Assembly (NCBI RefSeq): GCF_038751955.1
Contig: NZ_JBCEXH010000001.1
Span: 80,300-144,299 of the forward strand
Origin: Methanocalculus natronophilus
Lineage (GTDB): Archaea; Halobacteriota; Methanomicrobia; Methanomicrobiales; Methanocorpusculaceae
Length of the DNA stretch: 64,000 bases
Direction of reading: 5' to 3'
Every line of letters starts with the position of its first letter. The first letter of the stretch is position 1. This document shows positions 1 through 64,000 of this stretch, piece after piece. The notes beneath the pieces were generated by a model. That model did no database searches. It was not told the origin of the DNA and saw nothing but the letters and a program-made list of their open reading frames with translations. Both the position numbers and the translations under genes were made by a program.

Positions 1-3000
1 AGTGATTCAGGTCGGGATCATCAGTTCTGGCCCGTGCTAATTCAATATACCCAAGAACGACAGAGATCTTGTTGTTGATATCATGCCTGGTGATACCGGA
101 GAGGATCTTCAGCTGCTTGTTTGCCTGTCTGAGAGCGTCTTCCACCTTTTTCCGCCCGGTGATATCACGGGAGATGCCGAGAATAGCAACCGGCCTGCCC
201 TCTTTGTCCCGGAGAAGCCGGGCGGAATTTTCTATTTTGAGGACTGATCCGTCTTTTGCATATTCTTCTGTCTCAAACCATACGGTTCTGTCAGGGTCAG
301 CTCTTCCCTCACGTGCCATCTCCTCGTTGAGGCGTGCAAGAAGAGCCGCATACGACTCCGGGGTCATCATATCCAAGACACTCTGGCCAAGCGACTCTTC
401 GACAGTGAAACCTTTGAGGTTCACTACAGACGGGCTGATATACTGCAACTGGAAGTCCATATCATAAATCCAGATATTATCTGCGGTATTCTCCGCGATG
501 ATACGGTACTTCTCCTCACTCTCCCGGAGCGAGTCTTCGGTCTGCTTCCGCCCGGTGATATCATTCATCGTGACAAATACCTGGTATGGATCGGCACTAT
601 CCGGCCTCCTGAGCGGGATCGCATCCACAGACACCCAGACGTACTGATCAGACACGGCATTATGGATGCCAACAACAGTATCGCGAACCGGCTTTCCTGT
701 GCGTAATGCAACCATGGACGGGTGTTCTTCAGGGGCAAGACGAGAGCCATCTTCCCTGATAATGTTCCAGGCCGGATGATTGGAGTCCCGATCAAGAAGC
801 TCCTCTCTTGAGATGCCAAGCATCTTCAGTGCAGATGGATTCGCATCGACAAGTGAACCATCAGCCTGCTGATAGAAGACACCCGGCTCCATGATAGCAA
901 AGAGTGTCCGGTACTTCTCCTCGCTCTCCCTGAGGGTATCTTCGATCCGCTGCTGCTCGGTGACATCCATCCCAAACTCAATTGCACCGGTCAGGTTCCC
1001 TCCAGCATCATAGACCGGGCAGCCTTTCAGGTGGAACACCTTTCCACCAGGCAGAAGACGGAAGCCCTCCTCAACCTGGCCGGTTTCCATCGCCTTTTCT
1101 ATGATGCAATCGTCACACCTGGTGGACCTGCCATGCCGGACCAGATAGCAATGGAGCCCGGTAACCTCATGCGGCTGCTTATCGGAAGAGAGAGCCGATT
1201 GATGATTTGAATACCTGATACGATAATCCGGATCAATATAGGTAACACCAACAGGCATTGTATCAAGAATAAGATTCAGCTCCCGCCTCGATGCAAGGAG
1301 AGCATCTTCTGCAGCCTTCCTCTCTGTCACATCCGCAAACAGCACAACAGTCTGTTCACCGGCACGCGCTGCACGAAACTCGATCTGGCGGATTCCCCCG
1401 TCTTTACAACGGACCGGATATTCAAGTGTTCTGGTCTCTGATCCATTGCATTTTGCCTGGTCAAGCGCATCGTTCCAGTCCTTTCTTGCCAGCTCCCGGA
1501 GAGATGCTTCAGGATAGGCAGACGTAAACCAGTCATCAACGGTAACCAGATCGTTGTGAGTGTATCCGAATAGCTCCACAAACTTCGGGCTGAAATAGAC
1601 GGGGCGTCCATCTGCACCCAGAAGCGCTATACCAACCGGGGCCGTTTCAGCGAGTGTCCGGAACCCGGCTTCGCTCCGCTGCAATGCCTTCTGCAGTGCA
1701 GTCATCTCATCCAGCTGCGAACGCAGCTCCTCTTCGGCGACACTCAGCTCTTCATACTGGGAACGGAGCTCTTCTTCTGCTGCAGCGAGTTGTTCATTGG
1801 CAACGGAAAGTGCCTGCCTGGCATCCTTTTCTGCCTCAAGAGCGGCAACCCTGTCAGTGATATCCATGAAGCTACAAGCAAACTGGTTCTTTGCGGGAGA
1901 GAAGGCATTCACAAGGAAATAGCTGTCCTGTTCGGATGCGTACTGTTCAAAGGTGATCTCTTCTCCAAAAAGGGCAACCCTGCCAAATGTTTCGATCCAG
2001 TAGGCTTCGGTCTGCGGAAGAACCTCCCGAACGGTCTTTCCGATGATATCTCCGCTCTTCAGCCCTGTCATCCGTTCAAAGGCAGGATTGACAGCGAGGA
2101 ACCGGTAATCCACCGGTCTGCCATTCTCATCGCAGATAATCTCATGATGGGCAAAACCATCAAGCATGGTTGAGAAGAGTCGCTGGATCTCCTGCCGGGA
2201 CTCTGCAAGACGTGAATTTGTAGCAGCAAGCTCCTCATTCTTCTTCCTGAGTTCAAGTTCGGCACGCTTCCGGTCATCAATATCGACATGGACACCGAGT
2301 GCGCGTGACGGACCGCCTCGGGATGCTGATCGGTAGGCTTTCCCGCGGCCGGAGATCCATCTCCAGCTGCCGTCTTTGCACCGCATACGGAACTCCTCTT
2401 CAAACGGCTGCATCTCCCGGACGGACGCTTCGATGTGGGGTACAACTGTCCCGGCATCCTCAGGGTGGAGGAGAGAGAGCCAGGAGTCGAATCCGGCCGG
2501 GAACTCATCAGGTTCATACCCGAGCATCGTGTAGTACCGGGGACTGAAATATGCATTATTTGTTGTGAGATCCCAGTCCCAGAACCCGTGTTCACCTGCA
2601 TCCATGGCAAGGTGCAGCTGCTCACTGTTTGCCTCAATCTCCTGCCGTGCTGCGGCAAGCTCTTCCACCTGGTGCCTGAGCTCCTCTTCAGCAGCCGTGA
2701 GCTGTTCATTCGCAGCAGAGAACTCATCATTGACCCTCCGGAGTTCAGCGTCACGCTCCATCAGATCGGTGATATCATGGCCAACAGTCTGATATTCGCA
2801 GGGATGACCATGATTATCAAAGAAGGCGGTTGTATGCAGCCGCTGCCAGAGCACCCGGCCATCCTGACCCAGGATGCGCTGCTTCATTGAACCGGAGGGT
2901 TGATCCGGGGTGAGGGACCCATACAGGCGGGACACCTTCTCCCTGTCCTCCGGGTGAATCGGAGGGAGAAACTTCCTGCCGACGATCCCGTTGCAATCAA

Positions 3001-3538
3001 ATCCAAAGTACCTGCAGTATGCATCATTTGCAAAGATATGCGTACCGTCTGGGAGGAAACGGCAGATGAACTCATCCTGCACCTCGACAACAGTCCGGTA
3101 GCGCTCCTCACTCTCACGCAGCGCCTCTTCGCTCCTTCGTTTCGAGACTGCATACCTGACCTTGTTTACAAGTTCAGCAAACTGTGCCTTCGGATCCCCT
3201 CCCTTCTGGAGGTAGAAATCCGCACCCTCATTCAGTGCCTGGATGACGACCTCTTCCCGCCCTTTCCCGGTGAAGATAATAAAAGGGATATCAACGCCAT
3301 TCTCCCGGAGACGGGTGAGAAACCGGATGCCATCCATCTCCGGCATCTGGTAGTCAGAGATGATGGCATCAAAGGACGTTGTGGAGAGCAGATTGAGTGC
3401 GTCTGTTGCGGATTCGCAGGTAGTAACAGAGAATTGATCACTCTTTTCCAGATAGAGCCGTGCTATCTCAAGGAGGGCAGGTTCATCATCGACATAGAGG
3501 AGAGAGATGGAGGTATCCGGGGAACCTGGGAGGCCCAT
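1..3538 (-). CDS. Receiver/multi-PAS sensor histidine kinase (3' part outside window)
   Basis: At least 1179 residues are visible, and the gene continues past the left edge. The N-terminus is a receiver domain (LLYVDDEPALLEIA, phospho-acceptor Asp in IISDYQMPEMDG). By eye about seven PAS units follow, most introduced by a SEEKYR-like linker and separated by short coiled-coil stretches rich in AAEEELR. The fifth PAS carries a cysteine-rich insert (CYLVRHGRSTRCDDC). The last visible stretch, RHDINNKISVVLGYIELA, is the phospho-acceptor helix of the soluble kinases common in methanogens; the ATPase domain lies outside. No membrane segment is seen, so it should be cytosolic. The start is the ATG at 3538, ahead of the DDE pocket. 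Its ligand cannot be told from sequence. Confidence 0.88.
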   Translation of the reverse strand, partial: MGLPGSPDTSISLLYVDDEPALLEIARLYLEKSDQFSVTTCESATDALNLLSTTSFDAIISDYQMPEMDGIRFLTRLRENGVDIPFIIFTGKGREEVVIQALNEGADFYLQKGGDPKAQFAELVNKVRYAVSKRRSEEALRESEERYRTVVEVQDEFICRFLPDGTHIFANDAYCRYFGFDCNGIVGRKFLPPIHPEDREKVSRLYGSLTPDQPSGSMKQRILGQDGRVLWQRLHTTAFFDNHGHPCEYQTVGHDITDLMERDAELRRVNDEFSAANEQLTAAEEELRHQVEELAAARQEIEANSEQLHLAMDAGEHGFWDWDLTTNNAYFSPRYYTMLGYEPDEFPAGFDSWLSLLHPEDAGTVVPHIEASVREMQPFEEEFRMRCKDGSWRWISGRGKAYRSASRGGPSRALGVHVDIDDRKRAELELRKKNEELAATNSRLAESRQEIQRLFSTMLDGFAHHEIICDENGRPVDYRFLAVNPAFERMTGLKSGDIIGKTVREVLPQTEAYWIETFGRVALFGEEITFEQYASEQDSYFLVNAFSPAKNQFACSFMDITDRVAALEAEKDARQALSVANEQLAAAEEELRSQYEELSVAEEELRSQLDEMTALQKALQRSEAGFRTLAETAPVGIALLGADGRPVYFSPKFVELFGYTHNDLVTVDDWFTSAYPEASLRELARKDWNDALDQAKCNGSETRTLEYPVRCKDGGIRQIEFRAARAGEQTVVLFADVTERKAAEDALLASRRELNLILDTMPVGVTYIDPDYRIRYSNHQSALSSDKQPHEVTGLHCYLVRHGRSTRCDDCIIEKAMETGQVEEGFRLLPGGKVFHLKGCPVYDAGGNLTGAIEFGMDVTEQQRIEDTLRESEEKYRTLFAIMEPGVFYQQADGSLVDANPSALKMLGISREELLDRDSNHPAWNIIREDGSRLAPEEHPSMVALRTGKPVRDTVVGIHNAVSDQYVWVSVDAIPLRRPDSADPYQVFVTMNDITGRKQTEDSLRESEEKYRIIAENTADNIWIYDMDFQLQYISPSVVNLKGFTVEESLGQSVLDMMTPESYAALLARLNEEMAREGRADPDRTVWFETEEYAKDGSVLKIENSARLLRDKEGRPVAILGISRDITGRKKVEDALRQANKQLKILSGITRHDINNKISVVLGYIELARARTDDPDLNH

Positions 3539-3578
3539 AAAAAAGAATTGGTTTTGGCAAACATAAGACTATTGTTCT

Positions 3579-4952
3579 CTACTCCCCACCCAGCCTGAGT
3601 ATCCGGACAGCAGGGCTTGAACGCTCAAAGAAGGCTGCAAAAAAAGCCGATAGCTCCTCACGCCAGCATTCGGAGCCCGACTGTACACTCCAGCCCTGCT
3701 TCATCGACTTTTTGACATGCTTTCCAAGGGCAGCTCCAAGAACCGCCTCAGAAGAGAGGAGAGCAAAAGCGTCTGTAAAGGACCTCTGGATCTCAACGAT
3801 ATACCGCCCGTCCTCAATGAACGGACCAGAAAACGAAGGGCATCCAAGATATTTCCTGACAAAACGCTCTGCGTTGACGCCGCTTGATACAGGAGGCCCG
3901 GTATGCCTGAGAACCGGTGGGGCGGTATCATTGTTGAGCTCAAAGAGGAGAAGTGATGTTTCCTCTCCCATGAAGCAGTCGGTCCGGTTAACGGAAAACC
4001 CAGCTCGTTCCAGGACTAGAGCGATTGCAGCAGTACTTTTCCTGAGTTGTGGCACAACCGTATCCGGCACATACGCGGGTGTGGAAAGCGAAATCCCATA
4101 GACAGCAGTTCCACGCTCGGCTATCGCATCCGCTACCTGTTTTTTTGAGAAGCGGACAGGAGGCCTGATCTCAAAGAAGAGGGGGGATGGGTGTTTCCGG
4201 TATATCCGTGCAAGCTCGATGAACGCAGACATCTGGTCAAGCGACAGGGCAGCTGCGACATTCCTGTTTGGATCAGTTGGATCCACAACAACAAGCGGCT
4301 CTTCAAAGGATCGCGCCCGGTGGTGTTCGGGATCGATCAGTGTGCCGGGCCGCCACCCTGCCGCTGCCTCGATCAGGGGGGAGAAGCCCCCATACGAGAG
4401 AACCAGAAGCTCACAGAGATACCCGGAGAACCCCTCGGTCATATGATCTGATCCATACACGCCGCCTGCTTTTGCGAACTGCTTCATCAGGAGAGCATCC
4501 CTGATAAATGGCGGAATTCTCGGGATAATATACCGTGTATGAAACGGTGTCCTGTCGACGGCACTGATGATCTCACGAGCCGATGCCACGTGGTAGCAGG
4601 GGACAAGATCCAGGTCAAGATCGTGGATCCGGGCATTCAGGTAGGGGTGTTCCGCGTACTTCTCAACCGCACTGCCACCGAAGTGTTCCACCAGGTCACG
4701 GGCAACCGCGATCCCCTTCCGGGCAAGTTCATCTCTTGAGAGGTCCGGTGGAAACAACATGAAGATGTCAAGATCCCGGTCTCCCCTGACAAAAGTCCCG
4801 CGGGCAACCGAACCAACGACCATGGCGGGACGGGCATGCTTCTCCATGAGATAGGCAAGTATCCGATCCGCCATCGTCTTCAGGTGCGCCGCCTCCTCTG
4901 GTGTCGGGGTAATGCGGGAGAGCACATCCTCTTCAATCTCGTCCCTCCTCAT
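3579..4952 (-). CDS. cca: CCA-adding enzyme (tRNA nucleotidyltransferase, archaeal class I)
   Basis: Adds or repairs the 3' CCA of tRNAs; both tRNA genes in this window lack an encoded CCA. The 457-residue protein has the class I nucleotidyltransferase signature VVGSVARGTF followed by GDRDLDIFMLFP with the metal-binding Asp pair, then the third carboxylate region HDLDLDLVPCY, and the archaeal C-terminal body. I chose the ATG at 4952 rather than an in-frame codon 99 bp upstream because it overlaps the stop of the upstream thpR gene (ATGA), and family members begin close to the nucleotidyltransferase fold. It is translationally coupled to thpR, another RNA-end enzyme. Length fits the family. 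Confidence 0.93.
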   Translation of the reverse strand: MRRDEIEEDVLSRITPTPEEAAHLKTMADRILAYLMEKHARPAMVVGSVARGTFVRGDRDLDIFMLFPPDLSRDELARKGIAVARDLVEHFGGSAVEKYAEHPYLNARIHDLDLDLVPCYHVASAREIISAVDRTPFHTRYIIPRIPPFIRDALLMKQFAKAGGVYGSDHMTEGFSGYLCELLVLSYGGFSPLIEAAAGWRPGTLIDPEHHRARSFEEPLVVVDPTDPNRNVAAALSLDQMSAFIELARIYRKHPSPLFFEIRPPVRFSKKQVADAIAERGTAVYGISLSTPAYVPDTVVPQLRKSTAAIALVLERAGFSVNRTDCFMGEETSLLLFELNNDTAPPVLRHTGPPVSSGVNAERFVRKYLGCPSFSGPFIEDGRYIVEIQRSFTDAFALLSSEAVLGAALGKHVKKSMKQGWSVQSGSECWREELSAFFAAFFERSSPAVRILRLGGE

Positions 4953-5488
4953 ACCAGAACCTCCGCCATGGTCTCGTAGATCGGCCCCTCCGGCGTCAGC
5001 GTACTCTTCTTCAGGAAAAACCGGGATACCTCCATGCTGCCAGCCTCCCACGAGGAGAGTGATTCAAGGACAGACGGGATGGCAGGATGGAATGTCTTCA
5101 CCCGTGCAACGGTTATATGTGGACGAAAGGGGCGTTTTTCACGGGCAAACCCAAGAGGCTCAAGTGTCTCCTCAATGACCCCTGCAAGTTCCGCGCTCCT
5201 GCCATCATCATCAACGTCAGCCCAGATAACCCGCGGCCGGTGTCTGGAATTGGATGAGATTCTCCCGATATGAATTTCATATGGCGAAAAACTGACTGTT
5301 TGTAGTGCAGAAACTATGCGCGGTACAGCCTCTTCCGAAACATCCCCGAGAAATTTCAGCGTCATATGAAGAAGAGCCGGATCAACAACCCTGAGCCCGC
5401 CCCGGATCCCGCGCAGAGGTTCCTGCAGCTCCAAAAATGCGTTCCGAATCTCTTCTGTCAGATCAATTGCCACAAATGCCCGCACCAT
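4949..5488 (-). CDS. thpR: RNA 2',3'-cyclic phosphodiesterase (2H family, LigT-like)
   Basis: A 2H phosphoesterase acting on 2',3'-cyclic phosphate RNA ends. The two family motifs are visible: HMTLKFLGD (H-x-T) near residue 43 and HITVARVK (H-x-T) near residue 127. The 179 residues match the usual length. The ATG at 5488 gives the canonical N-terminus MVRAFVAIDL; a TTG 12 bp upstream is possible but unnecessary. The gene ends in a 4-bp overlap with cca. Upstream lies a palindromic AT-rich element (5518-5532) shared with the divergent glutaredoxin gene. Confidence 0.92.
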   Translation of the reverse strand: MVRAFVAIDLTEEIRNAFLELQEPLRGIRGGLRVVDPALLHMTLKFLGDVSEEAVPRIVSALQTVSFSPYEIHIGRISSNSRHRPRVIWADVDDDGRSAELAGVIEETLEPLGFAREKRPFRPHITVARVKTFHPAIPSVLESLSSWEAGSMEVSRFFLKKSTLTPEGPIYETMAEVLV

Positions 5489-5517
5489 AGAATGAACCAA
5501 CTATTCGCCTTTATGAT

Positions 5518-5532
5518 GGTTAATATTTAACC
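5518..5532. promoter_or_regulatory. AT-rich inverted repeat between thpR and nrdH
   Basis: GGTTAA-TAT-TTAACC is a perfect 6-bp inverted repeat. It sits 30 bp before thpR and 73 bp before the glutaredoxin gene in the divergent intergenic region. On the minus strand TTAAATATT could be a TATA box with a start site near 5500. It may be promoter, operator or both. Confidence 0.4.
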
Positions 5533-5604
5533 CGGGTACATGATACAAAAGCAAAAGGTGTATCTTATCCTAATCTATAGATCAACATATCCGGGGAATT
5601 TCTT

Positions 5605-5868
5605 ATGACCAGTATCGATACCATAATTGTTTATTCACTTGAAGTCTGTCCGAACTGCGAAATCCTCAAACAATACCTCCAGAATAACACCATTCCCTAC
5701 CGTGAACGGGCCCTTGATGATCCGGAGGTGCTGACTGATCTCCGCATGAATGGCGTTTTTGTCATGGAAGCACCCGTCCTCCAGATAGGTGACAGGTACC
5801 TCACATCAAAGGAATTATTTTCAGACGGAGACGTATCGCCCTCGATTGCCGATGAATGCAGACGGTGA
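5605..5868 (+). CDS. nrdH: Glutaredoxin-like redoxin, probable electron donor to NrdD
   Basis: This 87-residue protein has a thioredoxin fold with a CPNC redox motif (residues 16-19) in YSLEVCPNCEIL and the cis-proline region EAPVLQIGDRYL. In methanogens such redoxins next to nrdD are thought to reduce the anaerobic ribonucleotide reductase, as described for Methanosarcina barkeri with a ferredoxin-dependent disulfide reductase (established for that species, inferred here). Its stop codon lies 7 bp before the nrdD start, and the nrdD ribosome-binding site GGTGAG overlaps its end, so the two are coupled. A GGGGAA stretch lies before the ATG. Confidence 0.85.
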   Translation: MTSIDTIIVYSLEVCPNCEILKQYLQNNTIPYRERALDDPEVLTDLRMNGVFVMEAPVLQIGDRYLTSKELFSDGDVSPSIADECRR

Positions 5869-5875
5869 GAGCTGC

Positions 5876-8059
5876 ATGAAAGAGACACGGCAATCGACAC
5901 TTGATGGCGCATTCCAGCCTGCAATGCCAAAGGTCCGGACATCCTTTGGCCACATGCTGGAGTGGGACAAACAGAAGATTGTCCAGCAGATACTCAATGA
6001 AACCCGCCTTGTTGAAACATTTTATGGACGAGAAGGAGGTGAACAGGAGCTTGCCGAGCATATAGCGCAGAATGTGGAGAACAGAATTAAAAAGCTCGGC
6101 CTCACCTTCCTCTCCGGCCCGCTCATCCGCGAGATTACGAATATGACCCTCCTTGATGAGGGGCTCGTCGACTACAGGAATGTCTGCACCAGGGTTGGAA
6201 CCCCCGTCTATGACGCGCACCTGATCGACGTCGGGAGAGGGTTTGAGGCAAAAGACAACTCAAACCTCCAGGAAAATGCCGAGACATCCCATAAAAAGAA
6301 GGCAGACAAGATCAGCAAGGAACAGTATCTTCTGCAGCTACCCCCTGAACTTGCAGACCTCCACCTGACAGGCGACATGCATATCCATGACCTGGAATAC
6401 TTTGGAACACGCCCATTTTGCCAGGACTGGGATCTCCGTTATTTCTTCTACTACGGCCTGATGCCCGATGGAAGCGGGACAAAAGCAAGTGTGGCCGGAC
6501 CGGCAAAGCGTGCCGAGGTGGCTGTCCTGCATGCCGTCAAGGCGCTTGGATCTGCCCAGACGAACTTTGCCGGGGGACAGGGATACTACAACTTCCTCAC
6601 CTTCCTTGCACCCTATGTCGAGGGCATGGATGCAGGCGAGATCAAGCAGCTGATGCAGATGTTTGTCTACGAGATGACCCAGATGATGGTTGCGCGTGGC
6701 GGCCAGGTCGTCTTCTCCTCGGTCCAGCTCTCACCCGGCGTTCCAAAACTCTGGAGAGATAAGCCAATTGTCTTCAAAGGGAAGGTATGGAACGGCAGAC
6801 AGGCACCCCTCCGGACATATGGGGAGTTTGAACGTGAGGTCAGGCTTCTCTTCGCAACCTTGATGGAAGTCATGCTTGAGGGCGATTACTGGGGCAAACC
6901 CTTCAATTTCCCTAAGCCCGAGATCAGTATCGAACCCGACTTCATGGAGGAAGATGAGGAGTTCAACAGAAAGCATCCCGATCTCCCCTCGTACCGGGAT
7001 CTCTACCTGATGACGTTTGAACTTGCATCGAAGTTCGGCACACCCTACTATGACAACCAGCTCCCCGCCTACCGTGGGGCGGGAGAGGGGATCTCCTGTT
7101 ACCAGTGCTGTGCATACCAGTTCTCAACCACTGCTGAGAATGACAACACATTCGAGGACAAGCTCAATTTCAAGGATGGAAAGCATTTTTCCATGGGATC
7201 ATGGCAGGTGATCTCGGTCAACTGCCCGCGTGCAGCGTACCGGGCTGACCATGATGACGGGAAGCTCTTTGCCGAACTCCGTGCCATGATGGAGTCTGCG
7301 GTCTCGATCTTCAAGATCAAGCGGAGATGGATGGAGCATGTCCGGGCAAACGGACGCATGCCATTTGCGATGCAGAGGCCAAAAGACCCCGAAACCCTGG
7401 AGAGGGGATCAGTTGCGGTCGATCTCGATGGCCTGGTCTACACAATCGGTATCGTCGGTGTCAACGAGATGGTGCAGCACCATCTCGGATCCCAGCTCCA
7501 CGAGACACCCGAAGCCTTCCGGTTTGCTGTCAGGACCATGACCGAGATGGAGCAGTATGCAAAGAAACTCTCACAGAAACATGGCATGACGCTTGCGCTG
7601 GCACGGACTCCGGCAGAGACGACTGGCCAGCGGTTTGCGGTCTCTGATCTCCTCGATGAAGAGTTCCGCCCGTTTGTCCTGAATGTCGTCAAGGGAGACT
7701 CCAAAAACCTGCTTGAACGTGCAAAAAAGACCCTCGATCTCCCAGTTTACTATACAAACGGAATTCACGTCACCCCGGCTGCACCTGTTCCCCTCACCAA
7801 ACGGATGGAGATAGAGCATGTCTTCTTCCCGATTGTTGATGGAGGCAACATCTTCCATATCTGGCTTGGCGAATCAAGACCTGATCCCCGCGGCCTGATG
7901 GATATGGCGATGAACCTCTGCAGAACCACCCAGATCGGGTATTTCGCCTTTACCCGGGATTTAACCGTCTCTCTGAAGCAGTTCACCGAATATCGCTCTG
8001 AAAAAACACCGGAAACGAAGGGGAGTATCGGACAGGCAGATCGGAGAGTGCTCATCTGA
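5876..8059 (+). CDS. nrdD: Anaerobic (class III) ribonucleoside-triphosphate reductase with atypical C-terminus
   Basis: Reduces NTPs to dNTPs by radical chemistry under anoxia. The protein has 727 residues. An N-terminal ATP-cone-like region (about residues 13-105, KVRTSFGHMLEWDKQKIVQQIL) is followed by the barrel with DMHIHDLEYF, NFAGGQGYYNF and the finger-loop cysteines CYQCCAYQF (C408, C411, C412). The start is the ATG at 5876, 6 nt after GGTGAG; upstream in-frame ATGs lie inside nrdH. The oddity is that the protein ends 40 residues after IGYFAFTRD. I find neither the C-terminal CxxC pairs of the usual zinc site nor the RVxGY-type glycyl-radical motif, and the other two frames downstream do not supply them. 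No activase gene (nrdG) is in the window. Confidence 0.87.
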   Translation: MKETRQSTLDGAFQPAMPKVRTSFGHMLEWDKQKIVQQILNETRLVETFYGREGGEQELAEHIAQNVENRIKKLGLTFLSGPLIREITNMTLLDEGLVDYRNVCTRVGTPVYDAHLIDVGRGFEAKDNSNLQENAETSHKKKADKISKEQYLLQLPPELADLHLTGDMHIHDLEYFGTRPFCQDWDLRYFFYYGLMPDGSGTKASVAGPAKRAEVAVLHAVKALGSAQTNFAGGQGYYNFLTFLAPYVEGMDAGEIKQLMQMFVYEMTQMMVARGGQVVFSSVQLSPGVPKLWRDKPIVFKGKVWNGRQAPLRTYGEFEREVRLLFATLMEVMLEGDYWGKPFNFPKPEISIEPDFMEEDEEFNRKHPDLPSYRDLYLMTFELASKFGTPYYDNQLPAYRGAGEGISCYQCCAYQFSTTAENDNTFEDKLNFKDGKHFSMGSWQVISVNCPRAAYRADHDDGKLFAELRAMMESAVSIFKIKRRWMEHVRANGRMPFAMQRPKDPETLERGSVAVDLDGLVYTIGIVGVNEMVQHHLGSQLHETPEAFRFAVRTMTEMEQYAKKLSQKHGMTLALARTPAETTGQRFAVSDLLDEEFRPFVLNVVKGDSKNLLERAKKTLDLPVYYTNGIHVTPAAPVPLTKRMEIEHVFFPIVDGGNIFHIWLGESRPDPRGLMDMAMNLCRTTQIGYFAFTRDLTVSLKQFTEYRSEKTPETKGSIGQADRRVLI

Positions 8060-8092
8060 TCCGCACCTTATCCCGGGGAAGACTGCGGCATC

Positions 8093-8100
8093 AGATATAG
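8093..8100 (+). promoter_or_regulatory. Possible TATA box for the MerR-type gene
   Basis: AGATATAG lies about 33 bp before the ATG at 8129 in the short gap after nrdD. A start site 25 bp downstream would leave a very short leader. Weak evidence. Confidence 0.3.
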
Positions 8101-8128
8101 CTTCCATGAATACCCCTATACCAGACCC

Positions 8129-8947
8129 ATGACTTCTGAGAGGATATCGATTGGTACATTCTCATGGATAACGCATCTCTCCCAAAAAGCCCTCAGGATC
8201 TATGATGAGCGGGGGTTGCTCATTCCGCAGATTCGGGATCTGGCAACCGGGTACCGGTACTACGCAAAAGAGCAGATTGAAAGGGGAATCCATATACGAA
8301 ATCTTGTTTCTCTTGGATTCACGCTTGAGGCGACCTGGGCGATTCTGGAGGCGCAAGGGAGAGGTGACAGCGAAGCTGTGAAGAAGATGTCATTGCAGCG
8401 ATCTGAAGAGATACAATCAGAAGTCAGACGGTTACAACAAGGCAGGCAGCACCTACTCAGGTATGCCTCCCAACCGGAGTTGAATGACATGACATTAACA
8501 GATCCAGTCACGAAGGAGATTGCGCCACTCAGAGTGATCACAAAACGAGACACGGGCATATATGAAGAGACGATTCCACGGCTCATTGAAGAACTTTTCA
8601 GACTTGTAGACTCACAAAATGGCGTTTTGGCTGTCGGAACATTGATGATAATCTATCATGACTGCGAGTATCGGGAAACCGATGCGGATATTGAAGTGGC
8701 ACTGCCAATTACCGGAAGAACGAAACTGTCAACGAGAACTCTTGATGGAGGATTATATCTCACCGCCATCCACCAGGGATCATACCAGAACCTCCCGGAA
8801 GGGTGGTCGTATCTTCTCTCCTATGCAGAAGCAAATCAGTTTACGGTACCAGGGCCTGGCCGGGAGGTATATCTCAATGATCCGGGCAACACCCCTCCGG
8901 AATCCCTCCTGACAGAGATTCAGATTCCAGTCCGGGAGAAGGGGTGA
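8129..8947 (+). CDS. MerR-family regulator with GyrI-like effector domain
   Basis: The 272-residue protein resembles BmrR/BltR-type regulators. A winged helix-turn-helix at residues 5-75 (FSWITHLSQKALRIYDERGLL, GYRYYAKEQ) is followed by a coiled-coil dimerisation helix (about 85-120) and a GyrI/SHS2-type small-molecule-binding domain (about 135-268) ending in REVYLNDPGNTPPESLLTEI. Family members bind hydrophobic drugs or metabolites and switch promoters by DNA distortion. No drug pump is next to it: nrdD lies upstream and the sulfur-enzyme fusion downstream, so its target is unknown. Single gene, probably with its own promoter. Confidence 0.85.
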   Translation: MTSERISIGTFSWITHLSQKALRIYDERGLLIPQIRDLATGYRYYAKEQIERGIHIRNLVSLGFTLEATWAILEAQGRGDSEAVKKMSLQRSEEIQSEVRRLQQGRQHLLRYASQPELNDMTLTDPVTKEIAPLRVITKRDTGIYEETIPRLIEELFRLVDSQNGVLAVGTLMIIYHDCEYRETDADIEVALPITGRTKLSTRTLDGGLYLTAIHQGSYQNLPEGWSYLLSYAEANQFTVPGPGREVYLNDPGNTPPESLLTEIQIPVREKG

Positions 8948-9039
8948 GTTCACCCGTACAGGCGTGGTGACACCAGACACAAAAAAAAACAACCCCCACC
9001 ATATCTTTCAATAGCCTTCAGCCACCTATAGGATACACC

Positions 9040-11658
9040 ATGCGTACGCCAGCTGTCAAAGAGACACTCTACTGGTGCGATACCTGCAATCTTCCGCTGA
9101 TCGGGAGGCGGTGCGGATGTGGAGCAGAGGGAAGAGGCATCCCGCTCCTTGAACCCTATGACCTGCGGCCGGCTCTCCGTGCAGACCGTGATCTCATTGG
9201 AAGACTGCTCTTTGAACAGTTTGGAGCCATTCCACTCCCAGATATCATCCTCCTGAACAAGACCGGCGGCAGGGATCGATCTGATCTCATTATCATGAAT
9301 GGCAGCCGCTTCGGCTGGCTCAGTTTCGATCCCATCTCCCGGCAGTACTCACTTGATATTGCACCAGAATCCCTCCCATATCTGCTTGTATATGCAACAA
9401 ATGGCATCGTCAACCTTGACGAACACCTTGGCGATGGGAAGAAGGTCCGTATCGGTGGGAAACGCTTCCCCCTCAGATCACCTGTGCCTGATGGCACCGT
9501 CATTGTGAGTTACAGAAAGAAATATGGAACAGGCGTGGTGCGGGATGGCTCAATCCGGGTGAAAGAGCTTGCACAGGTGGATCCCGGATCATTCCCAAAC
9601 CCGGACTGGAAGAGAGCAATAGATCAGAACCTCTACCACCTCAGGCTTCTTGAGCGGGACGCCATCCGTGTCATCAAAAAGCATGCAAACGACCGGCCAA
9701 CAGCAAACGTCTCGTTCTCAGGCGGAAAAGACAGTGCAGCAGTTCTCCATCTTGCACGAAAAGCCGGTGTCACCGATGCCTTCTTTCTCGATACCGGGAT
9801 CGAGCTGCCTGAGACGATTGCATATATTGAATCCCAAAACATTGAGATCATCAGAGAAGCCGGTGACTTTTATGGAGCAGTGAAAAAGGCCGGACCGCCT
9901 GGCAAAGACCATCGCTGGTGCTGCAAGCTCCTCAAGCTGCAGCCGCTCAGGATATATCTCTCCAGGATCGGCCCTGTTGTCACATTCCAGGGAAACAGAT
10001 GGTATGAATCATGGAACCGGGCAGATCTTGAAGAAGCCAGCCAGAACCCGGCAAACCCCCTCCAGCTGAATATCTCCCCCATCAGGAACTGGCGGGCTTT
10101 TGAGGTGTATCTCTATCTCTGGTGGCAGGAGGTGGAGATAAACCCCCTCTATGATATGGGATTTGAGCGGATCGGCTGCTATCTCTGCCCTGCGATGCTT
10201 GAGAGCGAATATGATCTCCTCAGAAGCACCCACCCGGCTCTCGCAGCACGGTGGGATGCTTTCCTCAGGGATTGGGCAGATTCAAAAGGCCTGCCCAAAG
10301 CGTACCATGCCTGGGGACTCTGGCGATGGAAGGCGCTTCCCCCGAAAATGCGCGAACTCTGCAGGGAGCATGGAATCCCGGTCAACAACGACTATACACT
10401 AAAAGAAGGAGAGCCTGTGATTTCAGGCGTGAAACCAGAAACCCCGGATGAGGCGAATGCAGCATCGGGAGACACATACCCCATTGTGACGATCAGGCGG
10501 GACTTTCCCATCCTCCAGGAAGGCATCTACCTGGATTCCGCAGCAACCAGCTTCTCTCCGGATCAGGTGGTTGAGACGTTTACTGAGTTTGAGCACAACT
10601 ACCGGGCAAACGTCGGCCGCGGCATCCACCGGCTGACCAGGATCGCATCCCAGCGGTACTGGCATGCGCATGAAATTGTCGGCAGGTTCATCGGGGGAGA
10701 GGCAGGCACAACCGTCTTCACAAAGAACACCACCGAATCGATCAACATGGTCGCCCATGGCCTTCCATGGGAGCGGGGCGACCGGGTGATCACAACCATC
10801 CTCGAACACCACTCAAACCTCCTCCCCTGGAGAGCGCTGGGAGAGCGGGGGGTTGAACTCCGGGTGATCGGAATAACAGAAGAATATGCACTCGATCTCA
10901 ATGCCCTTGAAGAGGAGCTGAAAGGCGGTGCACGGCTTGTCGCTGTCACCCATGCATCAAATGCTATTGGCATACTCACACCGGTTGCAGAGATAGCCGC
11001 TCTCTGCAAGGAATATGATGCACTCCTCCTCATTGATGCAGCACAAACCATTCCGCACATCCCGGTGAATGTCAGGGAGATCGGGTGTGATTTCTGCTGT
11101 TTCTCAGGCCATAAGATGCTTGGTCCGACAGGAACAGGTGTGCTCTGGATGAAGGATCCGTCTATTTCCCCGATGATGGTTGGTGGAGGGATGATCCAGG
11201 AGGTCCGTGCAGACAGCCATCTCCCTGCTCCCGGATATGAGCAGTTTGAAGCAGGCACCCCAAACATCTCCGGTGGAATCGGTCTTGGCAGAGCAGCCAG
11301 GTACCTGGAGGATATCGGGATGAGCCGGGTACGTGACCATGAAGAGAGACTCACGAGCGATCTGATCAGGGGACTCCGAGCGATTGAAGGTGTTGATCTC
11401 TATGCAGCAGATGATCCGGCTTCACGGATTGGCGTTGTCTCCTTTACAATCTCCGGACTCCATCCCCATGAGGCAGCAGAGAGACTTGATGAGGACTTCG
11501 ATATCTTTGTCAGATCCGGCCATCACTGCTGTCAGCCCCTGATGGAATACCTGCAGCTTCAGGATGGAACAATCAGGGCGAGCATCGGGTTATATACAGC
11601 AAAAGAAGAGATCGATCTCCTGGTAGCCGCAGTAGCAGACATTACCCGGAGCCTCTGA
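9040..11658 (+). CDS. Fusion of PAPS-reductase-like ATP-pyrophosphatase and class V cysteine desulfurase
   Basis: An 872-residue fusion. Residues 13-27 form a small zinc-ribbon-like CxxC...CxC. A linker or PUA-like region follows, then an N-type ATP-pyrophosphatase/PAPS-reductase domain with SGGKDS (227-232), a cysteine pair in HRWCCKLLKL and CYLCPAMLESEY. From about residue 480 there is a complete SufS-like aminotransferase: SAATSFSP, the PLP lysine in SGHKMLGPTG (K692) and the catalytic loop SGHHCCQPLM (C830, C831). The desulfurase could pass persulfide directly to an adenylated substrate on the PAPS-reductase half, as in thiolation chemistry (inference). In archaeal relatives I know, the PAPS-reductase half ends in a ferredoxin domain instead. 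It overlaps the convergent fdhD 3' end by 17 bp. Confidence 0.9.
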   Translation: MRTPAVKETLYWCDTCNLPLIGRRCGCGAEGRGIPLLEPYDLRPALRADRDLIGRLLFEQFGAIPLPDIILLNKTGGRDRSDLIIMNGSRFGWLSFDPISRQYSLDIAPESLPYLLVYATNGIVNLDEHLGDGKKVRIGGKRFPLRSPVPDGTVIVSYRKKYGTGVVRDGSIRVKELAQVDPGSFPNPDWKRAIDQNLYHLRLLERDAIRVIKKHANDRPTANVSFSGGKDSAAVLHLARKAGVTDAFFLDTGIELPETIAYIESQNIEIIREAGDFYGAVKKAGPPGKDHRWCCKLLKLQPLRIYLSRIGPVVTFQGNRWYESWNRADLEEASQNPANPLQLNISPIRNWRAFEVYLYLWWQEVEINPLYDMGFERIGCYLCPAMLESEYDLLRSTHPALAARWDAFLRDWADSKGLPKAYHAWGLWRWKALPPKMRELCREHGIPVNNDYTLKEGEPVISGVKPETPDEANAASGDTYPIVTIRRDFPILQEGIYLDSAATSFSPDQVVETFTEFEHNYRANVGRGIHRLTRIASQRYWHAHEIVGRFIGGEAGTTVFTKNTTESINMVAHGLPWERGDRVITTILEHHSNLLPWRALGERGVELRVIGITEEYALDLNALEEELKGGARLVAVTHASNAIGILTPVAEIAALCKEYDALLLIDAAQTIPHIPVNVREIGCDFCCFSGHKMLGPTGTGVLWMKDPSISPMMVGGGMIQEVRADSHLPAPGYEQFEAGTPNISGGIGLGRAARYLEDIGMSRVRDHEERLTSDLIRGLRAIEGVDLYAADDPASRIGVVSFTISGLHPHEAAERLDEDFDIFVRSGHHCCQPLMEYLQLQDGTIRASIGLYTAKEEIDLLVAAVADITRSL

Positions 11659-12400
11659 TCCGCTCAGGATGCGTGAAGAGACAGAGATTGTCATCTGTAA
11701 GAAAACCGGCAACAGAGAGGTGCTGCTCTGCTGCAATCCTGACTGCAAGTGTCGTTGCAGCCCGAATTGATCCGATCACCGGTATCCCGGCAAGGAGACA
11801 CCGCCGCACCATCTCAGAGGTCACAAGGCCCGAGATGACCAGGCATGTCCTCGAAAAATCAGTCTGTTTTAAAAGTGCGGATCCAATAGCCCGATCCACA
11901 GCAGATGTACAGTCAATATCAGCATACCAGGCGATGATACCATCATTACCTGCAAGCACCGCAGTCTCAATACCATGCTCAGGTGAGCACGTCTGACTGC
12001 TGAGAGAGGTGAGGAGAGACGAGGAAACCCGGTAGTCGCTCTCTATTGAGGGGAGGGATGCCGTATCAATATACGAGGTGCTCCCCCCGCATCCGGCAAG
12101 GATCGTACGCCTCCTCCCGGTTATCCTGAAAGGATTCTTTGTCAGGACACTGATCCGGTTCTCTTCTATCCGGATGGACTCGATATCTTCCGGTCTTCTG
12201 ATGATCTCTTCAGCAAAGAGATAGCCAGTCGTATACTCTTCAAGAGAGCCGGGAGAGAGCAGGGTTGTTGCCGCATGACGGCCATTGACAAAGAGGGCAA
12301 CAACTGTTTCACCTGGAATACTCCGTTGTTCCCGATGGCTCTTCTCTCCATCCAGCGGCAGGCAGTCGGTAGTGATCTCCTGAAACGTATCCTGCTGCAT
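11642..12400 (-). CDS. fdhD: Formate dehydrogenase accessory sulfurtransferase FdhD
   Basis: Carries sulfur from a cysteine desulfurase to the Mo/W-pterin cofactor of formate dehydrogenase, which formate-using methanogens need. The family C-terminus is clear (SGLVTSEMVRRCLLAGIPVI, then TTLAVRIAAEQ). The usual CGxCG persulfide loop appears here as LAGCGGSTSY, with one cysteine of the pair. The ATG at 12400 gives 252 residues; a TTG at 12433 would add 11. It lies downstream of the nusA operon on the same strand but is separated by a T10 tract, so it is probably transcribed alone. It converges on the desulfurase fusion, a plausible sulfur donor. Confidence 0.88.
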   Translation of the reverse strand: MQQDTFQEITTDCLPLDGEKSHREQRSIPGETVVALFVNGRHAATTLLSPGSLEEYTTGYLFAEEIIRRPEDIESIRIEENRISVLTKNPFRITGRRRTILAGCGGSTSYIDTASLPSIESDYRVSSSLLTSLSSQTCSPEHGIETAVLAGNDGIIAWYADIDCTSAVDRAIGSALLKQTDFSRTCLVISGLVTSEMVRRCLLAGIPVIGSIRAATTLAVRIAAEQHLSVAGFLTDDNLCLFTHPERIRGSG

Positions 12401-12435
12401 GATATCACGTGTAACCTTTGTGATACAATCCAATT

Positions 12436-12449
12436 ACCGGGAACCCGGT
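12436..12449. promoter_or_regulatory. Inverted repeat upstream of fdhD
   Basis: ACCGGG-AA-CCCGGT is a perfect 6-bp inverted repeat in the gap between nusA and fdhD. It could be an fdhD operator or a hairpin in its leader. Confidence 0.35.
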
Positions 12450-12455
12450 GAATCC

Positions 12456-12465
12456 AAAAAAAAAA
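12456..12465 (-). terminator. T10 tract directly after nusA
   Basis: Ten consecutive T on the minus strand follow the nusA stop codon immediately. Oligo-T tracts are the intrinsic termination signal of archaeal RNA polymerase, so this is the likely end of the rpoH-nusA transcript. Confidence 0.75.
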
Positions 12466-12903
12466 TTATTCCTGGAGAATTTCAACATCACCGATGTCAA
12501 ACTGTCTCCGAAGGAGCTGTTTTGCTTTCAGAATGTTCTTGCCTTCCTTACCGATGGCAAGCCCGCGATCATCCTCACGAACCTCGATCTGGGCAACACG
12601 GGAATCATCCTCGCCTTCAATCTCTATCGACATGACCTGCGCCGGGAGGAAACAGTTCCTGATAAACTGGATGAGATCGTCAGAGTATTCGACGACCTCG
12701 ACACGGCGATCAAGTGCTTCTGATGCCTTCCTGATGCTTGCGCCCTTCTTCCCGATTGCAAGGCCCATTTCTCCGGGATTGATGATAAAGATCACCCGGT
12801 CATGACGGGCGTCAATGACACAGTCGCGTGCACCCGCACCGGTAAGACTCTCAAACTGAGAGATCAGCCGCATGCAGTCCTCATCCAAGGTTATTTCTGA
12901 CAT
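12466..12903 (-). CDS. nusA: Archaeal NusA-like transcription factor (two KH domains)
   Basis: A 145-residue NusA consisting of only two KH domains, as in archaea. GxxG motifs are at GKKG (51-54) and GKEG (118-121). It binds RNA and is thought to act in elongation or termination. It is the last gene of the RNA polymerase operon, 3 bp after rpl30e. In many archaea rps12, rps7 and the elongation factors follow here; in this genome a T10 tract and fdhD follow instead. Confidence 0.93.
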   Translation of the reverse strand: MSEITLDEDCMRLISQFESLTGAGARDCVIDARHDRVIFIINPGEMGLAIGKKGASIRKASEALDRRVEVVEYSDDLIQFIRNCFLPAQVMSIEIEGEDDSRVAQIEVREDDRGLAIGKEGKNILKAKQLLRRQFDIGDVEILQE

Positions 12904-12906
12904 AAT

Positions 12907-13196
12907 TCAGGCTCTCTGCAGATTTAGAATATCAGATTCACCAGCTTCAAGGACGGCAAGCGCACTGACGATGAAGTCTTTACCGCACTCCTTACCGAGT
13001 TGACGGCCTGAGCCATTGTAATGGTAGACCGCGAGGTTTTCCTGTTCGTCGACGAATTTTTTAAATTCTTCGGGGCAGTTCTTTGCAATGATGACAAGGC
13101 GTGCTGTTGATTCTTTTATGCAGGCCTCTGTACTGTTCTGACCGAGCGTGACCGATCCGGTCTTCATTGCTCTGCGTAATGATGTATTGAAATCCA

Positions 13197-13197
<1 letters not shown>
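12907..13197 (-). CDS. rpl30e: Large ribosomal subunit protein eL30
   Basis: A 96-residue L7Ae/L30e-fold RNA-binding protein. The N-terminal helix DFNTSLRRAMKTGSVTLG is followed by the conserved ARLVIIAKNCP and YHYNGSGRQLGKECGK. It lies between rpoA2 and nusA, its usual place in euryarchaea. Its ATG overlaps the rpoA2 stop by 1 bp, indicating translational coupling. Confidence 0.95.
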
Positions 13198-14513
<1,316 letters not shown>

Positions 14514-17171
14514 TCAGACCTCCTCCTTGAGGACGCTCTCGACAATTCCTTTGACGTCAACCGGGTCTCCGAATGCACTCTTTGTGGGATCTGTTCCATC
14601 CTCACCATACTTGAACTGGATAATTCTGCCTCCTGTTGTCCTGACTGTACCGTCATAGGCGACCTTCAGATCCTGGAGCGCATTGATCAGTCTCCGCTGG
14701 AGATACCCGCTCTGCGACGTCCTGACAGCTGTATCGACAAGACCTTCACGGCCACCGATAGCGTGGAAGAAGAACTCGGTTGGCGAGATCCCGCTCTTAT
14801 ATGAGTTCCTGATGAAACCATGCGCTGCAGCACCCTGGTCATACTTCTGGAAGTGGGGAAGTGTCCTTCCCTCATAGCCACGAACAATACGCTCTCCACG
14901 AACCGACTGCTGGCCGATACACCCTGCCATCTGGGTCAGGTTCAGCATCGACCCACGGGCACCGGAGACTGCCATGACAACCGCAGAGTTGCTCAGACCA
15001 AGGTGACGGCCGGCGATGTCACCGGTCCGATCCCTTGCTTTTCCAAGCACCTGCATAATCTGCATCTCGAGCGTCTCTTCAGCAGTTCTTCCAGGCATTG
15101 GCTCAAGCTGACCATTCTGATAGATCCGGATCCGCTTCTCCACATCCATCTCTGCCTCATCAAGCAGATCGCGGATCTGGCCATATTCTGTTCTGCTGAG
15201 ATCCTCATCATCAATCCCAAAGGAGAATCCAAGGAACATAATACTCCGGATCGAGAGTTTCGTCATATCGTCGATATACTGGCGGGCACGTCCAAGACCC
15301 TGCTGCCGGATGATGCGGTTCATGATCGCACCCTCAAACGCACCGACAGATTTCTTGTCAATAGTCCCGGATATCAGATCTCCATCGATAATCCTGACGT
15401 ATCCATCACGTTCACAGAGCTCCTTTTTACACTCCGGGCAGTTTGTACAGGATGTGGCCCGGTAGACCATATTCAGGCCACGCGGAAGGATCTGTGAGAA
15501 GACCTGCTTATTGCTCCAGTACGGCACACCATCCTCAATTTTTCCGGGTTTTGGGAGAAATTCTATCTCAGCATGCTTCAAAAGATAGAGCGTTTCGGCT
15601 TTTGTGAGCCAGCGGAGCTGGTGTGAGAGCAGGAAAATGCCCGAGATATGATCGTGGATACCCCCGATGATCGGTCCGCCGAATCGGGGAGAGAGAATAT
15701 TCTCCTGGACAGCTGTCAGAAGTGCTGCCTCGGCACGTGCCTCTTCAGTCTGGGGCACATGCAGGTTCATCTCGTCCCCGTCAAAGTCTGCATTGTATGG
15801 GGGACATACAGCCGGATTCAGCCTGAATGTCCGTTCACCCATCAGCTTTATCCGGTGGGACATAATGCTCATCCGGTGCAGCGACGGCTGACGGTTAAAG
15901 AGAACGATGTCACCATCACGGAGCTGCCGATCCACAGTCCAGCCGACCTCGATCATTGAAGCGACCATCTCCCGGTTATCAAGGAGACCGGATCCACCAT
16001 GGAGACGGAGTCTCCGGTTGTCCGGGCGGATGGCGTAGTTTGCACCGCAGGGATCACGAAGCGTCGGGCGGTCCGGACCCACAAGGACCATGGAACGGAG
16101 CTCCTCGATATTCTCCCGTGTCACCCTGATCGGCACCGACATCTCGTTTGCGATTGCAAGAGGGATACCAACCTCCGAGACTGAGAGGTTCGGATCCGGC
16201 GAGATGACTGTTCGGGCCGAGAAGTTGACACGTTTTCCTGAGAGCGAACCCCTGAAACGGCCGTCTTTTCCTTTCAGCCTCTGCGAGAGGGTCTTCAGCG
16301 GACGGCCTGAGCGGTGGCGGGCAGGCGGGCATCCTGCCACCTCGTTATCCATATAGGTCGTCACATGGTACTGGAGCAGTTCCCAGAGATCCTCGATGAT
16401 CAGCTGGGGAGCCCCGGCATCCTGGTTCTCCTTGAAACGCTGGTTGATCCTGATGATATCAACAAGCTTGTGGGTGAGATCATCTTCAGACCGCTGTCCG
16501 TTCTCAAGGATGATCGATGGGCGCATCGTAACCGGCGGAACAGAAAGAACCGTCAGAATCGTCCATTCAGGGCGGGCAACCGTCGCATCGATCCCAAGAA
16601 TCCTGAGATCCGAATCGGGAATCCGCTCAAGCCGTGCACGGATATCCGCAGGAGTCAGCTTATGCTCGATCTTCCGTCCATCCTCCACCCACATCTCCAT
16701 GAAGGTGGTCGGCTTCTCGAAGTTCACTTTCAGCTGCTGCTCCTCACAATGCGGGCATATCCGCTCTTTCTTGATATCCTTCTCAGAGACGATCTCGGCA
16801 GAAAAGGGATCTTCGCCAAGGGCAGTGAATTTGTCTATCTCATTTGGTTCAAGAAGAAGCCGTCCGCAGCCACGGCAGGTGACACGGAGAAGCTTCCTGA
16901 CAAGCCGGGTGTATCCAACGTGAATGACCGGCTTGGCCAGATCGATATGGCCGAAGTGGCCGGGGCAGTCACCGGACTTCTGTCCGCAGGTTCTGCACCT
17001 GAGACCGGGATCGATGACACCAAGGCTTGGATCCATCAGGCCCTTGCTGTAGGGGAAGCCGTCATCATCATAGGTGTCCGGCCAGATGACCTTGCATACA
17101 CTCATTTTTCTGACATCTTTCGGTGAAAGAAGGCCAAAATCTAATTTTCCTATTCGTTTTGGACTTGGCAT
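14514..17171 (-). CDS. rpoA1: DNA-directed RNA polymerase subunit A'
   Basis: N-terminal two thirds of the largest subunit (885 residues), carrying the catalytic Mg motif NADFDGDEMNLH at about residue 460. The clamp zinc site CRTCGQKSGDCPGHFGH is near the N-terminus, a second cysteine set CRGCGRLL...CPHCEEQ follows, and the bridge-helix region lies near the C-terminus. It starts at ATG 17171 with GAGGTGA 9-14 nt upstream, just after rpoB1. An extra CxxC cluster (CTNCPECKKELC, about residue 570) sits in the funnel-side region. No intein. Confidence 0.97.
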   Translation of the reverse strand: MPSPKRIGKLDFGLLSPKDVRKMSVCKVIWPDTYDDDGFPYSKGLMDPSLGVIDPGLRCRTCGQKSGDCPGHFGHIDLAKPVIHVGYTRLVRKLLRVTCRGCGRLLLEPNEIDKFTALGEDPFSAEIVSEKDIKKERICPHCEEQQLKVNFEKPTTFMEMWVEDGRKIEHKLTPADIRARLERIPDSDLRILGIDATVARPEWTILTVLSVPPVTMRPSIILENGQRSEDDLTHKLVDIIRINQRFKENQDAGAPQLIIEDLWELLQYHVTTYMDNEVAGCPPARHRSGRPLKTLSQRLKGKDGRFRGSLSGKRVNFSARTVISPDPNLSVSEVGIPLAIANEMSVPIRVTRENIEELRSMVLVGPDRPTLRDPCGANYAIRPDNRRLRLHGGSGLLDNREMVASMIEVGWTVDRQLRDGDIVLFNRQPSLHRMSIMSHRIKLMGERTFRLNPAVCPPYNADFDGDEMNLHVPQTEEARAEAALLTAVQENILSPRFGGPIIGGIHDHISGIFLLSHQLRWLTKAETLYLLKHAEIEFLPKPGKIEDGVPYWSNKQVFSQILPRGLNMVYRATSCTNCPECKKELCERDGYVRIIDGDLISGTIDKKSVGAFEGAIMNRIIRQQGLGRARQYIDDMTKLSIRSIMFLGFSFGIDDEDLSRTEYGQIRDLLDEAEMDVEKRIRIYQNGQLEPMPGRTAEETLEMQIMQVLGKARDRTGDIAGRHLGLSNSAVVMAVSGARGSMLNLTQMAGCIGQQSVRGERIVRGYEGRTLPHFQKYDQGAAAHGFIRNSYKSGISPTEFFFHAIGGREGLVDTAVRTSQSGYLQRRLINALQDLKVAYDGTVRTTGGRIIQFKYGEDGTDPTKSAFGDPVDVKGIVESVLKEEV

Positions 17172-17183
17172 TGTATGGTCACC

Positions 17184-19001
17184 TCAGACAATATCCTCAA
17201 GCTTCAGCCGTGGGGCAATACCCATGCTGATCATCTCATCCAGCAGGAGCTTGAAGGCATAGCTCATCTCCACCTCGTAGATGTCGGTCTCGGCATCACA
17301 GGCAAGACAGGACGTCACTTTCCTCTTTGCATCGTACATCGCAATCATACCGCACTGTGCACAGACCCACTCCTTCACAGCGTCAGATTCATCAAGAAGA
17401 CGCTCTTTTAAGGCCATTGCCGCACCGTGACCGATCATGACGTCACGCTCCATCTCACCGAACCGGAGACCACCTTCCCTGGCACGTCCCTCAGTCGGCT
17501 GACGCGTCAGCACCTGGACAGGTCCGCGGGACCTGGCATGCATCTTTGTTGAGACCATGTGGTAGAGCTTCTGGTAATAGATCACACCGATATAGATATC
17601 AGCGGCAAACCGCCTGCCGGTGATCCCATCATACATCGCCTCTCTTCCGGTATGGGAGAATCCAAGCTCCTGAAGTTCTTCTCTCAGGGCAAACTCCTTC
17701 TCTCCACGGAACGGGGTGGCATCAATTCGCCGCCCCTGAAGGCTCCCGACCTTCCCGCCGATCATCTCGATCATATGGCCGATGGTCATACGGGACGGGA
17801 TCGCATGGGGGTTGATGACGAGATCCGGAGTTATGCCTTCTGCGGTGAATGGCAGGTTCTCCTGGGGGGCAATCAGGCCGATAATCCCTTTCTGTCCATG
17901 GCGTGATGCAAACTTGTCACCAATCTCAGGCACTCTCAGGTCACGGGTTCTGACCTTGACCAGGCGGGACGAGTTCTCTCCTTCGGTCAGGATGACGGTA
18001 TCTACAATACCGTGTTCATTGCTCCGCATCGTCACTGATGTATCACGCCGCTTCTCAACGGCGATCAGTTCAGCTGTCGGCTCTTCAAGGAACCGTGGGG
18101 GCGAAGTCTTCCCGATAAGGACAGACTTCTCAGATACAATCGTTTCAGGGGTGATGATGCCATCGGAATCAAGGTTCCGGTATGCCTCCTCACCATGCGA
18201 GCCGGATACTTCCTCATCGGGAATCTCGATCCTGTCGATCTGGCCTCCCGGGTACCGGCGTTCCTCACCTTCATAGGTTCTGAAGAAGTGCGATCTGCCA
18301 AGTCCCCGTTCAATGGAGGCCTTATTGAAGATGAGTGCATCCTCGATATTGTATCCTTCATAACTGAGGATGGCAACAACCAGGTTGTACCCCTGCGGCC
18401 GCTCTTCGGATCCGATCAGTTCAGCTGCCTGGGTTTTCACAAGCGGCTTCTGCCCGTAATGGAGCATATGGCCGCGGGTATCAGGCCTGAGTTTCATATT
18501 GGCCTGGGCAAAGCCGAGTGCCTGTTTGACCATGCCTGCCCCCATCGTGACACGTGGAGATGCATTATGTTCCGGGAACGGGACATGCGCAGATCCGATA
18601 CCAAGGATCAGCTGGGGATCAAGCTCCAGATGGGTATGTTCAGGAGTGATCTCCTCCTCTGAGATGGCAATATAGAGATCATCCTCTTCCTCTGCATCAA
18701 CATACACAACCTTTCCCTGAACAACGAGATCATGAAATGTATATTCACCGCTTTTAACCCGGGTGAGATCATCGTCAGTTATGAGAGTCTGACCACTTTT
18801 AAGGACCACAAGCGGCCTGCGTGCACGTCCGCGGTCAGTATTGATGACAACTTCGTTGCTGTATTCCTTGTAGGAGACATTGATCTCCGGCGACAGTTCG
18901 CCCCGCTGCCTGAGAGCGCGGATCCGCTCGGTAAGAGCCAATGGATCGTCAGTGACGCCGATGAGGGCTCCGTCAACGAAGATACGGCTTTTTGCGATCA
19001 T
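17184..19001 (-). CDS. rpoB1: DNA-directed RNA polymerase subunit B'
   Basis: C-terminal half of the second-largest subunit (605 residues), separate from the N-terminal half as in methanogens. Conserved features are the hybrid-binding block [14 protein letters not shown], the block around [11 protein letters not shown], and a C-terminal zinc ribbon [11 protein letters not shown]...CLACD. It overlaps rpoB2 by 4 bp (ATGA). The B'/B'' split itself points to a methanogen or related euryarchaeon. Confidence 0.97.
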
Positions 19002-20566
19002 CGCAGTTCACCCCTGAGCGGTTCCACACCGATGCCGAAGAGTATGTTTTTAACCTCCTCGTCATCGTCGATTCCTTTACTCACCTCAACAAGCTGGGCA
19101 AAGTTCTTCACAAGACCACAGTTTGGACCCTCAGGGGTCTCTGACGGGCAGATCCTTCCCCACTGGGTCGGGTGCAGATCACGCGCCTCGAAGTGGGGTT
19201 GTGACCTGGATAACGGGGATATCACCCTCCTCAGATGAGATATAACCGACATATGATCAACCCGGTCAAGAAGCTGCGAGACACCGGTTCGCCCGCCAAC
19301 CCAGTTGCCTGTTGCAAGAGGGTGGAGAAGCCGCTCAGTCAGGACATCAGCCCTGACAGCAGTCTGGATAGAGAGGTCACGGTGACGCATGCTGGCACGT
19401 TCGAGCTGGTACTTGACATCCCGTGTAAGACGATTGAGGGAGATCCTGAAGAGATCCTCCATCAGGTCACCCGCAAGTTTCAGCCTCTTGTTTGAGTAGT
19501 GATCCTTGTCATCGATTCGTCGTTTCTTCAAGGCAAGGTGGAAACAGGCTTCAGCCATGCGGCCGAGGAAATGCGCCTTGGCAAGGCGGACACTCACAAC
19601 CATCTCTTCATAGCCCGGATCCCCTTCTTTTACAGAAGGAGAGATGAGATAGTTCAGGTGGGGGAGGAGATAGTTATCAAGCACAAACTCGGCCCGTTTT
19701 CTCTGGTACTCTTTTGTCTGGTTCGGTGCAAGCTTCTTCCCGACATACATCACGCCTTCATCAACTGTGCTGCATTCAGCAGCTTCCAGATTCTGCATCA
19801 TGTAGGTGAGAATATCCTCATCAAGAGAGACTGCTGTGACAATATCAGAGTCAGTCTCAAGCCCGAGTGCACGCATCAGGTCAGAAAATCTCAGGTTGCC
19901 AGCGACAGATGGAAACGATACGTCAAGAAGATTCTTCTTATTCTTCTCAACAACAACAAGGGCCCGGTATCCCCGGTACTGCGAAAAGACCTTTGAGACA
20001 TGGATCTGCTCGTTATACCGTTCGGTATATTCGGTCATGATCTTGTTGGATGCAAGATCCTCAAGAGTCATCAGCACGCGCTCGGTTCCGTTCACGATGA
20101 AGTAACCGCCTGAATCGAGGCGGTCCTCGCCCCGCGTCACGCGCTCCTCATCGGAGAGGCCGTGGAGGTTGCAGGCGGCTGAGCCGATCATAATTGGCAG
20201 TTGCCCAATCGTCGTCTCAATCGGATCATACCGGACGTCGCCCTGGCAGAGTGTCATCTCCAGGATCATCGGCGCGGTGTAATTGAGGTTTCGAAGACGC
20301 GATTCAGTGGGAAAAAGCTCACTCTGGGATCCGTCTGCTTCGCGGACAATCGGCTTCTCAACCCTGATTTTTCCGAGTTCAACCCAGACAGGTTCTGAAT
20401 TCTTACCCCTGTGTTCAATATCCGTCTCTATGACGCGCTGCTCGTTGACGACCTTTTGAAGGTTGAATTCTAAAAAGTTGTTGAAGGATTCGAACTGGTG
20501 ACGTGCAACATGGTCTTTTGAAAAATATGCCTGCGATAATACGCTACGATCAATCAGATGGATCAT
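18998..20566 (-). CDS. rpoB2: DNA-directed RNA polymerase subunit B''
   Basis: N-terminal half of the second-largest subunit (522 residues), forming the protrusion, lobe and fork. Recognisable blocks are [13 protein letters not shown] with the [15 protein letters not shown] fork segment, and [20 protein letters not shown] followed by [20 protein letters not shown] near the end. It starts at ATG 20566, 8 bp after rpoH. Confidence 0.97.
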
Positions 20567-20573
20567 CTCCGAT

Positions 20574-20825
20574 TTATTTCTTAGGTCTTCTCACGACAAG
20601 GCGAAACGCATCTGCTTCGCCTGCAGTATGGCTTTTACGGGTAATGCGGATGACGTTGCCTGGAACCGCTTCGATAGCTTTAACAAGGGGGTCGTCATGA
20701 TATATTTTTGGCAACTGCTCCATTGTGATCGTATAGTCAGAAAGGAGGGTCCGCAAACCTTCATCGTCCATGATCTGATGCTTTGGCACCATATCATGCA
20801 TCAGAACATCTAACCTGGTGCCCAT
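20574..20825 (-). CDS. rpoH: DNA-directed RNA polymerase subunit H
   Basis: An 83-residue archaeal RpoH, homologous to the C-terminal domain of eukaryotic RPB5. The core [17 protein letters not shown] matches the family, as does the end of the fold ([13 protein letters not shown]). The ATG at 20825 is used; the preceding TTG codon is not needed. It is the first protein gene of the RNA polymerase operon, about 90 bp downstream of tRNA-Lys on the same strand. A TTTAAA lies only 18 bp upstream, too close for a normal TATA box for this start. Confidence 0.95.
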
Positions 20826-20912
20826 CAATAATTGCCTCTTTTAAATAGTGTTGAATAGGATGCTGTTCAGAGATCTCATCGTTTGGGAAAACCACAGTTT
20901 CGACCGTGGAAA

Positions 20913-20986
20913 CGGGCCCGGAGGGATTTGAACCCCCGGCCACCTGGTTAAAAGCCAGGCGCTCTACCTAACTGAGCTACGGACCC
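20913..20986 (-). tRNA. tRNA-Lys (anticodon UUU)
   Basis: The minus strand folds as a cloverleaf. The acceptor GGGTCCG pairs with CGGGCCC (one G-U), the D arm contains AGCTCAGTTAGGTAGAGC, and the anticodon arm CCTGG-CTTTTAA-CCAGG gives TTT. The T arm is GGGGG-TTCAAAT-CCCTC with a mismatch. Length is 74 nt with discriminator G. CCA is not encoded, consistent with the cca gene in this window. It lies just upstream of the RNA polymerase operon. Confidence 0.95.
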
Positions 20987-21007
20987 ATCGGCCTACGAAA
21001 CCTAGCA

Positions 21008-21033
21008 TTATTAAAATGCAGGACGGACTTAAA
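21008..21033 (-). promoter_or_regulatory. Possible promoter of tRNA-Lys
   Basis: The minus strand carries TTTTAATAATG about 25 bp before the tRNA 5' end and a second AT box (TATTTAAG) further upstream. Either could be the TATA element; the first has the expected spacing for a start at the tRNA 5' end. Confidence 0.4.
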
Positions 21034-21165
21034 TAGCTTACCATTTTGATAGAGAACACACCCCCTTTTCACCCCGCATCATCATGCCCGCCATGGGATC
21101 ACCGTCTGAAGTTGATTCACTCATGACAATATACCGGCATCCTTTTTGGGATACAATGTGAAAAG

Positions 21166-21173
21166 GTATATAC
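21166..21173 (+). promoter_or_regulatory. TATA box of the PsiE-like gene, leaderless arrangement
   Basis: GTATATAC preceded by an A/G-rich AAAAG (BRE-like) is centred about 25 bp before the ATG at 21195. That places the transcription start at the start codon itself. Confidence 0.55.
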
Positions 21174-21194
21174 TTCTCAAAAGCGGTTGAAGAG

Positions 21195-21641
21195 ATGATG
21201 GATCACCACAGTCATCCAAGCCCCATGATGAAAACGGTCATGGGTATCATCTCACGCTGCACACTTCTCATTTATGCACTCATCGCACTGCTGCTGATAG
21301 TAATCGCCTTTCTGACATTTTTTGATGCAGTCTACCTGATATTGCACCTCTTCTCTGAACCGGATTTAATCAGCGGGATTATGGACGTGCTGCATGTACT
21401 GCTCCTGACGATCATTGTTGTTGAGGTTCTGGAGACGGTCATCGGGTACTTACGGACCAGCAGGATCATGGTACGGCCCATTTTAATAGCCGGTCTGACA
21501 GCAATGGTGAGGAAAGTCCTGATTCTGACAGCAGAGGATATTCAGGCATCCGAGATGATCTGGATCATTGGAATGATTGCAGTGCTGACACTGGCAATCT
21601 ATGTTGCCGGAAAAAGCGAGTTGGAAAACACCGCACGATGA
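21195..21641 (+). CDS. PsiE-like integral membrane protein
   Basis: A 148-residue protein with four predicted membrane helices (roughly residues 24-49, 61-82, 94-112 and 122-140). The segments VEVLETVIGYLRTSRI and VRPILIAGLTAMVRKVLIL match the PsiE family. The E. coli namesake is induced by phosphate starvation but its function is unknown. A short His/Met-rich start (MMDHHSHPSPMM) precedes the first helix and could bind metal (inference). It is a single gene with its own promoter; tRNA-Lys diverges on the left and the receiver/roadblock pair converges on the right. Confidence 0.75.
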   Translation: MMDHHSHPSPMMKTVMGIISRCTLLIYALIALLLIVIAFLTFFDAVYLILHLFSEPDLISGIMDVLHVLLLTIIVVEVLETVIGYLRTSRIMVRPILIAGLTAMVRKVLILTAEDIQASEMIWIIGMIAVLTLAIYVAGKSELENTAR

Positions 21642-21647
21642 GCTGGG

Positions 21648-21662
21648 AAAAAAGGTAAAAAA
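21648..21662 (-). terminator. Double T6 tract after the receiver gene
   Basis: On the minus strand two T6 runs separated by ACC lie about 30-45 nt past the response-regulator stop, a typical archaeal oligo-T terminator. Confidence 0.5.
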
Positions 21663-21690
21663 CAGCATGGAGGGTGAAAGAGAGGACGTA

Positions 21691-22314
21691 TCAAAGCCCA
21701 AGCTGGGTGCGGAGCTGTTCCAGGCGTGATTCCTGAATGCCAAGGCCCTTCTTCATACTTTGAATCGCATTTTCTATCTTTTCAAAGCTCCCGTCTCTTT
21801 TGTCCCTGAGGGAGTAAGTGGTCTCAAGTATCCTGATGAGCCGCTTATTCACATCAACACTCTTGACGAGGCGCGCATATTCTGCGACAAGCACAGAGTT
21901 TGCGCCGCGTTCCGAGGCAAGCTCCACCGCCTCCTCGATCTCACGCTTCCGCTTCAGTACATGTTCAATTGCATCATAGAGTTCGCTATGCGTGAACGGC
22001 TTGATGATATAATCCTCGATATACATCCCATACTCTTTTGCCTCATCGGGCGTGAGCTGTTTTGCGGTCAGCATCAAAACAGGTATATCACGGGTCTTTG
22101 GATTGAATTTGATCTGTTCAAGTGCTTCCCATCCATCCATCGGCTCCATCATGATATCGAGGAGGATCAGATCAGGTGTGATATCTTCAAGAAGAGCAAG
22201 GCCTTCCTCACCGCTGCCTGCCGAATATGTCGTATAGCCACCACGCTTTAACATGGTTACAAAGACTTCGACTATCCCCGGATTGTCATCTACCACAAGA
22301 ACTGTTGCTGTCAT
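21691..22314 (-). CDS. Single-receiver response regulator with C-terminal helical tail
   Basis: A 207-residue protein. Receiver domain at residues 1-125: VLVVDDNPGIVEVF with the acidic pair, phospho-acceptor Asp in PDLILLDIMMEPMDG, switch Thr in PVLMLTAKQ, and Lys in DYIIKPF. A charged, probably coiled-coil tail (about 126-207) replaces a DNA-binding output domain, so it presumably acts by protein contact. Its ATG overlaps the stop of the roadblock gene by 1 bp (TGATG), so the two are co-translated. Confidence 0.88.
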   Translation of the reverse strand: MTATVLVVDDNPGIVEVFVTMLKRGGYTTYSAGSGEEGLALLEDITPDLILLDIMMEPMDGWEALEQIKFNPKTRDIPVLMLTAKQLTPDEAKEYGMYIEDYIIKPFTHSELYDAIEHVLKRKREIEEAVELASERGANSVLVAEYARLVKSVDVNKRLIRILETTYSLRDKRDGSFEKIENAIQSMKKGLGIQESRLEQLRTQLGL

Positions 22315-22688
22315 CAGAGAGCTCCTCCGATACGCTCTCCAATCTCCTGAAGTCTGGAAGAAATATCAGTCATATCGGCTTCTTCATCAACGATTCCTGC
22401 AATCAGAAGTCTCGGTCCTGCTCCAACAACAAGTATGGACTGGCGGCTCCCCCTGACCATCACATATGCCGGAGATTCAATATTCACAACAGATGAGGCG
22501 GCTTCTGATGAGGCATACAGCGTGGCACACATTGCCCCAAACGACTGGGCAGCTAATGAGTCTTCAAATGTTTTTCCAATAAGTATTCCATCATTTGAGA
22601 CAAGTGCGCACTCACCGACACCGGGAACTGCCCTGATTTCATCGATAAACTGACGCACTTTCTCTTTAAGCGAACCTGATGCTGTCAT
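22314..22688 (-). CDS. Roadblock/LC7 (MglB-like) domain protein
   Basis: A 124-residue single roadblock domain (RAVPGVGECALVSNDGILIG, later SILVVGAGPRLLIAGIV). Such proteins dimerise and bind or regulate small Ras-like GTPases; in Myxococcus MglB is the GAP of MglA. The ATG at 22688 lies after GGAG; an ATG 30 bp upstream has no ribosome-binding site. First gene of an operon with the response regulator. No small GTPase gene is in the window. Confidence 0.82.
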   Translation of the reverse strand: MTASGSLKEKVRQFIDEIRAVPGVGECALVSNDGILIGKTFEDSLAAQSFGAMCATLYASSEAASSVVNIESPAYVMVRGSRQSILVVGAGPRLLIAGIVDEEADMTDISSRLQEIGERIGGAL

Positions 22689-22988
22689 ATCCCATATTCT
22701 CCAGACCTTTTCAGGCATCTGTTACTAGTCGTTTCCTGGCAGTTTTGATCTGAATCTTCTTCCAGTTAATCCCCGGATGGTGGAGTACCATGACAGAGTT
22801 GAATTGACAGGAGTGAAATTTCAGAGTTGATCAGTTGTTGATTGATTGTCTGTATAAATACATTTTCCCATTTCTCCCTGGGAATGTGGCAGCCCCGTTT
22901 GTTTCAGGAGCATCCAGCGCAGGCTCCATGACGCCATCACCAGCAAAAAGCAAACTAGATAAGGAATACTATCGAATAAACTAAGGCT

Positions 22989-23062
22989 GGGGCCATAGGG
23001 TAGCCTGGCCATCCTAGGAGACTGGGGGTCTTCTGACCTGCGTTCAAATCGCAGTGGCCCCA
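22989..23062 (+). tRNA. tRNA-Pro (anticodon GGG)
   Basis: The cloverleaf on the plus strand has acceptor GGGGCCA pairing with TGGCCCC. The anticodon arm GGAGA-CTGGGGG-TCTTC gives GGG, and the T arm is CTGCG-TTCAAAT-CGCAG with a perfect stem. Length is 74 nt with discriminator A and no encoded CCA. It is followed directly by the DUF89 gene. Confidence 0.93.
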
Positions 23063-23094
23063 TTCAACTCTTTCTTTGTGAAAAGGTAGATCAT

Positions 23095-23949
23095 ATGAGA
23101 ATCACCAATGAATGTCAGGATTGTCTCCTTTCCCGTGTCCGGTTTGAAGCGGAGCTCGTAACCGGGGATCAGAGGCTTATTGATGAAGCCATTGAAGCAG
23201 CCAGGCAGCTCCTGACAGATCTCTTTGATGACGATGTCCCGGCACCTGTTATCGCAAGTGCCGTTCACCGGTGCTGTTACAGGATAGTCGGATCAGATGA
23301 TCCATACCGGTCACTCAAATACAACGACACCCTGACTGCACGTGATGTCCAGACAAAGGTTATGCCGTTGATCAATGATTTTCATTCGGCTGTTATCGCC
23401 GCCACAATCGGCAACGCAATAGATTACGGGGTAGCAGGACATTCGGTAGCAGAAGATTTTGTCGGGTATTTCAGGGATGAATTCGAGACAGGACTCTATC
23501 ATGATGATACAGCAGGGATAGAGAGCCTCGCCCGCCGTGTCGTCTACTTCACCGATAACACCGGGGAGATACTCTTTGACAGAATCCTGATCGAGGAGCT
23601 GAAGAACCTCGGGGCATATGTGACGGTTGCCGTGAAGGAGAGCCCGATGTTAAATGACGCAACGCTCAAAGAGGCCCGTGATGCCGGAATCGAGGAGGTT
23701 GCAGACCACCTGACGACAACCGGCGGGGGAGCAGAGCTCGGCGTCAATCTCGATCTGATACCACCCGATCTCGCAGAGGCCCTGAAGTCTGCGACCCTGG
23801 TCATCTCAAAGGGACTTGCAAATTACGAGTCGCTGTCACACTATACCGGCCTTCCCCCGGTTGCCTGCCTGATGATGGTGAAGTGTGATCCGATTGCCCG
23901 CGATCTTGATGTTCCAAAAGGTGTAAAGATCGCAAAGCTCCTCAGATGA
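23095..23949 (+). CDS. DUF89/ARMT1-like metal-dependent damage-control phosphatase
   Basis: A 284-residue protein of the DUF89 family; members remove phosphate from damaged sugar phosphates and related metabolites using a divalent metal. Family marks are an N-terminal CQDCLLSRV cysteine pair, IGNAIDYG, the metal-binding block YFTDNTGEILFD, and VISKGLANYESL near the C-terminus. The ATG at 23095 follows AAGGTAGATC. It lies 32 bp after tRNA-Pro and may be transcribed with it. The exact substrate is unknown. Confidence 0.85.
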   Translation: MRITNECQDCLLSRVRFEAELVTGDQRLIDEAIEAARQLLTDLFDDDVPAPVIASAVHRCCYRIVGSDDPYRSLKYNDTLTARDVQTKVMPLINDFHSAVIAATIGNAIDYGVAGHSVAEDFVGYFRDEFETGLYHDDTAGIESLARRVVYFTDNTGEILFDRILIEELKNLGAYVTVAVKESPMLNDATLKEARDAGIEEVADHLTTTGGGAELGVNLDLIPPDLAEALKSATLVISKGLANYESLSHYTGLPPVACLMMVKCDPIARDLDVPKGVKIAKLLR

Positions 23950-23994
23950 AACCTGGTGGGTAAGGATTATCCCCACTCAATTCTATCTAAGTAT

Positions 23995-24444
23995 ATGGTG
24001 CTTGAGACAAACCTGTACTATGCCCTGATTGTCATTGGCGCACTGCTGATCCTGTATGAAGCCATTAATCCGGGCTTTTTTGCTGCGGTCCCGGGAACAA
24101 CGATGATTGTTCTTGGAATCATGTTTATGATGGGCATTGATGTCTTCGGCAGTGTCTGGGGGATGGTAATAGGTGTTGCTTCGGCCCTGATTGCTGCAAG
24201 CCTCTCAGTATTGCTGTACCGTCGCCTCTCCCCTGAACAGCTTCCAACAACAATGAGCAGGGATTCTTTAATTGGAAAAACCGGCAGAGTTGTTCGGGAA
24301 GTCAGATCTGACGATCTGACAGGGAAGGTTTCTGTCTCAGGTGTTGAGTGGAGTGCAAAATCAGCAGACGGCACCATCGCTCCGGGCACCACCGTCACAA
24401 TCGTGGATGCTGCGGGAGTGCATATCATTGTAGAGGAGGTATAA
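23995..24444 (+). CDS. NfeD-like membrane protein
   Basis: A short-form NfeD of 149 residues. Two or three N-terminal membrane helices (about residues 8-70, NLYYALIVIGALLILYEAIN onward) are followed by a C-terminal OB-fold (about 85-149, LIGKTGRVVREVR...GTTVTIVDAAG). NfeD proteins are encoded next to stomatin/SPFH proteins and are thought to act with them in membrane quality control. A GTG at 23956 would extend it by 13 residues. The SPFH gene's ribosome-binding site GAGGAGGT lies inside its last codons. Confidence 0.85.
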   Translation: MVLETNLYYALIVIGALLILYEAINPGFFAAVPGTTMIVLGIMFMMGIDVFGSVWGMVIGVASALIAASLSVLLYRRLSPEQLPTTMSRDSLIGKTGRVVREVRSDDLTGKVSVSGVEWSAKSADGTIAPGTTVTIVDAAGVHIIVEEV

Positions 24445-24449
24445 ATTCT

Positions 24450-25514
24450 ATGGTTCTTGTAGACAATCTGGTTACCTTTACCCTTATTCTGGTTATCGTT
24501 TTCATTTTTGCCCGTGGTGTTGTCATTGTTCAGCCATACCAGCAGGGGCTTACCATCCGTCTTGGAACATATACAGGACGGATGAATCCCGGCTTCAGGT
24601 GGATTGTCCCATTCATCACCGAAGTGATCAAGATGGATCTCCGGACACAGGTGATCGATGTCCCGTCACAGGAAGTGATCACCAAAGACAACTCGCCAAC
24701 AAATGTTGATGCCATCATCTATGTCAGGGTAATGGACCCGGAGAAGGCATATTTTGAGGTCTCTGCATACAAGTCTGCAACTGTGGCACTCGCACAGACG
24801 AGTCTTCGTGGTATCATCGGCGATATGGAGCTTGATGAGGTTCTGTATAACCGTGACCTGATCAACACAAAACTCCGTGACATGCTTGACCGCGAAACCG
24901 ACCAGTGGGGCGTCAAGGTTGAGCGTGTCGAGATTAAGGAGGTCGATCCAATCGGTGCAGTCAAGCAGGCGATGACCGAGCAGACGTCAGCCGAGCGTGA
25001 GCGGCGTGCCGCAATCCTCAGGGCTGACGGAGAGAAGCGCGCTGCAATCCTTCAGGCAGAAGGTGTCCGCCAGAGTATGATCCTTGAGGCTGAGGGAGAG
25101 CGGCAGAGTAAGATTCTCAGGGCAGAAGGAGAGAGGCAGGGGAAGATCCTGATGTCCCAGGGAGAAGCCCAGGGCCTTCGGATACTGGCTCTTGGATCCC
25201 GGCCGCTTGACAAGCGTGCAATCACCGTCCTCTCGCTTGAAACACTCAAGAAGATGAGTGAAGGCGAGGCAACCAAGATTGTCCTGCCATTTGAAATATC
25301 AAGCCTCATCAAGCAGAGTGCACAGTTCCTTGGTGCAACAGAGGACTTCTCGGATGTTGATACAAAAGACCTGATGGAACTCTCTGAGGATATACTCGGT
25401 GAAATGCCAAGTGGTGGCGAGGTTGTCAGTACGGCAAAAGAGATCGTCAAAGATATCGAATCCACAGTTGACACAGCAGACATGAAGATAATGTCAAAAG
25501 ATAAGCTGGAGTGA
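24450..25514 (+). CDS. SPFH/stomatin-like protein
   Basis: A 354-residue band-7 protein. An N-terminal membrane anchor (FTLILVIVFIFARGVVIV) is followed by the SPFH domain (QQGLTIRLGTYTGRMNPGF, later DVPSQEVITKDNSPTNVDA). A long charged helix of degenerate repeats follows (ILRADGEKRA, ILQAEGVRQS, ILEAEGERQS), predicted to form a coiled coil, and then the C-terminal ALGSRPLDKRAI region. The start is the ATG at 24450 with GAGGAGGT 10 nt upstream inside nfeD. Forms large membrane assemblies in homologues. Confidence 0.9.
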   Translation: MVLVDNLVTFTLILVIVFIFARGVVIVQPYQQGLTIRLGTYTGRMNPGFRWIVPFITEVIKMDLRTQVIDVPSQEVITKDNSPTNVDAIIYVRVMDPEKAYFEVSAYKSATVALAQTSLRGIIGDMELDEVLYNRDLINTKLRDMLDRETDQWGVKVERVEIKEVDPIGAVKQAMTEQTSAERERRAAILRADGEKRAAILQAEGVRQSMILEAEGERQSKILRAEGERQGKILMSQGEAQGLRILALGSRPLDKRAITVLSLETLKKMSEGEATKIVLPFEISSLIKQSAQFLGATEDFSDVDTKDLMELSEDILGEMPSGGEVVSTAKEIVKDIESTVDTADMKIMSKDKLE

Positions 25515-25523
25515 TTCATACAC

Positions 25524-25545
25524 TTTTTTTCCTATTTTCCTTTTT
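25524..25545 (+). terminator. T-rich terminator after the SPFH gene
   Basis: T7 then T4 and T5 runs (TTTTTTTCCTATTTTCCTTT) start 10 nt past the stop codon, typical of archaeal termination. Confidence 0.6.
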
Positions 25546-25677
25546 ACACCCGATCAAGTCCATCCTGCATACCTGTTGCCCGTATTGGCATCATGAGCGT
25601 TTTTTCTACAGACGACCACAATCTCTTTCTCCAATAGAACCCTTCAGTTCCACATACGAGAGGGGGTACTTTCATCA

Positions 25678-26115
25678 ATGACAGCGACGATTCGTGAACT
25701 GAAACCAGAGGATTTCCACCTTGCTGAAACCCTCTGGCTGGAATATCGTGGCCAGAAGGCAGATCCAAAGAACGAGCGGATTTTTGGTATATTCAATGAT
25801 ACAGAACTCCAAGCAACGGCACGCTGCACCCGCCATCCGGCGGGTCTTGAGATGGACTGTGTCTTTACCCCGGAGAAGCACCGGGGAAAAGGATATGCCC
25901 GTATGGCTGTCCAGGCTCTTCTTGACGCCTGCGGTGCGGAGACGATATACATCCACTCGACGCTTCCCCTAATCACATTCTATACGTCCCTTGGTTTTCA
26001 AAGGATAGAAGAGAGAAAGATGCCTGAGACGATACGTGACCGTTTCATCTTCTGTTTTGGAGAGATGGAAGGCTGCAACGCCATACCGATGGTCAGGCCG
26101 GGCGTAAAAAAATAG
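25678..26115 (+). CDS. GNAT-family N-acetyltransferase
   Basis: A 145-residue single GNAT domain. The acetyl-CoA pyrophosphate loop is visible as EKHRGKGYARMAVQALLD (about residues 67-84), followed by IYIHSTLPLITFYTSLGFQ. The start ATG at 25678 has GAGGGGGT about 13 nt upstream. The substrate is unknown. Single gene, convergent with the site-2 protease gene. Confidence 0.83.
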   Translation: MTATIRELKPEDFHLAETLWLEYRGQKADPKNERIFGIFNDTELQATARCTRHPAGLEMDCVFTPEKHRGKGYARMAVQALLDACGAETIYIHSTLPLITFYTSLGFQRIEERKMPETIRDRFIFCFGEMEGCNAIPMVRPGVKK

Positions 26116-26134
26116 AGAAGGGTATCAGCTCCAT

Positions 26135-27436
26135 TCAGAGATGGAAGAGATAGGGGAGGATGAGCGGGGAGAGGAGCATAAAGAGGACTGCCCACGATAC
26201 AGAGACGACAATCCTGTCAACATACTTCACAAGCCCAAGCTTATCCAGGAAGCGGGTTAATCCTTCCCTGAGAATATGGCCGCCATCCAGGGGGAGCATC
26301 GGGAGGGCATTGAAGATACCAACCATGATATTGATCCATCCAAGCCAGAAGAGGAGATGGATAACCGGCCAGAACCCGTCAAAGGGAACCTGAAGATACG
26401 TACTCTCGACAGTCTCATAGGGTATCACCCTGAGGAATTCAGCTCCGGGAACAATATTGAGCGGTGCAATAAGCAGGTAGAGCATCCCTTCCGGCGAGGC
26501 CAGGTTCTCAAAGACCATGACGACCCGTTCACTGTCATAGTAGGAGACACCCATGAACCCTGAACTGATCTCATCTCCCGTGGCAAGCTCATCAGGCCAC
26601 TCGGAGAGGGTCAGGGTTCGTTCAATCAATGTATTGTCTTTCTCAACCACAAGCGTGATCGAGTCGCCGGGAGCAGTCCCTGCAAGTAAAGCCGTCACCT
26701 CATCCCGTGAAGCAACAGGTGTGCCATCCACCATCGTGATGATGGATGGATAGGGAAGGTCTGCTTCCCATGCAGGGTAGTCCTGATAGACGCCGGTCAC
26801 GACCGGCACCGGTGAAGGCGCAACCATCCCAAGAAGCAGTACGAGGGCAATGAAACAGGCAAGACCAATTGTGAGATTGTTTGCTATGCCTGCACCAAAC
26901 ATACGCATCTTCGCCATTCCATGCGTCCTGTCGAGATCCTCTTCATCTGGCTCGACAAATGCTCCAATCGGAATGACGGCAAGCAATAATCCGGTGCTTT
27001 TCACTGCAATCCCCTCTATTCTGCAGAGGATACCATGACCAAACTCATGGATTGCAATCGTCAGGACAAGTGCTGTCCAGACAGCAAAGCTTGATGGTAT
27101 AAATTCATTCACGCCGGGGATAAGCAGGATATTCTGCGGCTTCTGAAAGTCTGTTGGTTCAGGCTGGGTGAGCAGGGTGATCTCTGTTGTTCTGATCAGA
27201 AGATAGGTCATCAGTCCCGAGATGAAGACGACCATCAGGACGCCGATTGTCCCATATACCCTGAAAAACCCGCTCAATGATTTGAAGTGGTCAAAAAAAC
27301 GGACATTCTCGGTCCTGATAGCCATGATTGGACCAAAGAACGAAACGTTCTCTGGGAATAACCCGTTTCTCCTGATTACAGCCGCAGCTAAAGCATAGAT
27401 TCCGATGGCAAGAAGAACCGGATAGTACCATTCCAT
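26135..27436 (-). CDS. Site-2-type intramembrane metalloprotease (M50) with PDZ domain
   Basis: A 433-residue polytopic protease. The zinc motif HEFGHG is at residues 130-135 in a membrane helix (LVLTIAIHEFGHGILC). A PDZ domain follows (about 215-290, DYPAWEADLPYPSIITMVDG), and the third zinc ligand is in LPMLPLDGGHILREG near the C-terminus. Such proteases cut membrane-tethered regulators or signal-peptide remnants. Starts at ATG 27436. Confidence 0.92.
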   Translation of the reverse strand: MEWYYPVLLAIGIYALAAAVIRRNGLFPENVSFFGPIMAIRTENVRFFDHFKSLSGFFRVYGTIGVLMVVFISGLMTYLLIRTTEITLLTQPEPTDFQKPQNILLIPGVNEFIPSSFAVWTALVLTIAIHEFGHGILCRIEGIAVKSTGLLLAVIPIGAFVEPDEEDLDRTHGMAKMRMFGAGIANNLTIGLACFIALVLLLGMVAPSPVPVVTGVYQDYPAWEADLPYPSIITMVDGTPVASRDEVTALLAGTAPGDSITLVVEKDNTLIERTLTLSEWPDELATGDEISSGFMGVSYYDSERVVMVFENLASPEGMLYLLIAPLNIVPGAEFLRVIPYETVESTYLQVPFDGFWPVIHLLFWLGWINIMVGIFNALPMLPLDGGHILREGLTRFLDKLGLVKYVDRIVVSVSWAVLFMLLSPLILPYLFHL

Positions 27437-27545
27437 TCATATAGTATTTGTTGTATCACTTCATAACAGTGATGCCCGGGTACCTTCCTGCCTGATCCGG
27501 GAGGGTTTCCCGGCAAATGCTGACAATGTTGGTTCAGGTACCGGT

Positions 27546-28202
27546 TCAAAAGTCGAAAAGGTTCGACTGATTCCGGTTCGAGAGGAGAGCAGATACCGTC
27601 TTCCAGCGTGATCGTGAACAGGGCGGGGCAACGCCGTGTTCACGGATATATTCCTTCAAAAAGTGTATTGTCAACGTATCTGAAGGGTACCCGCTCCCGA
27701 TATCGCCATATTCCTCTGATAGTTCGTCTATTGCACGGTCACGAAGCACTTTTGCGATGATGCTCGCAGCAGCAACAATCCTGTGAGCGCTATCTGCCCG
27801 GTGTTCAGATATCACAGCACAGGGCGTTTTCAGCAGCTGCGACACCGTCCTGCCAAATCTCTCTGCATTGACATCGCATGCATCAAGGTATGCAGATGAG
27901 GAGGTCGGGTTCTCAGGGTGGGGGAGTCCGTCAAGAGAGGCTGCATGTGCCCGGGCAACAACCATGTTCATTGATTCGCGTGCAAGAAGGGAGTCGATCT
28001 CATGGGGTTGTAGAACAACCGCATGATAGCAGCAGACATCCTCGAGAAGGAGAAACATCTCTTCACGTCTCTCTCGTGAAAGGGTTTTTGAGTCCCGCAC
28101 ACCAGTATCCAGAAGGAGGGAGAGATCCAAAATCCCGACTGCTGCTGTCACCATCGGCCCAAGGACTGCACCTTTTCCTGCCTCATCCACACCATAGAAC
28201 AT
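27546..28202 (-). CDS. rnhB: Ribonuclease HII
   Basis: Removes RNA from RNA/DNA hybrids. The 218 residues include the active-site DEAGKG (D6, E7), a further carboxylate in SSAYLDACDVNAERF and the YIREHG segment before the C-terminal helix. The ATG at 28202 gives the normal N-terminus MFYGVDEAGKGAVLGP. It is divergent from the RCK gene across a 56-bp gap that contains a 16-bp inverted repeat. Confidence 0.95.
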   Translation of the reverse strand: MFYGVDEAGKGAVLGPMVTAAVGILDLSLLLDTGVRDSKTLSRERREEMFLLLEDVCCYHAVVLQPHEIDSLLARESMNMVVARAHAASLDGLPHPENPTSSSAYLDACDVNAERFGRTVSQLLKTPCAVISEHRADSAHRIVAAASIIAKVLRDRAIDELSEEYGDIGSGYPSDTLTIHFLKEYIREHGVAPPCSRSRWKTVSALLSNRNQSNLFDF

Positions 28203-28224
28203 GCAAATAAGAGATCACTCCGCA

Positions 28225-28240
28225 AGGTATTTCAATACCT
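28225..28240. promoter_or_regulatory. Inverted repeat between rnhB and the RCK gene
   Basis: AGGTATT-TC-AATACCT is a perfect 7-bp inverted repeat in the divergent intergenic region, 19 bp before the RCK-gene ATG. Candidate operator. Confidence 0.4.
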
Positions 28241-28258
28241 GCATTGGTAAATCCGTAT

Positions 28259-28918
28259 ATGTACATCATCGTGGTGGGACTTGGCGGGATCGGGAGAAGC
28301 CTGGCGGCGACTGCCGGGGATAACGGTGACAGCGTTGTGGTTATAGATAAAAATGAAGAGCGTTGTGCAGATATTCTTGAAGAGTACGATCTCCTCGCCA
28401 TCACCGGGAATGCCACTGATAAAACAATTCTCGAGGATGCCGGGATTGATCGTGCCGACGCGCTTGTCGCCACCACAAGCGATGATGCAGCTAACCTGAT
28501 GACATGCTGGCTTGCAAAACGGTATGCTGTTTCAAATGTCGTCTCTATCGTCAACCAGACAGAGCATTCCGAACTCTTCAAGGAGGTTGGTGTCCGGATA
28601 AGCGAAAACCCCGACGAGATCGTGGCACGATCGCTCTATACCTGGGCCGAGAACCCAAATACCCAGGCTCTCGCCTCAATCCCCGGCGGCGGCATCTTTG
28701 AGATTACAGTGGATGCAGGCTCTTCTGGTGCTGACCGGCCGATCCACGAATTTGAAGTAAAAGACTACATTTTTATTGCGATTCACCGTGGCGGGGAGCT
28801 CATCATCCCACGGGGCGACACGGTGATACTTCCTGAGGATACCATCACAGTCTTCTCAAAGAAGGATGCCGAGATGAAGATTCTCCGCTACTTAAACAAC
28901 CAGTTCAGAAAAGGATGA
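28259..28918 (+). CDS. trkA: TrkA-type RCK regulator of potassium transport
   Basis: A 219-residue cytosolic protein. RCK_N Rossmann domain (YIIVVGLGGIGRSLA; Asp at the end of beta-2 in VVVIDKNEERC) at residues 1-130 is followed by an RCK_C domain (about 140-219, IFEITVDAGS...VILPEDTITVF). These proteins bind NAD(H) or ATP and gate Trk/Ktr potassium channels. The ATG at 28259 is preferred to a TTG 15 bp upstream. No TrkH-type channel gene is in the window. Confidence 0.87.
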   Translation: MYIIVVGLGGIGRSLAATAGDNGDSVVVIDKNEERCADILEEYDLLAITGNATDKTILEDAGIDRADALVATTSDDAANLMTCWLAKRYAVSNVVSIVNQTEHSELFKEVGVRISENPDEIVARSLYTWAENPNTQALASIPGGGIFEITVDAGSSGADRPIHEFEVKDYIFIAIHRGGELIIPRGDTVILPEDTITVFSKKDAEMKILRYLNNQFRKG

Positions 28919-28949
28919 ACGTGAGGGATCTTCATCCCATCCCTTTCGT

Positions 28950-30143
28950 TCAGAGAAATGCCTTGAGATGCCTGAGATCAAAGATAAGAGAGGGGTTGGC
29001 TTTGATAAGCTCTTTGATAAGGGATAGCGTGCTGAATTCAGCGAGATGGATTTTTGCCACCGAATGAACAATCGCATTCAGCTTCTCATCACTGAGTTTG
29101 ACAAAGACCTCCTTGACCGCATAATTGCGCTCAAGTGTTTTCCCCATCTTTGATTCCCGCCACTCCGTATCATACGGCATGAGTGCAGCTTTGCTCGTAT
29201 CGCCATTTTCAAGCGCTGATAACGCAGTTTCTGCAGCAAGCCGTCCGGTATACATCGCATTGTAGATGCCGCCACCGGTGATTGGATCTGACACCCTGGC
29301 CGCATCGCCGACGATGAGCATATTATCTGCAACCGTGCTGGCAAGCGGCCTGCAGACCGAGACACCACCGATGACCAGTTCGATTGTTTTCCCATCCGGG
29401 AAGTTTTTGGAGACAAAGCGGTCGAGATAGTCCTTTGCACGGTGGCCATCCCCGCTCTTTCCGCCACCAATACCAAGACCGACATTTGCTGTCCCGTCAC
29501 CTTTTGGAAAGATCCAGGCATACCCGGCAGGAGCAACCTCATTTCCAAGATAAAACGATGTCGTGGCAGCGTCGATATCAATACCTGTCATCAGGTACTG
29601 TGCACAGGTCTCAATCTCGTTGAGGGGAACAGTTGTATCAATCCCTGCCCATTTTGCAAACTTTGATTCGACCCCGTCTGCTGCAACAACAACATCGGCT
29701 TCGACATCATATATTTTGCCATGCTGCTCAACAACCGCGCCGCCAACCGCACCATCTTTCATGATCGGAGCAGATGCCCGTGCCTTCATGTATATTTCCG
29801 CACCCGCCTCGGCAGCTTTCCAGATAAGTTCGCGATCAAAGACTTTCCGGTCAAGGACATAGCCGACTTCATTCCCGGACATGCTCGGCTCAAGGAGCAT
29901 CGAGAACCCATCCGGAGCAACAAGCTTTGCCTTTTCGATATCCGAGGAGATCCATTTCGGATCAGGGGGAAGAAAATCATTCAGGAGTTCTTTTCCGATA
30001 CCCTCAGCGCAACGGACAGGAACACCGATGGCGGGTCTCTTCTCGACGAGGCAGACCGAAAGGCCTTGTTTAGCAGCAGTCTCTGCGGCTAATGCACCCC
30101 CCGGACCCCCGCCGACAACCAGCATATCGTACTTCCGCTTCAT
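28950..30143 (-). CDS. Geranylgeranyl reductase family flavoprotein (archaeal lipid saturation)
   Basis: A 397-residue flavoprotein. The FAD-binding motif is [19 protein letters not shown] near the N-terminus, the GR motif [13 protein letters not shown] follows, and [18 protein letters not shown] lies near residue 285. The family reduces the isoprenoid double bonds of (di)geranylgeranylglycerophospholipids. It starts at ATG 30143, overlapping by 4 bp the stop of a ferredoxin gene that probably supplies its electrons. The cysteine in PVRCAEG matches the GGR signature. Confidence 0.9.
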
Positions 30144-30313
30144 TCCTCTGCAACCTCCAGAGCACCAAGCGGACATACCCTCTCACAGATGCCACATTCA
30201 ATGCAGGCAGAATCAACCTCAAGATAGGCGTCGATCAGCTCAAGGGCACCTTCCGGACATACGGATACACATGCTCCGCAATATCCGCAGATATCCCGTC
30301 GTATTGTCAGCAT
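30140..30313 (-). CDS. Small 2[4Fe-4S] ferredoxin
   Basis: A 57-residue protein with two CxxCxxCxxxCP-type cluster motifs: [12 protein letters not shown] and [12 protein letters not shown]. It starts at ATG 30313 and ends in a 4-bp overlap (ATGA) with the geranylgeranyl reductase gene, so it is very likely its dedicated reductant (inference from coupling; ferredoxin-dependent GGRs are known in methanogens). It is read directly from the minus strand and is below common size cut-offs. Confidence 0.92.
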
Positions 30314-30452
30314 TGCCAGAATATTGGATCAGATAAAGGTTTAATGATATTGTTTTGTAACCCGGATCGGCAGCAGATGCAGCAGTGCTCATTTCATTCC
30401 TGGAGATTTGCCGGCTTTGGGAGAGATACCCAAGAACTATTAAGAAATCCAG

Positions 30453-30463
30453 CTAATATTTTT
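30453..30463 (+). promoter_or_regulatory. Possible TATA box of the cbi operon
   Basis: CTAATATTTTT lies about 45 bp before cbiT in the 188-bp divergent gap between ferredoxin and cbiT. A start site near 30483 would give a leader of about 20 nt. I see no obvious riboswitch-like structure in this gap. Confidence 0.35.
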
Positions 30464-30501
30464 GAACAGCAGGGAGAACCAGACCGGCCTGATGATGTAC
30501 C

Positions 30502-31044
30502 ATGACGACAAGTGAGCTGAAAGGCGGCCCGACACAGCCGGAAATCTGTGCGGTCGCAGTGGATAAGCTGGGTGTGCAGAAGAGCGATATCGCAGTTGAT
30601 ATCGGTTGTGGAACCGGTACCGTGAGTATTGCGCTTGCAGAGCGGGCAGAGCATGTATACGCAATTGACATCCGCGAAGAGGCGATCAGGGTTGCACAAA
30701 ATGCCATTCTGACGGGCGGATGCAGCAATATCACTTTGGTATTGGGAAATGCAACGGAATTTCTCGAGGATCTCGATGAGGATGAGATAATCGATGTTGC
30801 ATTTATCGGCGGCACACAGGATCTTGAAACCGTGCTTTTGGCCCTGGTTGAACGGAGAGTCCGCTCAATAGTTGTCAATGCCGTGCTCCTTGAAACCGCA
30901 GTGCTTGCAATCTCCACGATGAAGAGGCTTGGCATATTCTCAGAAGCCGTTCATCTCCAGGTTTCACGGGCCCATGATCTCAATGGAAAGACGATCTTCA
31001 AGCCCATAAACCCAATTTATATCATTACAGGAAGGTGCCGCTGA
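30502..31044 (+). CDS. cbiT: Cobalt-precorrin-6B C15-methyltransferase/decarboxylase
   Basis: SAM-dependent class I methyltransferase of the anaerobic corrin pathway; it methylates C15 and decarboxylates the C12 acetate chain. The 180 residues include the SAM motif DIGCGTGTVSIALAE (33-47), AIDIREEAI, and GNATEFLEDL. It is first in an eight-gene operon; its stop overlaps the cbiL ATG (TGATG). Confidence 0.92.
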   Translation: MTTSELKGGPTQPEICAVAVDKLGVQKSDIAVDIGCGTGTVSIALAERAEHVYAIDIREEAIRVAQNAILTGGCSNITLVLGNATEFLEDLDEDEIIDVAFIGGTQDLETVLLALVERRVRSIVVNAVLLETAVLAISTMKRLGIFSEAVHLQVSRAHDLNGKTIFKPINPIYIITGRCR

Positions 31045-31652
31045 TGCTGACTGCAGTCGGCCTTGGACCCGGGGATCCGGAGCTGCTCACATTGAAAGCC
31101 GTCCGTCTCCTCCGCGAGGCTGACACCGTCTTCGTTCCTGGTGAGATGGCATATACGCTCGTCTCCCCCTACAGAACCGATGCGGTGACGCTCGACTTCC
31201 CCATGACGCATGATGAGGCATATATCGAGGAATGCATGGAGGCAAATGCAGGTGCAATTGCACCGTCTGCACTTCATGGAAGGGCAGTCTTTGGGATCAT
31301 CGGGGATCCGAACTTCTTCTCCACCTTCTCCCGCGTCACAGCGATCCTGAAGAGGGACTATCCCGACATTCAGATCGATTCGGTTCCCGGGATCAGCTCC
31401 ATCACGGCGTTTCCTTCCATCGCTGGCATCCCCATCCAGAAGAGTTTCGCGGTTTCTGATGGATCTGAACCAGATGTCCTGATCAGGCTGAAGGTCCGGA
31501 AACCACAAGAGGAGGCAGAACACCTGAAACGAGAGGGATACTCCGAATTTATGCTTGTTGAGCGGATGTATATGGAAGGGATGGCAGTCTTTTCCGGGGA
31601 TTCCCTTCCCCCGACGAGCAGTTATTTCAGCATAATGTATGCGAGGAGGTAA
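31044..31652 (+). CDS. cbiL: Cobalt-factor II C20-methyltransferase
   Basis: A tetrapyrrole methylase of 202 residues. The glycine loop is LTAVGLGPGDPELLTLKAV at the N-terminus, the SAM-site GDPNFFSTF follows, and VPGISSITAF is the second family signature. It starts at ATG 31044 overlapping the cbiT stop; the upstream in-frame GTG at 31035 is inside cbiT. It is shorter than many CbiL/CobI proteins (about 220-240 residues) but contains all the motifs. Followed after 1 bp by cbiF. Confidence 0.88.
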   Translation: MLTAVGLGPGDPELLTLKAVRLLREADTVFVPGEMAYTLVSPYRTDAVTLDFPMTHDEAYIEECMEANAGAIAPSALHGRAVFGIIGDPNFFSTFSRVTAILKRDYPDIQIDSVPGISSITAFPSIAGIPIQKSFAVSDGSEPDVLIRLKVRKPQEEAEHLKREGYSEFMLVERMYMEGMAVFSGDSLPPTSSYFSIMYARR

Positions 31653-31653
31653 G

Positions 31654-32370
31654 ATGAAAACATTTTATATTGTTGGTGCCGGGTGCGGAGATCCAGGCCT
31701 GATCACAGTCAGGGGAATGGAACTTCTGAAGAAAGCCGATATTCTCATCTACGCAGGATCGCTTGTAAATCCCGAGCTTGTACACGCCTCGGGCGCAGCC
31801 GTGAAGCTTGATTCCATAAAGATGAATCTACCTGAGATCTGCTCTGCAATCCGGGATGGCCTGCAGGAAGACAAACTGGTTGTCCGCCTGCATTCAGGGG
31901 ATCCTGCCCTCTATGGTGCAATCGTTGAGCAGATGGCGGTTCTTGCAAAGGATGGTATTTCTGCTGAGATTGTACCCGGCGTCTCCTCGCTCTTCGGGGC
32001 AGCAGCCGCCCTGAAGACACAGCTGACGCTACGCGGGGTATCTGAGAGTGTCATCATCACCCGTCCCGCCGGAGCAACCCTGGATAAAGATAAGATCGCT
32101 CAGTTTTCCCGCACTGGTGAGACCCTGGTCATCTTCCTTGGTACAGAAAAACTCAGGGAGATCATGGATTCGGTCGAGTGTTTGCCAGAGACTCCGGCAG
32201 CAGTCGTCTACCACGCGACATGGGATGATGAGATCGTGGTCAAAGGGACAGTTGCCGATATCGCTGATAAGGCAGAAGCTGCCGGGATCACAAAAACAGC
32301 CCTGATCATCATAGGGAAGGCGGTTCTTGGGATAGAGAGTGGCTTTACCCATTCGCACCTCTACTCATGA
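31654..32370 (+). CDS. cbiF: Cobalt-precorrin-4 C11-methyltransferase
   Basis: A tetrapyrrole methylase of 238 residues. Its marks are YIVGAGCGDPGLITVRG, the CbiF-type YAGSLVNPELV, RLHSGDPALYGAI, VPGVSSLFGAAAAL and FLGTEKL. The ATG at 31654 has GGAGGT 4 nt upstream. The stop overlaps cbiG (ATGA). Confidence 0.94.
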   Translation: MKTFYIVGAGCGDPGLITVRGMELLKKADILIYAGSLVNPELVHASGAAVKLDSIKMNLPEICSAIRDGLQEDKLVVRLHSGDPALYGAIVEQMAVLAKDGISAEIVPGVSSLFGAAAALKTQLTLRGVSESVIITRPAGATLDKDKIAQFSRTGETLVIFLGTEKLREIMDSVECLPETPAAVVYHATWDDEIVVKGTVADIADKAEAAGITKTALIIIGKAVLGIESGFTHSHLYS

Positions 32371-33236
32371 AATGCTGTGTCATCACCCTCCCAAGATTCA
32401 TGCCCGATGCAGAGACGATAGCAGGGGCGATTGGAGCAGATACCCTGGAGTATCAGGACGGCATATTCCAGAGGGCTTTTAAGGAGTATGAGGGAATCAT
32501 TGCCCTGATGTCAGCAGGAATTGCCATCAGATCAGCTGCACCCCTCCTCACCGACAAGTGGCATGATCCGGCAGTGGTCGTCGTAACACCCGGGCTTGCA
32601 TATGCAGTCCCGATCCTCGGAGGCCATCATGGTGCAAATGATCTCGCATTCCGCCTCGGCGAGATCGGGATCGCCCCGGTCATCTCAACCGCAACCGAGG
32701 CTCATGGCCGCCCCTCGGTCGAGGGAATCGCGTCATCTGGTGCGCACCGCATCGCCAACCGTATCTCAACCCGGAGGGTGAATGCCGCGTTCCTTGATGG
32801 TGATGTCCCGGTCTATGAGATACCAGAGCCCGGTATTGTTGTTGCCGGTCCCGGTGTATCGGTGCTGATCCAGGAGAAACCCTATATGGTTGGAATCGGA
32901 TGCAGGCTTGGCATACGCCCGGAAGAGGTGAAAGAGGCAGTCGAAGCTGCACTTGATGATGCAGGCATCCGTTTGGGCGAGGTGGGTGCATATGTGACCA
33001 CGGCACAGAAGAGGAGAGACTCCGGGCTCGCACAGGGGATCTCAATGCTTGGGGGTGTCCTCATGTACCTGGAAGACCATACCATAAACAGCATCGCCGG
33101 GCCATCACCATCACGGGCAGACCTCATCGGGCTGTCCGGGGTGGCAGAGCCCTGTGCACTTGCCATGGCAGAGATCGGGAGACTTGTCATGAAGAAAACA
33201 ACCTACGGAAGGGTGACCATTGCAATCGGAAGATAA
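32367..33236 (+). CDS. cbiG: Cobalt-precorrin-5A hydrolase
   Basis: Opens the delta-lactone of cobalt-precorrin-5A, releasing acetaldehyde. The 289 residues show an N-terminal domain (CVITLPRFMPDAE, LMSAGIAIRSAAPLL), the core GGHHGANDLA, and the C-terminal CbiG domain (GIGCRLGIRPEEVKEAVE). It starts at an ATG overlapping the cbiF stop. Confidence 0.93.
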   Translation: MKCCVITLPRFMPDAETIAGAIGADTLEYQDGIFQRAFKEYEGIIALMSAGIAIRSAAPLLTDKWHDPAVVVVTPGLAYAVPILGGHHGANDLAFRLGEIGIAPVISTATEAHGRPSVEGIASSGAHRIANRISTRRVNAAFLDGDVPVYEIPEPGIVVAGPGVSVLIQEKPYMVGIGCRLGIRPEEVKEAVEAALDDAGIRLGEVGAYVTTAQKRRDSGLAQGISMLGGVLMYLEDHTINSIAGPSPSRADLIGLSGVAEPCALAMAEIGRLVMKKTTYGRVTIAIGR

Positions 33237-34002
33237 TCAACAAGGACGCCTCTGCATCGTCAGCACCGGACCGGGCAACACCCGGCAGCTGACACCTGCA
33301 GCACTGAAAGCGATAGCAAAAGCAGACTGTATCATCGGCAATGATACCTATATCGAGCTGATCCAGCATCTCATCGCCGGAAAAGAGGTGATAAAAAGCA
33401 GGATGGGCGAGGAGGTCAACCGGGCGCAGCTGGCACTTGAGCTTGCCCTAGACAAGCATGTGGCGATGGTATCTGGCGGGGACGCGGGCGTCTACGGGAT
33501 GGCGAGTATCGTCATTGAAGTTGCTGACAGAACAGGATCACCAGTTCCAGTCGAGGTGATCCCAGGGGTTACTGCAGCAACTGCTGCTGCATCCCGGCTG
33601 GGATCACCGCTTTCAGGAGATTATGTGACCATTTCGCTCTCGAACCTCCTCACCCCATGGGAGGTGATCGAGAGCCGGCTCGACCATGCTTTTGCAATGG
33701 GCGTCCCTGTCGCAATCTATAATCCCCGCAGCAGGGGACGGCCGCATAACCTGGATGCAGCACTGCTCATAGCATCAAAACACAGGATAGGGACAACACC
33801 TGTCGGGGTTGTGAAGAACGCATACCGTCCCAATGAAGAGCGGCATATCATGACGCTTGAGGAGCTGAAGGCAGACTGCAGCCTCGTGGATATGCATTCG
33901 ATTGTGATCATCGGAGGAGAAGAGACCCGGATCTGGAAGGTGGGAGACGATGTCAGAGGAATTATCACCCCGCGGGGATACCATAGAAAATATGTATATT
34001 GA
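33220..34002 (+). CDS. cbiH: Cobalt-factor III C17-methyltransferase (ring contraction)
   Basis: A tetrapyrrole methylase of 260 residues. The glycine loop is IVSTGPGNTRQLTPAA, then VSGGDAGVYGMASIV, VIPGVTAATAAASRLGSPL and AIYNPRSRGRP, all typical of CbiH/CobJ. There is no in-frame ATG near the N-terminus; the start is taken as TTG 33220 inside cbiG because GGGTGA ends 3 nt before it. It overlaps cbiG by 17 bp. Confidence 0.92.
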   Translation: MQSEDNQQGRLCIVSTGPGNTRQLTPAALKAIAKADCIIGNDTYIELIQHLIAGKEVIKSRMGEEVNRAQLALELALDKHVAMVSGGDAGVYGMASIVIEVADRTGSPVPVEVIPGVTAATAAASRLGSPLSGDYVTISLSNLLTPWEVIESRLDHAFAMGVPVAIYNPRSRGRPHNLDAALLIASKHRIGTTPVGVVKNAYRPNEERHIMTLEELKADCSLVDMHSIVIIGGEETRIWKVGDDVRGIITPRGYHRKYVY

Positions 34003-34603
34003 TCTCGGTGCGGATACCCGCGAAGGGTATGCCATTGCAGAGACAAGCAGAAAGCTTGCCAGGGAGACGATAGGTGATGCAACACCGGAGGATGGGATCC
34101 GCCAGCGGTGTTCGGTTGCAGTCGGGGATTTTGCAATGGCGGATCTGATGCGTTTTACGCATGACCCGATAGCAGCAGGTATCGCTGCGATCAAAGGGGG
34201 TGCCACCATCTACACGGACATCAGGATGGTGCAGGTCGGCATCCTGAAGAAAGGCCACTCATGCAGTGTCGAATGCGCACTCGATTATGGTGCGGATATT
34301 GCAGCAGCTGAGGGGATCACCCGGACGTCTGCCGGGTTTCTGGCGCTCAAAGAGCAGCTCGCCGGATCGATTGTGGTCATCGGGAATGCGCCGTCTGCCC
34401 TGCTGGCCATCTGCCGGTATATCGATGAGGGGATCGTGCCTGCCCTTGTGATCGGAACCCCGGTCGGGTTTGTGAATGCTGCCGAATCAAAGGAGCTGCT
34501 CAGGACAAAACCGGTTCCGTCGGTCTCCAATCTCGGCACCCGTGGCGGTACTCCGATTGCTGTTGCAAGCATGAATGAGATCATCACGATGTCGCAAGAG
34601 TAG
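33992..34603 (+). CDS. cbiC: Cobalt-precorrin-8 methylmutase
   Basis: Moves the methyl group from C11 to C12, giving cobyrinate. The 203 residues have the expected N-terminus YIDLGADTREGYAIAETS, the active-site segment GDFAMADLMRF, IYTDIRMVQVGI and PVGFVNAAESKELL. The ATG at 33992 fits the family start; another ATG at 33950 would add 14 residues inside cbiH and also has a GGTGGGAG sequence upstream. Overlaps the cbiH end by 11 bp. Confidence 0.92.
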   Translation: MYIDLGADTREGYAIAETSRKLARETIGDATPEDGIRQRCSVAVGDFAMADLMRFTHDPIAAGIAAIKGGATIYTDIRMVQVGILKKGHSCSVECALDYGADIAAAEGITRTSAGFLALKEQLAGSIVVIGNAPSALLAICRYIDEGIVPALVIGTPVGFVNAAESKELLRTKPVPSVSNLGTRGGTPIAVASMNEIITMSQE

Positions 34604-34606
34604 CCT

Positions 34607-35602
34607 ATGATCGATCCGGTGACAGGGTTCTCCTATCCAGAGGAATGGGTCAGGCGTGCCGGTGAGCAGGGCGATATCACCGCTGTTCAAGAGGGAAGAG
34701 CGGTTCTGACCGCATCCGGCGGGATACTCAGGCGGGGCATCACGACAGGGGCAACGGCAGCAGCAGCGGCAAAAGCAGCTGTTCTTTCGCTCAGGCAGCC
34801 GGTATCCGGGGTGGATCTCCTCCTCCCCTGCGGGATCCGCGTACTGGTGGATGCTGCTGGTGAGAATGGAGAAGGGTCTCTGGTCAAGGACCCGGGCGAC
34901 TACCCCGATGACCGGACAGCCGGGCTCCTCTTCAAGGCAGCAGCTGCCCCCTCCCCGGAGATTGTACTGCATGCAGGAGAGGGGATCGGGAGGTTTACCC
35001 GTGACACACCCCGGTACCTGGAGGGTGAGCCGGCGATCTCCCCCCCGGCACGCGACTGTATCCTGCATGCAATCACCGAGGCGGTCCGGGATACAGGGCT
35101 TGCGGGTGCTCACGTCACCCTCACCGTCGCCGGAGGGGAGGAGGCGGGGGCTGATACCTTAAACCCGAAGATCGGGGTTTTTGGCGGGATATCGCTCCTC
35201 GGCACAACCGGTTTTGTCGAGCCATGGGATGATCATCTCGAATCCTCAATGGAGGAGCGGGTGCGTGCGGCTGATCGGGTGGTGATCACAACCGGCAGAA
35301 TTGGTCTTCGGATCTCCCGCCTCCTCTTCCCTGAGTATGAAGTGGTACTGGCCGGATCAAAGATCCGGCAGGCACTCCAGGCAGCAGACGGAGTGGTGAT
35401 CCTCTGCGGGCTGCCCGGACTTGTGCTGAAATACCTCAGGCCCGATATCCTCGATGGCACCGGGTACCAGACCGTGGAGGAGTATCTTGCGATACCGCAG
35501 GGGATCACAACGATGAAGAAGGTACTGGGAGAGAGTGTTCCTCAGGGTGTGAGGGTTGTGATCGTGAACCGGGACGGGGAGATCATGGGTGATTCAGGAT
35601 GA
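34607..35602 (+). CDS. cbiD: Cobalt-precorrin-5B C1-methyltransferase
   Basis: Methylates C1 of cobalt-precorrin-5B. The 331 residues contain LRRGITTGATAAAAAKAA (family GxTTGTCAAAAxKAA block), KDPGDYPDDRTAG near residue 95, LNPKIGVFGGISLLGTTG and the C-terminal ITTMKKVLGE. The usual TGTCAAA cysteine is TGATAAA here, with Ala in place of Cys. Located 3 bp after cbiC, overlapping cbiE by 4 bp. Confidence 0.93.
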   Translation: MIDPVTGFSYPEEWVRRAGEQGDITAVQEGRAVLTASGGILRRGITTGATAAAAAKAAVLSLRQPVSGVDLLLPCGIRVLVDAAGENGEGSLVKDPGDYPDDRTAGLLFKAAAAPSPEIVLHAGEGIGRFTRDTPRYLEGEPAISPPARDCILHAITEAVRDTGLAGAHVTLTVAGGEEAGADTLNPKIGVFGGISLLGTTGFVEPWDDHLESSMEERVRAADRVVITTGRIGLRISRLLFPEYEVVLAGSKIRQALQAADGVVILCGLPGLVLKYLRPDILDGTGYQTVEEYLAIPQGITTMKKVLGESVPQGVRVVIVNRDGEIMGDSG

Positions 35603-36183
35603 AGGTGGTTGGTGTCGGATGCGGGAGCGGGATGCTGACCGAAGAGGGGATCGTAGCAATCCGGAGAGCGAAGCTGATCTATGGATCCAGAAGGGCAATA
35701 GAGCGGGTACGGCAGCATATCAGCCCTGACTGCACCGTCAGGACGATCAAAGATTATACAGCCATTGCAGACCTCCCCGATGATGCAGTGATCCTCTCCA
35801 CAGGCGATCCCCTCCTTGCGGGACTCGGACACCCCGGCGCTGAGATCATCTGCGGGATATCAAGCCTCCAGGTCGCCTTTGCACGGATTGGAGTTCCCTG
35901 GAGCACCGTCTCGGTGGTGGACGCCCATGGAAGAGATCACAACAAGGCAATCGGTGATGTTGTCATTGATTGCAGAAGGAACCGGCCCGTCTTCATCATC
36001 GCTGATCCGAAATTCCCGGTGCACGCACTTGCAGAGGCACTCCGGGGGATGGAGTGTGTGATCTCTATCTGCCAGGACCTTGGGGAACCGGATGAGCGGA
36101 TCATCACGGGAACGCCGGAGAAACCCCCTGTTCCCGATTCAAAACTCTTCTGCTGTATCGTTCTGCCCGGGCGGGCAGAGTGA
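35599..36183 (+). CDS. cbiE: Cobalt-precorrin-7 C5-methyltransferase
   Basis: A tetrapyrrole methylase of 194 residues: VGVGCGSGMLTEEGIVAI at the N-terminus, ILSTGDPLLAGLG, then ICGISSLQVAFARIGVPW and VDAHGRDH. It is the last gene of the cbi operon and acts beside CbiT, with which it is fused in some bacteria (CobL). A T7 tract follows 7 nt after the stop. CbiJ-, CbiX- and CbiP-type genes are not in the window. Confidence 0.92.
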   Translation: MKVVGVGCGSGMLTEEGIVAIRRAKLIYGSRRAIERVRQHISPDCTVRTIKDYTAIADLPDDAVILSTGDPLLAGLGHPGAEIICGISSLQVAFARIGVPWSTVSVVDAHGRDHNKAIGDVVIDCRRNRPVFIIADPKFPVHALAEALRGMECVISICQDLGEPDERIITGTPEKPPVPDSKLFCCIVLPGRAE

Positions 36184-36190
36184 GATAGTC

Positions 36191-36197
36191 TTTTTTT
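36191..36197 (+). terminator. T7 tract after cbiE
   Basis: Seven T residues begin 7 nt past the cbiE stop, marking the probable end of the cbi transcript and separating it from the surface-protein gene downstream. Confidence 0.6.
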
Positions 36198-36205
36198 ACT
36201 ACCAT

Positions 36206-36220
36206 AGAACGGATTGTTCT
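36206..36220. promoter_or_regulatory. Inverted repeat upstream of surface protein 1
   Basis: AGAAC-GGATT-GTTCT is a perfect 5-bp inverted repeat followed directly by GAAC, giving three GAAC/GTTC half sites. It lies just upstream of the TATA-like element, so an operator role is possible. Confidence 0.35.
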
Positions 36221-36234
36221 GAACTCATAAGACA

Positions 36235-36246
36235 ATATATTTATAT
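36235..36246 (+). promoter_or_regulatory. TATA box of the first metal-uptake unit
   Basis: ATATATTTATAT, in the context GACAATATATTTATATC, closely resembles ACACAATATATTTTTAC upstream of surface protein 2 (38741-38757). The start site would fall near 36265. Confidence 0.6.
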
Positions 36247-36263
36247 CAGTCCATCTTACCGGG

Positions 36264-36276
36264 ATAGTATAACTAT
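36264..36276. promoter_or_regulatory. Inverted repeat at the expected start site of surface protein 1
   Basis: ATAGT-ATA-ACTAT is a perfect 5-bp inverted repeat about 25 bp downstream of the TATA box and before the ribosome-binding site AGGAGAT (36283-36289). The position suits a repressor site. Confidence 0.35.
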
Positions 36277-36296
36277 ATTCATAGGAGATTGTACTA

Positions 36297-37310
36297 ATGA
36301 TTACGTATAGACAGTTTTTCTTAACCTGTATCACGGCCATCCTGGTTGTGACACTATTCTGTATGCCGGCAGCTGCAGACCAGGTGGATGTTGAGAGCCT
36401 TGATATCATTGACAGGAGTGTCGGGGAAGTGACAGCTGATTATCATATTGATCACTGGCACGGCAGGCTCCCGGTCGTTATCCAGGGTAAGCACATCTCG
36501 CTTGGGGCAGTATTCACCGGAGCAGATGGAGAGAGCATCCCACTCATGGACGAGGATACATTCTATGATACCGGCAGGGGCACCTTTACCGGTGATTATA
36601 TCTTCAATGTCCGCCTCGCCGATGGTGCACCAACAGGCATCGTCGAGCTCCTCAGCCATGGCGATCATGTCCATGTCCGTGGCCAGCAGGCAGGAGAGAC
36701 AGAGATCGTGTTCCTGCTCCAGGAGGGTGATGAGGTAGTCTGGGAGTCCCCCTCAATCGGAGTCAATGTACGGAAGGATGATACGCCAACCGAGATTGTT
36801 GGAGATGGGACGATACAGATCGCTGATCTGAAGATCATCGACAGGAGTGTCAGGGAAGTGACAGCTGATCATCATTTTGATCACTGGCACGGCAGGCTCC
36901 CTGTTGTTACGAAGGGCAAGCACATCTCACTTGGAGCAGAATTTACAGCCGCAGATGGAGAGACGGTCCCGCTGATGGAAGAAGATATCTTTTATGATCC
37001 CGACAGGGGAGTATTCACGGGAGCATATATCTTCAATGTGCGACTGGCAGATGGTGCACCAACCGGTATCGTCGAACTCCTCAGCCATGGCGATCATGTC
37101 CATGTCCGTGGACAACAGGATGGGAGAACGGCCCTTGTCTTCATGCTGCAGCGGGACGACGATGTTGTCTGGGAGTCTGCTGAGATCAATGTGATGGTTG
37201 AAGACCCTGATATGGCAGCAGCTCCTGCAGCTCCTGCAGAGAGTCCGGGATTCGGGGTCCTTGCAGCCCTGGGCGGGCTGATGGTCGTGATCTATGCGGC
37301 ACGCAGGTGA
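36297..37310 (+). CDS. Exported histidine-rich two-repeat protein with archaeosortase-type tail
   Basis: 337 residues. A signal peptide (about 1-27, ending MPAAA) is followed by two copies of a beta-rich module of period 143 residues (about 33-158 and 176-301). Each copy has a DHWHGRLPVV segment, GKHISLGA, and SHGDHVHVRGQQ, giving 15 histidines in total and suggesting transition-metal binding. The C-terminus has PAAPAESPGF, a hydrophobic stretch and a final ARR, which matches the tripartite PGF-CTERM archaeosortase signal, so the protein is probably cut and lipid-anchored on the cell surface. I cannot name the repeat family. Ribosome-binding site AGGAGAT 7 nt before the ATG. Being first in front of NikM/CbiM, a role in capturing nickel or cobalt is inferred. 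Confidence 0.8.
   Translation: MITYRQFFLTCITAILVVTLFCMPAAADQVDVESLDIIDRSVGEVTADYHIDHWHGRLPVVIQGKHISLGAVFTGADGESIPLMDEDTFYDTGRGTFTGDYIFNVRLADGAPTGIVELLSHGDHVHVRGQQAGETEIVFLLQEGDEVVWESPSIGVNVRKDDTPTEIVGDGTIQIADLKIIDRSVREVTADHHFDHWHGRLPVVTKGKHISLGAEFTAADGETVPLMEEDIFYDPDRGVFTGAYIFNVRLADGAPTGIVELLSHGDHVHVRGQQDGRTALVFMLQRDDDVVWESAEINVMVEDPDMAAAPAAPAESPGFGVLAALGGLMVVIYAARR
36393..36770 (+). repeat. First copy of the 429-bp tandem repeat in surface protein 1
   Basis: This segment recurs at 36822-37199 with a 429-bp period (GACAGGAGTG at 36411 and 36840). By eye most bases match, including long identical runs around the HWHGRL and SHGDHVHV codons, so the internal duplication looks fairly recent or homogenised. 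Confidence 0.8.
36822..37199 (+). repeat. Second copy of the 429-bp tandem repeat in surface protein 1
   Basis: Copy of 36393-36770. It keeps every histidine of the first module and adds one (DHHFDHWHG instead of DYHIDHWHG). Confidence 0.8.
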
Positions 37311-37321
37311 ATGAGAACACC

Positions 37322-37345
37322 GGGAGATTGATTCTCCCATCTTTT
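37322..37345 (+). terminator. Hairpin plus T-rich stretch after surface protein 1
   Basis: GGGAGA-TTGAT-TCTCCC (37322-37338) followed by ATCTTTT resembles an intrinsic terminator. It may limit read-through into nikM-1, so that the abundant surface protein is made in excess over the transporter (inference). Confidence 0.5.
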
Positions 37346-37414
37346 ATTCTGATCGTTTTGAAGCAGGATACGGCTCTACAATGGTATTGACTGGCTTATG
37401 AGGGGGTGACTGAT

Positions 37415-38047
37415 ATGGTTCATATATCTGATGGCATTCTTCCCATGCCGGTGGTTGCAGCCGGATGGATTATCACCATTCTCCTGCTTGCAATAACCTA
37501 TCGCTGGGCGGGCAGGCAGGATGATCTGACGCAACAGATCCCAAAACTGTCTGTGATGGTGGGTGCGTTCTTTGTTGCCTCGCTCATCCATATCGACATA
37601 CCACCGTCCAGCGCCCACCTTATCCTAAACGGGCTTGTCGGTATTGTGCTTGGTCCGCTCTCCTATATTGGCATCTTCATCGGCCTCACGCTCCAGGCGC
37701 TGCTCTTCCAGCATGGAGGTATCACCGTCATCGGTGTCAATGCCCTGATACTGGGTGTCCCCGCCCTCATCTGCTATCTCAGCTTCCTGATCGCTTCTGG
37801 ACGCGGACTGCCGCTCACGCTCATTGGCGGGATCTGTGGCGGGTTTGCCGTTTCTGCAAGTGTCTGCCTCCTGGTTGCAACCCTTGTCATCTCAGGGAGC
37901 GAATTTCGGGCAGTTGCAGGTCTCCTCGCGATTGCGCATATCCCGATTATCATCACCGAAGCGATCATAACAGGAGTGATAGTTGGATACCTGGTACGCG
38001 TGAAACCTGAATTACTACCCATACACCTGAAGGGAGAGAAAAAATGA
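37415..38047 (+). CDS. NikM/CbiM-type S component of Ni/Co ECF transporter, copy 1
   Basis: 210 residues, about six or seven membrane helices. The substrate-specific component of a nickel/cobalt energy-coupling-factor transporter. N-terminus MVHISDGILPMP, conserved HIDIPPSSAHLILNG, and QALLFQHGGITVIG. In NikM/CbiM the N-terminal amine and the second-residue histidine bind the metal. Here Val is inserted before His; removal of the initiator Met, which methionine aminopeptidase does before Val, would put His back at position 2. The ATG at 37415 has GGTGA 5 nt upstream. Overlaps the next gene by 4 bp. Ni versus Co preference cannot be told. Confidence 0.9.
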   Translation: MVHISDGILPMPVVAAGWIITILLLAITYRWAGRQDDLTQQIPKLSVMVGAFFVASLIHIDIPPSSAHLILNGLVGIVLGPLSYIGIFIGLTLQALLFQHGGITVIGVNALILGVPALICYLSFLIASGRGLPLTLIGGICGGFAVSASVCLLVATLVISGSEFRAVAGLLAIAHIPIIITEAIITGVIVGYLVRVKPELLPIHLKGEKK

Positions 38048-38523
38048 AGAGAAACACCCGATTACTCCTGGCAGGCCTGATGGTTCTGCTCCTTGCATCT
38101 GCACTCATCGCACCGGTAACAGCGCACAGGGCATATGTCGGTGCATTTCTGACCGGTGATCAGTATGATGAGGTTCTGGTCAGGGCATGGTATGAAGGAG
38201 GCTCGCCCATGGCAGGTGCTGAGATCACCATTTATGCCATCAGGGATGGCACTGAAGAGATCTACATCCAGGATACCGCTGATGAGCAGGGGTTCTATGC
38301 GTTTGATCCCGAGTGGAGAGTGACAGAGTACACAATCATCGCTGAACATACCGGTCACCGGGCAACAATGACCCTTGATCTCGCATCCGGCATAACTGCC
38401 GGACCAGGCACAGAACTCCCGGTTGCGGCACGTATTATTGCAGGGTTTGGCTACCTGGCCGGGCTTGCGGGGATTGCCATGATCTATTCGGCACAGAAGA
38501 TGCAGAAAGAACACCGGGAGTGA
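38044..38523 (+). CDS. NikL/NikN-like auxiliary subunit, copy 1
   Basis: A 159-residue protein. Signal-like helix (about 8-27, LLLAGLMVLLLASALIAPV), extracellular beta-sandwich of carboxypeptidase-regulatory/Cna-B type (about 28-125, LVRAWYEGGSPMAGAEITIYA) and a C-terminal membrane helix (about 128-150). This layout fits the NikL-type accessory subunits that accompany NikM. Cleavage after VTA would leave His as the first mature residue (HRAYVGAF). Translationally coupled to nikM-1 by ATGA. About three quarters identical to copy 2, same length. Confidence 0.8.
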   Translation: MKRNTRLLLAGLMVLLLASALIAPVTAHRAYVGAFLTGDQYDEVLVRAWYEGGSPMAGAEITIYAIRDGTEEIYIQDTADEQGFYAFDPEWRVTEYTIIAEHTGHRATMTLDLASGITAGPGTELPVAARIIAGFGYLAGLAGIAMIYSAQKMQKEHRE

Positions 38524-38745
38524 GACAAGACCCGGAGAATAGCGATCCAGAAGAGATATGCCCCCGGTGTGGTGTCGGGAGTAGTATGGGGCATCGATTC
38601 CTGGTATTTGCAGAGAGACATACCCCCATCTTTTTCATATGCTGCTCTTTTTCCCTCCCGTCTGCCAGGTGATACTCAGGCGACCTGATGGAACCAGCAT
38701 AGGGACATATGCCGGATCAAAACGAAAATTCTTTTACATTTACAC

Positions 38746-38755
38746 AATATATTTT
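38746..38755 (+). promoter_or_regulatory. TATA box of the second metal-uptake unit
   Basis: AATATATTTT in the context ACACAATATATTTTTAC matches the element before surface protein 1. The start site would lie near 38775. Confidence 0.6.
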
Positions 38756-38760
38756 TACTG

Positions 38761-38774
38761 GATCGCCTGCGATC
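38761..38774. promoter_or_regulatory. Palindrome at the start site of the second unit
   Basis: GATCGC-CT-GCGATC is a perfect 6-bp inverted repeat directly downstream of the TATA box, at the expected transcription start. It is a candidate operator, for example for a metal sensor. Confidence 0.45.
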
Positions 38775-38789
38775 AATTGAGGTATTATC

Positions 38790-39443
38790 ATGAACACAAT
38801 GAAACAAATCAGTATTGCCTGTATTTCAGTCGTATGTATCCTTGCATTCCTTTTTATGCCGGCATCGGCACACCAGGATGCTGTCGAAGACGAGATTGCC
38901 GAGATCATCGAACATGCAGATGATCTCTTTGATCTTGCAGAAGTCATCCATGATGAATCACAGGCGATCTATAGAGATGAGACAGTCTCTGAAGAGATCC
39001 GGGATCTCGCTCACCTGGTTCACATGGCAGCCCACGAGCTTGAGCATATCGCAGAACACCTGCAGGAGGATGCAGCAGAGCTTGAAATCCTTGGTGCAGA
39101 ACCCATTGCAAACCGGGCCGCAATCAACTTAATTCTCGCAGATATGAGAGAGGAGATTGCTGAATACACCGAATTACTCGATTCCCAGCATGACAACATC
39201 CATGAACTCGAGTATAATGTTTTAGAATCGCATATCCAGCATGCAGACGCAATCCATGATGCTGCACATAAGGCTGAACGCGATGCACGGCATCTGCTGA
39301 GGCATATAGATGCGCTTGAAGCAGCACTTGACGATGCTGCGTCACCACAGGCACCATCTGCGCCTGCTGAGAGCCCCGGGTTCTCTGCACTTGCCGCACT
39401 TGCGGGGATCATGGCTGTTGTGTATGCCATACGGAGGCAGTAA
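38790..39443 (+). CDS. Exported histidine-rich helical protein with archaeosortase-type tail
   Basis: 217 residues. Signal peptide (about 1-27, ending MPASA), then an almost purely helical body with 16 histidines spaced mostly 3-4 apart (HMAAHELEHIAEHL; ESHIQHADAIHDAAHKAERDA), and a C-terminal PAESPGF, hydrophobic stretch and RRQ. The tail matches that of surface protein 1, but the body is unrelated to it. Cleavage after ASA would expose an N-terminal His (HQDAVEDE). Helical histidine stripes plus surface anchoring suggest nickel/cobalt (or zinc) buffering outside the cell (inference). An ATG three codons on is an alternative start; GAGG lies 8-11 nt before 38790. Confidence 0.78.
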   Translation: MNTMKQISIACISVVCILAFLFMPASAHQDAVEDEIAEIIEHADDLFDLAEVIHDESQAIYRDETVSEEIRDLAHLVHMAAHELEHIAEHLQEDAAELEILGAEPIANRAAINLILADMREEIAEYTELLDSQHDNIHELEYNVLESHIQHADAIHDAAHKAERDARHLLRHIDALEAALDDAASPQAPSAPAESPGFSALAALAGIMAVVYAIRRQ

Positions 39444-39446
39444 GCA

Positions 39447-39465
39447 GATCTCCACCCGGGAGATC
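39447..39465 (+). terminator. Hairpin after surface protein 2
   Basis: GATCTCC-ACCCG-GGAGATC is a perfect 7-bp stem 3 nt after the stop codon. A second short stem, TCCAT...ATGGA, follows at 39475-39491. There is no long T tract, so it may be a processing or attenuation element between the surface protein and nikM-2, parallel to 37322-37338 in the first unit. Confidence 0.4.
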
Positions 39466-39548
39466 ACCTCACAATCCATTTTAGAGATGGAATCCAGATA
39501 AGAGAGACTCATATTCATTCCATAGCAACATCAAGGGAGCCAGAGACC

Positions 39549-40178
39549 ATGCACATATCTGACGGGGTTCTTCCCATGCCGGTGGTTGTAGCAGGCTGGA
39601 TCATCACCATCATCCTGCTTGCCGCCACACTTAAGTGGGCATCACGACATGGCGATATCGCAGCTGAGATACCAAAGCTCTCGGTGATGACCGGAGCATT
39701 CTTTGTCGCCTCGCTCATTCACATCGACATCCCCCCATCAAGCGCCCATCTTATCTTAAATGGCCTTGTGGGAATTGTACTTGGGCCACTCAGCTACATC
39801 GCGCTCTTCATCGGCCTGACGCTGCAGGCACTGCTCTTCCAGCACGGCGGTATAACCGTCCTCGGCATCAATGCCATGATGATCGGAATTCCTGCTCTTC
39901 TCTGCTACCTGGCATTCCTCACTGCCGCAGGGCGGCAGGTTTCCCTCCCCCTTATCGGAGGGATATCCGGCGGACTTGGTGTATTCCTGACGATGTGTAT
40001 CCTGGTTTTGATCCTCGTCATCTCCGGTTCAGAGTTTCGTGCCGTCGCTGGCGTCCTTGCTGTTGCACATATCCCGATCATCATCATAGAAGCGATTGTC
40101 ACCGGTGCGGTGATTGGATATCTCGCACGTGTCAAACCTGAATTATTGCCTTTTCAACTGAGAGGAGAGAAGAAATGA
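39549..40178 (+). CDS. NikM/CbiM-type S component of Ni/Co ECF transporter, copy 2
   Basis: 209 residues, same topology as copy 1. The N-terminus is the canonical MHISDGVLPMP with His at position 2, followed by HIDIPPSSAHLILNG and LFQHGGITVLG. GGGAG lies 11-15 nt before the ATG. It overlaps nikL-2 by 4 bp. Many silent differences from copy 1 show an old duplication, so the two proteins may serve different metals or affinities (inference). Confidence 0.92.
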   Translation: MHISDGVLPMPVVVAGWIITIILLAATLKWASRHGDIAAEIPKLSVMTGAFFVASLIHIDIPPSSAHLILNGLVGIVLGPLSYIALFIGLTLQALLFQHGGITVLGINAMMIGIPALLCYLAFLTAAGRQVSLPLIGGISGGLGVFLTMCILVLILVISGSEFRAVAGVLAVAHIPIIIIEAIVTGAVIGYLARVKPELLPFQLRGEKK

Positions 40179-40654
40179 AGAGAACTACCCGTATAGTACT
40201 GACTGGCCTGATAGCCATCCTGCTTGTATCTGCACTCATCGCACCGGTAACAGCCCACAGGGCATATGTTGGTGCGTTTATGACCGGTGATCAGTATGAT
40301 GAAGTGCTGGTCAGGGCATGGTATGAAGGGGGTACACCCATGGCAGGTGCAGAGATCACCATCTATGCAATAACTGATGGTGAAGAAGCGATCTACCTGC
40401 AGGAGACCGCTGATGAGAATGGCTTTTTTGCTTTTGAACCCAAATGGAGAGTGACAGAGTACACAATCATCGCCCAGGATACCGGTCACCGGGCAACAAT
40501 GACCCTGGATCTCGAAACAGGCATGACAACCGGAACAGACCCGGAACTCCCGCTTGCAGCACGAATCATAGCCGGGTTTGGCTACCTGACCGGGCTTGCG
40601 GGCCTTGCCATGATCTATTCGGCACGGAAGTTGCAGAGAGAAAAACAGGAGTGA
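40175..40654 (+). CDS. NikL/NikN-like auxiliary subunit, copy 2
   Basis: A 159-residue paralogue of the protein at 38044-38523: signal-like helix, extracellular beta domain with HRAYVGAF at the predicted mature N-terminus, TGHRATMTLDL, and a C-terminal membrane helix (IIAGFGYLTGLAGLAMIY). Around the signal-peptide end and the first 45 mature residues the DNA of the two copies is about 90% identical by eye, more than in the neighbouring nikM genes. Confidence 0.8.
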   Translation: MKRTTRIVLTGLIAILLVSALIAPVTAHRAYVGAFMTGDQYDEVLVRAWYEGGTPMAGAEITIYAITDGEEAIYLQETADENGFFAFEPKWRVTEYTIIAQDTGHRATMTLDLETGMTTGTDPELPLAARIIAGFGYLTGLAGLAMIYSARKLQREKQE

Positions 40655-40684
40655 GGTGCCGGGCAGGCAGAATACAGGAGATAT

Positions 40685-41449
40685 ATGGATTACCCTGATA
40701 TCGACAAATATGCCAATCTGAATTCTGCGATTCACCGGCTTGAGCCACGGTGCAAGGTGATCTCCTTCACCATCCTTATCTTCTCTGCAGTCTTTGTCGA
40801 GACGCTCCACCTTGCGCTTCTGGCCCTGCTCATCGCAATCACAATCCTGATCATCTCCCGGCTCCCGCTCGCCTTCGTCGTCAGGCGCTCAAAAGTCATC
40901 CTGGTATTTATCCTTCCCATCCTGATCCTGATGCCCCTCACCGTGCCCGGCACTCCCCTCTGGCAGGCAGGCCCGGTCATCTTCTCAGAAGAGGGTTTCT
41001 TCTTTGCGCTCCTGATCACGCTCAGATCAGTTGCTGCAATCACTCTTGTCCTGACGCTCCTTGGCACACAGCGGTTTGATACCACCCTCAAAGCACTCTC
41101 CCTCCTGAAGGTGCCGGGGATACTCATCCAGATGCTCTTCTTCACGTACCGCTACATCTATGTCATGATGGATGAGTTCCTCAGCATCTGGAGTGCAATG
41201 CGGGCAAAAGGCTATTCATTCAGGCTGAATCGGTACGGGCTGTCAATCATCGGCAATCTCGTCGGTATGCTCCTTGTGAAGAGCTACGAGCGGGCTGAGC
41301 GAGTCTTCCTTGGGATGCAGGCAAAAGGCTACCAGGGCAGGCCAATGAGTTTCGCACCGTTTGCAATCAGGAGATCTGATTGTTTTATGTGTCTGATCCT
41401 CATATCCATTGCAGGAGGACTCCTGATTTATCCACTGGTGATCACATGA
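40685..41449 (+). CDS. NikQ/CbiQ transmembrane (T) component of ECF transporter
   Basis: 254 residues, about five or six membrane helices. It couples the S component to the ATPase. The two coupling-helix motifs are visible as SAMRAKGYSFRL and GMQAKGYQGRP. GGAGATAT lies just before the ATG, and the stop overlaps the ATPase gene (ATGA). Only one Q gene serves both M copies in this locus. Confidence 0.92.
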   Translation: MDYPDIDKYANLNSAIHRLEPRCKVISFTILIFSAVFVETLHLALLALLIAITILIISRLPLAFVVRRSKVILVFILPILILMPLTVPGTPLWQAGPVIFSEEGFFFALLITLRSVAAITLVLTLLGTQRFDTTLKALSLLKVPGILIQMLFFTYRYIYVMMDEFLSIWSAMRAKGYSFRLNRYGLSIIGNLVGMLLVKSYERAERVFLGMQAKGYQGRPMSFAPFAIRRSDCFMCLILISIAGGLLIYPLVIT

Positions 41450-42357
41450 AGGAAGCCGTGACAATAGAGAACTTACACCATCACTACCCGGACGGCACCG
41501 TCTCCCTGAAGGAGATCTCACTCACTGTCCATGAGGGAGAGCGGCTTGCCATCATCGGGCAGAACGGTGCCGGGAAGACCACCCTCTTCCTCCACTTAAA
41601 CGGCTCTATCAAGAGCATGGAAGATAATGTGCATATCTTCGGGCAGAATGTCCGCCACATGAAGATTGAGGAGCGGATACAGAAGGTCGGCGTCGTCTTC
41701 CAGGATCCCGACGACCAGCTCTTCATGCCCACGCTCTACGATGATGTGGCATTTGGCCCAACCAACATGGGACTCTCACGTGAGGACGTGGACAGGCGGG
41801 TTCGTGAAGCCCTTGAGACAGTCGGGCTCACCGGGTTTGAAGACCGTGTCCCCCACCATATGAGCTATGGCGAGAAGAAGCGTGCTGCCCTTGCCGCTGT
41901 CCTCTCAATGGAGCCGAGGATACTGATTCTGGATGAACCGACTGCAAACCTAGACCCAAAAAACCGTGCACTCCTGATCCAGCTGATTAACCGGCTGAAC
42001 CAGGAGAAGGGTATCACCACCATCGTTGCCATGCATGATGTGAATGCCGTCTCGCAGATGGCTGACCGGGTGGTGGTTTTGAATACCACAATCGTTGCAG
42101 ATGGCAAGCCAAACAGCATCTTCTCTGACGGGGATCTTTTGAAGAAGAACAACCTCGAAGCACCGGAAGTCTACAAGCTCTTCAGGATCATGGAGTGTTA
42201 CGGGTATTGCTGCTCTGATCATCCTCCGCTTGCGGCACATGATGCTCCCGGCGCCTTTGATACATCACTTATGGCAAACGGGGGGGCAATTACATTGAAG
42301 AGGCATCAGCGAACCGAAGAGGAGCTTCTGAACCTGCTGGCAAACTTTGAATACTGA
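41446..42357 (+). CDS. NikO/CbiO ATP-binding component of ECF transporter
   Basis: 303 residues. Walker A GQNGAGKTTLFLHL (about 37-50), Q-loop FQDPDDQLFM typical of ECF ATPases, signature HHMSYGEKKRAALA, Walker B ILILDEPTANLD and switch His in VAMHDVNAV. A C-terminal extension of about 60 residues follows the ATPase fold and includes a cysteine pair (CYGYCCSDH), a possible metal-sensing tail (inference). The ATG at 41446 is chosen for its overlap with the Q gene. Confidence 0.94.
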   Translation: MKEAVTIENLHHHYPDGTVSLKEISLTVHEGERLAIIGQNGAGKTTLFLHLNGSIKSMEDNVHIFGQNVRHMKIEERIQKVGVVFQDPDDQLFMPTLYDDVAFGPTNMGLSREDVDRRVREALETVGLTGFEDRVPHHMSYGEKKRAALAAVLSMEPRILILDEPTANLDPKNRALLIQLINRLNQEKGITTIVAMHDVNAVSQMADRVVVLNTTIVADGKPNSIFSDGDLLKKNNLEAPEVYKLFRIMECYGYCCSDHPPLAAHDAPGAFDTSLMANGGAITLKRHQRTEEELLNLLANFEY

Positions 42358-42435
42358 ATTATATGTGCGCGGGATCAAAAGTGAACAGGATCAAAAAAGA
42401 GTAATGTGAGTTGGAGATACACATACCATTAGGTG

Positions 42436-42443
42436 TTATAAAT
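42436..42443 (+). promoter_or_regulatory. TATA box of the CbiA/CfbB gene
   Basis: TTATAAAT lies 60 bp before the ATG at 42504. A start near 42465 would leave a leader carrying the strong ribosome-binding site AAAGGAGAT. Confidence 0.6.
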
Positions 42444-42503
42444 CTGCATCAGGCAGACGATCAGGTTCAAAATGCCATTCTGGTCACATAAAGGAGATAT
42501 TGC

Positions 42504-43847
42504 ATGCCAAAGAGAGAGATACGAATCCCACGAATCATAATCGCAGGCACCCACAGCGGATGCGGCAAGACAACGATTGCAACCGGGCTGATGGGAGCGC
42601 TTGCCGCCCGTGGGCTGACTGTCCAGCCCTTCAAGGTCGGGCCCGACTTCATTGACCCGACCCACCATACCGAGATCTGCGGCCGGGGTTCACGGAACCT
42701 TGACCCTTTCATGATGGGGAGGGATGAGGTTCTCCGCACCTTCGTCTCGGCATCTGAGGGAGCAGATATCGCCGTCATCGAAGGGGTGATGGGGCTCTTT
42801 GACGGGGTCGACGGGACAGCAGAATCAAGCACTGCCGATGTCGCAAAAATCCTCTCCTCCCCGGTTATCCTTGCCTGTGATGTGAAAGGGATGAGCCGGA
42901 GCGTCCACGCATTGATCCTTGGGTACACGGCCTATGATCCGGATGTCCCCTTTGCAGGCGTCATCTACAACCGGGGCGGATCTGATCGCCACCGCAGGAT
43001 GATTGGCACTGATCAGGACCTGCAGACACTTGGCTGGATTCCCCGGCGGGATGACCTGCAGGTGAAGAGCCGCCACCTCGGCCTCACAATGGCTGGTGAA
43101 GGCGAGGGTATGCGTGCCAGCAGGACTGTGGTGGAAGAGTGCTGTGATCTGGAGGAGATCATCCGGGCAGCATCCGCAGCTCCCCCGCTCCTGCAGCAGG
43201 TTGACGATGTGAGCAATGCGAACACGAGGGTTCGGATCGGTGTTGCAATGGATGCAGCATTCTGTTTTTATTATGCAGAGAACCTCACAAAACTGAGGAG
43301 AGCGGGAGCAGATCTCACCTTCTTCTCACCCATGACTGATCCGCTTCCGGATGTCGATGCACTCTACCTCGGCGGCGGCTACCCCGAACTGTATGCGGAA
43401 GCACTTGAGAAGAGTCCGTGCAGGCACCAGATCAGAAGGGCCGCTGATAATGGACTTCCAATATTTGGGGAGTGCGGAGGGCTCATCTACCTCTCCCGTT
43501 CGCTTCAGACACATGAGAGAACGTCGGCTGGTGTCGGTGCCATTTCTGCTGATGCTCTGATGAAGAGCCGGTTCCAGGCACTCGGATATGTCGACGGAAC
43601 CGTCACCGGCGACGCATCACGTCTCCCCGGAAGCCTCAACTTCCGTGGCCATGAGTTCCACTACTCTGCCATCACCCCGGATACCGACTGCCGGTATGCC
43701 TTCTCCCTCAGACGAGGCAAAGGTATTATGGATGGAAAAGACGGTATCATAGAGGGGAACACAATCGCCGGATACACCCACGTCTATTTCACACAACAGT
43801 TTGCAGATGCGCTTCTTCGGTTTGCCGGAACAAACAGATCAGAATGA
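42504..43847 (+). CDS. Cobyrinate or Ni-sirohydrochlorin a,c-diamide synthase (CbiA/CfbB family)
   Basis: 447 residues. ATP-dependent amidation of the a and c side chains using glutamine. An N-terminal DTB-synthetase-like domain has the P-loop GTHSGCGKTT (15-24) and KVGPDFIDPTHH. A C-terminal class I glutamine amidotransferase domain has the nucleophile in FGECGGLIYLS (C324) and RGHEFHYS. CbiA works on cobyrinate and CfbB on the coenzyme F430 precursor; the two cannot be separated safely by eye. The position after a cobalt pathway and a Ni/Co transporter is compatible with either. Own promoter. Confidence 0.87.
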   Translation: MPKREIRIPRIIIAGTHSGCGKTTIATGLMGALAARGLTVQPFKVGPDFIDPTHHTEICGRGSRNLDPFMMGRDEVLRTFVSASEGADIAVIEGVMGLFDGVDGTAESSTADVAKILSSPVILACDVKGMSRSVHALILGYTAYDPDVPFAGVIYNRGGSDRHRRMIGTDQDLQTLGWIPRRDDLQVKSRHLGLTMAGEGEGMRASRTVVEECCDLEEIIRAASAAPPLLQQVDDVSNANTRVRIGVAMDAAFCFYYAENLTKLRRAGADLTFFSPMTDPLPDVDALYLGGGYPELYAEALEKSPCRHQIRRAADNGLPIFGECGGLIYLSRSLQTHERTSAGVGAISADALMKSRFQALGYVDGTVTGDASRLPGSLNFRGHEFHYSAITPDTDCRYAFSLRRGKGIMDGKDGIIEGNTIAGYTHVYFTQQFADALLRFAGTNRSE

Positions 43848-44948
43848 GAAGGTTCCGTACTTTCCGCCGCCGCCCGGATGCAGGACTACCGTTCCCTCAC
43901 GGAAGGCGGCGACTGCATCTCCAACACCCGGATGCACATCCCGGATCTCTGCAACAGGCAGATCAAGCAGGATTGAGAGTTCATTGCCAAACGTTTCAAT
44001 CAGCTCATCATAGAGAGCGCGGCATCTCTTCGTCCGTGGAGAGCTGGTGCCGAGCCGGTTTGCGATGATCTCGGCAAGCGGGATGATATGGATATACGGC
44101 GGCCTCTCTGTCACCTCGCTGCCTGAGAGTTCGCGGGCGCGGTCCGAGACGCCTTTCTTGATCCGCCCCCGATCATGCGGACATTTCCATTTCAGGCGAG
44201 CTGCCTCCTCAAGCGTAAACTGTGAATAGCACCGGGTGCAGGCAGTCCGGTTGTACTTCCCTTCTTCGGGGAAAAAGCCGATATTCATCAGTATCTGCAT
44301 ATTCCTGACAGCGGAAAAGACCGAAGCGACTGTTCGATCTCCAAGATCAAGCACCGTACATTCGCGTCCAAGCTTCTCCGGCACCGGGCTGTGGGCATCG
44401 GAGTTTGTCAGAAACGGGATGCCGGTAAGCTCGCTGATCCCGGCACCATCACGGCTGTCTGCTGAGAGCCCCAGTTCAAGAAAAAAGACCTCTTCGTCAC
44501 CATAACAGTCAGCAAGCGAAGACCAGGCAGAATAGACAGAACGCCAGGGTGTGAAGGCGTGTGCAGGGCCGATCACCCCGCCAGCCTCATGGACGATTTT
44601 TGCAATCTCCTCACCATGCAGCCTGACATGCGGCCTGCCTGCAGTCTCAAGGTGGGAGCAGTACGGCGTGAGCAGCTCCTGCATCACCTGGAAAGAATCA
44701 AATGTCTCTGCCATGATGAGATGATGGACACGATTCAGATCCTCAACTTCTGCTGTCGGGACAACAACGATATCAGCAGCTGTATCCTCCCACATACTCC
44801 GCCATTTCGGGTGCAGCGCATCACCACTCCCGATAACGCCGATACCCTTGGTCAGGCAGCCGGAGAGGATACGGTCAGGAACCATATCCTTTGAGGTTGC
44901 CATCGAAAAACAGGAATGAATATGGAGATCCGCAGCAGTTTTGATCAT
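43839..44948 (-). CDS. Endonuclease Q (PHP-family DNA-damage endonuclease)
   Basis: Cuts DNA 5' of deaminated bases and abasic sites in archaea. The 369 residues have the PHP metal motif DLHIHSCFSMATSKDM at the N-terminus, GSGDALHP, FLTNSDAHSP and the C-terminal GGGGKYG. The zinc ribbon reads CTRCYSQF...KCPHDRGRIKKGV: the fourth zinc-ligand position is Asp rather than the usual Cys. The 3' end overlaps the convergent CbiA/CfbB gene by 9 bp. Confidence 0.87.
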   Translation of the reverse strand: MIKTAADLHIHSCFSMATSKDMVPDRILSGCLTKGIGVIGSGDALHPKWRSMWEDTAADIVVVPTAEVEDLNRVHHLIMAETFDSFQVMQELLTPYCSHLETAGRPHVRLHGEEIAKIVHEAGGVIGPAHAFTPWRSVYSAWSSLADCYGDEEVFFLELGLSADSRDGAGISELTGIPFLTNSDAHSPVPEKLGRECTVLDLGDRTVASVFSAVRNMQILMNIGFFPEEGKYNRTACTRCYSQFTLEEAARLKWKCPHDRGRIKKGVSDRARELSGSEVTERPPYIHIIPLAEIIANRLGTSSPRTKRCRALYDELIETFGNELSILLDLPVAEIRDVHPGVGDAVAAFREGTVVLHPGGGGKYGTFSF

Positions 44949-44950
44949 AC

Positions 44951-45688
44951 CTATCCGATATAGGAGAGATCTTCCTGCTCACGGACCTCTTCGGACTCTT
45001 TCAGCTTCTCAAGCGCGCCCTCAAGCTCTTCAGCCGTCTCCTGGAGCCGTGAGGGATCAATCTCCAGCCCGAGGAGCTGCGAGAGCACGGTGAGAACAGA
45101 GCCTGCACTGATTGGATCAACAAGGTATCCGGAGGTCTCGCCAAGAAGAGCGATTCCTTCCATGCCCCGGCGTGAACCAAGGCCAAGAAGGAGACCGGCA
45201 GCACCGATGATCCCGCCTGGAGGTTCATCACGGATGAAGACCGCGCCTGCATTCTCGGCCTCTTCCAGAAGGCCGGGTGAACCTGCGGCACAGAGCACCC
45301 GTGGCTCCTCAACAAGCCTCCCGACACCATAGCCCCCGAGAGTATAGATCCGCTTCACCCCAAACCGTTCTGCAAGATCGAGGTACGTCTCAGTGAGGAT
45401 ATAGTGGCCTTCAGGAGAGGTGCTCTGGCAGTCTCCTGTCAGCAGAAGAACCGGAGGATCTGTTGCCACATGGTAGAGTTCGTTCTTTGGGAGCCTGGCA
45501 ACACCCTCATTATCCACAAAGACCTGTGGAGGGAAGTGATACGAGACGATCTCGCCCAGGTACTCGCCTTCAAGCTCATCAACAATATGATCAGCGACAA
45601 GCTTGCCAACATGACCAACTCCCGGCAGCCCTTCGATCAGGATCGGGGCTGCATACTTCTCAGGATCATCTACTGTAAGTGTTACCAT
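44951..45688 (-). CDS. PAC2-family (proteasome assembly chaperone-like) protein
   Basis: 245 residues. The PAC2 fold is marked by ILIEGLPGVGHVGKLVADHI near the N-terminus, YTLGGYGVGRLVEEPRV in the middle and GLLLGLGSRRGMEGIALLGET, then a charged C-terminal coiled coil. Its function in archaea is unproven; homologues are linked to proteasome assembly. The ATG at 45688 overlaps the nop10 stop (TAATG); an ATG at 45700 is also possible. Further upstream extension would read through nop10 in the wrong frame. Confidence 0.85.
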   Translation of the reverse strand: MVTLTVDDPEKYAAPILIEGLPGVGHVGKLVADHIVDELEGEYLGEIVSYHFPPQVFVDNEGVARLPKNELYHVATDPPVLLLTGDCQSTSPEGHYILTETYLDLAERFGVKRIYTLGGYGVGRLVEEPRVLCAAGSPGLLEEAENAGAVFIRDEPPGGIIGAAGLLLGLGSRRGMEGIALLGETSGYLVDPISAGSVLTVLSQLLGLEIDPSRLQETAEELEGALEKLKESEEVREQEDLSYIG

Positions 45689-45849
45689 TACCGGATCCAT
45701 TCCTTCATCATCCTCCTGTATCGGCCGTACCGATCCTGTGGTGAGAAACGTGGGGGATGGACACTCCGTGTTGAGCCTCCGCAGACGCTGCATTGATCTG
45801 AAAGAGTGATAGTGCCATCCACCGGGCACTCCCGTATCCGGCCTTTCAT
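45688..45849 (-). CDS. nop10: Ribosome biogenesis protein Nop10
   Basis: A 53-residue component of the H/ACA pseudouridylation RNP. The reading is MKGRIRECPVDG, then SDQCSVCGG, then HPPRFSPQDRYGRYRR, which matches the family signature. The zinc ribbon has C8, C20 and C23 but Asp at the second position (CPVD). It lies 10 bp after aIF2-alpha and runs into the PAC2 gene, the standard archaeal order. It was found by reading the minus strand directly and is below common size cut-offs. Confidence 0.95.
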   Translation of the reverse strand: MKGRIRECPVDGTITLSDQCSVCGGSTRSVHPPRFSPQDRYGRYRRMMKEWIR

Positions 45850-45859
45850 AAATACCGGA

Positions 45860-46633
45860 TTATTTCTGTTTCCGGATCAGCTTTCCGGTTCCGCCTGCCC
45901 GCTCGACAACACCAATGGTATTTGCAGCAACCTTCTCGATCGCCTTCTCGGCCACCTTGTAATCAGGAGCGGTGACCTTGATCTGGTACCGTGGAGCACC
46001 AAGGTAGGTGATTTCAACCTCAACACCAGGCAGTTTTGTCTCAGCACTCCTGAGTGCGCGCCTGATGACGTTGACCCCATCGGGCTTGTCTGACATCATA
46101 TCGATGATGCCTGAGATCATCACCTTCTGGACCTTGACATTATCATGTGCAACCTCAACCAGCGCCTTTACAGCAGATTCGGGCAGATCGAAGCGGCTTG
46201 TTATCTCATCGCCCATCACGACAAGATCCTCAAAGAACGGATAGAGCATGGCATATTCAGAGTGAAGTATCTCGGTGATCCGTGCGGGATCGACACCGGA
46301 AGCCTCACTCGCAAACCCTATCCATTTCTGGGCCTTCTGCTCGTTCTTCCACTCCTGGATCTTCTCGCGACGCTGGTGATCGTTTACATCCTTTAATGAG
46401 AGGTCGATATGCCCACGGGAAGTATCGACGTGAAGGACCTTACAGACAACTTTCTGTCCTTCACGGATATAGTCACGGATATATTTTATCCATCCACGCG
46501 CAATCTCGGAGATCGGGATGAGACCCGGACGTGCACCATATTCGTCCAGGGTCACAAACGCTGCAAAGTCCTTGACATCAACAACTGTGCAGACGACCAG
46601 TTCTCCATCCTCGGGCCAGTTCCTCTCACTCAT
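45860..46633 (-). CDS. Translation initiation factor aIF2 subunit alpha
   Basis: 257 residues. N-terminal S1 domain (GELVVCTVVDVKDFAAFVTL, then GLIPISEIARGWIKYI with the basic WIKYIRDY loop and the GHIDLSLKDV strand), helical middle domain and C-terminal alpha/beta domain. Part of the heterotrimer that brings initiator tRNA to the ribosome. The ATG at 46633 is preferred to a TTG 15 bp upstream because GTGAGT precedes it and the protein then has normal length. Confidence 0.95.
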   Translation of the reverse strand: MSERNWPEDGELVVCTVVDVKDFAAFVTLDEYGARPGLIPISEIARGWIKYIRDYIREGQKVVCKVLHVDTSRGHIDLSLKDVNDHQRREKIQEWKNEQKAQKWIGFASEASGVDPARITEILHSEYAMLYPFFEDLVVMGDEITSRFDLPESAVKALVEVAHDNVKVQKVMISGIIDMMSDKPDGVNVIRRALRSAETKLPGVEVEITYLGAPRYQIKVTAPDYKVAEKAIEKVAANTIGVVERAGGTGKLIRKQK

Positions 46634-46640
46634 CAGATAC

Positions 46641-46829
46641 TCACTCAAATGCAGTTACGATCTCAGCCTTTATCAGTGCTTTGCCGCCGGTTGTTTCTGC
46701 CAGGACATGCCCGCAGACGATACAGTCAACAGCAGTGCTTGCTTTCTCAAAGACTACCTGTTCATTCTCGCAGTCAGGGCATTTTACCCTGACAAACCTG
46801 CTCCGGGTTTCACGGTTTAACTGAACCAT
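46641..46829 (-). CDS. rps27e: Small ribosomal subunit protein eS27
   Basis: A 62-residue zinc-ribbon ribosomal protein: [17 protein letters not shown] and [11 protein letters not shown] give the four cysteines. The ATG at 46829 gives the expected start [12 protein letters not shown]; any earlier in-frame start would run into rpl44e. It lies between rpl44e and aIF2-alpha. Confidence 0.95.
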
Positions 46830-46837
46830 TCTATCAC

Positions 46838-47116
46838 TCACTCCGTCAGTTCGAACTTGGCGATGCGGTACCCCTTTCGGAGGTGGGCTTTCTTGCATGT
46901 GCCGCAACGGTACCTGACATTGATCTTCTTGGTTGGCTTGTCGCCACCAGGAACCTTGTTGAACTTGCCCATATTCCCAACAGTTGACCTGCGTGCCTTC
47001 TGCCGGTCGATCCAGTGAAGACCCGTGGTTTTACCCTTCTTCACTTTCTCGATCTCATGTTCTGTGTGTGTCCTGCAGAACGGACAATATGTATTAAATT
47101 TGCCTGGTCTTTTCAT
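46838..47116 (-). CDS. rpl44e: Large ribosomal subunit protein eL42 (L44e)
   Basis: A 92-residue zinc-ribbon protein near the E site of the large subunit: [12 protein letters not shown] and RCGTCKKAH carry the zinc cysteines, and the family core [15 protein letters not shown] is intact. It is first in the L44e-S27e-aIF2alpha-Nop10-PAC2 operon, 37 bp after the GINS gene. Confidence 0.96.
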
Positions 47117-47153
47117 GAAAAATTCCTCTTTTTCCGGAACCCGAATACCATAT

Positions 47154-47768
47154 TTATTTGCGAATCCTTATATTTAAGGCTATGTTGCGGTCACAGAGGA
47201 CCTTCGCATTGGGGGATGGGATAAAGACGACATCCTCGTTCTCAAGCATATATGTCCTGCCATCATATCCCATGAACGGCTCGACTGCTTCCATGAGCCG
47301 GATAGCCATCAGGCCATGCGACGAATCATCGTCTGCAGCCTCCACCCGGTCTTCAGATGGGGTTTCGAAGACCAGTTTTTCTGTTCGTGTCCGCTGATCG
47401 ATCAGGCTTCCTCTTGCTGTCGAGACGGCACCGGAGACGGCATCAAAGAGAGCCTGCTCCTCGGGAACCATCATCCGCTTCACCTCGCGATCGATTGTGT
47501 CGCCATTGCCCTTTGCCATTGCAAGCTCAATGATCCTGCCGGTTCTGATTACAAAGATCTCCTGAATATATGATTTGAAACTCTCTATCTGCCGGATCAT
47601 ATCCTGTGACCGGTCCGAGAGGGGATCACCGGAATCATAGAGTTCACGGTACATCCGTTCAATCTCATCATGCACCTTCCGGTAGAGATCCGGTGGGATC
47701 TCAGTCAGCGTCCCGCTTGCCCTCTCCTCAAAGAGAATGGATCGGATCCGATCAAAGGTTATACTCAA
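47154..47768 (-). CDS. GINS complex subunit (Gins15/51 type)
   Basis: Component of the archaeal CMG-like replicative helicase complex. The 204 residues have the helical A domain ([38 protein letters not shown] with the RKI-type RTGRIIELA) and a small C-terminal B domain ([19 protein letters not shown]). No ATG is available near the N-terminus; the start is TTG 47768, overlapping the PriS stop (TTGA) with GGGGGATGG upstream. Coupling to primase supports the call. Confidence 0.88.
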
Positions 47769-48922
47769 TTTCCATCCCCCACCAGCTCTGCTATCCCGCG
47801 GCCGCAGAGAAAGACCGCAAGTGCCTCGGGAACAGTGTTTGTACCTTTTGATATCGTATAACTACTCCCAAGCATTGGCATTGATGTCTCAAAAGATGAT
47901 TCGATACGGACGGGACGATCAGAGAAGACAACGGCATCGATGAGGGGATCAAACTCATCGATCTCACGGACTGCAAGCGGCGTCACCCGGAGCCCGCTTC
48001 CCCCGTGGAGAGATGACGGGTGGCGGATAAGCCGTTTGATATCGGTTGTCACCGGCTCATCCGCAAGCGCTGCGCGGTCTGCAATCTCCTGGGAAAGGAG
48101 GCTGTCCTGGTCAGAAGCCATTGAGAGAATGACCGGATCATGAATGCAGGATCCAAACTCACCGTACTCAAGCGACTGGATAAGACCGGGAAGCCGTTTT
48201 ATGAATTTTTCCGCACCATCCTTTGAGACCCCCGCAACAGAGGAGATGAGACGTGCCTGGTCATCACGGGGAAGGGACTGGAGGTGGGTCAGTGTTGCAC
48301 GGAGCGCATTTTTTGCCCTGAGCCTCCAGCCGCGATCAGGCCGTTTTGCATCTGCAAGGACAGCCGGCAGAAAGAGGCCTGTCCCACAGACATAATCTGC
48401 CAGTTCCCGCCGCTCAGCACTCTTCCATGACCGCATCGCAAGCGAATGGAGATGAATATGATACCCCCTTCCTCCTGAGAAGACCACCGACAGTTCACGG
48501 TTTGCATCGATTCCGCATTCATTGCTGAGCATGGAGATGAGTTTCAGAAGTTCTGTCTTGACACGTGCAAGCATCTGGTCATAGGGTCCGCGCATGATAT
48601 GATCGGCATCAAGATCGAAGATGAGATCCGCACCGCTCCATCCCTTCTCCTCCATTGTCGGTGCAGCCGGGTGTTCATAATAGGCAGTCGAATAGAAGAC
48701 ATGGGCGGGTGTCATCGACCGGAGGTACGAGTAGAGATCCTCCGGGCCTGGAAAAGAAAGATGGCGCCGCATACCAGGTGTGCTTTTTGTTCCAAAGAAC
48801 ATGAAACCCCACTCCCGTGAGTCGAGCGCCTCCGGTACGCGGAGAGGTGCTGTCATCCTGATTCTCCCGGAATAGTAATCAGAGAACCGGTTCCTGAGAA
48901 ACTCTATTGTTGCGGGCTTCAT
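47765..48922 (-). CDS. priS: DNA primase small (catalytic) subunit
   Basis: 385 residues. Archaeal/eukaryotic primase with the catalytic Asp pair in LIFDLDADHI (D103, D105) and SGGRGYHIHLHS. It makes RNA or DNA primers together with PriL, whose gene is not in the window. ATG 48922 overlaps the ELP3 stop by 4 bp. Confidence 0.94.
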   Translation of the reverse strand: MKPATIEFLRNRFSDYYSGRIRMTAPLRVPEALDSREWGFMFFGTKSTPGMRRHLSFPGPEDLYSYLRSMTPAHVFYSTAYYEHPAAPTMEEKGWSGADLIFDLDADHIMRGPYDQMLARVKTELLKLISMLSNECGIDANRELSVVFSGGRGYHIHLHSLAMRSWKSAERRELADYVCGTGLFLPAVLADAKRPDRGWRLRAKNALRATLTHLQSLPRDDQARLISSVAGVSKDGAEKFIKRLPGLIQSLEYGEFGSCIHDPVILSMASDQDSLLSQEIADRAALADEPVTTDIKRLIRHPSSLHGGSGLRVTPLAVREIDEFDPLIDAVVFSDRPVRIESSFETSMPMLGSSYTISKGTNTVPEALAVFLCGRGIAELVGDGN

Positions 48923-50487
48923 GAGAGTTGTTTCACCATATATGGACCTGCTCGCAGATATCCCTGCTTACGGTAATAGGGGCGGACACCGATGCCGCTC
49001 ATCACCGCAATCCTGTCATACCCGGCTTCAGACGCGATCTCCTCTGCTCTCCTGAGAAGCATCCTCCCATAGGAGCGGTGCTGCATCTCGGCTCCATGAG
49101 GTTCCTGCTCAAGCGGCACAATCTGGCCATAGACATGCAGCTCACGGATGAGAGCAGCACCATCCAGTTCCGGTGAGAAGACCGACCCCGGGAACCGGAG
49201 ACGGACAAACCCGATCAGGGAGTCCCCCGCTTCTGCCTGGATAAAGAACTCAGTGCCCCCGCAGGCATCATAGGATACAACCCGTATCTCACCCTCACCG
49301 GGATCCGGACTCCGCCCAATCTCCCTGCACCTGATGCACCGGCATCGCCTTCCAAGGCTCTCCAGGTGCGCCTGCGCCAGCTGCCGGAAGTTTCCATGCC
49401 GTGACCCGGCAACAATCAGCCGTGCCGGAAATTCACGCTGGACACGCTGAAGCCGGGTATATTCCGGGAGCTGCGCTTTTGCATAGGCAACCTGGGAGAT
49501 CAGCTCCTCCTCAGTATATGGCCTGTACTCCCCACGGTTGTAGAGATCTTCGATCTCTGAACCCGGGGTGACAAGCGTTGGATAGATCTTCAGAAAATCA
49601 GGTTGAAAGGACGGATCCGAGAAGAGCGTCCGAAATACCTCTTCATCGGTCTTTCTATCGCTTCCCGGAAGGTTTGGCATCATGTGGAACCCGATTTTGA
49701 GGCCGGCGTCCCGTGCAAGGCAGTTTGCCGCTATGGTATCGGCAACAGAATGGCCACGCCGGTTATAGTCGAGTATACTATCGTTTAGATGCTGGATCCC
49801 AAGCTCAACCTTTGTGACGCCAAGGGAGAGCATCCGTTCGATATGTTCTCTCCTGCACCAGTCCGGGCGTGTCTCAAATGTTATCCCGATACAGCGGACA
49901 CGGGAGGACTCGTTTGCCGCTGCAGCTTCCAGGAAGCTGCAATCTTTTTTTCCCTGATCCGGAAAGTCGTTCATGGCACAGAGAGAGGAGGTAACAACCC
50001 ACTCCTGGTATGCAGGATCACGGGCAGTGATCGTTCCACCCATCACGATCAGCTCGGCCTTATCGACATGATGGCCCAGTTCATAAAACTGAAAGAGGCG
50101 TGCCTGTACCTGGGCATAGGGATCATACCCATGCTCCCGCCCCCGGAGTGCCGCAGGCTCTTCACCCGTATAGCTCTGCGGGGAGGCAAACGGATGATCC
50201 GGGCCTCCCGGGCAGGGCAGGCAGATGCCATGCGGGCAGGGGTGCGGAGAGGTCATCACCGCAACGGGTGCCACCCCGGAGAGCGTTCGGGTTGGCTTGA
50301 CGACAAGGATATTGCGAAGCTGCTCACGCTCATGGGGTTCTGCACATGCCAGAATAGCAGAGTTTTTCGGAAAGACCGCAAGCCTGTAGCGGCGACAGAC
50401 AGCCTGCTTGATCTTCTGGATATCTTCGGGAGAATCAGTAGAAGAGAGCCGGGAAATTATTTCCCGGTAAGCAGTGTATTCGTCCAT
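48919..50487 (-). CDS. elp3: Elp3-type tRNA uridine(34) acetyltransferase/radical SAM enzyme
   Basis: 522 residues. Radical SAM domain with the cluster motif CPHGICLPC (C84, C89, C92), TFETRPDWC and LGIQHLNDSILDYNRRGHS. A C-terminal GNAT domain follows, with SGIGVRPYYRKQGY. Elp3 modifies the wobble uridine of tRNAs (cm5U-type). It is followed by overlapping priS and GINS. Confidence 0.94.
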   Translation of the reverse strand: MDEYTAYREIISRLSSTDSPEDIQKIKQAVCRRYRLAVFPKNSAILACAEPHEREQLRNILVVKPTRTLSGVAPVAVMTSPHPCPHGICLPCPGGPDHPFASPQSYTGEEPAALRGREHGYDPYAQVQARLFQFYELGHHVDKAELIVMGGTITARDPAYQEWVVTSSLCAMNDFPDQGKKDCSFLEAAAANESSRVRCIGITFETRPDWCRREHIERMLSLGVTKVELGIQHLNDSILDYNRRGHSVADTIAANCLARDAGLKIGFHMMPNLPGSDRKTDEEVFRTLFSDPSFQPDFLKIYPTLVTPGSEIEDLYNRGEYRPYTEEELISQVAYAKAQLPEYTRLQRVQREFPARLIVAGSRHGNFRQLAQAHLESLGRRCRCIRCREIGRSPDPGEGEIRVVSYDACGGTEFFIQAEAGDSLIGFVRLRFPGSVFSPELDGAALIRELHVYGQIVPLEQEPHGAEMQHRSYGRMLLRRAEEIASEAGYDRIAVMSGIGVRPYYRKQGYLRAGPYMVKQLS

Positions 50488-50494
50488 GTAAGGG

Positions 50495-50761
50495 TCAGGG
50501 TTTTACCGCGATGGGAAAAGAGGTTTTTCCCTGGTATTCCGGGGATAATTGTCCGGAGTGTGAATGAAGTCTCTCAACAATCTCATCAGCCAATGTAAGA
50601 AGAGCCTCTTTGTGGGAGTTTTTGTTTTTGTGGATATGAACGGGAGAGATGAGGAGAGAGTCGTATTTGTTTGTTGAAACAGCGTCACCGGTTACGGTCT
50701 CGTAATATTTTTTTACGGTGACCATAAGCATATGGAGATGTATAAGTTCTTCTTTCTGCAC
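50495..50761 (-). CDS. UPF0058-family protein
   Basis: An 88-residue protein of an archaeal family of unknown function. The family pattern is clear: QKEELIHLHMLMVTVKKYY at the start and SPVHIHKNKNSHKEA in the middle. I chose GTG 50761 because AAAGGTGAT lies 4 nt upstream, and the resulting N-terminus matches the family; upstream ATGs precede this site. It lies 7 bp before ELP3 on the same strand. Confidence 0.85.
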   Translation of the reverse strand: MQKEELIHLHMLMVTVKKYYETVTGDAVSTNKYDSLLISPVHIHKNKNSHKEALLTLADEIVERLHSHSGQLSPEYQGKTSFPIAVKP

Positions 50762-50811
50762 CCTATCACCTTTGACAGAAGACTCTCTAATGAGTATCAT
50801 GATATAATTTA

Positions 50812-51690
50812 TTGGCGATCTTTATATTCCAATTCACGCGCATACCCGGTACAATCATTGGCTCGGCAATTGGGGACGCAATGGGTGCGCCCTTTGAAGG
50901 AAGCGATTTTGTCGCACAAATACCTGAAAGAATGGCTTCTGGGGGCCCTTTCTCGACCCGAAAAGGCGAGTACACAGACGATACGCACCAGATGATCGCG
51001 CTTGCCAGGACACTTGCCACATGCCGCGGTTTCGAGGCAGCTGATTTTCTTCACCGCCTGGTAGAGATCTATCTCCTGCATCCCGAGTATTTCGGGCCGA
51101 CGAGCAGCGCTGTTCTCAAAGCAGTCGTACGCGGTGTTGATCCGGCAAAAGCAAGAGAGAGCGTGCCAAAAGAGAGCAGATCAAACGGGGCGGTGATGCG
51201 GGGAGCGCCGCTTGGGATCTTTTACCGTCCGCCTGATGTGGTGCTTATGAGCTCCATTGCAGCTGCAGTCACCCATACACACCCGGTTGCAATCGCCTGT
51301 TCCACAACGGTGAACCATATGATCTCGATCCTCTGCCGCGGCGGTACACGGGAGGAGGCGTTCTTTCATGCACTTGAATCATGTACAAGCCCTGAGGTGA
51401 GGAGGAGGCTGGCCCGCCTCTCCAGCACCCCGCTTGTTCCCTCACTGGATGCACTTGACACAACCCATGCCGCTGTCACCTGCTGGATGGAAGAGCCGAC
51501 ATATCCAAAGATGATACAGAGGGCAATAGCACTTGGCGGAGACACCGACACTGTTGCTGCGATCTGCGGCGCGCTCGGGGGGGCAACCTTTGGCCTTGCC
51601 GGGATACCTGGAGTCTGGATCGCAGATCTCGAGGGTGCAGAGGAACTCCTCCTGCTTGAAGAGAAGGTCTGGAATGCCGGGCAGAAGTAG
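50812..51690 (+). CDS. ADP-ribosylglycohydrolase (DraG-like) family protein
   Basis: About 292 residues from TTG 50812. It removes ADP-ribose from proteins or nucleic acids, or acts on related ADP-ribosyl compounds. Two-metal motifs are GSAIGDAMGAPFEG, YTDDTHQM and LGGDTDTVAAICGALGGA. No ATG or GTG lies ahead of the conserved N-terminus; the only in-frame standard-type start before it is TTG 50812. TTTATATT at 50820-50827 looks like a TATA box, which would place transcription start inside the first codons, so the true start may be a non-standard codon near 50842. Divergent from the UPF0058 gene. Confidence 0.82.
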   Translation: MAIFIFQFTRIPGTIIGSAIGDAMGAPFEGSDFVAQIPERMASGGPFSTRKGEYTDDTHQMIALARTLATCRGFEAADFLHRLVEIYLLHPEYFGPTSSAVLKAVVRGVDPAKARESVPKESRSNGAVMRGAPLGIFYRPPDVVLMSSIAAAVTHTHPVAIACSTTVNHMISILCRGGTREEAFFHALESCTSPEVRRRLARLSSTPLVPSLDALDTTHAAVTCWMEEPTYPKMIQRAIALGGDTDTVAAICGALGGATFGLAGIPGVWIADLEGAEELLLLEEKVWNAGQK

Positions 51691-51800
51691 GCAGTAATGT
51701 ACCAGTCTGGTCTGTTGCGAGGGTTTTGGATCTGCCCAAAAAAAATGAATTCGGAGACGGGAACGGGAGGAGGCGGTCCTGGGTATTGTGAATAAAGTGG

Positions 51801-52250
51801 CTAGAGGGGGCGGATCTCCACCAGCTTGAGATTGCGCCTTCCCCGCAGGCATTCATCAGGTGCATTCCCAAGCACCTGCGTGATGGTGTATTTCTCCCCT
51901 TCATTTACCCCGTCCGGGTGGCAGAGATCATAGCTCCGGCAGTCTTCACGATTGCAGATATATTCATAGACAAAGCGGGAGTTTGGGATTGCCATCTCAC
52001 CTGCGATGAGCACCACAACCGGGGCATCCTCAACATCGACCACCCTGACATTGTCTGCAAAGACTGTGCAGGTATGGGTTGTCGGCCTGACACTGGTGAC
52101 CCGGTATTTTCTCCCTTCAACAAGCGTATGGCATGCTTTTTTGACTTTGCAGACCGTGCAGTCTTCAACAGCCCCGACATAGACAAACTCCATGCCTGGT
52201 TTTGCGAGTTTTGATCCAATGAGTGTAACCCGGTTTTTTGACTCAGCCAT
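51801..52250 (-). CDS. UPF0179-family protein
   Basis: 149 residues, family of unknown function found in euryarchaea. Conserved cysteine groups are visible: DCTVCKVKKACH near the N-terminus and CNREDCRSYDLCHPDG later, suggesting a metal or Fe-S site. ATG 52250 lies 5 bp after the G1P dehydrogenase stop on the same strand, so the two are co-transcribed. Confidence 0.85.
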   Translation of the reverse strand: MAESKNRVTLIGSKLAKPGMEFVYVGAVEDCTVCKVKKACHTLVEGRKYRVTSVRPTTHTCTVFADNVRVVDVEDAPVVVLIAGEMAIPNSRFVYEYICNREDCRSYDLCHPDGVNEGEKYTITQVLGNAPDECLRGRRNLKLVEIRPL

Positions 52251-52255
52251 ACCAA

Positions 52256-53335
52256 TCACTCCATATAGAGCATCCGGACAAGCGACGCAGCAGATTCAGC
52301 TGTGATGCCCATGTCAAAGATCGTAAAGCGCTCAGGACGTATCTCTTTTGCCCTCACCAGAGCTTCTGCAACCACAGTATCAGGAATACCCACGTCAGCA
52401 GGTGTGGTGGGAGCCCCAATCTTTCTCAGCGAGTCGCGGATTCCCCGCCAGTCCCCTCCATGAAGGTACATGGAGATGATTGTCCCGATCCCGCATGCTT
52501 CTCCATGGAGTATCTTTCCTTGTGCAAGCCCCTGCAATGCGTGGCCAAACTTGTGCTCCCCACCGCTTGCGGGACGGGATGATCCCGCGATACTCATCGC
52601 AACTCCAGACGATACCAGCGCTTTTGTGACAATCCATGCACTCTCCTCGGTGTTGGGCCTGATCAGGTGGGCATCATTTACCAGGATCTCAGCAGTCATC
52701 CTTGAAAGGGCGACTGCATATTCTGATACACGCTCACCACGAAGACGGCTGCTCAGCTCCCAGTCGAGGATTGCTGTATAGTTTGATATGATATCTGCGC
52801 ATCCTGAGGCAAGGAGCCGGTGAGGGGCTTCTGCGATGATGCCGGTATCAGCGATGACGGCAACCGGGGGATGGGCATCGAGCGAGGAACTCCCTTCTTC
52901 TGTCGGAACCGATGCCCGTGAAGAGGCGATCCCGTCATGAGAGGCGGCAGTCGGGATGCTGACAAACTGGCAGTCCAGGTTAAACGATGCAATCTTGGCG
53001 GAGTCAATAACACGGCCGCCTCCGACTGCGACAATGATATCAGCACCACCACCAGCCTCCTCAACCGACCTGATTGTTGCGGGATCGATCCGGTCTGTGA
53101 TAAAGGGTGTAATGTCAAAACGGCCTTCAAGGAGAGAAGCCACGCGTTTTCCGGCGGTGGCACTGGTTATCGGGCCGGAGAGGAGGAGGATGGAACTCCC
53201 AAGCGCCAGATCGTCAAGCACCCGCGGCACCTGGTCAAGGGCATCATGGCCGATGACGACATCCCGGGGCAGCTGCATCCATTTCGACTTATCAAAAACT
53301 TTATTCTTGAGTATCTTGAAGTTATCAGGGGCCAT
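52256..53335 (-). CDS. egsA: sn-glycerol-1-phosphate dehydrogenase
   Basis: Makes the archaeal lipid backbone sn-glycerol-1-phosphate from dihydroxyacetone phosphate. The 359 residues have the NAD(P)-binding VAVGGGRVIDSAK, SIPTAASHDGIASSRAS, and the zinc ligands in GCADIISNY, SGGEHKFGHAL and LHGEACGIGT. Starts at ATG 53335, 13 bp from the divergent DUF63 gene. Confidence 0.95.
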   Translation of the reverse strand: MAPDNFKILKNKVFDKSKWMQLPRDVVIGHDALDQVPRVLDDLALGSSILLLSGPITSATAGKRVASLLEGRFDITPFITDRIDPATIRSVEEAGGGADIIVAVGGGRVIDSAKIASFNLDCQFVSIPTAASHDGIASSRASVPTEEGSSSLDAHPPVAVIADTGIIAEAPHRLLASGCADIISNYTAILDWELSSRLRGERVSEYAVALSRMTAEILVNDAHLIRPNTEESAWIVTKALVSSGVAMSIAGSSRPASGGEHKFGHALQGLAQGKILHGEACGIGTIISMYLHGGDWRGIRDSLRKIGAPTTPADVGIPDTVVAEALVRAKEIRPERFTIFDMGITAESAASLVRMLYME

Positions 53336-53348
53336 TTGAGATCAAATC

Positions 53349-54197
53349 ATGATTAGTGACTTCATATACAAATATTACATTGATCCTATCCGGTATGGGG
53401 AGGCATATACCCTGGTTGACACCCTGACATATGCCCTAATTCTGATTATATCGGTCTTCCTCGTTTCCATGTGGCTAACCAAAAGAGGGATTGTGATCAA
53501 TGCGGATTTTGTAAAGGCAACAATCCCCTACGTTGTACTTGGCGGACTGATCCGTGTCATCGAGGATACCGGGATGATTCAATCCGATTACCGGTTCCTG
53601 CTGATTACACCCCTTATATTCTTCACAATCTTCTTTATAACAGTCATCTCGCTGCTCCTCTCGGGCCAGCTCGAAAAAGCCGGCTTTACGAAGAGCTATC
53701 TCACCCCATATGCCCTTCTCGGATCGCTCTACTCACTGGTTGCATTCTGCCTTCTCCTCTGGTGGGGGGTCACGCAGACAGTCGTTGACATCCCTGTCAT
53801 GGTGATCATCCTCGTCATGGCAGCCATGACGACCCTGGCAACGATTGCAGCCATCCGGTATCTCCTCAGGTGGGAGTATGTCAGCAATCCGCTCTATGGC
53901 ATTTTGATCTTTGGCCATCTCCTTGATGCAAGCGCAACAAGTTACGGGATTGATTTCCACCCGATACGGTATATTGAACAGCATGTCGTCGGCGCTGCAC
54001 TCATCGACTGGAGCGGAACGGCTTTTTCGATGTTCCCGCTCAAACTTGCCGTCCTCATCCCTGGAATTTATATTCTTGAGATGTACAGGAGGGAGAATGG
54101 CGATTCCGGGCTCTGGTATCTGCTGCTGCTTGCGATGATCGTTGTCGGGATGGCGCCTGGCATACGTGGCATGATGAGGATGGTGATCCATGTCTGA
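53349..54197 (+). CDS. DUF63-family integral membrane protein
   Basis: 282 residues with about seven or eight membrane helices. Family blocks are YVVLGGLIRVIEDTG, FGHLLDASATSYGIDF and the C-terminal GMAPGIRGMMRMV. Function unknown; DUF63 is confined to archaea. It overlaps the SpoIIM-like gene by 8 bp. Confidence 0.83.
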   Translation: MISDFIYKYYIDPIRYGEAYTLVDTLTYALILIISVFLVSMWLTKRGIVINADFVKATIPYVVLGGLIRVIEDTGMIQSDYRFLLITPLIFFTIFFITVISLLLSGQLEKAGFTKSYLTPYALLGSLYSLVAFCLLLWWGVTQTVVDIPVMVIILVMAAMTTLATIAAIRYLLRWEYVSNPLYGILIFGHLLDASATSYGIDFHPIRYIEQHVVGAALIDWSGTAFSMFPLKLAVLIPGIYILEMYRRENGDSGLWYLLLLAMIVVGMAPGIRGMMRMVIHV

Positions 54198-54774
54198 AAC
54201 ACCGGGTTATCCAGAGCAGCTTGGAAAATCCATTCTCTTTGCAATACTCATCTTTATTGCATCTGCTGCTGTCGGTGCAGGTATTGTTGCCTATGACCCG
54301 GCAAGCGGTGAAACCTTCATGAGTATTCTCCATGAGTCGCTCGACATTGAGGAGATGATGAAGGAAGGCCCGGGAATGATTGCACTGCTGCTCTTTATCA
54401 ATAACCTGCAGGCATCCGCAATCATATTCCTCGGAGGAGTGACGTTTGGGATCGTGACAGTCTTTGTGCTGGCAACAAATGGACTCGTTGTTGGTGCTGT
54501 TTCAAAGATTGCCGGTGGAGAGCTTGGAGGGCTCTATATACTTGCCGCTCTTGCCCCCCATGGTATCTTTGAGCTCCCGGCACTCTTCATAGCAGGAGGG
54601 CTTGGGTTTCTTCTTGCAGGCGCAGTCCAGCGGGAGCTGTATGAGGGCGGTGATGCTGCGGCTGAAGCTGCTCGGTATTCGCTGATCTTCTGTAAAACCG
54701 TCATACCGCTCCTTGTCATTGCAGCCTTCATGGAGGCATTTATAACACCGGCTGTCATAGTACTGGTCGTTTAG
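54190..54774 (+). CDS. SpoIIM-like (stage II sporulation M family) membrane protein
   Basis: 194 residues, four or five membrane helices. Family pattern [26 protein letters not shown] and [19 protein letters not shown], the hallmark of the SpoIIM/DUF95 family. The archaeal role is unknown; some homologues sit beside lipid or membrane genes. Operon with the DUF63 gene and followed after 10 bp by proS. Confidence 0.85.
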
Positions 54775-54784
54775 GTGGCATATT

Positions 54785-56212
54785 ATGGAAGAAAAGACGG
54801 ATGCACTCCCGCCAATTGCTGATTTTAGCGCATGGTACAATGAGATCCTGAGGCGCGCCGGGATCATGGATGTCCGCTATCCTGTCAAGGGACTGTATGT
54901 CTGGTATCCCCACGGGTTTGCTATCCGGAAAAATACCTACAACAGGCTCAGGGCAATCCTGGATGAAGATCACCAGGAGACGATGTTTCCGCTACTGATC
55001 CCCGATCATGAGTTCAATAAAGAGGCTGAACATATCAAGGGGTTTGAAGAGGAGGTCTACTGGGTAACGCACGGAGGGCTCTCAGAACTTGATGTCCGGC
55101 TTGCACTCCGGCCAACAAGTGAAACCAGCATCTACCCGATGTATGCTCTCTGGATTCGATCCCATGCTGATCTCCCCCTGAAGCTCTACCAGGTGGTCAA
55201 TACCTTCCGGTATGAGACAAAGCATACACGGCCGCTGATCCGGCTCCGGGAGATCACATCATTTAAGGAGGCCCATACCGTCCACTGTACCTGGGAAGAG
55301 GCTGCAGAGCAGGTTGAGGAGGCGATCCGGCTCTACACACAGTTCTATACCGACCTGGGCGTTCCGGTTCTCATCTCAAAACGGCCGGACTGGGACAAAT
55401 TCCCGGGCGCAGACTATACAATTGCAGTCGATACAATAATGCCTGACGGCAGGACACTCCAGATAGGTACTGCGCACCATCTCGGCACCCACTTCTCAAG
55501 GACTTTTGATATCCGGTATGAGGATCGGCACGGAGAGCAGCAGCTCGCCTACCAGACCTGCTACGGCATTTCTGAGCGTTGTATCGCTGCTGTCATCTCG
55601 GTCCATGGCGATGATACAGGCCTTGTGCTGCCGCCTCTTGTCGCACCGGTGCAGGTGGTTATTATTCCAATAATCATCGGGAAGCGGGGCGATGAGGTGA
55701 TGGGTGCTGCAGAGGCGCTCCGTAGCGAGCTGAAGGCACTCGGCATCCGGGCGGAGCTGGATACCCGCGATATGCGACCGGGTGCAAAATATTACCACTG
55801 GGAGCTGCATGGCGTTCCCCTCAGGCTTGAGATCGGACCCCGGGATATTGACGCTGGGACAATCATGGCAGTCGACCGTTTCAAGCAGAAGAAGCAGATC
55901 CGATCCGCTGCTGAAGTTGCACCTCTCCTTGAGGAGTTTGGGAGAACAATTGCAGAGCGTGCAGCTGAAGCAAATGCAGGACGGATAACCATCTGCCAGA
56001 CGTCCGGTGAGGTGAAGGAAGCCGTCCGGATTGGTGTTGCTGTTGCATCATGGTGCGGGGAACGGGCCTGTGCAGACACAATCGAGGCAGAGACTGATGC
56101 AGCCCTTCTGGGATCAGAGCTCAGGGGACCTCACACAGAGGGTATTGATGGATCCGGCTGCCTGATCTGTGGAAAAGAGGGTACAGCCGCCCTGATCGGG
56201 CGGTCATACTGA
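54785..56212 (+). CDS. proS: Prolyl-tRNA synthetase, archaeal type
   Basis: 475 residues, class II synthetase without the bacterial editing insert. Motif 2 region [45 protein letters not shown] upstream, the anticodon-binding domain ([14 protein letters not shown]) and the archaeal C-terminal zinc-type domain (CGERACAD...GSGCLICG) ending LIGRSY. GGTGG lies 8-12 nt before the ATG. Ends in a clear hairpin terminator. Confidence 0.96.
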
Positions 56213-56224
56213 CTGCACCTGCTG

Positions 56225-56260
56225 GATTCTGGCCAGGCCGGACTCCAGAATCGCTTTTTT
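56225..56260 (+). terminator. Hairpin-T6 terminator of proS
   Basis: A perfect 8-bp stem, GATTCTGG (56225-56232) and CCAGAATC (56245-56252), is followed by GCTTTTTT. It is the best intrinsic terminator in the window and sits between convergent proS and the dynamin-like gene. Confidence 0.75.
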
Positions 56261-56263
56261 AAC

Positions 56264-58057
56264 CTATTGCCATGAGCCGGTTTCTGGTCTGGCGATATCG
56301 AAGGTGCGGATCGTCTCCTGGATCTCCTCTATAGCACGATCCAGTTCATCCAGCCTGAGGCCAACAGTATCTGCATGCTTCTCTCTTTCCGCATATGCTG
56401 CCGAGATAGCACCATGAGTCGCCTCGATTGTCTGAAAGAGATGCGTCTCAAAGTCGGTGCTGAATTTTCTGAATGCTGAATCAACATTCTGTATCGTCTC
56501 CCATCTGAGGTTCTCAAGATTCTGCACCAGCAGCGATTCAATATGCCTCTTTGCACGATCCCGGGCACGTTTCTCCAAAACTGCCTTTGGTAACAGTCTC
56601 CCGAATACGCCGGGAGGAACCGGGGAGAAGGTCCGATCCCATGTACGACTCACCCAGTACGGCCGTCTTACAGGTGTGTATACCCGTTCGCCATCAGGGG
56701 CATGGTATGGAATATCAAAGAGATCTGCTGCTGCTTTCCTGATGGATTCGACCAGGGAATCTGCCTGTACCTGATGCTCTTTCAGGCGCGTTTTGATCTC
56801 CCTGTCCATGATCCCGGTTAATTCACCGAGTTCGTGCTCAAACCATCCGGGGATGATAGCAGCAAGAGCTTCTTCTGCTGCATTGTCAGGATCGTCTGTT
56901 GAGTGTACAATGGCATTCTCCGCAACCGAGGTGAGCTTTGCACGCAGTGGACAGGAGAGGTCTCTGACATGCGTCTCAAGCAGTTCACGCACACGCTTGT
57001 GATCGCCAGCAAGAATATCCATGGCCTGTATCTTCCTGACCTGAATTTCGTTGATTTTCTGGTCAAATAGTGCAAGCCTCTCTTCAAGCCGGGCAAGCGG
57101 CAGTTCAAGTGCCTTTCTCTCAAGGCTTAGCTGGAGGTGGATCTCCCGGAAGATATCATATGCTTTTGTACCGATTGCCTCTCTCAGGACACGATTTTTA
57201 TCATGAGCCAGAAAGCTGGCGATATGAGTGTAAATCGCCTTGAGCCCGCTCGTCTCCCAGAGGGCAGAATCCCCGGAGAGCGTTGCCTCAAGTCCTTTCC
57301 GTGCGGATATGGCAAAGATCGGCGTATCAGGATCAATTCCGGCATCCTGAACCAGTATTGTGCGGAAAAAGTCAAGAGCCTTCACCCGGTCGGTCTCATT
57401 GAGATAATCCACCTTGTTGAGAACAAAGAAGAGGTAACCAACACGGTTTTTCACCTCCCTGAGGAATTCAACCTCAACTTCGGTGATGGGAGGATCAGCA
57501 GAGATAACAAAGAGTGATGCATCACATTGCGGCAGGAAATTCATCGTCGCTTCTGTATTGTGCCTGTAAATCGAGCCGATGCCCGGGGTATCAATGAGGA
57601 CCACATCACGGAGCAGCTCTCCTGGATGATCGATCTCAACCTCGCGTATGCCTTTCGAATTCTTTGGATTTTCATCCTCGCTGACATACTGCATCAGCTG
57701 ATCGTTCAGCCACCGGGCTGACGCACCCTTCAGTTCAATTTCAGGCTTGTCATCGAGAAACCGAACACGCAGCTTCTGCTGATCGCCATACCGGATAAAC
57801 GTAGGAAGAGCAGTGAGTGGGATAACAGAGCTTGGCAAAACATCATCTCCGATCAGCGCATTTAAAAGCGTACTCTTGCCTCGCTTGACCTGGCCAAGAA
57901 CTGCAAGGTGAAATCTGCCTTCTACAAGGCGCGTATCGAGTTCACGCAGCCGCTCTGCATAGGGCAGCCAGCAGTGCCCCATTGCCTCCAGGCGGCGTTG
58001 CTGGTCGGTTAGTATCTCTTCCAGATTCTCTGGAACCGATATATATGTACTATCCAT
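56264..58057 (-). CDS. Dynamin-like large GTPase
   Basis: 597 residues. G1 GQVKRGKSTLLNALIGDDVLP (from residue 55), a Thr-containing switch region (VIPLTALPTFIRYG), G3 VVLIDTPGIGSI and G4 FVLNKVDYLN, then long helical stalk segments (charged heptads such as LPLARLEERLALFDQKINEI) and a C-terminal helix. This matches bacterial dynamin-like proteins that remodel or protect membranes. A basic/aromatic segment near residue 490 (PVRRPYWVSRTWDRTF) may be the membrane contact. ATG 58057 has GGAGGAGAT 6 nt upstream; an earlier ATG is less favoured. Divergent from an unknown gene across a 321-bp gap. Confidence 0.85.
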   Translation of the reverse strand: MDSTYISVPENLEEILTDQQRRLEAMGHCWLPYAERLRELDTRLVEGRFHLAVLGQVKRGKSTLLNALIGDDVLPSSVIPLTALPTFIRYGDQQKLRVRFLDDKPEIELKGASARWLNDQLMQYVSEDENPKNSKGIREVEIDHPGELLRDVVLIDTPGIGSIYRHNTEATMNFLPQCDASLFVISADPPITEVEVEFLREVKNRVGYLFFVLNKVDYLNETDRVKALDFFRTILVQDAGIDPDTPIFAISARKGLEATLSGDSALWETSGLKAIYTHIASFLAHDKNRVLREAIGTKAYDIFREIHLQLSLERKALELPLARLEERLALFDQKINEIQVRKIQAMDILAGDHKRVRELLETHVRDLSCPLRAKLTSVAENAIVHSTDDPDNAAEEALAAIIPGWFEHELGELTGIMDREIKTRLKEHQVQADSLVESIRKAAADLFDIPYHAPDGERVYTPVRRPYWVSRTWDRTFSPVPPGVFGRLLPKAVLEKRARDRAKRHIESLLVQNLENLRWETIQNVDSAFRKFSTDFETHLFQTIEATHGAISAAYAEREKHADTVGLRLDELDRAIEEIQETIRTFDIARPETGSWQ

Positions 58058-58378
58058 TACTGTATCTCCTCCGGTTTTCATGCGAATGTCAAAATTGCAT
58101 CTTCAGTTGGAGTAATTGGTATTCGGATGAACAGGAGTTATCAGCACAAAAGGCAGTTAGCGGTGAACTCCATCACCTGGTAAAGACTATAGTTAGTTTG
58201 GAAGATAGTTAATTCTTTGTTTATCGGGCAATTGCAAGCAAAAGAAAACTTTTTTGTCCAGGCACGCCAGCATCTCTGATCAGCCAGTGGCGATTTGGGT
58301 GCAGGAGATCCCCGGCTCGCGCGGCAATCCGGTAATTATCAGGTGATTCCATTGGCAGACAACAGCAGACATTGTACA
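58058..58378. other. 321-bp divergent intergenic region
   Basis: I see no convincing gene. It is AT-richer than its surroundings, contains ACTATAGTTAG...AGATAGTTAA near 58188-58212 and a T6 run near 58246, and ends in the palindrome ATTGTACAAT. It presumably holds the promoters of both flanking genes. Confidence 0.5.
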
Positions 58379-58380
58379 AT
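58371..58380. promoter_or_regulatory. Palindrome overlapping the start codon of the unknown gene
   Basis: ATTGTACAAT is a perfect 10-bp palindrome whose last bases are the AT of the ATG at 58379. It could be an autoregulatory operator. Confidence 0.35.
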
Positions 58381-58816
58381 GAATGAGAACCAGGCACGCC
58401 ACTTTCGTATTACCTGTCAGCACATCTTCGGGAAGCTGTGCGAGATTGAAGAGATCCTGAATGGAACGGGATCAGCCAGTTCATATTCCAGGTATTGTAT
58501 GGATCTGTCACCTCTGCAGAAAGAGGTGATCATGGAATACTGCACCGATCTTCGCTCCCGGCTCGTCACCATAGCTGATGAGGAGGGGATCTCCTGTGAG
58601 CCTTTGGGATTATCCATGAAAAAGGCAGTTCTGAGCAGACTCAGTGTAATCGACTGCATGGCTGAAGAGCTCAGGCCACAGTACATGCGGGGGTACGGCA
58701 CAGTCCTGGCGAGCCATGAACCCCGCCTTGAGCAGATCGCAGGTGATCTTCAGGTACCATCCAGGTCCCTTAAAAAACACCTTGAAGACGAAAGCAGTCA
58801 GGCTTTCAGGGAATGA
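58379..58816 (+). CDS. Protein of unknown function, divergent from the dynamin-like gene
   Basis: 145 residues from ATG 58379. I recognise no family. It looks soluble and mostly helical (ITCQHIFGKLCEIEEIL; LQKEVIMEYCTDLRSRLVTIA), with scattered cysteines and a basic, possibly helix-turn-helix end (GDLQVPSRSLKKHLEDES). An earlier non-ATG start at 58295 would add 28 residues of unconvincing sequence. Its position opposite the dynamin-like GTPase suggests shared regulation (inference only). Confidence 0.6.
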   Translation: MNENQARHFRITCQHIFGKLCEIEEILNGTGSASSYSRYCMDLSPLQKEVIMEYCTDLRSRLVTIADEEGISCEPLGLSMKKAVLSRLSVIDCMAEELRPQYMRGYGTVLASHEPRLEQIAGDLQVPSRSLKKHLEDESSQAFRE

Positions 58817-59023
58817 TTCAATTCCCTGGTACGGTAATAGACGAGATCTGCATAGCCTGTATCAATGATCTGATCTGTCTGGCACCATAATTCCAAACAT
58901 AGAGAAAGTGGTAGATGCTCCAATAATTCAAACTCCAACGAAGAGAAGGGTCTGACTGCTGAATGCCCCGATGAAGCCGCCAGCTGCAATACTTGCATAT
59001 GAAGAGGTACGAGTGTTCATCCA

Positions 59024-59677
59024 CTATTTTTTATTTCCAGACGGTTTCTTTGGATCGTTTGTGTATTGCTTTTCAAATTCAGCTGCGCTCCTGGATAGTG
59101 CATGCTGCACCATACCAAGGACATCTGCAAACCCTTCCCCAAGGCCTCCGTACCTGATATCCCGGATGACACTATGCAGAAAGATCTGATAATATATGCA
59201 GATCTCATCAAACTCAGGGCTGGAAAAGCCGGCAAGCTGATTCACAAGAAGTGTCTGCCTGTATATCTTTTCAATTTCTGCCGGGGATTCCAGGTGGCAG
59301 ATTGTTTCAAAGAACGTGTGTGATGCCCGGACCATCGCATCGATCAGATCCGGCAGTTCCCCATGCAGGGCTTCAAATTGACGGGTGAAGAGCGGACAGA
59401 ACCACGGTTTATTCCGGATATCGGGTCGGAGATGCTGAAATTCCAGATAATTATATATCTTCATTATTGTCTCACGATTGCAATTCAGCCGACAGGAATA
59501 CCCAGACGCACCCTCGTTCTTCTCTCTTGTGATGAAACCGGCACGTTCAAACGAATCAAGCCACTTTCGAATAGTTGCCACCTTCGTAAAACCAACACCG
59601 GTAGCAAGGTCGATCTCACGATGTGAGTTGCCATCGAGCAGAATACGCATCAGGGGAGCTTTGACCGGGGATTTCAT
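59024..59677 (-). CDS. Winged helix-turn-helix protein of unknown role
   Basis: 217 residues. The first 75 look like a winged HTH of ArsR/MarR type (MRILLDGNSHREIDLATGVGFT, then SFERAGFITREKNEG with the wing). The rest is helical, with YNYLEFQHLRPDIRNKPW and HLESPAEIEKIYRQT, and is unlike families I know; it may be a ligand or partner domain. It is the last gene of a three-gene operon: its ATG overlaps the stop of the preceding small gene (ATGA). Confidence 0.72.
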   Translation of the reverse strand: MKSPVKAPLMRILLDGNSHREIDLATGVGFTKVATIRKWLDSFERAGFITREKNEGASGYSCRLNCNRETIMKIYNYLEFQHLRPDIRNKPWFCPLFTRQFEALHGELPDLIDAMVRASHTFFETICHLESPAEIEKIYRQTLLVNQLAGFSSPEFDEICIYYQIFLHSVIRDIRYGGLGEGFADVLGMVQHALSRSAAEFEKQYTNDPKKPSGNKK

Positions 59678-60078
59678 GGAATAAATGTCTCCATATCGTT
59701 ATCAGAGAGAGCCTCACGTGCGTTCTGCAACCAAACAGACAGATGGCGGGTACGCCTCTTTAGGAAACGGCGGCTTTCATCAGTTGAGACCAGTGGGAGG
59801 GTGCATGCGATCTCCCGCAGAAGATACACAGCCGACTCAGTACTGATGGGCTTTTCAGAAGCATGCAGAGCAGGTTCATACCTGGAAATACCAGAAAGGT
59901 GCATAGTAATCGTTTCTTCTGTTGCGATTCCCTGATTCAGGCAATGGAAACAATGGGGTTTGAAATTGGTCCGGTTCCAGAGATTAAGGCTTTTTCCAGG
60001 ATCCAAAAAGGTATGCTGATCAGCAGGCCCTTCTGCCCCGACAGAATGGGGGGAGAGTACTATCATGCCCATATTCAT
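59674..60078 (-). CDS. Small unknown protein in the toroid operon
   Basis: 134 residues, no family recognised. It carries a CFHC motif in KPHCFHCLNQGIATEET, a possible metal or redox site, and a basic C-terminal part (RFLKRRTRHLSVWL). Support for a real gene comes from tight packing: it starts 9 bp after the toroid gene's stop and overlaps the HTH gene by 4 bp. ATG 60078 or the second or third Met may be the start. Confidence 0.6.
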   Translation of the reverse strand: MNMGMIVLSPHSVGAEGPADQHTFLDPGKSLNLWNRTNFKPHCFHCLNQGIATEETITMHLSGISRYEPALHASEKPISTESAVYLLREIACTLPLVSTDESRRFLKRRTRHLSVWLQNAREALSDNDMETFIP

Positions 60079-60087
60079 ACAACCTCT

Positions 60088-60972
60088 TCATGCAGTTCCC
60101 GGATAGGAGGTACAACCAATATTGTTCTTTCGAATCCCCCCAATCATCCTCATCGCATCCAGCGCAAGATAGGTATGCTCAAGAGTTGCCGAACCGCCAA
60201 AGATGGATCTGACATAGCCACCACTCTGATGAACACACCTCATGATGAACGCTTCACAACTCCTGAGAAATGCCGGGTGGTATCCAAGCAGGAAGGATAC
60301 AAGAACCCCGGCATGAATATCCTCTAAGTACGGCGGATATATACCAGGCACCACAAGAAACCCAAATTCCGGGTCTTCGAAGCATCTGATACAGGAACTG
60401 GAGCGAATTGACGAAAGAGGATACCCAAGATTCACAAGTATTGAGAGGGCATAGGAGGTGTCTGTCAGTGTTGCAGATTGGAACCCGGCCTCCCCCTCCA
60501 GATGTACATTCCAAAGGATCGTGTTGATAATGGTTTCACGAACCGGTCCGGTTGCCCTGATAGCAAGAGATCGGCATAAATCTGTGAGAAGGTACATCTG
60601 ACAGTAACGTGAAGACGATTCGATTGGCCGGATACCATCTTGTGGTGGCCCAAGCGAAGAGATGATCCAGTCTGTTGGATCTCTCTGTGGCTGATCCCCA
60701 AGGATGATCAGACCAGCAATTGCCCGGCACCCGACAAACACATTTGAGAAACTCCCATCCTCTTTCTGAAATGAGTGAAGAAACGAGATTGTCGCGTTAT
60801 CGTCTTCCGGAAGTGCATCCAGCATCTGAAGCGAGGCGAGAGCATAGAATGTATCAGCTACATTCGGCTCATTCAGCCTATAAAAGCAGTAACCGCCATC
60901 TCTGCACCGCCTATTCAGAATATAGCGGGTTGTTTTGGCATTTTGTTCTATCGTGTCGATCATCGGCTTCAT
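60088..60972 (-). CDS. Prenyltransferase/squalene-cyclase-type alpha/alpha-toroid protein
   Basis: 294 residues built from about five toroid repeats: VADTFYALASLQMLDAL then KEDGSFSN, DTSYALSILVNLGY, GVLVSFLLGY, and LEHTYLALDAMRMIG with GGYVRSIFGGSA. The EHTYLALDAM block resembles the zinc-histidine region of protein prenyltransferase beta subunits, but I do not see the matching Asp-x-Cys clearly, and the Asp-rich motif of cyclases is absent. Its activity is therefore unknown. First gene of an operon with a CFHC protein and an HTH protein. ATG 60972 or 60963. Confidence 0.75.
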   Translation of the reverse strand: MKPMIDTIEQNAKTTRYILNRRCRDGGYCFYRLNEPNVADTFYALASLQMLDALPEDDNATISFLHSFQKEDGSFSNVFVGCRAIAGLIILGDQPQRDPTDWIISSLGPPQDGIRPIESSSRYCQMYLLTDLCRSLAIRATGPVRETIINTILWNVHLEGEAGFQSATLTDTSYALSILVNLGYPLSSIRSSSCIRCFEDPEFGFLVVPGIYPPYLEDIHAGVLVSFLLGYHPAFLRSCEAFIMRCVHQSGGYVRSIFGGSATLEHTYLALDAMRMIGGIRKNNIGCTSYPGTA

Positions 60973-61146
60973 CTACCCTCTAGAGAAAGTAGAAGTCATT
61001 AGCCAGCTGAACGGGCGATTGTGGCGGACTTCATCGCCATACTCACATGAGCAGGTGATGGGGGGTTCCGTGGTGCGCTGTTTGCAGACACGAAATGATA
61101 TGTAGTATCTTCCTGATGATTGGCGAAGGGAAGCGTATGCTCCCTT

Positions 61147-61620
61147 CTATCCCTGGCATCTCCGGCAAAGGTAAGCTACAGCCATCCCGCCTTTGAGGAG
61201 ATCGCCCGAGATCTTCTTTGCTGCATTCCTGACAAAGAGCTTCCGGCATGAGCTGCACCGCTTCGGGAATAACCGCTCGATACGGGACAGTTCAGCGTCC
61301 AGTTCATAGGTGAGCTGTTCCTTCTCCCTGAGTGCCGGGACTATCTCCCCATCTTCCTCAACTGATGAGAGCAGGCGGAAGACCTGGAGCGGGTTTGCTC
61401 CGGCATCCTCGAACTTCTTAAAGAGGAAGTACTGGAGAACGAGCCATGACAGTTCAGATCGATCAAATAGATCATCATACTCAAGCGGCTCTTCCTGAGC
61501 CTCAAGCTCTTCAACCGGGGAGCCGCAGAGTGGACAGTTCCCTCCAACCAGCTCTTCCATATAGATTTCTTCACGACACCCGGGGCATGTGGTGTGGCGT
61601 GCATGTGTACGATATCCCAT
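61147..61620 (-). CDS. Protein with two zinc-ribbon-like cysteine clusters
   Basis: 157 residues, no named family recognised. N-terminal CPGCREEIYMEELVGGNCPLCG and C-terminal CSSCRKLF...CRRCQG each give four cysteines of the ribbon type. Between them is an acidic helical part (EELEAQEEPLEYDDLFDRSE). This layout suggests a nucleic-acid or protein adaptor. GGAG lies about 8-11 nt before ATG 61620. Its leader or upstream region contains the hairpin at 61692-61711. Confidence 0.7.
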   Translation of the reverse strand: MGYRTHARHTTCPGCREEIYMEELVGGNCPLCGSPVEELEAQEEPLEYDDLFDRSELSWLVLQYFLFKKFEDAGANPLQVFRLLSSVEEDGEIVPALREKEQLTYELDAELSRIERLFPKRCSSCRKLFVRNAAKKISGDLLKGGMAVAYLCRRCQG

Positions 61621-61691
61621 TGTGTATTCTCCGGACTCGACAACTTCTTTTCTGCAGGCTCATCTCGGCCGGTATCGTCCGGTTCCACACG

Positions 61692-61711
61692 CCCCCTCAT
61701 GCAGGAGGGGG
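61692..61711. repeat. GC-rich hairpin between the copA-like and zinc-ribbon genes
   Basis: CCCCCTC-ATGCAG-GAGGGGG is a perfect 7-bp stem with a 6-nt loop in the 190-bp gap. It could be a leader hairpin of the zinc-ribbon gene (72 bp before its ATG) or the terminator of the P1B ATPase transcript. Confidence 0.45.
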
Positions 61712-61810
61712 ATCCCAGATTATGTTACATCTCTGTTTTGAAACAAGATAAAGGTACGAGTCATACCATGCGGGGAGGCGAGAAAGCCATGAAAAAAGGC
61801 AGGAAAAAGT

Positions 61811-64000
61811 TTATTGGTCAGGTATCTCCCTCGCCTGGAGAGCAGGGGGATTATACCCTCGCAGGAGGAGTGAGAGCGAGACGATTGTGACAGAGGAGAG
61901 AGCCATTGCAAGTCCTGCATATTCGGGCCGGAACGTGACCCCGAAGAACGGGGTGAGGAGACCTGCTGCGATAGGAATGAGGAGAATGTTATAGAAGAAG
62001 GCCCAGAAGAGGTTGCCCCGTATCCGTCCCATCACTTTACGCGCAAGCTGGATGGCTGCAGCCGCATCGATCAGATCGTCATGGATAAGGACAACGCCCC
62101 CGCTCTCGACTGCAACATCTGTTCCTCCGGAGATTGCAATCCCGACATCGGCCTGTGCAAGAGCCGGGGCATCATTGATCCCATCCCCGATAAATGCAAC
62201 CACCTCACCCTGCTCCTGGAGCCTGGATACCTCGCCAGCCTTCTCTCCCGGAAGCACACCTGCAAGTATCCGCCTGATACCTGCCCTCTCCCCGATGACC
62301 TGGGCGGTGTGCTGGTTATCCCCGGTGATCATGACAACCTGGAGGCCCATATCCTGGAAGACTGAAACCGCAGCAGCTGATGTCGGTTTGAGGGGATCGG
62401 TGATCGCAATACAGCCGGCATACCCGCGATTCATGGCAACCAGTACAACAGTCTTCCCGTCAGTTTCGGACCTGACAATCGCACCAAGCGCACTTTTTGG
62501 GATCTGGATGGATCGGCTGTCAAAGAGGGCCCTGTTGCCGATGAGAACAGGTACGCCATTGACAGAGCCGCTGATGCCAAGGCCTCCGAAGGTCTCAAAG
62601 CCTGTGGCCTCCTGGATGGGTGCCCCTCTTCGTTCTGCTTCGTGCATGATTGCCATGCCAAGGGGGTGAAGAGACTGCTTCTCAACCGAGGCTGCAGATG
62701 AGAGGAGTTCTTCCTCAGTGCAGGAGTATGGTATGGTATCGGTCACCACCGGCCTGCCTGCGGTCAGGGTGCCGGTTTTATCAATCGCCACTGTTGTTAT
62801 TGTCCCTGATCGTTCCAGTACCTCGCCATTTCGTATCAGGATACCAAGTTCTGCGCCACGGCCGACCCCGACGGTGATGGCGGTGGGAGTGGCAAGACCA
62901 AGAGCACAGGGGCAGGCAACAACCAGCACAGCAATGAGTGCGGTCACGGCAAAGAGGAGAGGCGATCCAGCGATGAAATACCAGAAGAGAAAGGCAAAAA
63001 CTGCAATGCTGAGAACGACCGGTATGAAGTAGGAGACGACCCGGTCTGCAATACGCTGGACTTTTGGCCTGCTTGCCTGTGCCTCCCCGACCATCCTGAT
63101 AATCCGTGCAAGGACCGTATCACTGCCGACACGGGTTGCACAGACAGTCAGTACCCCGGTTGTCGAGATGGTTCCGCCTATAACGGTTGCATCCCTGCTT
63201 TTAAAGACCGGGATGGGCTCTCCAGTCACCATGGATTCATCAACATGGCTCTCACCGTCCATGACCACACCATCAACTGGTACCGCCTCTCCCGGCCTGA
63301 CAACGACGAGATCATAGGGGACAATCTCCTCCAGTGGCACCTCGATCTCTGTCTTCTCCCTGATGACGATCGCCTTCTTTGGCTGAAGGCTGATTAACGC
63401 CCTGATGGCTTCGCCAGCCTTTCCTTTTGCCCGTGCCTCAAGATACCTGCCAAGGGTGAGGAAGGCTGTGAGCATGACTGCTGTCTCAAAGAAGATGAAG
63501 TCTGCTGAGAGAAAGATGCCAAATGTGCCAAAGACACTGGCTACATACGCTGTTCCGATACCAAGGGAGTACATGACATCCATATCCAGGATACCATGCC
63601 TGAGGGAGCGGACTGCGGCAAAAACGATCGGGTATGCCAGGTAGAGGAAGAAGGGGGTTGTGATGAGAAACAGGAGAACCGGCATGGGAAGGGGAAGTGG
63701 AGGCTGAAGGTGCATCAGGAGCATGAGAAGAGCCGAAACTGCAAACCCGATGATGGATCTATGAAGTTTATTACGGAGATCGCGGGCAGCCTCCTCCTCA
63801 TAAAGCCCGGATGCATCATCCCCTTCAAGGCCGGTTGCCTGATAGCCTGCATCACGAACTGCTTGTCTGATGGAATCAACTGTTTGGATGTCTGGATAGA
63901 ACGCCAGGTGCGCCTGCCCGGTCCCGAGATTGACTGATGCCGCGGAAACCCCGGGAAGGGATTTCAGGGTCTTTTCGATTGCCTGTACACACATTGCACA
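61811..64000 (-). CDS. copA: Copper-type P1B ATPase (5' end outside window)
   Basis: 730 codons are visible; the extreme N-terminus is beyond the right edge. Heavy-metal-associated domain first (window-edge CAMCVQAIEKTLKSL, the CxxC metal site), then membrane helices, actuator loop with MVTGEPIPV, the intramembrane CPCALGLATP metal site, the phosphorylation motif DKTGTLT, the HPLG motif of heavy-metal pumps and GDGINDAPALAQADVGIAI. CPC with a CxxC domain indicates a Cu(I)-exporting group. Ends 27 residues after the last helix. Confidence 0.93.
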   Translation of the reverse strand, partial: CAMCVQAIEKTLKSLPGVSAASVNLGTGQAHLAFYPDIQTVDSIRQAVRDAGYQATGLEGDDASGLYEEEAARDLRNKLHRSIIGFAVSALLMLLMHLQPPLPLPMPVLLFLITTPFFLYLAYPIVFAAVRSLRHGILDMDVMYSLGIGTAYVASVFGTFGIFLSADFIFFETAVMLTAFLTLGRYLEARAKGKAGEAIRALISLQPKKAIVIREKTEIEVPLEEIVPYDLVVVRPGEAVPVDGVVMDGESHVDESMVTGEPIPVFKSRDATVIGGTISTTGVLTVCATRVGSDTVLARIIRMVGEAQASRPKVQRIADRVVSYFIPVVLSIAVFAFLFWYFIAGSPLLFAVTALIAVLVVACPCALGLATPTAITVGVGRGAELGILIRNGEVLERSGTITTVAIDKTGTLTAGRPVVTDTIPYSCTEEELLSSAASVEKQSLHPLGMAIMHEAERRGAPIQEATGFETFGGLGISGSVNGVPVLIGNRALFDSRSIQIPKSALGAIVRSETDGKTVVLVAMNRGYAGCIAITDPLKPTSAAAVSVFQDMGLQVVMITGDNQHTAQVIGERAGIRRILAGVLPGEKAGEVSRLQEQGEVVAFIGDGINDAPALAQADVGIAISGGTDVAVESGGVVLIHDDLIDAAAAIQLARKVMGRIRGNLFWAFFYNILLIPIAAGLLTPFFGVTFRPEYAGLAMALSSVTIVSLSLLLRGYNPPALQAREIPDQ

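Follow-up and report, generated by a model that had tools for sequence, protein, structure and literature searches.

A doubled NikKMLQO-type importer in Methanocalculus with two unrelated putative metal-binding surface proteins in the NikK slot

Results

Gene content of the locus

Positions 36297-42357 of the window (the whole 64,000-nucleotide stretch of Methanocalculus natronophilus DNA analysed here) hold, on the + strand, eight genes in the order SP1-M1-L1-SP2-M2-L2-Q-O, with starts that lie close to or overlap the neighbouring gene (Table 1). M1 begins at GTG 37406 or possibly at ATG 37415, and O overlaps Q by 4 nt. The locus is surrounded by cobalamin genes. Upstream, a cbi cluster ends with cbiE (the cbiD call is confirmed by a model, those of cbiL, cbiF, cbiG, cbiH and cbiC are made by reading only), while directly downstream of O lies a cbiA/cobB gene whose score with the CfbB model is below that model's cut-off. 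Promoter and terminator scans at the locus returned nothing above chance.

Table 1. Genes of the locus and its flanks (window coordinates; scores in bits)
Feature	Position	Strand	Evidence
cbi cluster, ending with cbiE	from near 31035		ORFs 31035-35602 read as cbiL/F/G/H/C/D
cbiE, cobalt-precorrin-7 methyltransferase (context)	35599..36183	+	NCBIfam NF004461 241.7, above cut-off
SP1, surface protein in NikK slot of unit 1	36297..37310	+	Signal peptide, domain x2, linker, PGF-CTERM-like tail
M1, NikM/CbiM S component	37406..38047	+	PF01891 168.7 (cut-off 23.1); tree
L1, NikL-like subunit	38044..38523	+	NF058648 54.6; alignment
SP2, surface protein in NikK slot of unit 2	38790..39443	+	Signal peptide, His-rich four-helix bundle (model), disordered linker, PGF-CTERM tail
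M2, NikM/CbiM S component, N-terminus MHISDG	39549..40178	+	PF01891 173.9 (cut-off 23.1)
L2, NikL-like subunit	40175..40654	+	NF058648 61.7
Q, CbiQ/NikQ T component	40685..41449	+	TIGR02454 132.3, above cut-off
O, CbiO/NikO ATPase	41446..42357	+	PF00005; TIGR01166 (cbiO) 215.6, above cut-off
cbiA/cobB, cobyrinate a,c-diamide synthase (cobalt context)	42504..43847	+	TIGR00379 461, above cut-off

The transporter core

The two M proteins are identical at 157 of 209 residues (75%) and the two L proteins at 123 of 159, in keeping with an earlier note on this DNA that had called the M-L pairs paralogous. Both M proteins score far below the cut-off of the CbiM model TIGR00123. The sole strong model match of L1 and L2 is NikL (NF058648), at scores short of its cut-off of 100, and the gene order around them is that of other NikL loci; L1 carries a signal peptide followed by a mature N-terminus HRAYVG, with a hydrophobic helix at the C-terminal end. 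No CbiN appears in the ORF list of the window, in which L is the only ORF between M and Q. By family membership and gene order, the M-L-Q-O genes are an archaeal ECF transporter of the NikKMLQO type, predicted to carry nickel/cobalt.

A search of the whole source genome returned a single CbiQ, from an assembly (143 contigs, 99.7% estimated completeness) in which an overlooked second copy is possible and unlikely. The gene order and the single Q/O module reported in the earlier note are confirmed, and with one CbiQ both M-L units would have to use the same T component, so that the common energisation it had envisaged would be a requirement in this genome.

The NikK slot across the phylum

NikKMLQO is a described bacterial nickel transporter in which NikK is a periplasmic component (PMC2667541; Brucella, PMC2868824), and the 2009 survey records for archaea only NikMN1QO and NikMN2QO (PMC2667541). 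Of the 295 genomes in the phylum searched with the L profile, 52 carry NikL-like genes. The usual picture in loci that were read is an exported protein followed by M, L, Q and O, and with few exceptions among the readable NikL loci the gene preceding M codes for an exported protein; most often in archaeal M-L loci this is a PGF-CTERM-tailed member of DUF4198, the family of NikK. The slot before M is filled by NikK in 45 genes of the loci read, by SP2 in 18 and by SP1 in 2, counts that are not frequencies, 7 of the 18 SP2 loci having been found via SP2 matches; the L-anchored search by itself still finds SP2 ahead of M-L in many genomes. Since an exported NikK-type protein normally precedes M, SP1 and SP2 stand in the NikK slot, and gene order makes a surface protein before each M-L the rule rather than an oddity.

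The slot proteins of relatives score 89-102 bits with DUF4198. A Pfam search gave no DUF4198 match in either SP1 or SP2, on which ground a reading of them as divergent NikK proteins was rejected. As far as family assignment goes, the novelty of the locus is that two unrelated bodies occupy the place of NikK. The layout itself, once thought undescribed, is not new, NikKMLQO being already known and the slot usually holding a PGF-CTERM-tailed DUF4198 protein. Among titles and abstracts from one open-access library we found none linking PGF-CTERM proteins with nickel/cobalt ECF transporters.

Two unrelated bodies between similar ends

SP1 and SP2 align only over their first 33 residues, which form the signal peptide, and over their tails (55% identical); the bodies are unrelated, as had been described. 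SP2 passes the Pfam PGF-CTERM model PF18204 (20.5, cut-off 18.8) and SP1 falls below it (15.1), while both lie below the cut-off of TIGR04126 (23.8 for SP2 and 15.5 for SP1, cut-off 24.5). The source genome encodes an archaeosortase A (ArtA, G000:C4:173962; TIGR04125 262 bits, cut-off 75), and both tails read as PGF-CTERM-like, that of SP1 scoring below both models.

The histidine counts given for the two proteins (15 in SP1, 16 in SP2) are right, and the description as histidine-rich fits SP2, in which the residue is clearly enriched (7.4% of 217 aa, p = 8e-5). Enrichment is weak in SP1 (4.5% of 337 aa, single-test p = 0.018), whose content is exceeded by that of the cytoplasmic ATPase O (4.9%), and the count was rejected as evidence by itself. 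For SP1 it is therefore the invariant arrangement of histidines that carries weight: the body consists of two domain copies of ~130 aa, 73% identical to each other, and the motifs HxDHWHG and HGDHVH are invariant in all seven aligned SP1 domains. In SP2, residues H78, H82, H138, H156 and H160 are kept in 93-100% of 27 domains. The SP2 model is a confident four-helix bundle (pLDDT 88.7) joined to the tail by a disordered linker; all five histidines fall within helices 2-4 of the model and, judging from the helix boundaries, probably sit about equally far along the bundle from one end. The model of the two-repeat SP1, for which window sequences were the only input, is poor (pLDDT 48).

Pfam and NCBIfam gave no match to either body, PDB sequence searches starting from profiles of SP1 and of SP2 returned nothing beyond marginal matches or chance coiled-coil ones, a scan of the genome contigs with SP1 gave no match, and a fold search with SP2 found none in the PDB at E <= 1e-3. 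A likeness of SP2 to copper storage proteins and His/haem maquettes was set aside as weak, generic four-helix similarity.

Relatives in other metal-uptake operons

Many genomes of Methanomicrobiales or of Methanosarcinaceae-like type have an SP2 relative ahead of M-L-(Q-O). Strong relatives carry single, double or triple repeats, and about 15 of the 24 such proteins from the phylum search adjoin M-L. Relatives away from NikML occur in genomes G182, G225, G334, G338 and G151; two sit in feo iron-uptake operons, and that of G182 has no transporter neighbours. The SP1 domain accompanies a nickel/cobalt locus only in the source genome and in G012, lies downstream of the formate dehydrogenase genes fdhAB in three Methanocalculus-type genomes, and is frequent in zinc-uptake operons. 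In haloarchaeal zinc ABC operons it is found between two ZnuA lobes in 9 of 10 loci read, and a separate His-rich SP1-domain protein often adjoins ZnuA; SP1 itself has no PF01297 match to the ZnuA lobes and consists of the inserted-type domain only. Co-occurrence with nickel/cobalt transporters, set beforehand as a test of the earlier note's reading, is thus found for most strong SP2 relatives, while relatives of the SP1 domain are mostly elsewhere. Their zinc operons lend independent support to a metal-binding role of SP1, and not to nickel or cobalt specifically.

The placement of these relatives bears on two further roles for SP1 and SP2. As surface metal buffers or sensors, they would act in excess-metal protection or signalling and pass no ion to M-L. 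Exported His-rich proteins can serve in resistance or sensing, and the solitary SP2 relative of G182 would suit such a function, which we nevertheless hold improbable given that SP1 and SP2 occupy the position of a known uptake-system component and that their relatives are placed in uptake operons (ZnuABC, FeoAB). As structural or assembly partners of M-L, forming a lid or scaffold comparable to N or L, they would carry their histidines incidentally. Nearness to M-L is the strongest signal in the data and the role of NikK, termed an additional component, is itself unproven, both of which suit an assembly role; with particular histidines among the most conserved positions of both proteins, and the SP1 domain also lodged inside the metal-binding protein ZnuA, we give this role very little credence.

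Duplication history and metal assignment

SP1-M1-L1 lies between cbiE and cbiA both in the source genome and in G012, where it stands there alone and SP2-M2-L2-Q-O forms a separate locus. Together with the SP2 relatives that mostly head M-L-(Q-O), this supports the proposal that each surface protein goes with its own M-L pair. Next to cbiA, G030 and G028 have CbiM of the cobalt system, with CbiN read in G028 and present in locus L203; their other system is SP2-M-L-Q-O. In the M tree, M1 is placed beside the M2 of the window, within the clade that holds the SP2-type M proteins of Methanomicrobiales, and on this topology M1-L1 is a duplicate of M2-L2 that arose within Methanocalculus. The simplest story that the gene arrangements suggest is that an SP2-type M-L pair was duplicated in Methanocalculus, gained SP1 and displaced CbiMNQO at the cobalamin cluster. 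The idea that the entire unit simply underwent a recent tandem duplication was rejected in view of the separate loci in G012 and the unrelated SP bodies.

The position of SP1-M1-L1, where relatives have CbiMNQO by cbiA, suggests cobalt for the SP1 unit. A search of the source genome found neither a further CbiM nor any NicO or SBP_bac_5; lacking the last, the genome lacks NikABCDE, and it encodes NikR. Within that search, which covered CbiM, NicO and SBP_bac_5, the two units appear to be the only recognisable nickel/cobalt importers. Since a methanogen needs both metals and no other importer was found, the two units would serve both, with SP1-M1-L1 most likely for cobalt and SP2-M2-L2 for nickel by gene context. 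In G001 and G055, SP2-M-L-Q-O is the sole CbiM-type system, which weakens a strict nickel role; an SP2 unit may transport nickel and cobalt alike. The split into a cobalt and a nickel unit offered in the earlier note is thus favoured by gene context and loses its strictness on the nickel side.

These observations also decide how much weight to give a dosage duplication, in which both units import the same metal or metals and SP1 and SP2 are interchangeable, low-specificity scavengers for either M-L. The close identity of M1 and M2, sisters in the tree, would be expected of such a pair; an SP2 unit alone among CbiM-type systems in two genomes and relatives of both surface proteins in zinc and iron operons point to several metals. 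Such interchangeability is difficult to square with the separation of the units in G012, where the SP1 unit alone lies in the cobalamin cluster, with upstream regions that differ (a palindrome precedes SP2 and is absent before SP1) and with bodies that are unrelated. We regard the dosage explanation as unlikely.

Discussion

We favour, at roughly two chances in three, the reading of the locus as a doubled NikKMLQO-type importer in which the NikK slot is taken by two non-homologous, archaeosortase-anchored, putative metal-binding proteins. SP1 and SP2 would be exported, cut at the PGF-CTERM tail and anchored on the exterior of the membrane, either beneath the S-layer or within it. Their histidine clusters would bind Co2+ or Ni2+ and either raise the local ion concentration at, or hand the ion to, the adjacent M-L S-unit, whose M would topple onto the one Q-O motor and so carry the ion across the membrane. 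The motor may alternate between M1-L1 and M2-L2, with SP1-M1-L1 supplying cobalt to the surrounding cobalamin genes and SP2-M2-L2 supplying nickel. A broader proposal, which we offer tentatively and think somewhat doubtful, is that the SP1 and SP2 domains are interchangeable, general receivers of transition metals outside the cell on ECF (nickel/cobalt), ABC (zinc) and Feo (iron) importers that pass ions on directly; here the cobalt and nickel sets would compete for one Q-O, and the motor would set the balance between nickel and cobalt.

Methanogens need nickel (for F430, hydrogenase and CODH) and cobalt (for corrinoids); to our knowledge, the extracellular capture of the two metals by these organisms is poorly understood. 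SP1 and SP2 are two small soluble proteins open to direct expression and test, and the locus offers a natural case of two S-units obliged to use one ECF motor. They represent two apparently unnamed domain families that recur by nickel/cobalt, zinc and iron uptake genes and could be annotated in many archaeal genomes as candidate metal-uptake accessories. Two unrelated surface proteins, each heading its own version of one importer, suggest that archaea exchange the modules that catch metal outside the cell while keeping a standard importer. The range of NikKMLQO also grows to include archaea, for which the 2009 survey listed no such system.

Among known systems, the streptococcal PhtD-AdcAII pair, in which zinc is reported to be handed from a surface protein to a transporter (PMC3842936), may be likened to the locus by function only: there, too, the genes of a surface His protein and of a metal importer's binding component go together. 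The analogy is to a bacterial, classical ABC system for zinc. The haloarchaeal Znu/Azt-type zinc operons share the SP1 domain, stand-alone and His-rich or between ZnuA lobes, but use an ABC-3 permease and no ECF module, and the stand-alone SP1-domain proteins read there lack the PGF tail of SP1. The CbiMNQO cobalt ECF transporter has homologous M, Q and O, and in relatives it occupies by cbiA the neighbourhood of SP1-M1-L1, yet the window has no CbiN and M1 and M2, far below the CbiM cut-off, form a separate branch of the tree. NikKMLQO is alike in the order K-M-L-Q-O, in the families of M, Q and O, in a probable NikL homologue and in an exported protein in the K slot; it differs in that here SP1 or SP2 replaces the DUF4198 protein NikK, two K-M-L sets share one Q-O, and the system is archaeal with PGF-CTERM-like tails. 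Read from its sequence, the locus is a NikKMLQO system with NikK replaced by two different probable metal receivers rather than a new kind of system.

A palindrome, GATCGCCTGCGATC or TAGATCN5GATCTA, lies about 30 nt 5' of the start of SP2, the His-rich surface protein heading M2-L2-Q-O, and is found at the same place in three Methanocalculus genomes (the window genome, G012 and G030); it was not seen before SP1, which heads M1-L1. The palindrome is a possible operator. The G030 (M. chunghsingensis) NikM gene, within an SP2-M-L-Q-O locus (L062), is intact apart from an in-frame TAG at codon 162, which may represent a sequencing error, a pseudogene or read-through. Another tandem with two surface proteins occurs in genome G277 (L144; NikK-L-SP2-M-L-Q-O), its first unit being without M; here the L-profile search also flagged a TAA lying inside one L match.

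Both surface proteins have relatives in other settings (Table). In three genomes of Methanocalculus type, SP1-domain proteins follow fdhAB-like genes; those of 391 aa have an additional N-terminal domain that by eye resembles 404-433-aa feo-operon neighbours in L218 and L221. In the haloarchaeal ZnuA-like proteins of L193-L196, L198-L201 and L208 an SP1 domain is inserted between the two lobes, and a separate, very His-rich protein often adjoins them. SP2 domains are borne by multi-domain exported proteins of G182, with no transporter genes within the stretches read. SP2-type PGF-CTERM proteins also lie within feo operons of family f10 archaea, which encode FeoA and a split FeoB; these proteins are candidate extracellular iron-uptake accessories.

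Table. Feature coordinates (L, stretches of relatives' DNA, numbered locally)
Feature	Stretch	Position	Strand	Setting
Palindrome	window	38761-38774		5' of SP2
SP1-domain protein	L057	10548-11105	-	directly 3' of fdhAB-like genes
SP1-domain protein	L058	8033-9208	+	directly 3' of fdhAB-like genes
SP1-domain protein	L059	8444-9619	-	directly 3' of fdhAB-like genes
SP2-type protein(s)	L218	5191-9337		feo operon
SP2-type protein(s)	L221	7612-10683		feo operon
SP2 multi-domain	L206	1489-3288, 3739-4437		G182
SP2 multi-domain	L207	1097-5034		G182
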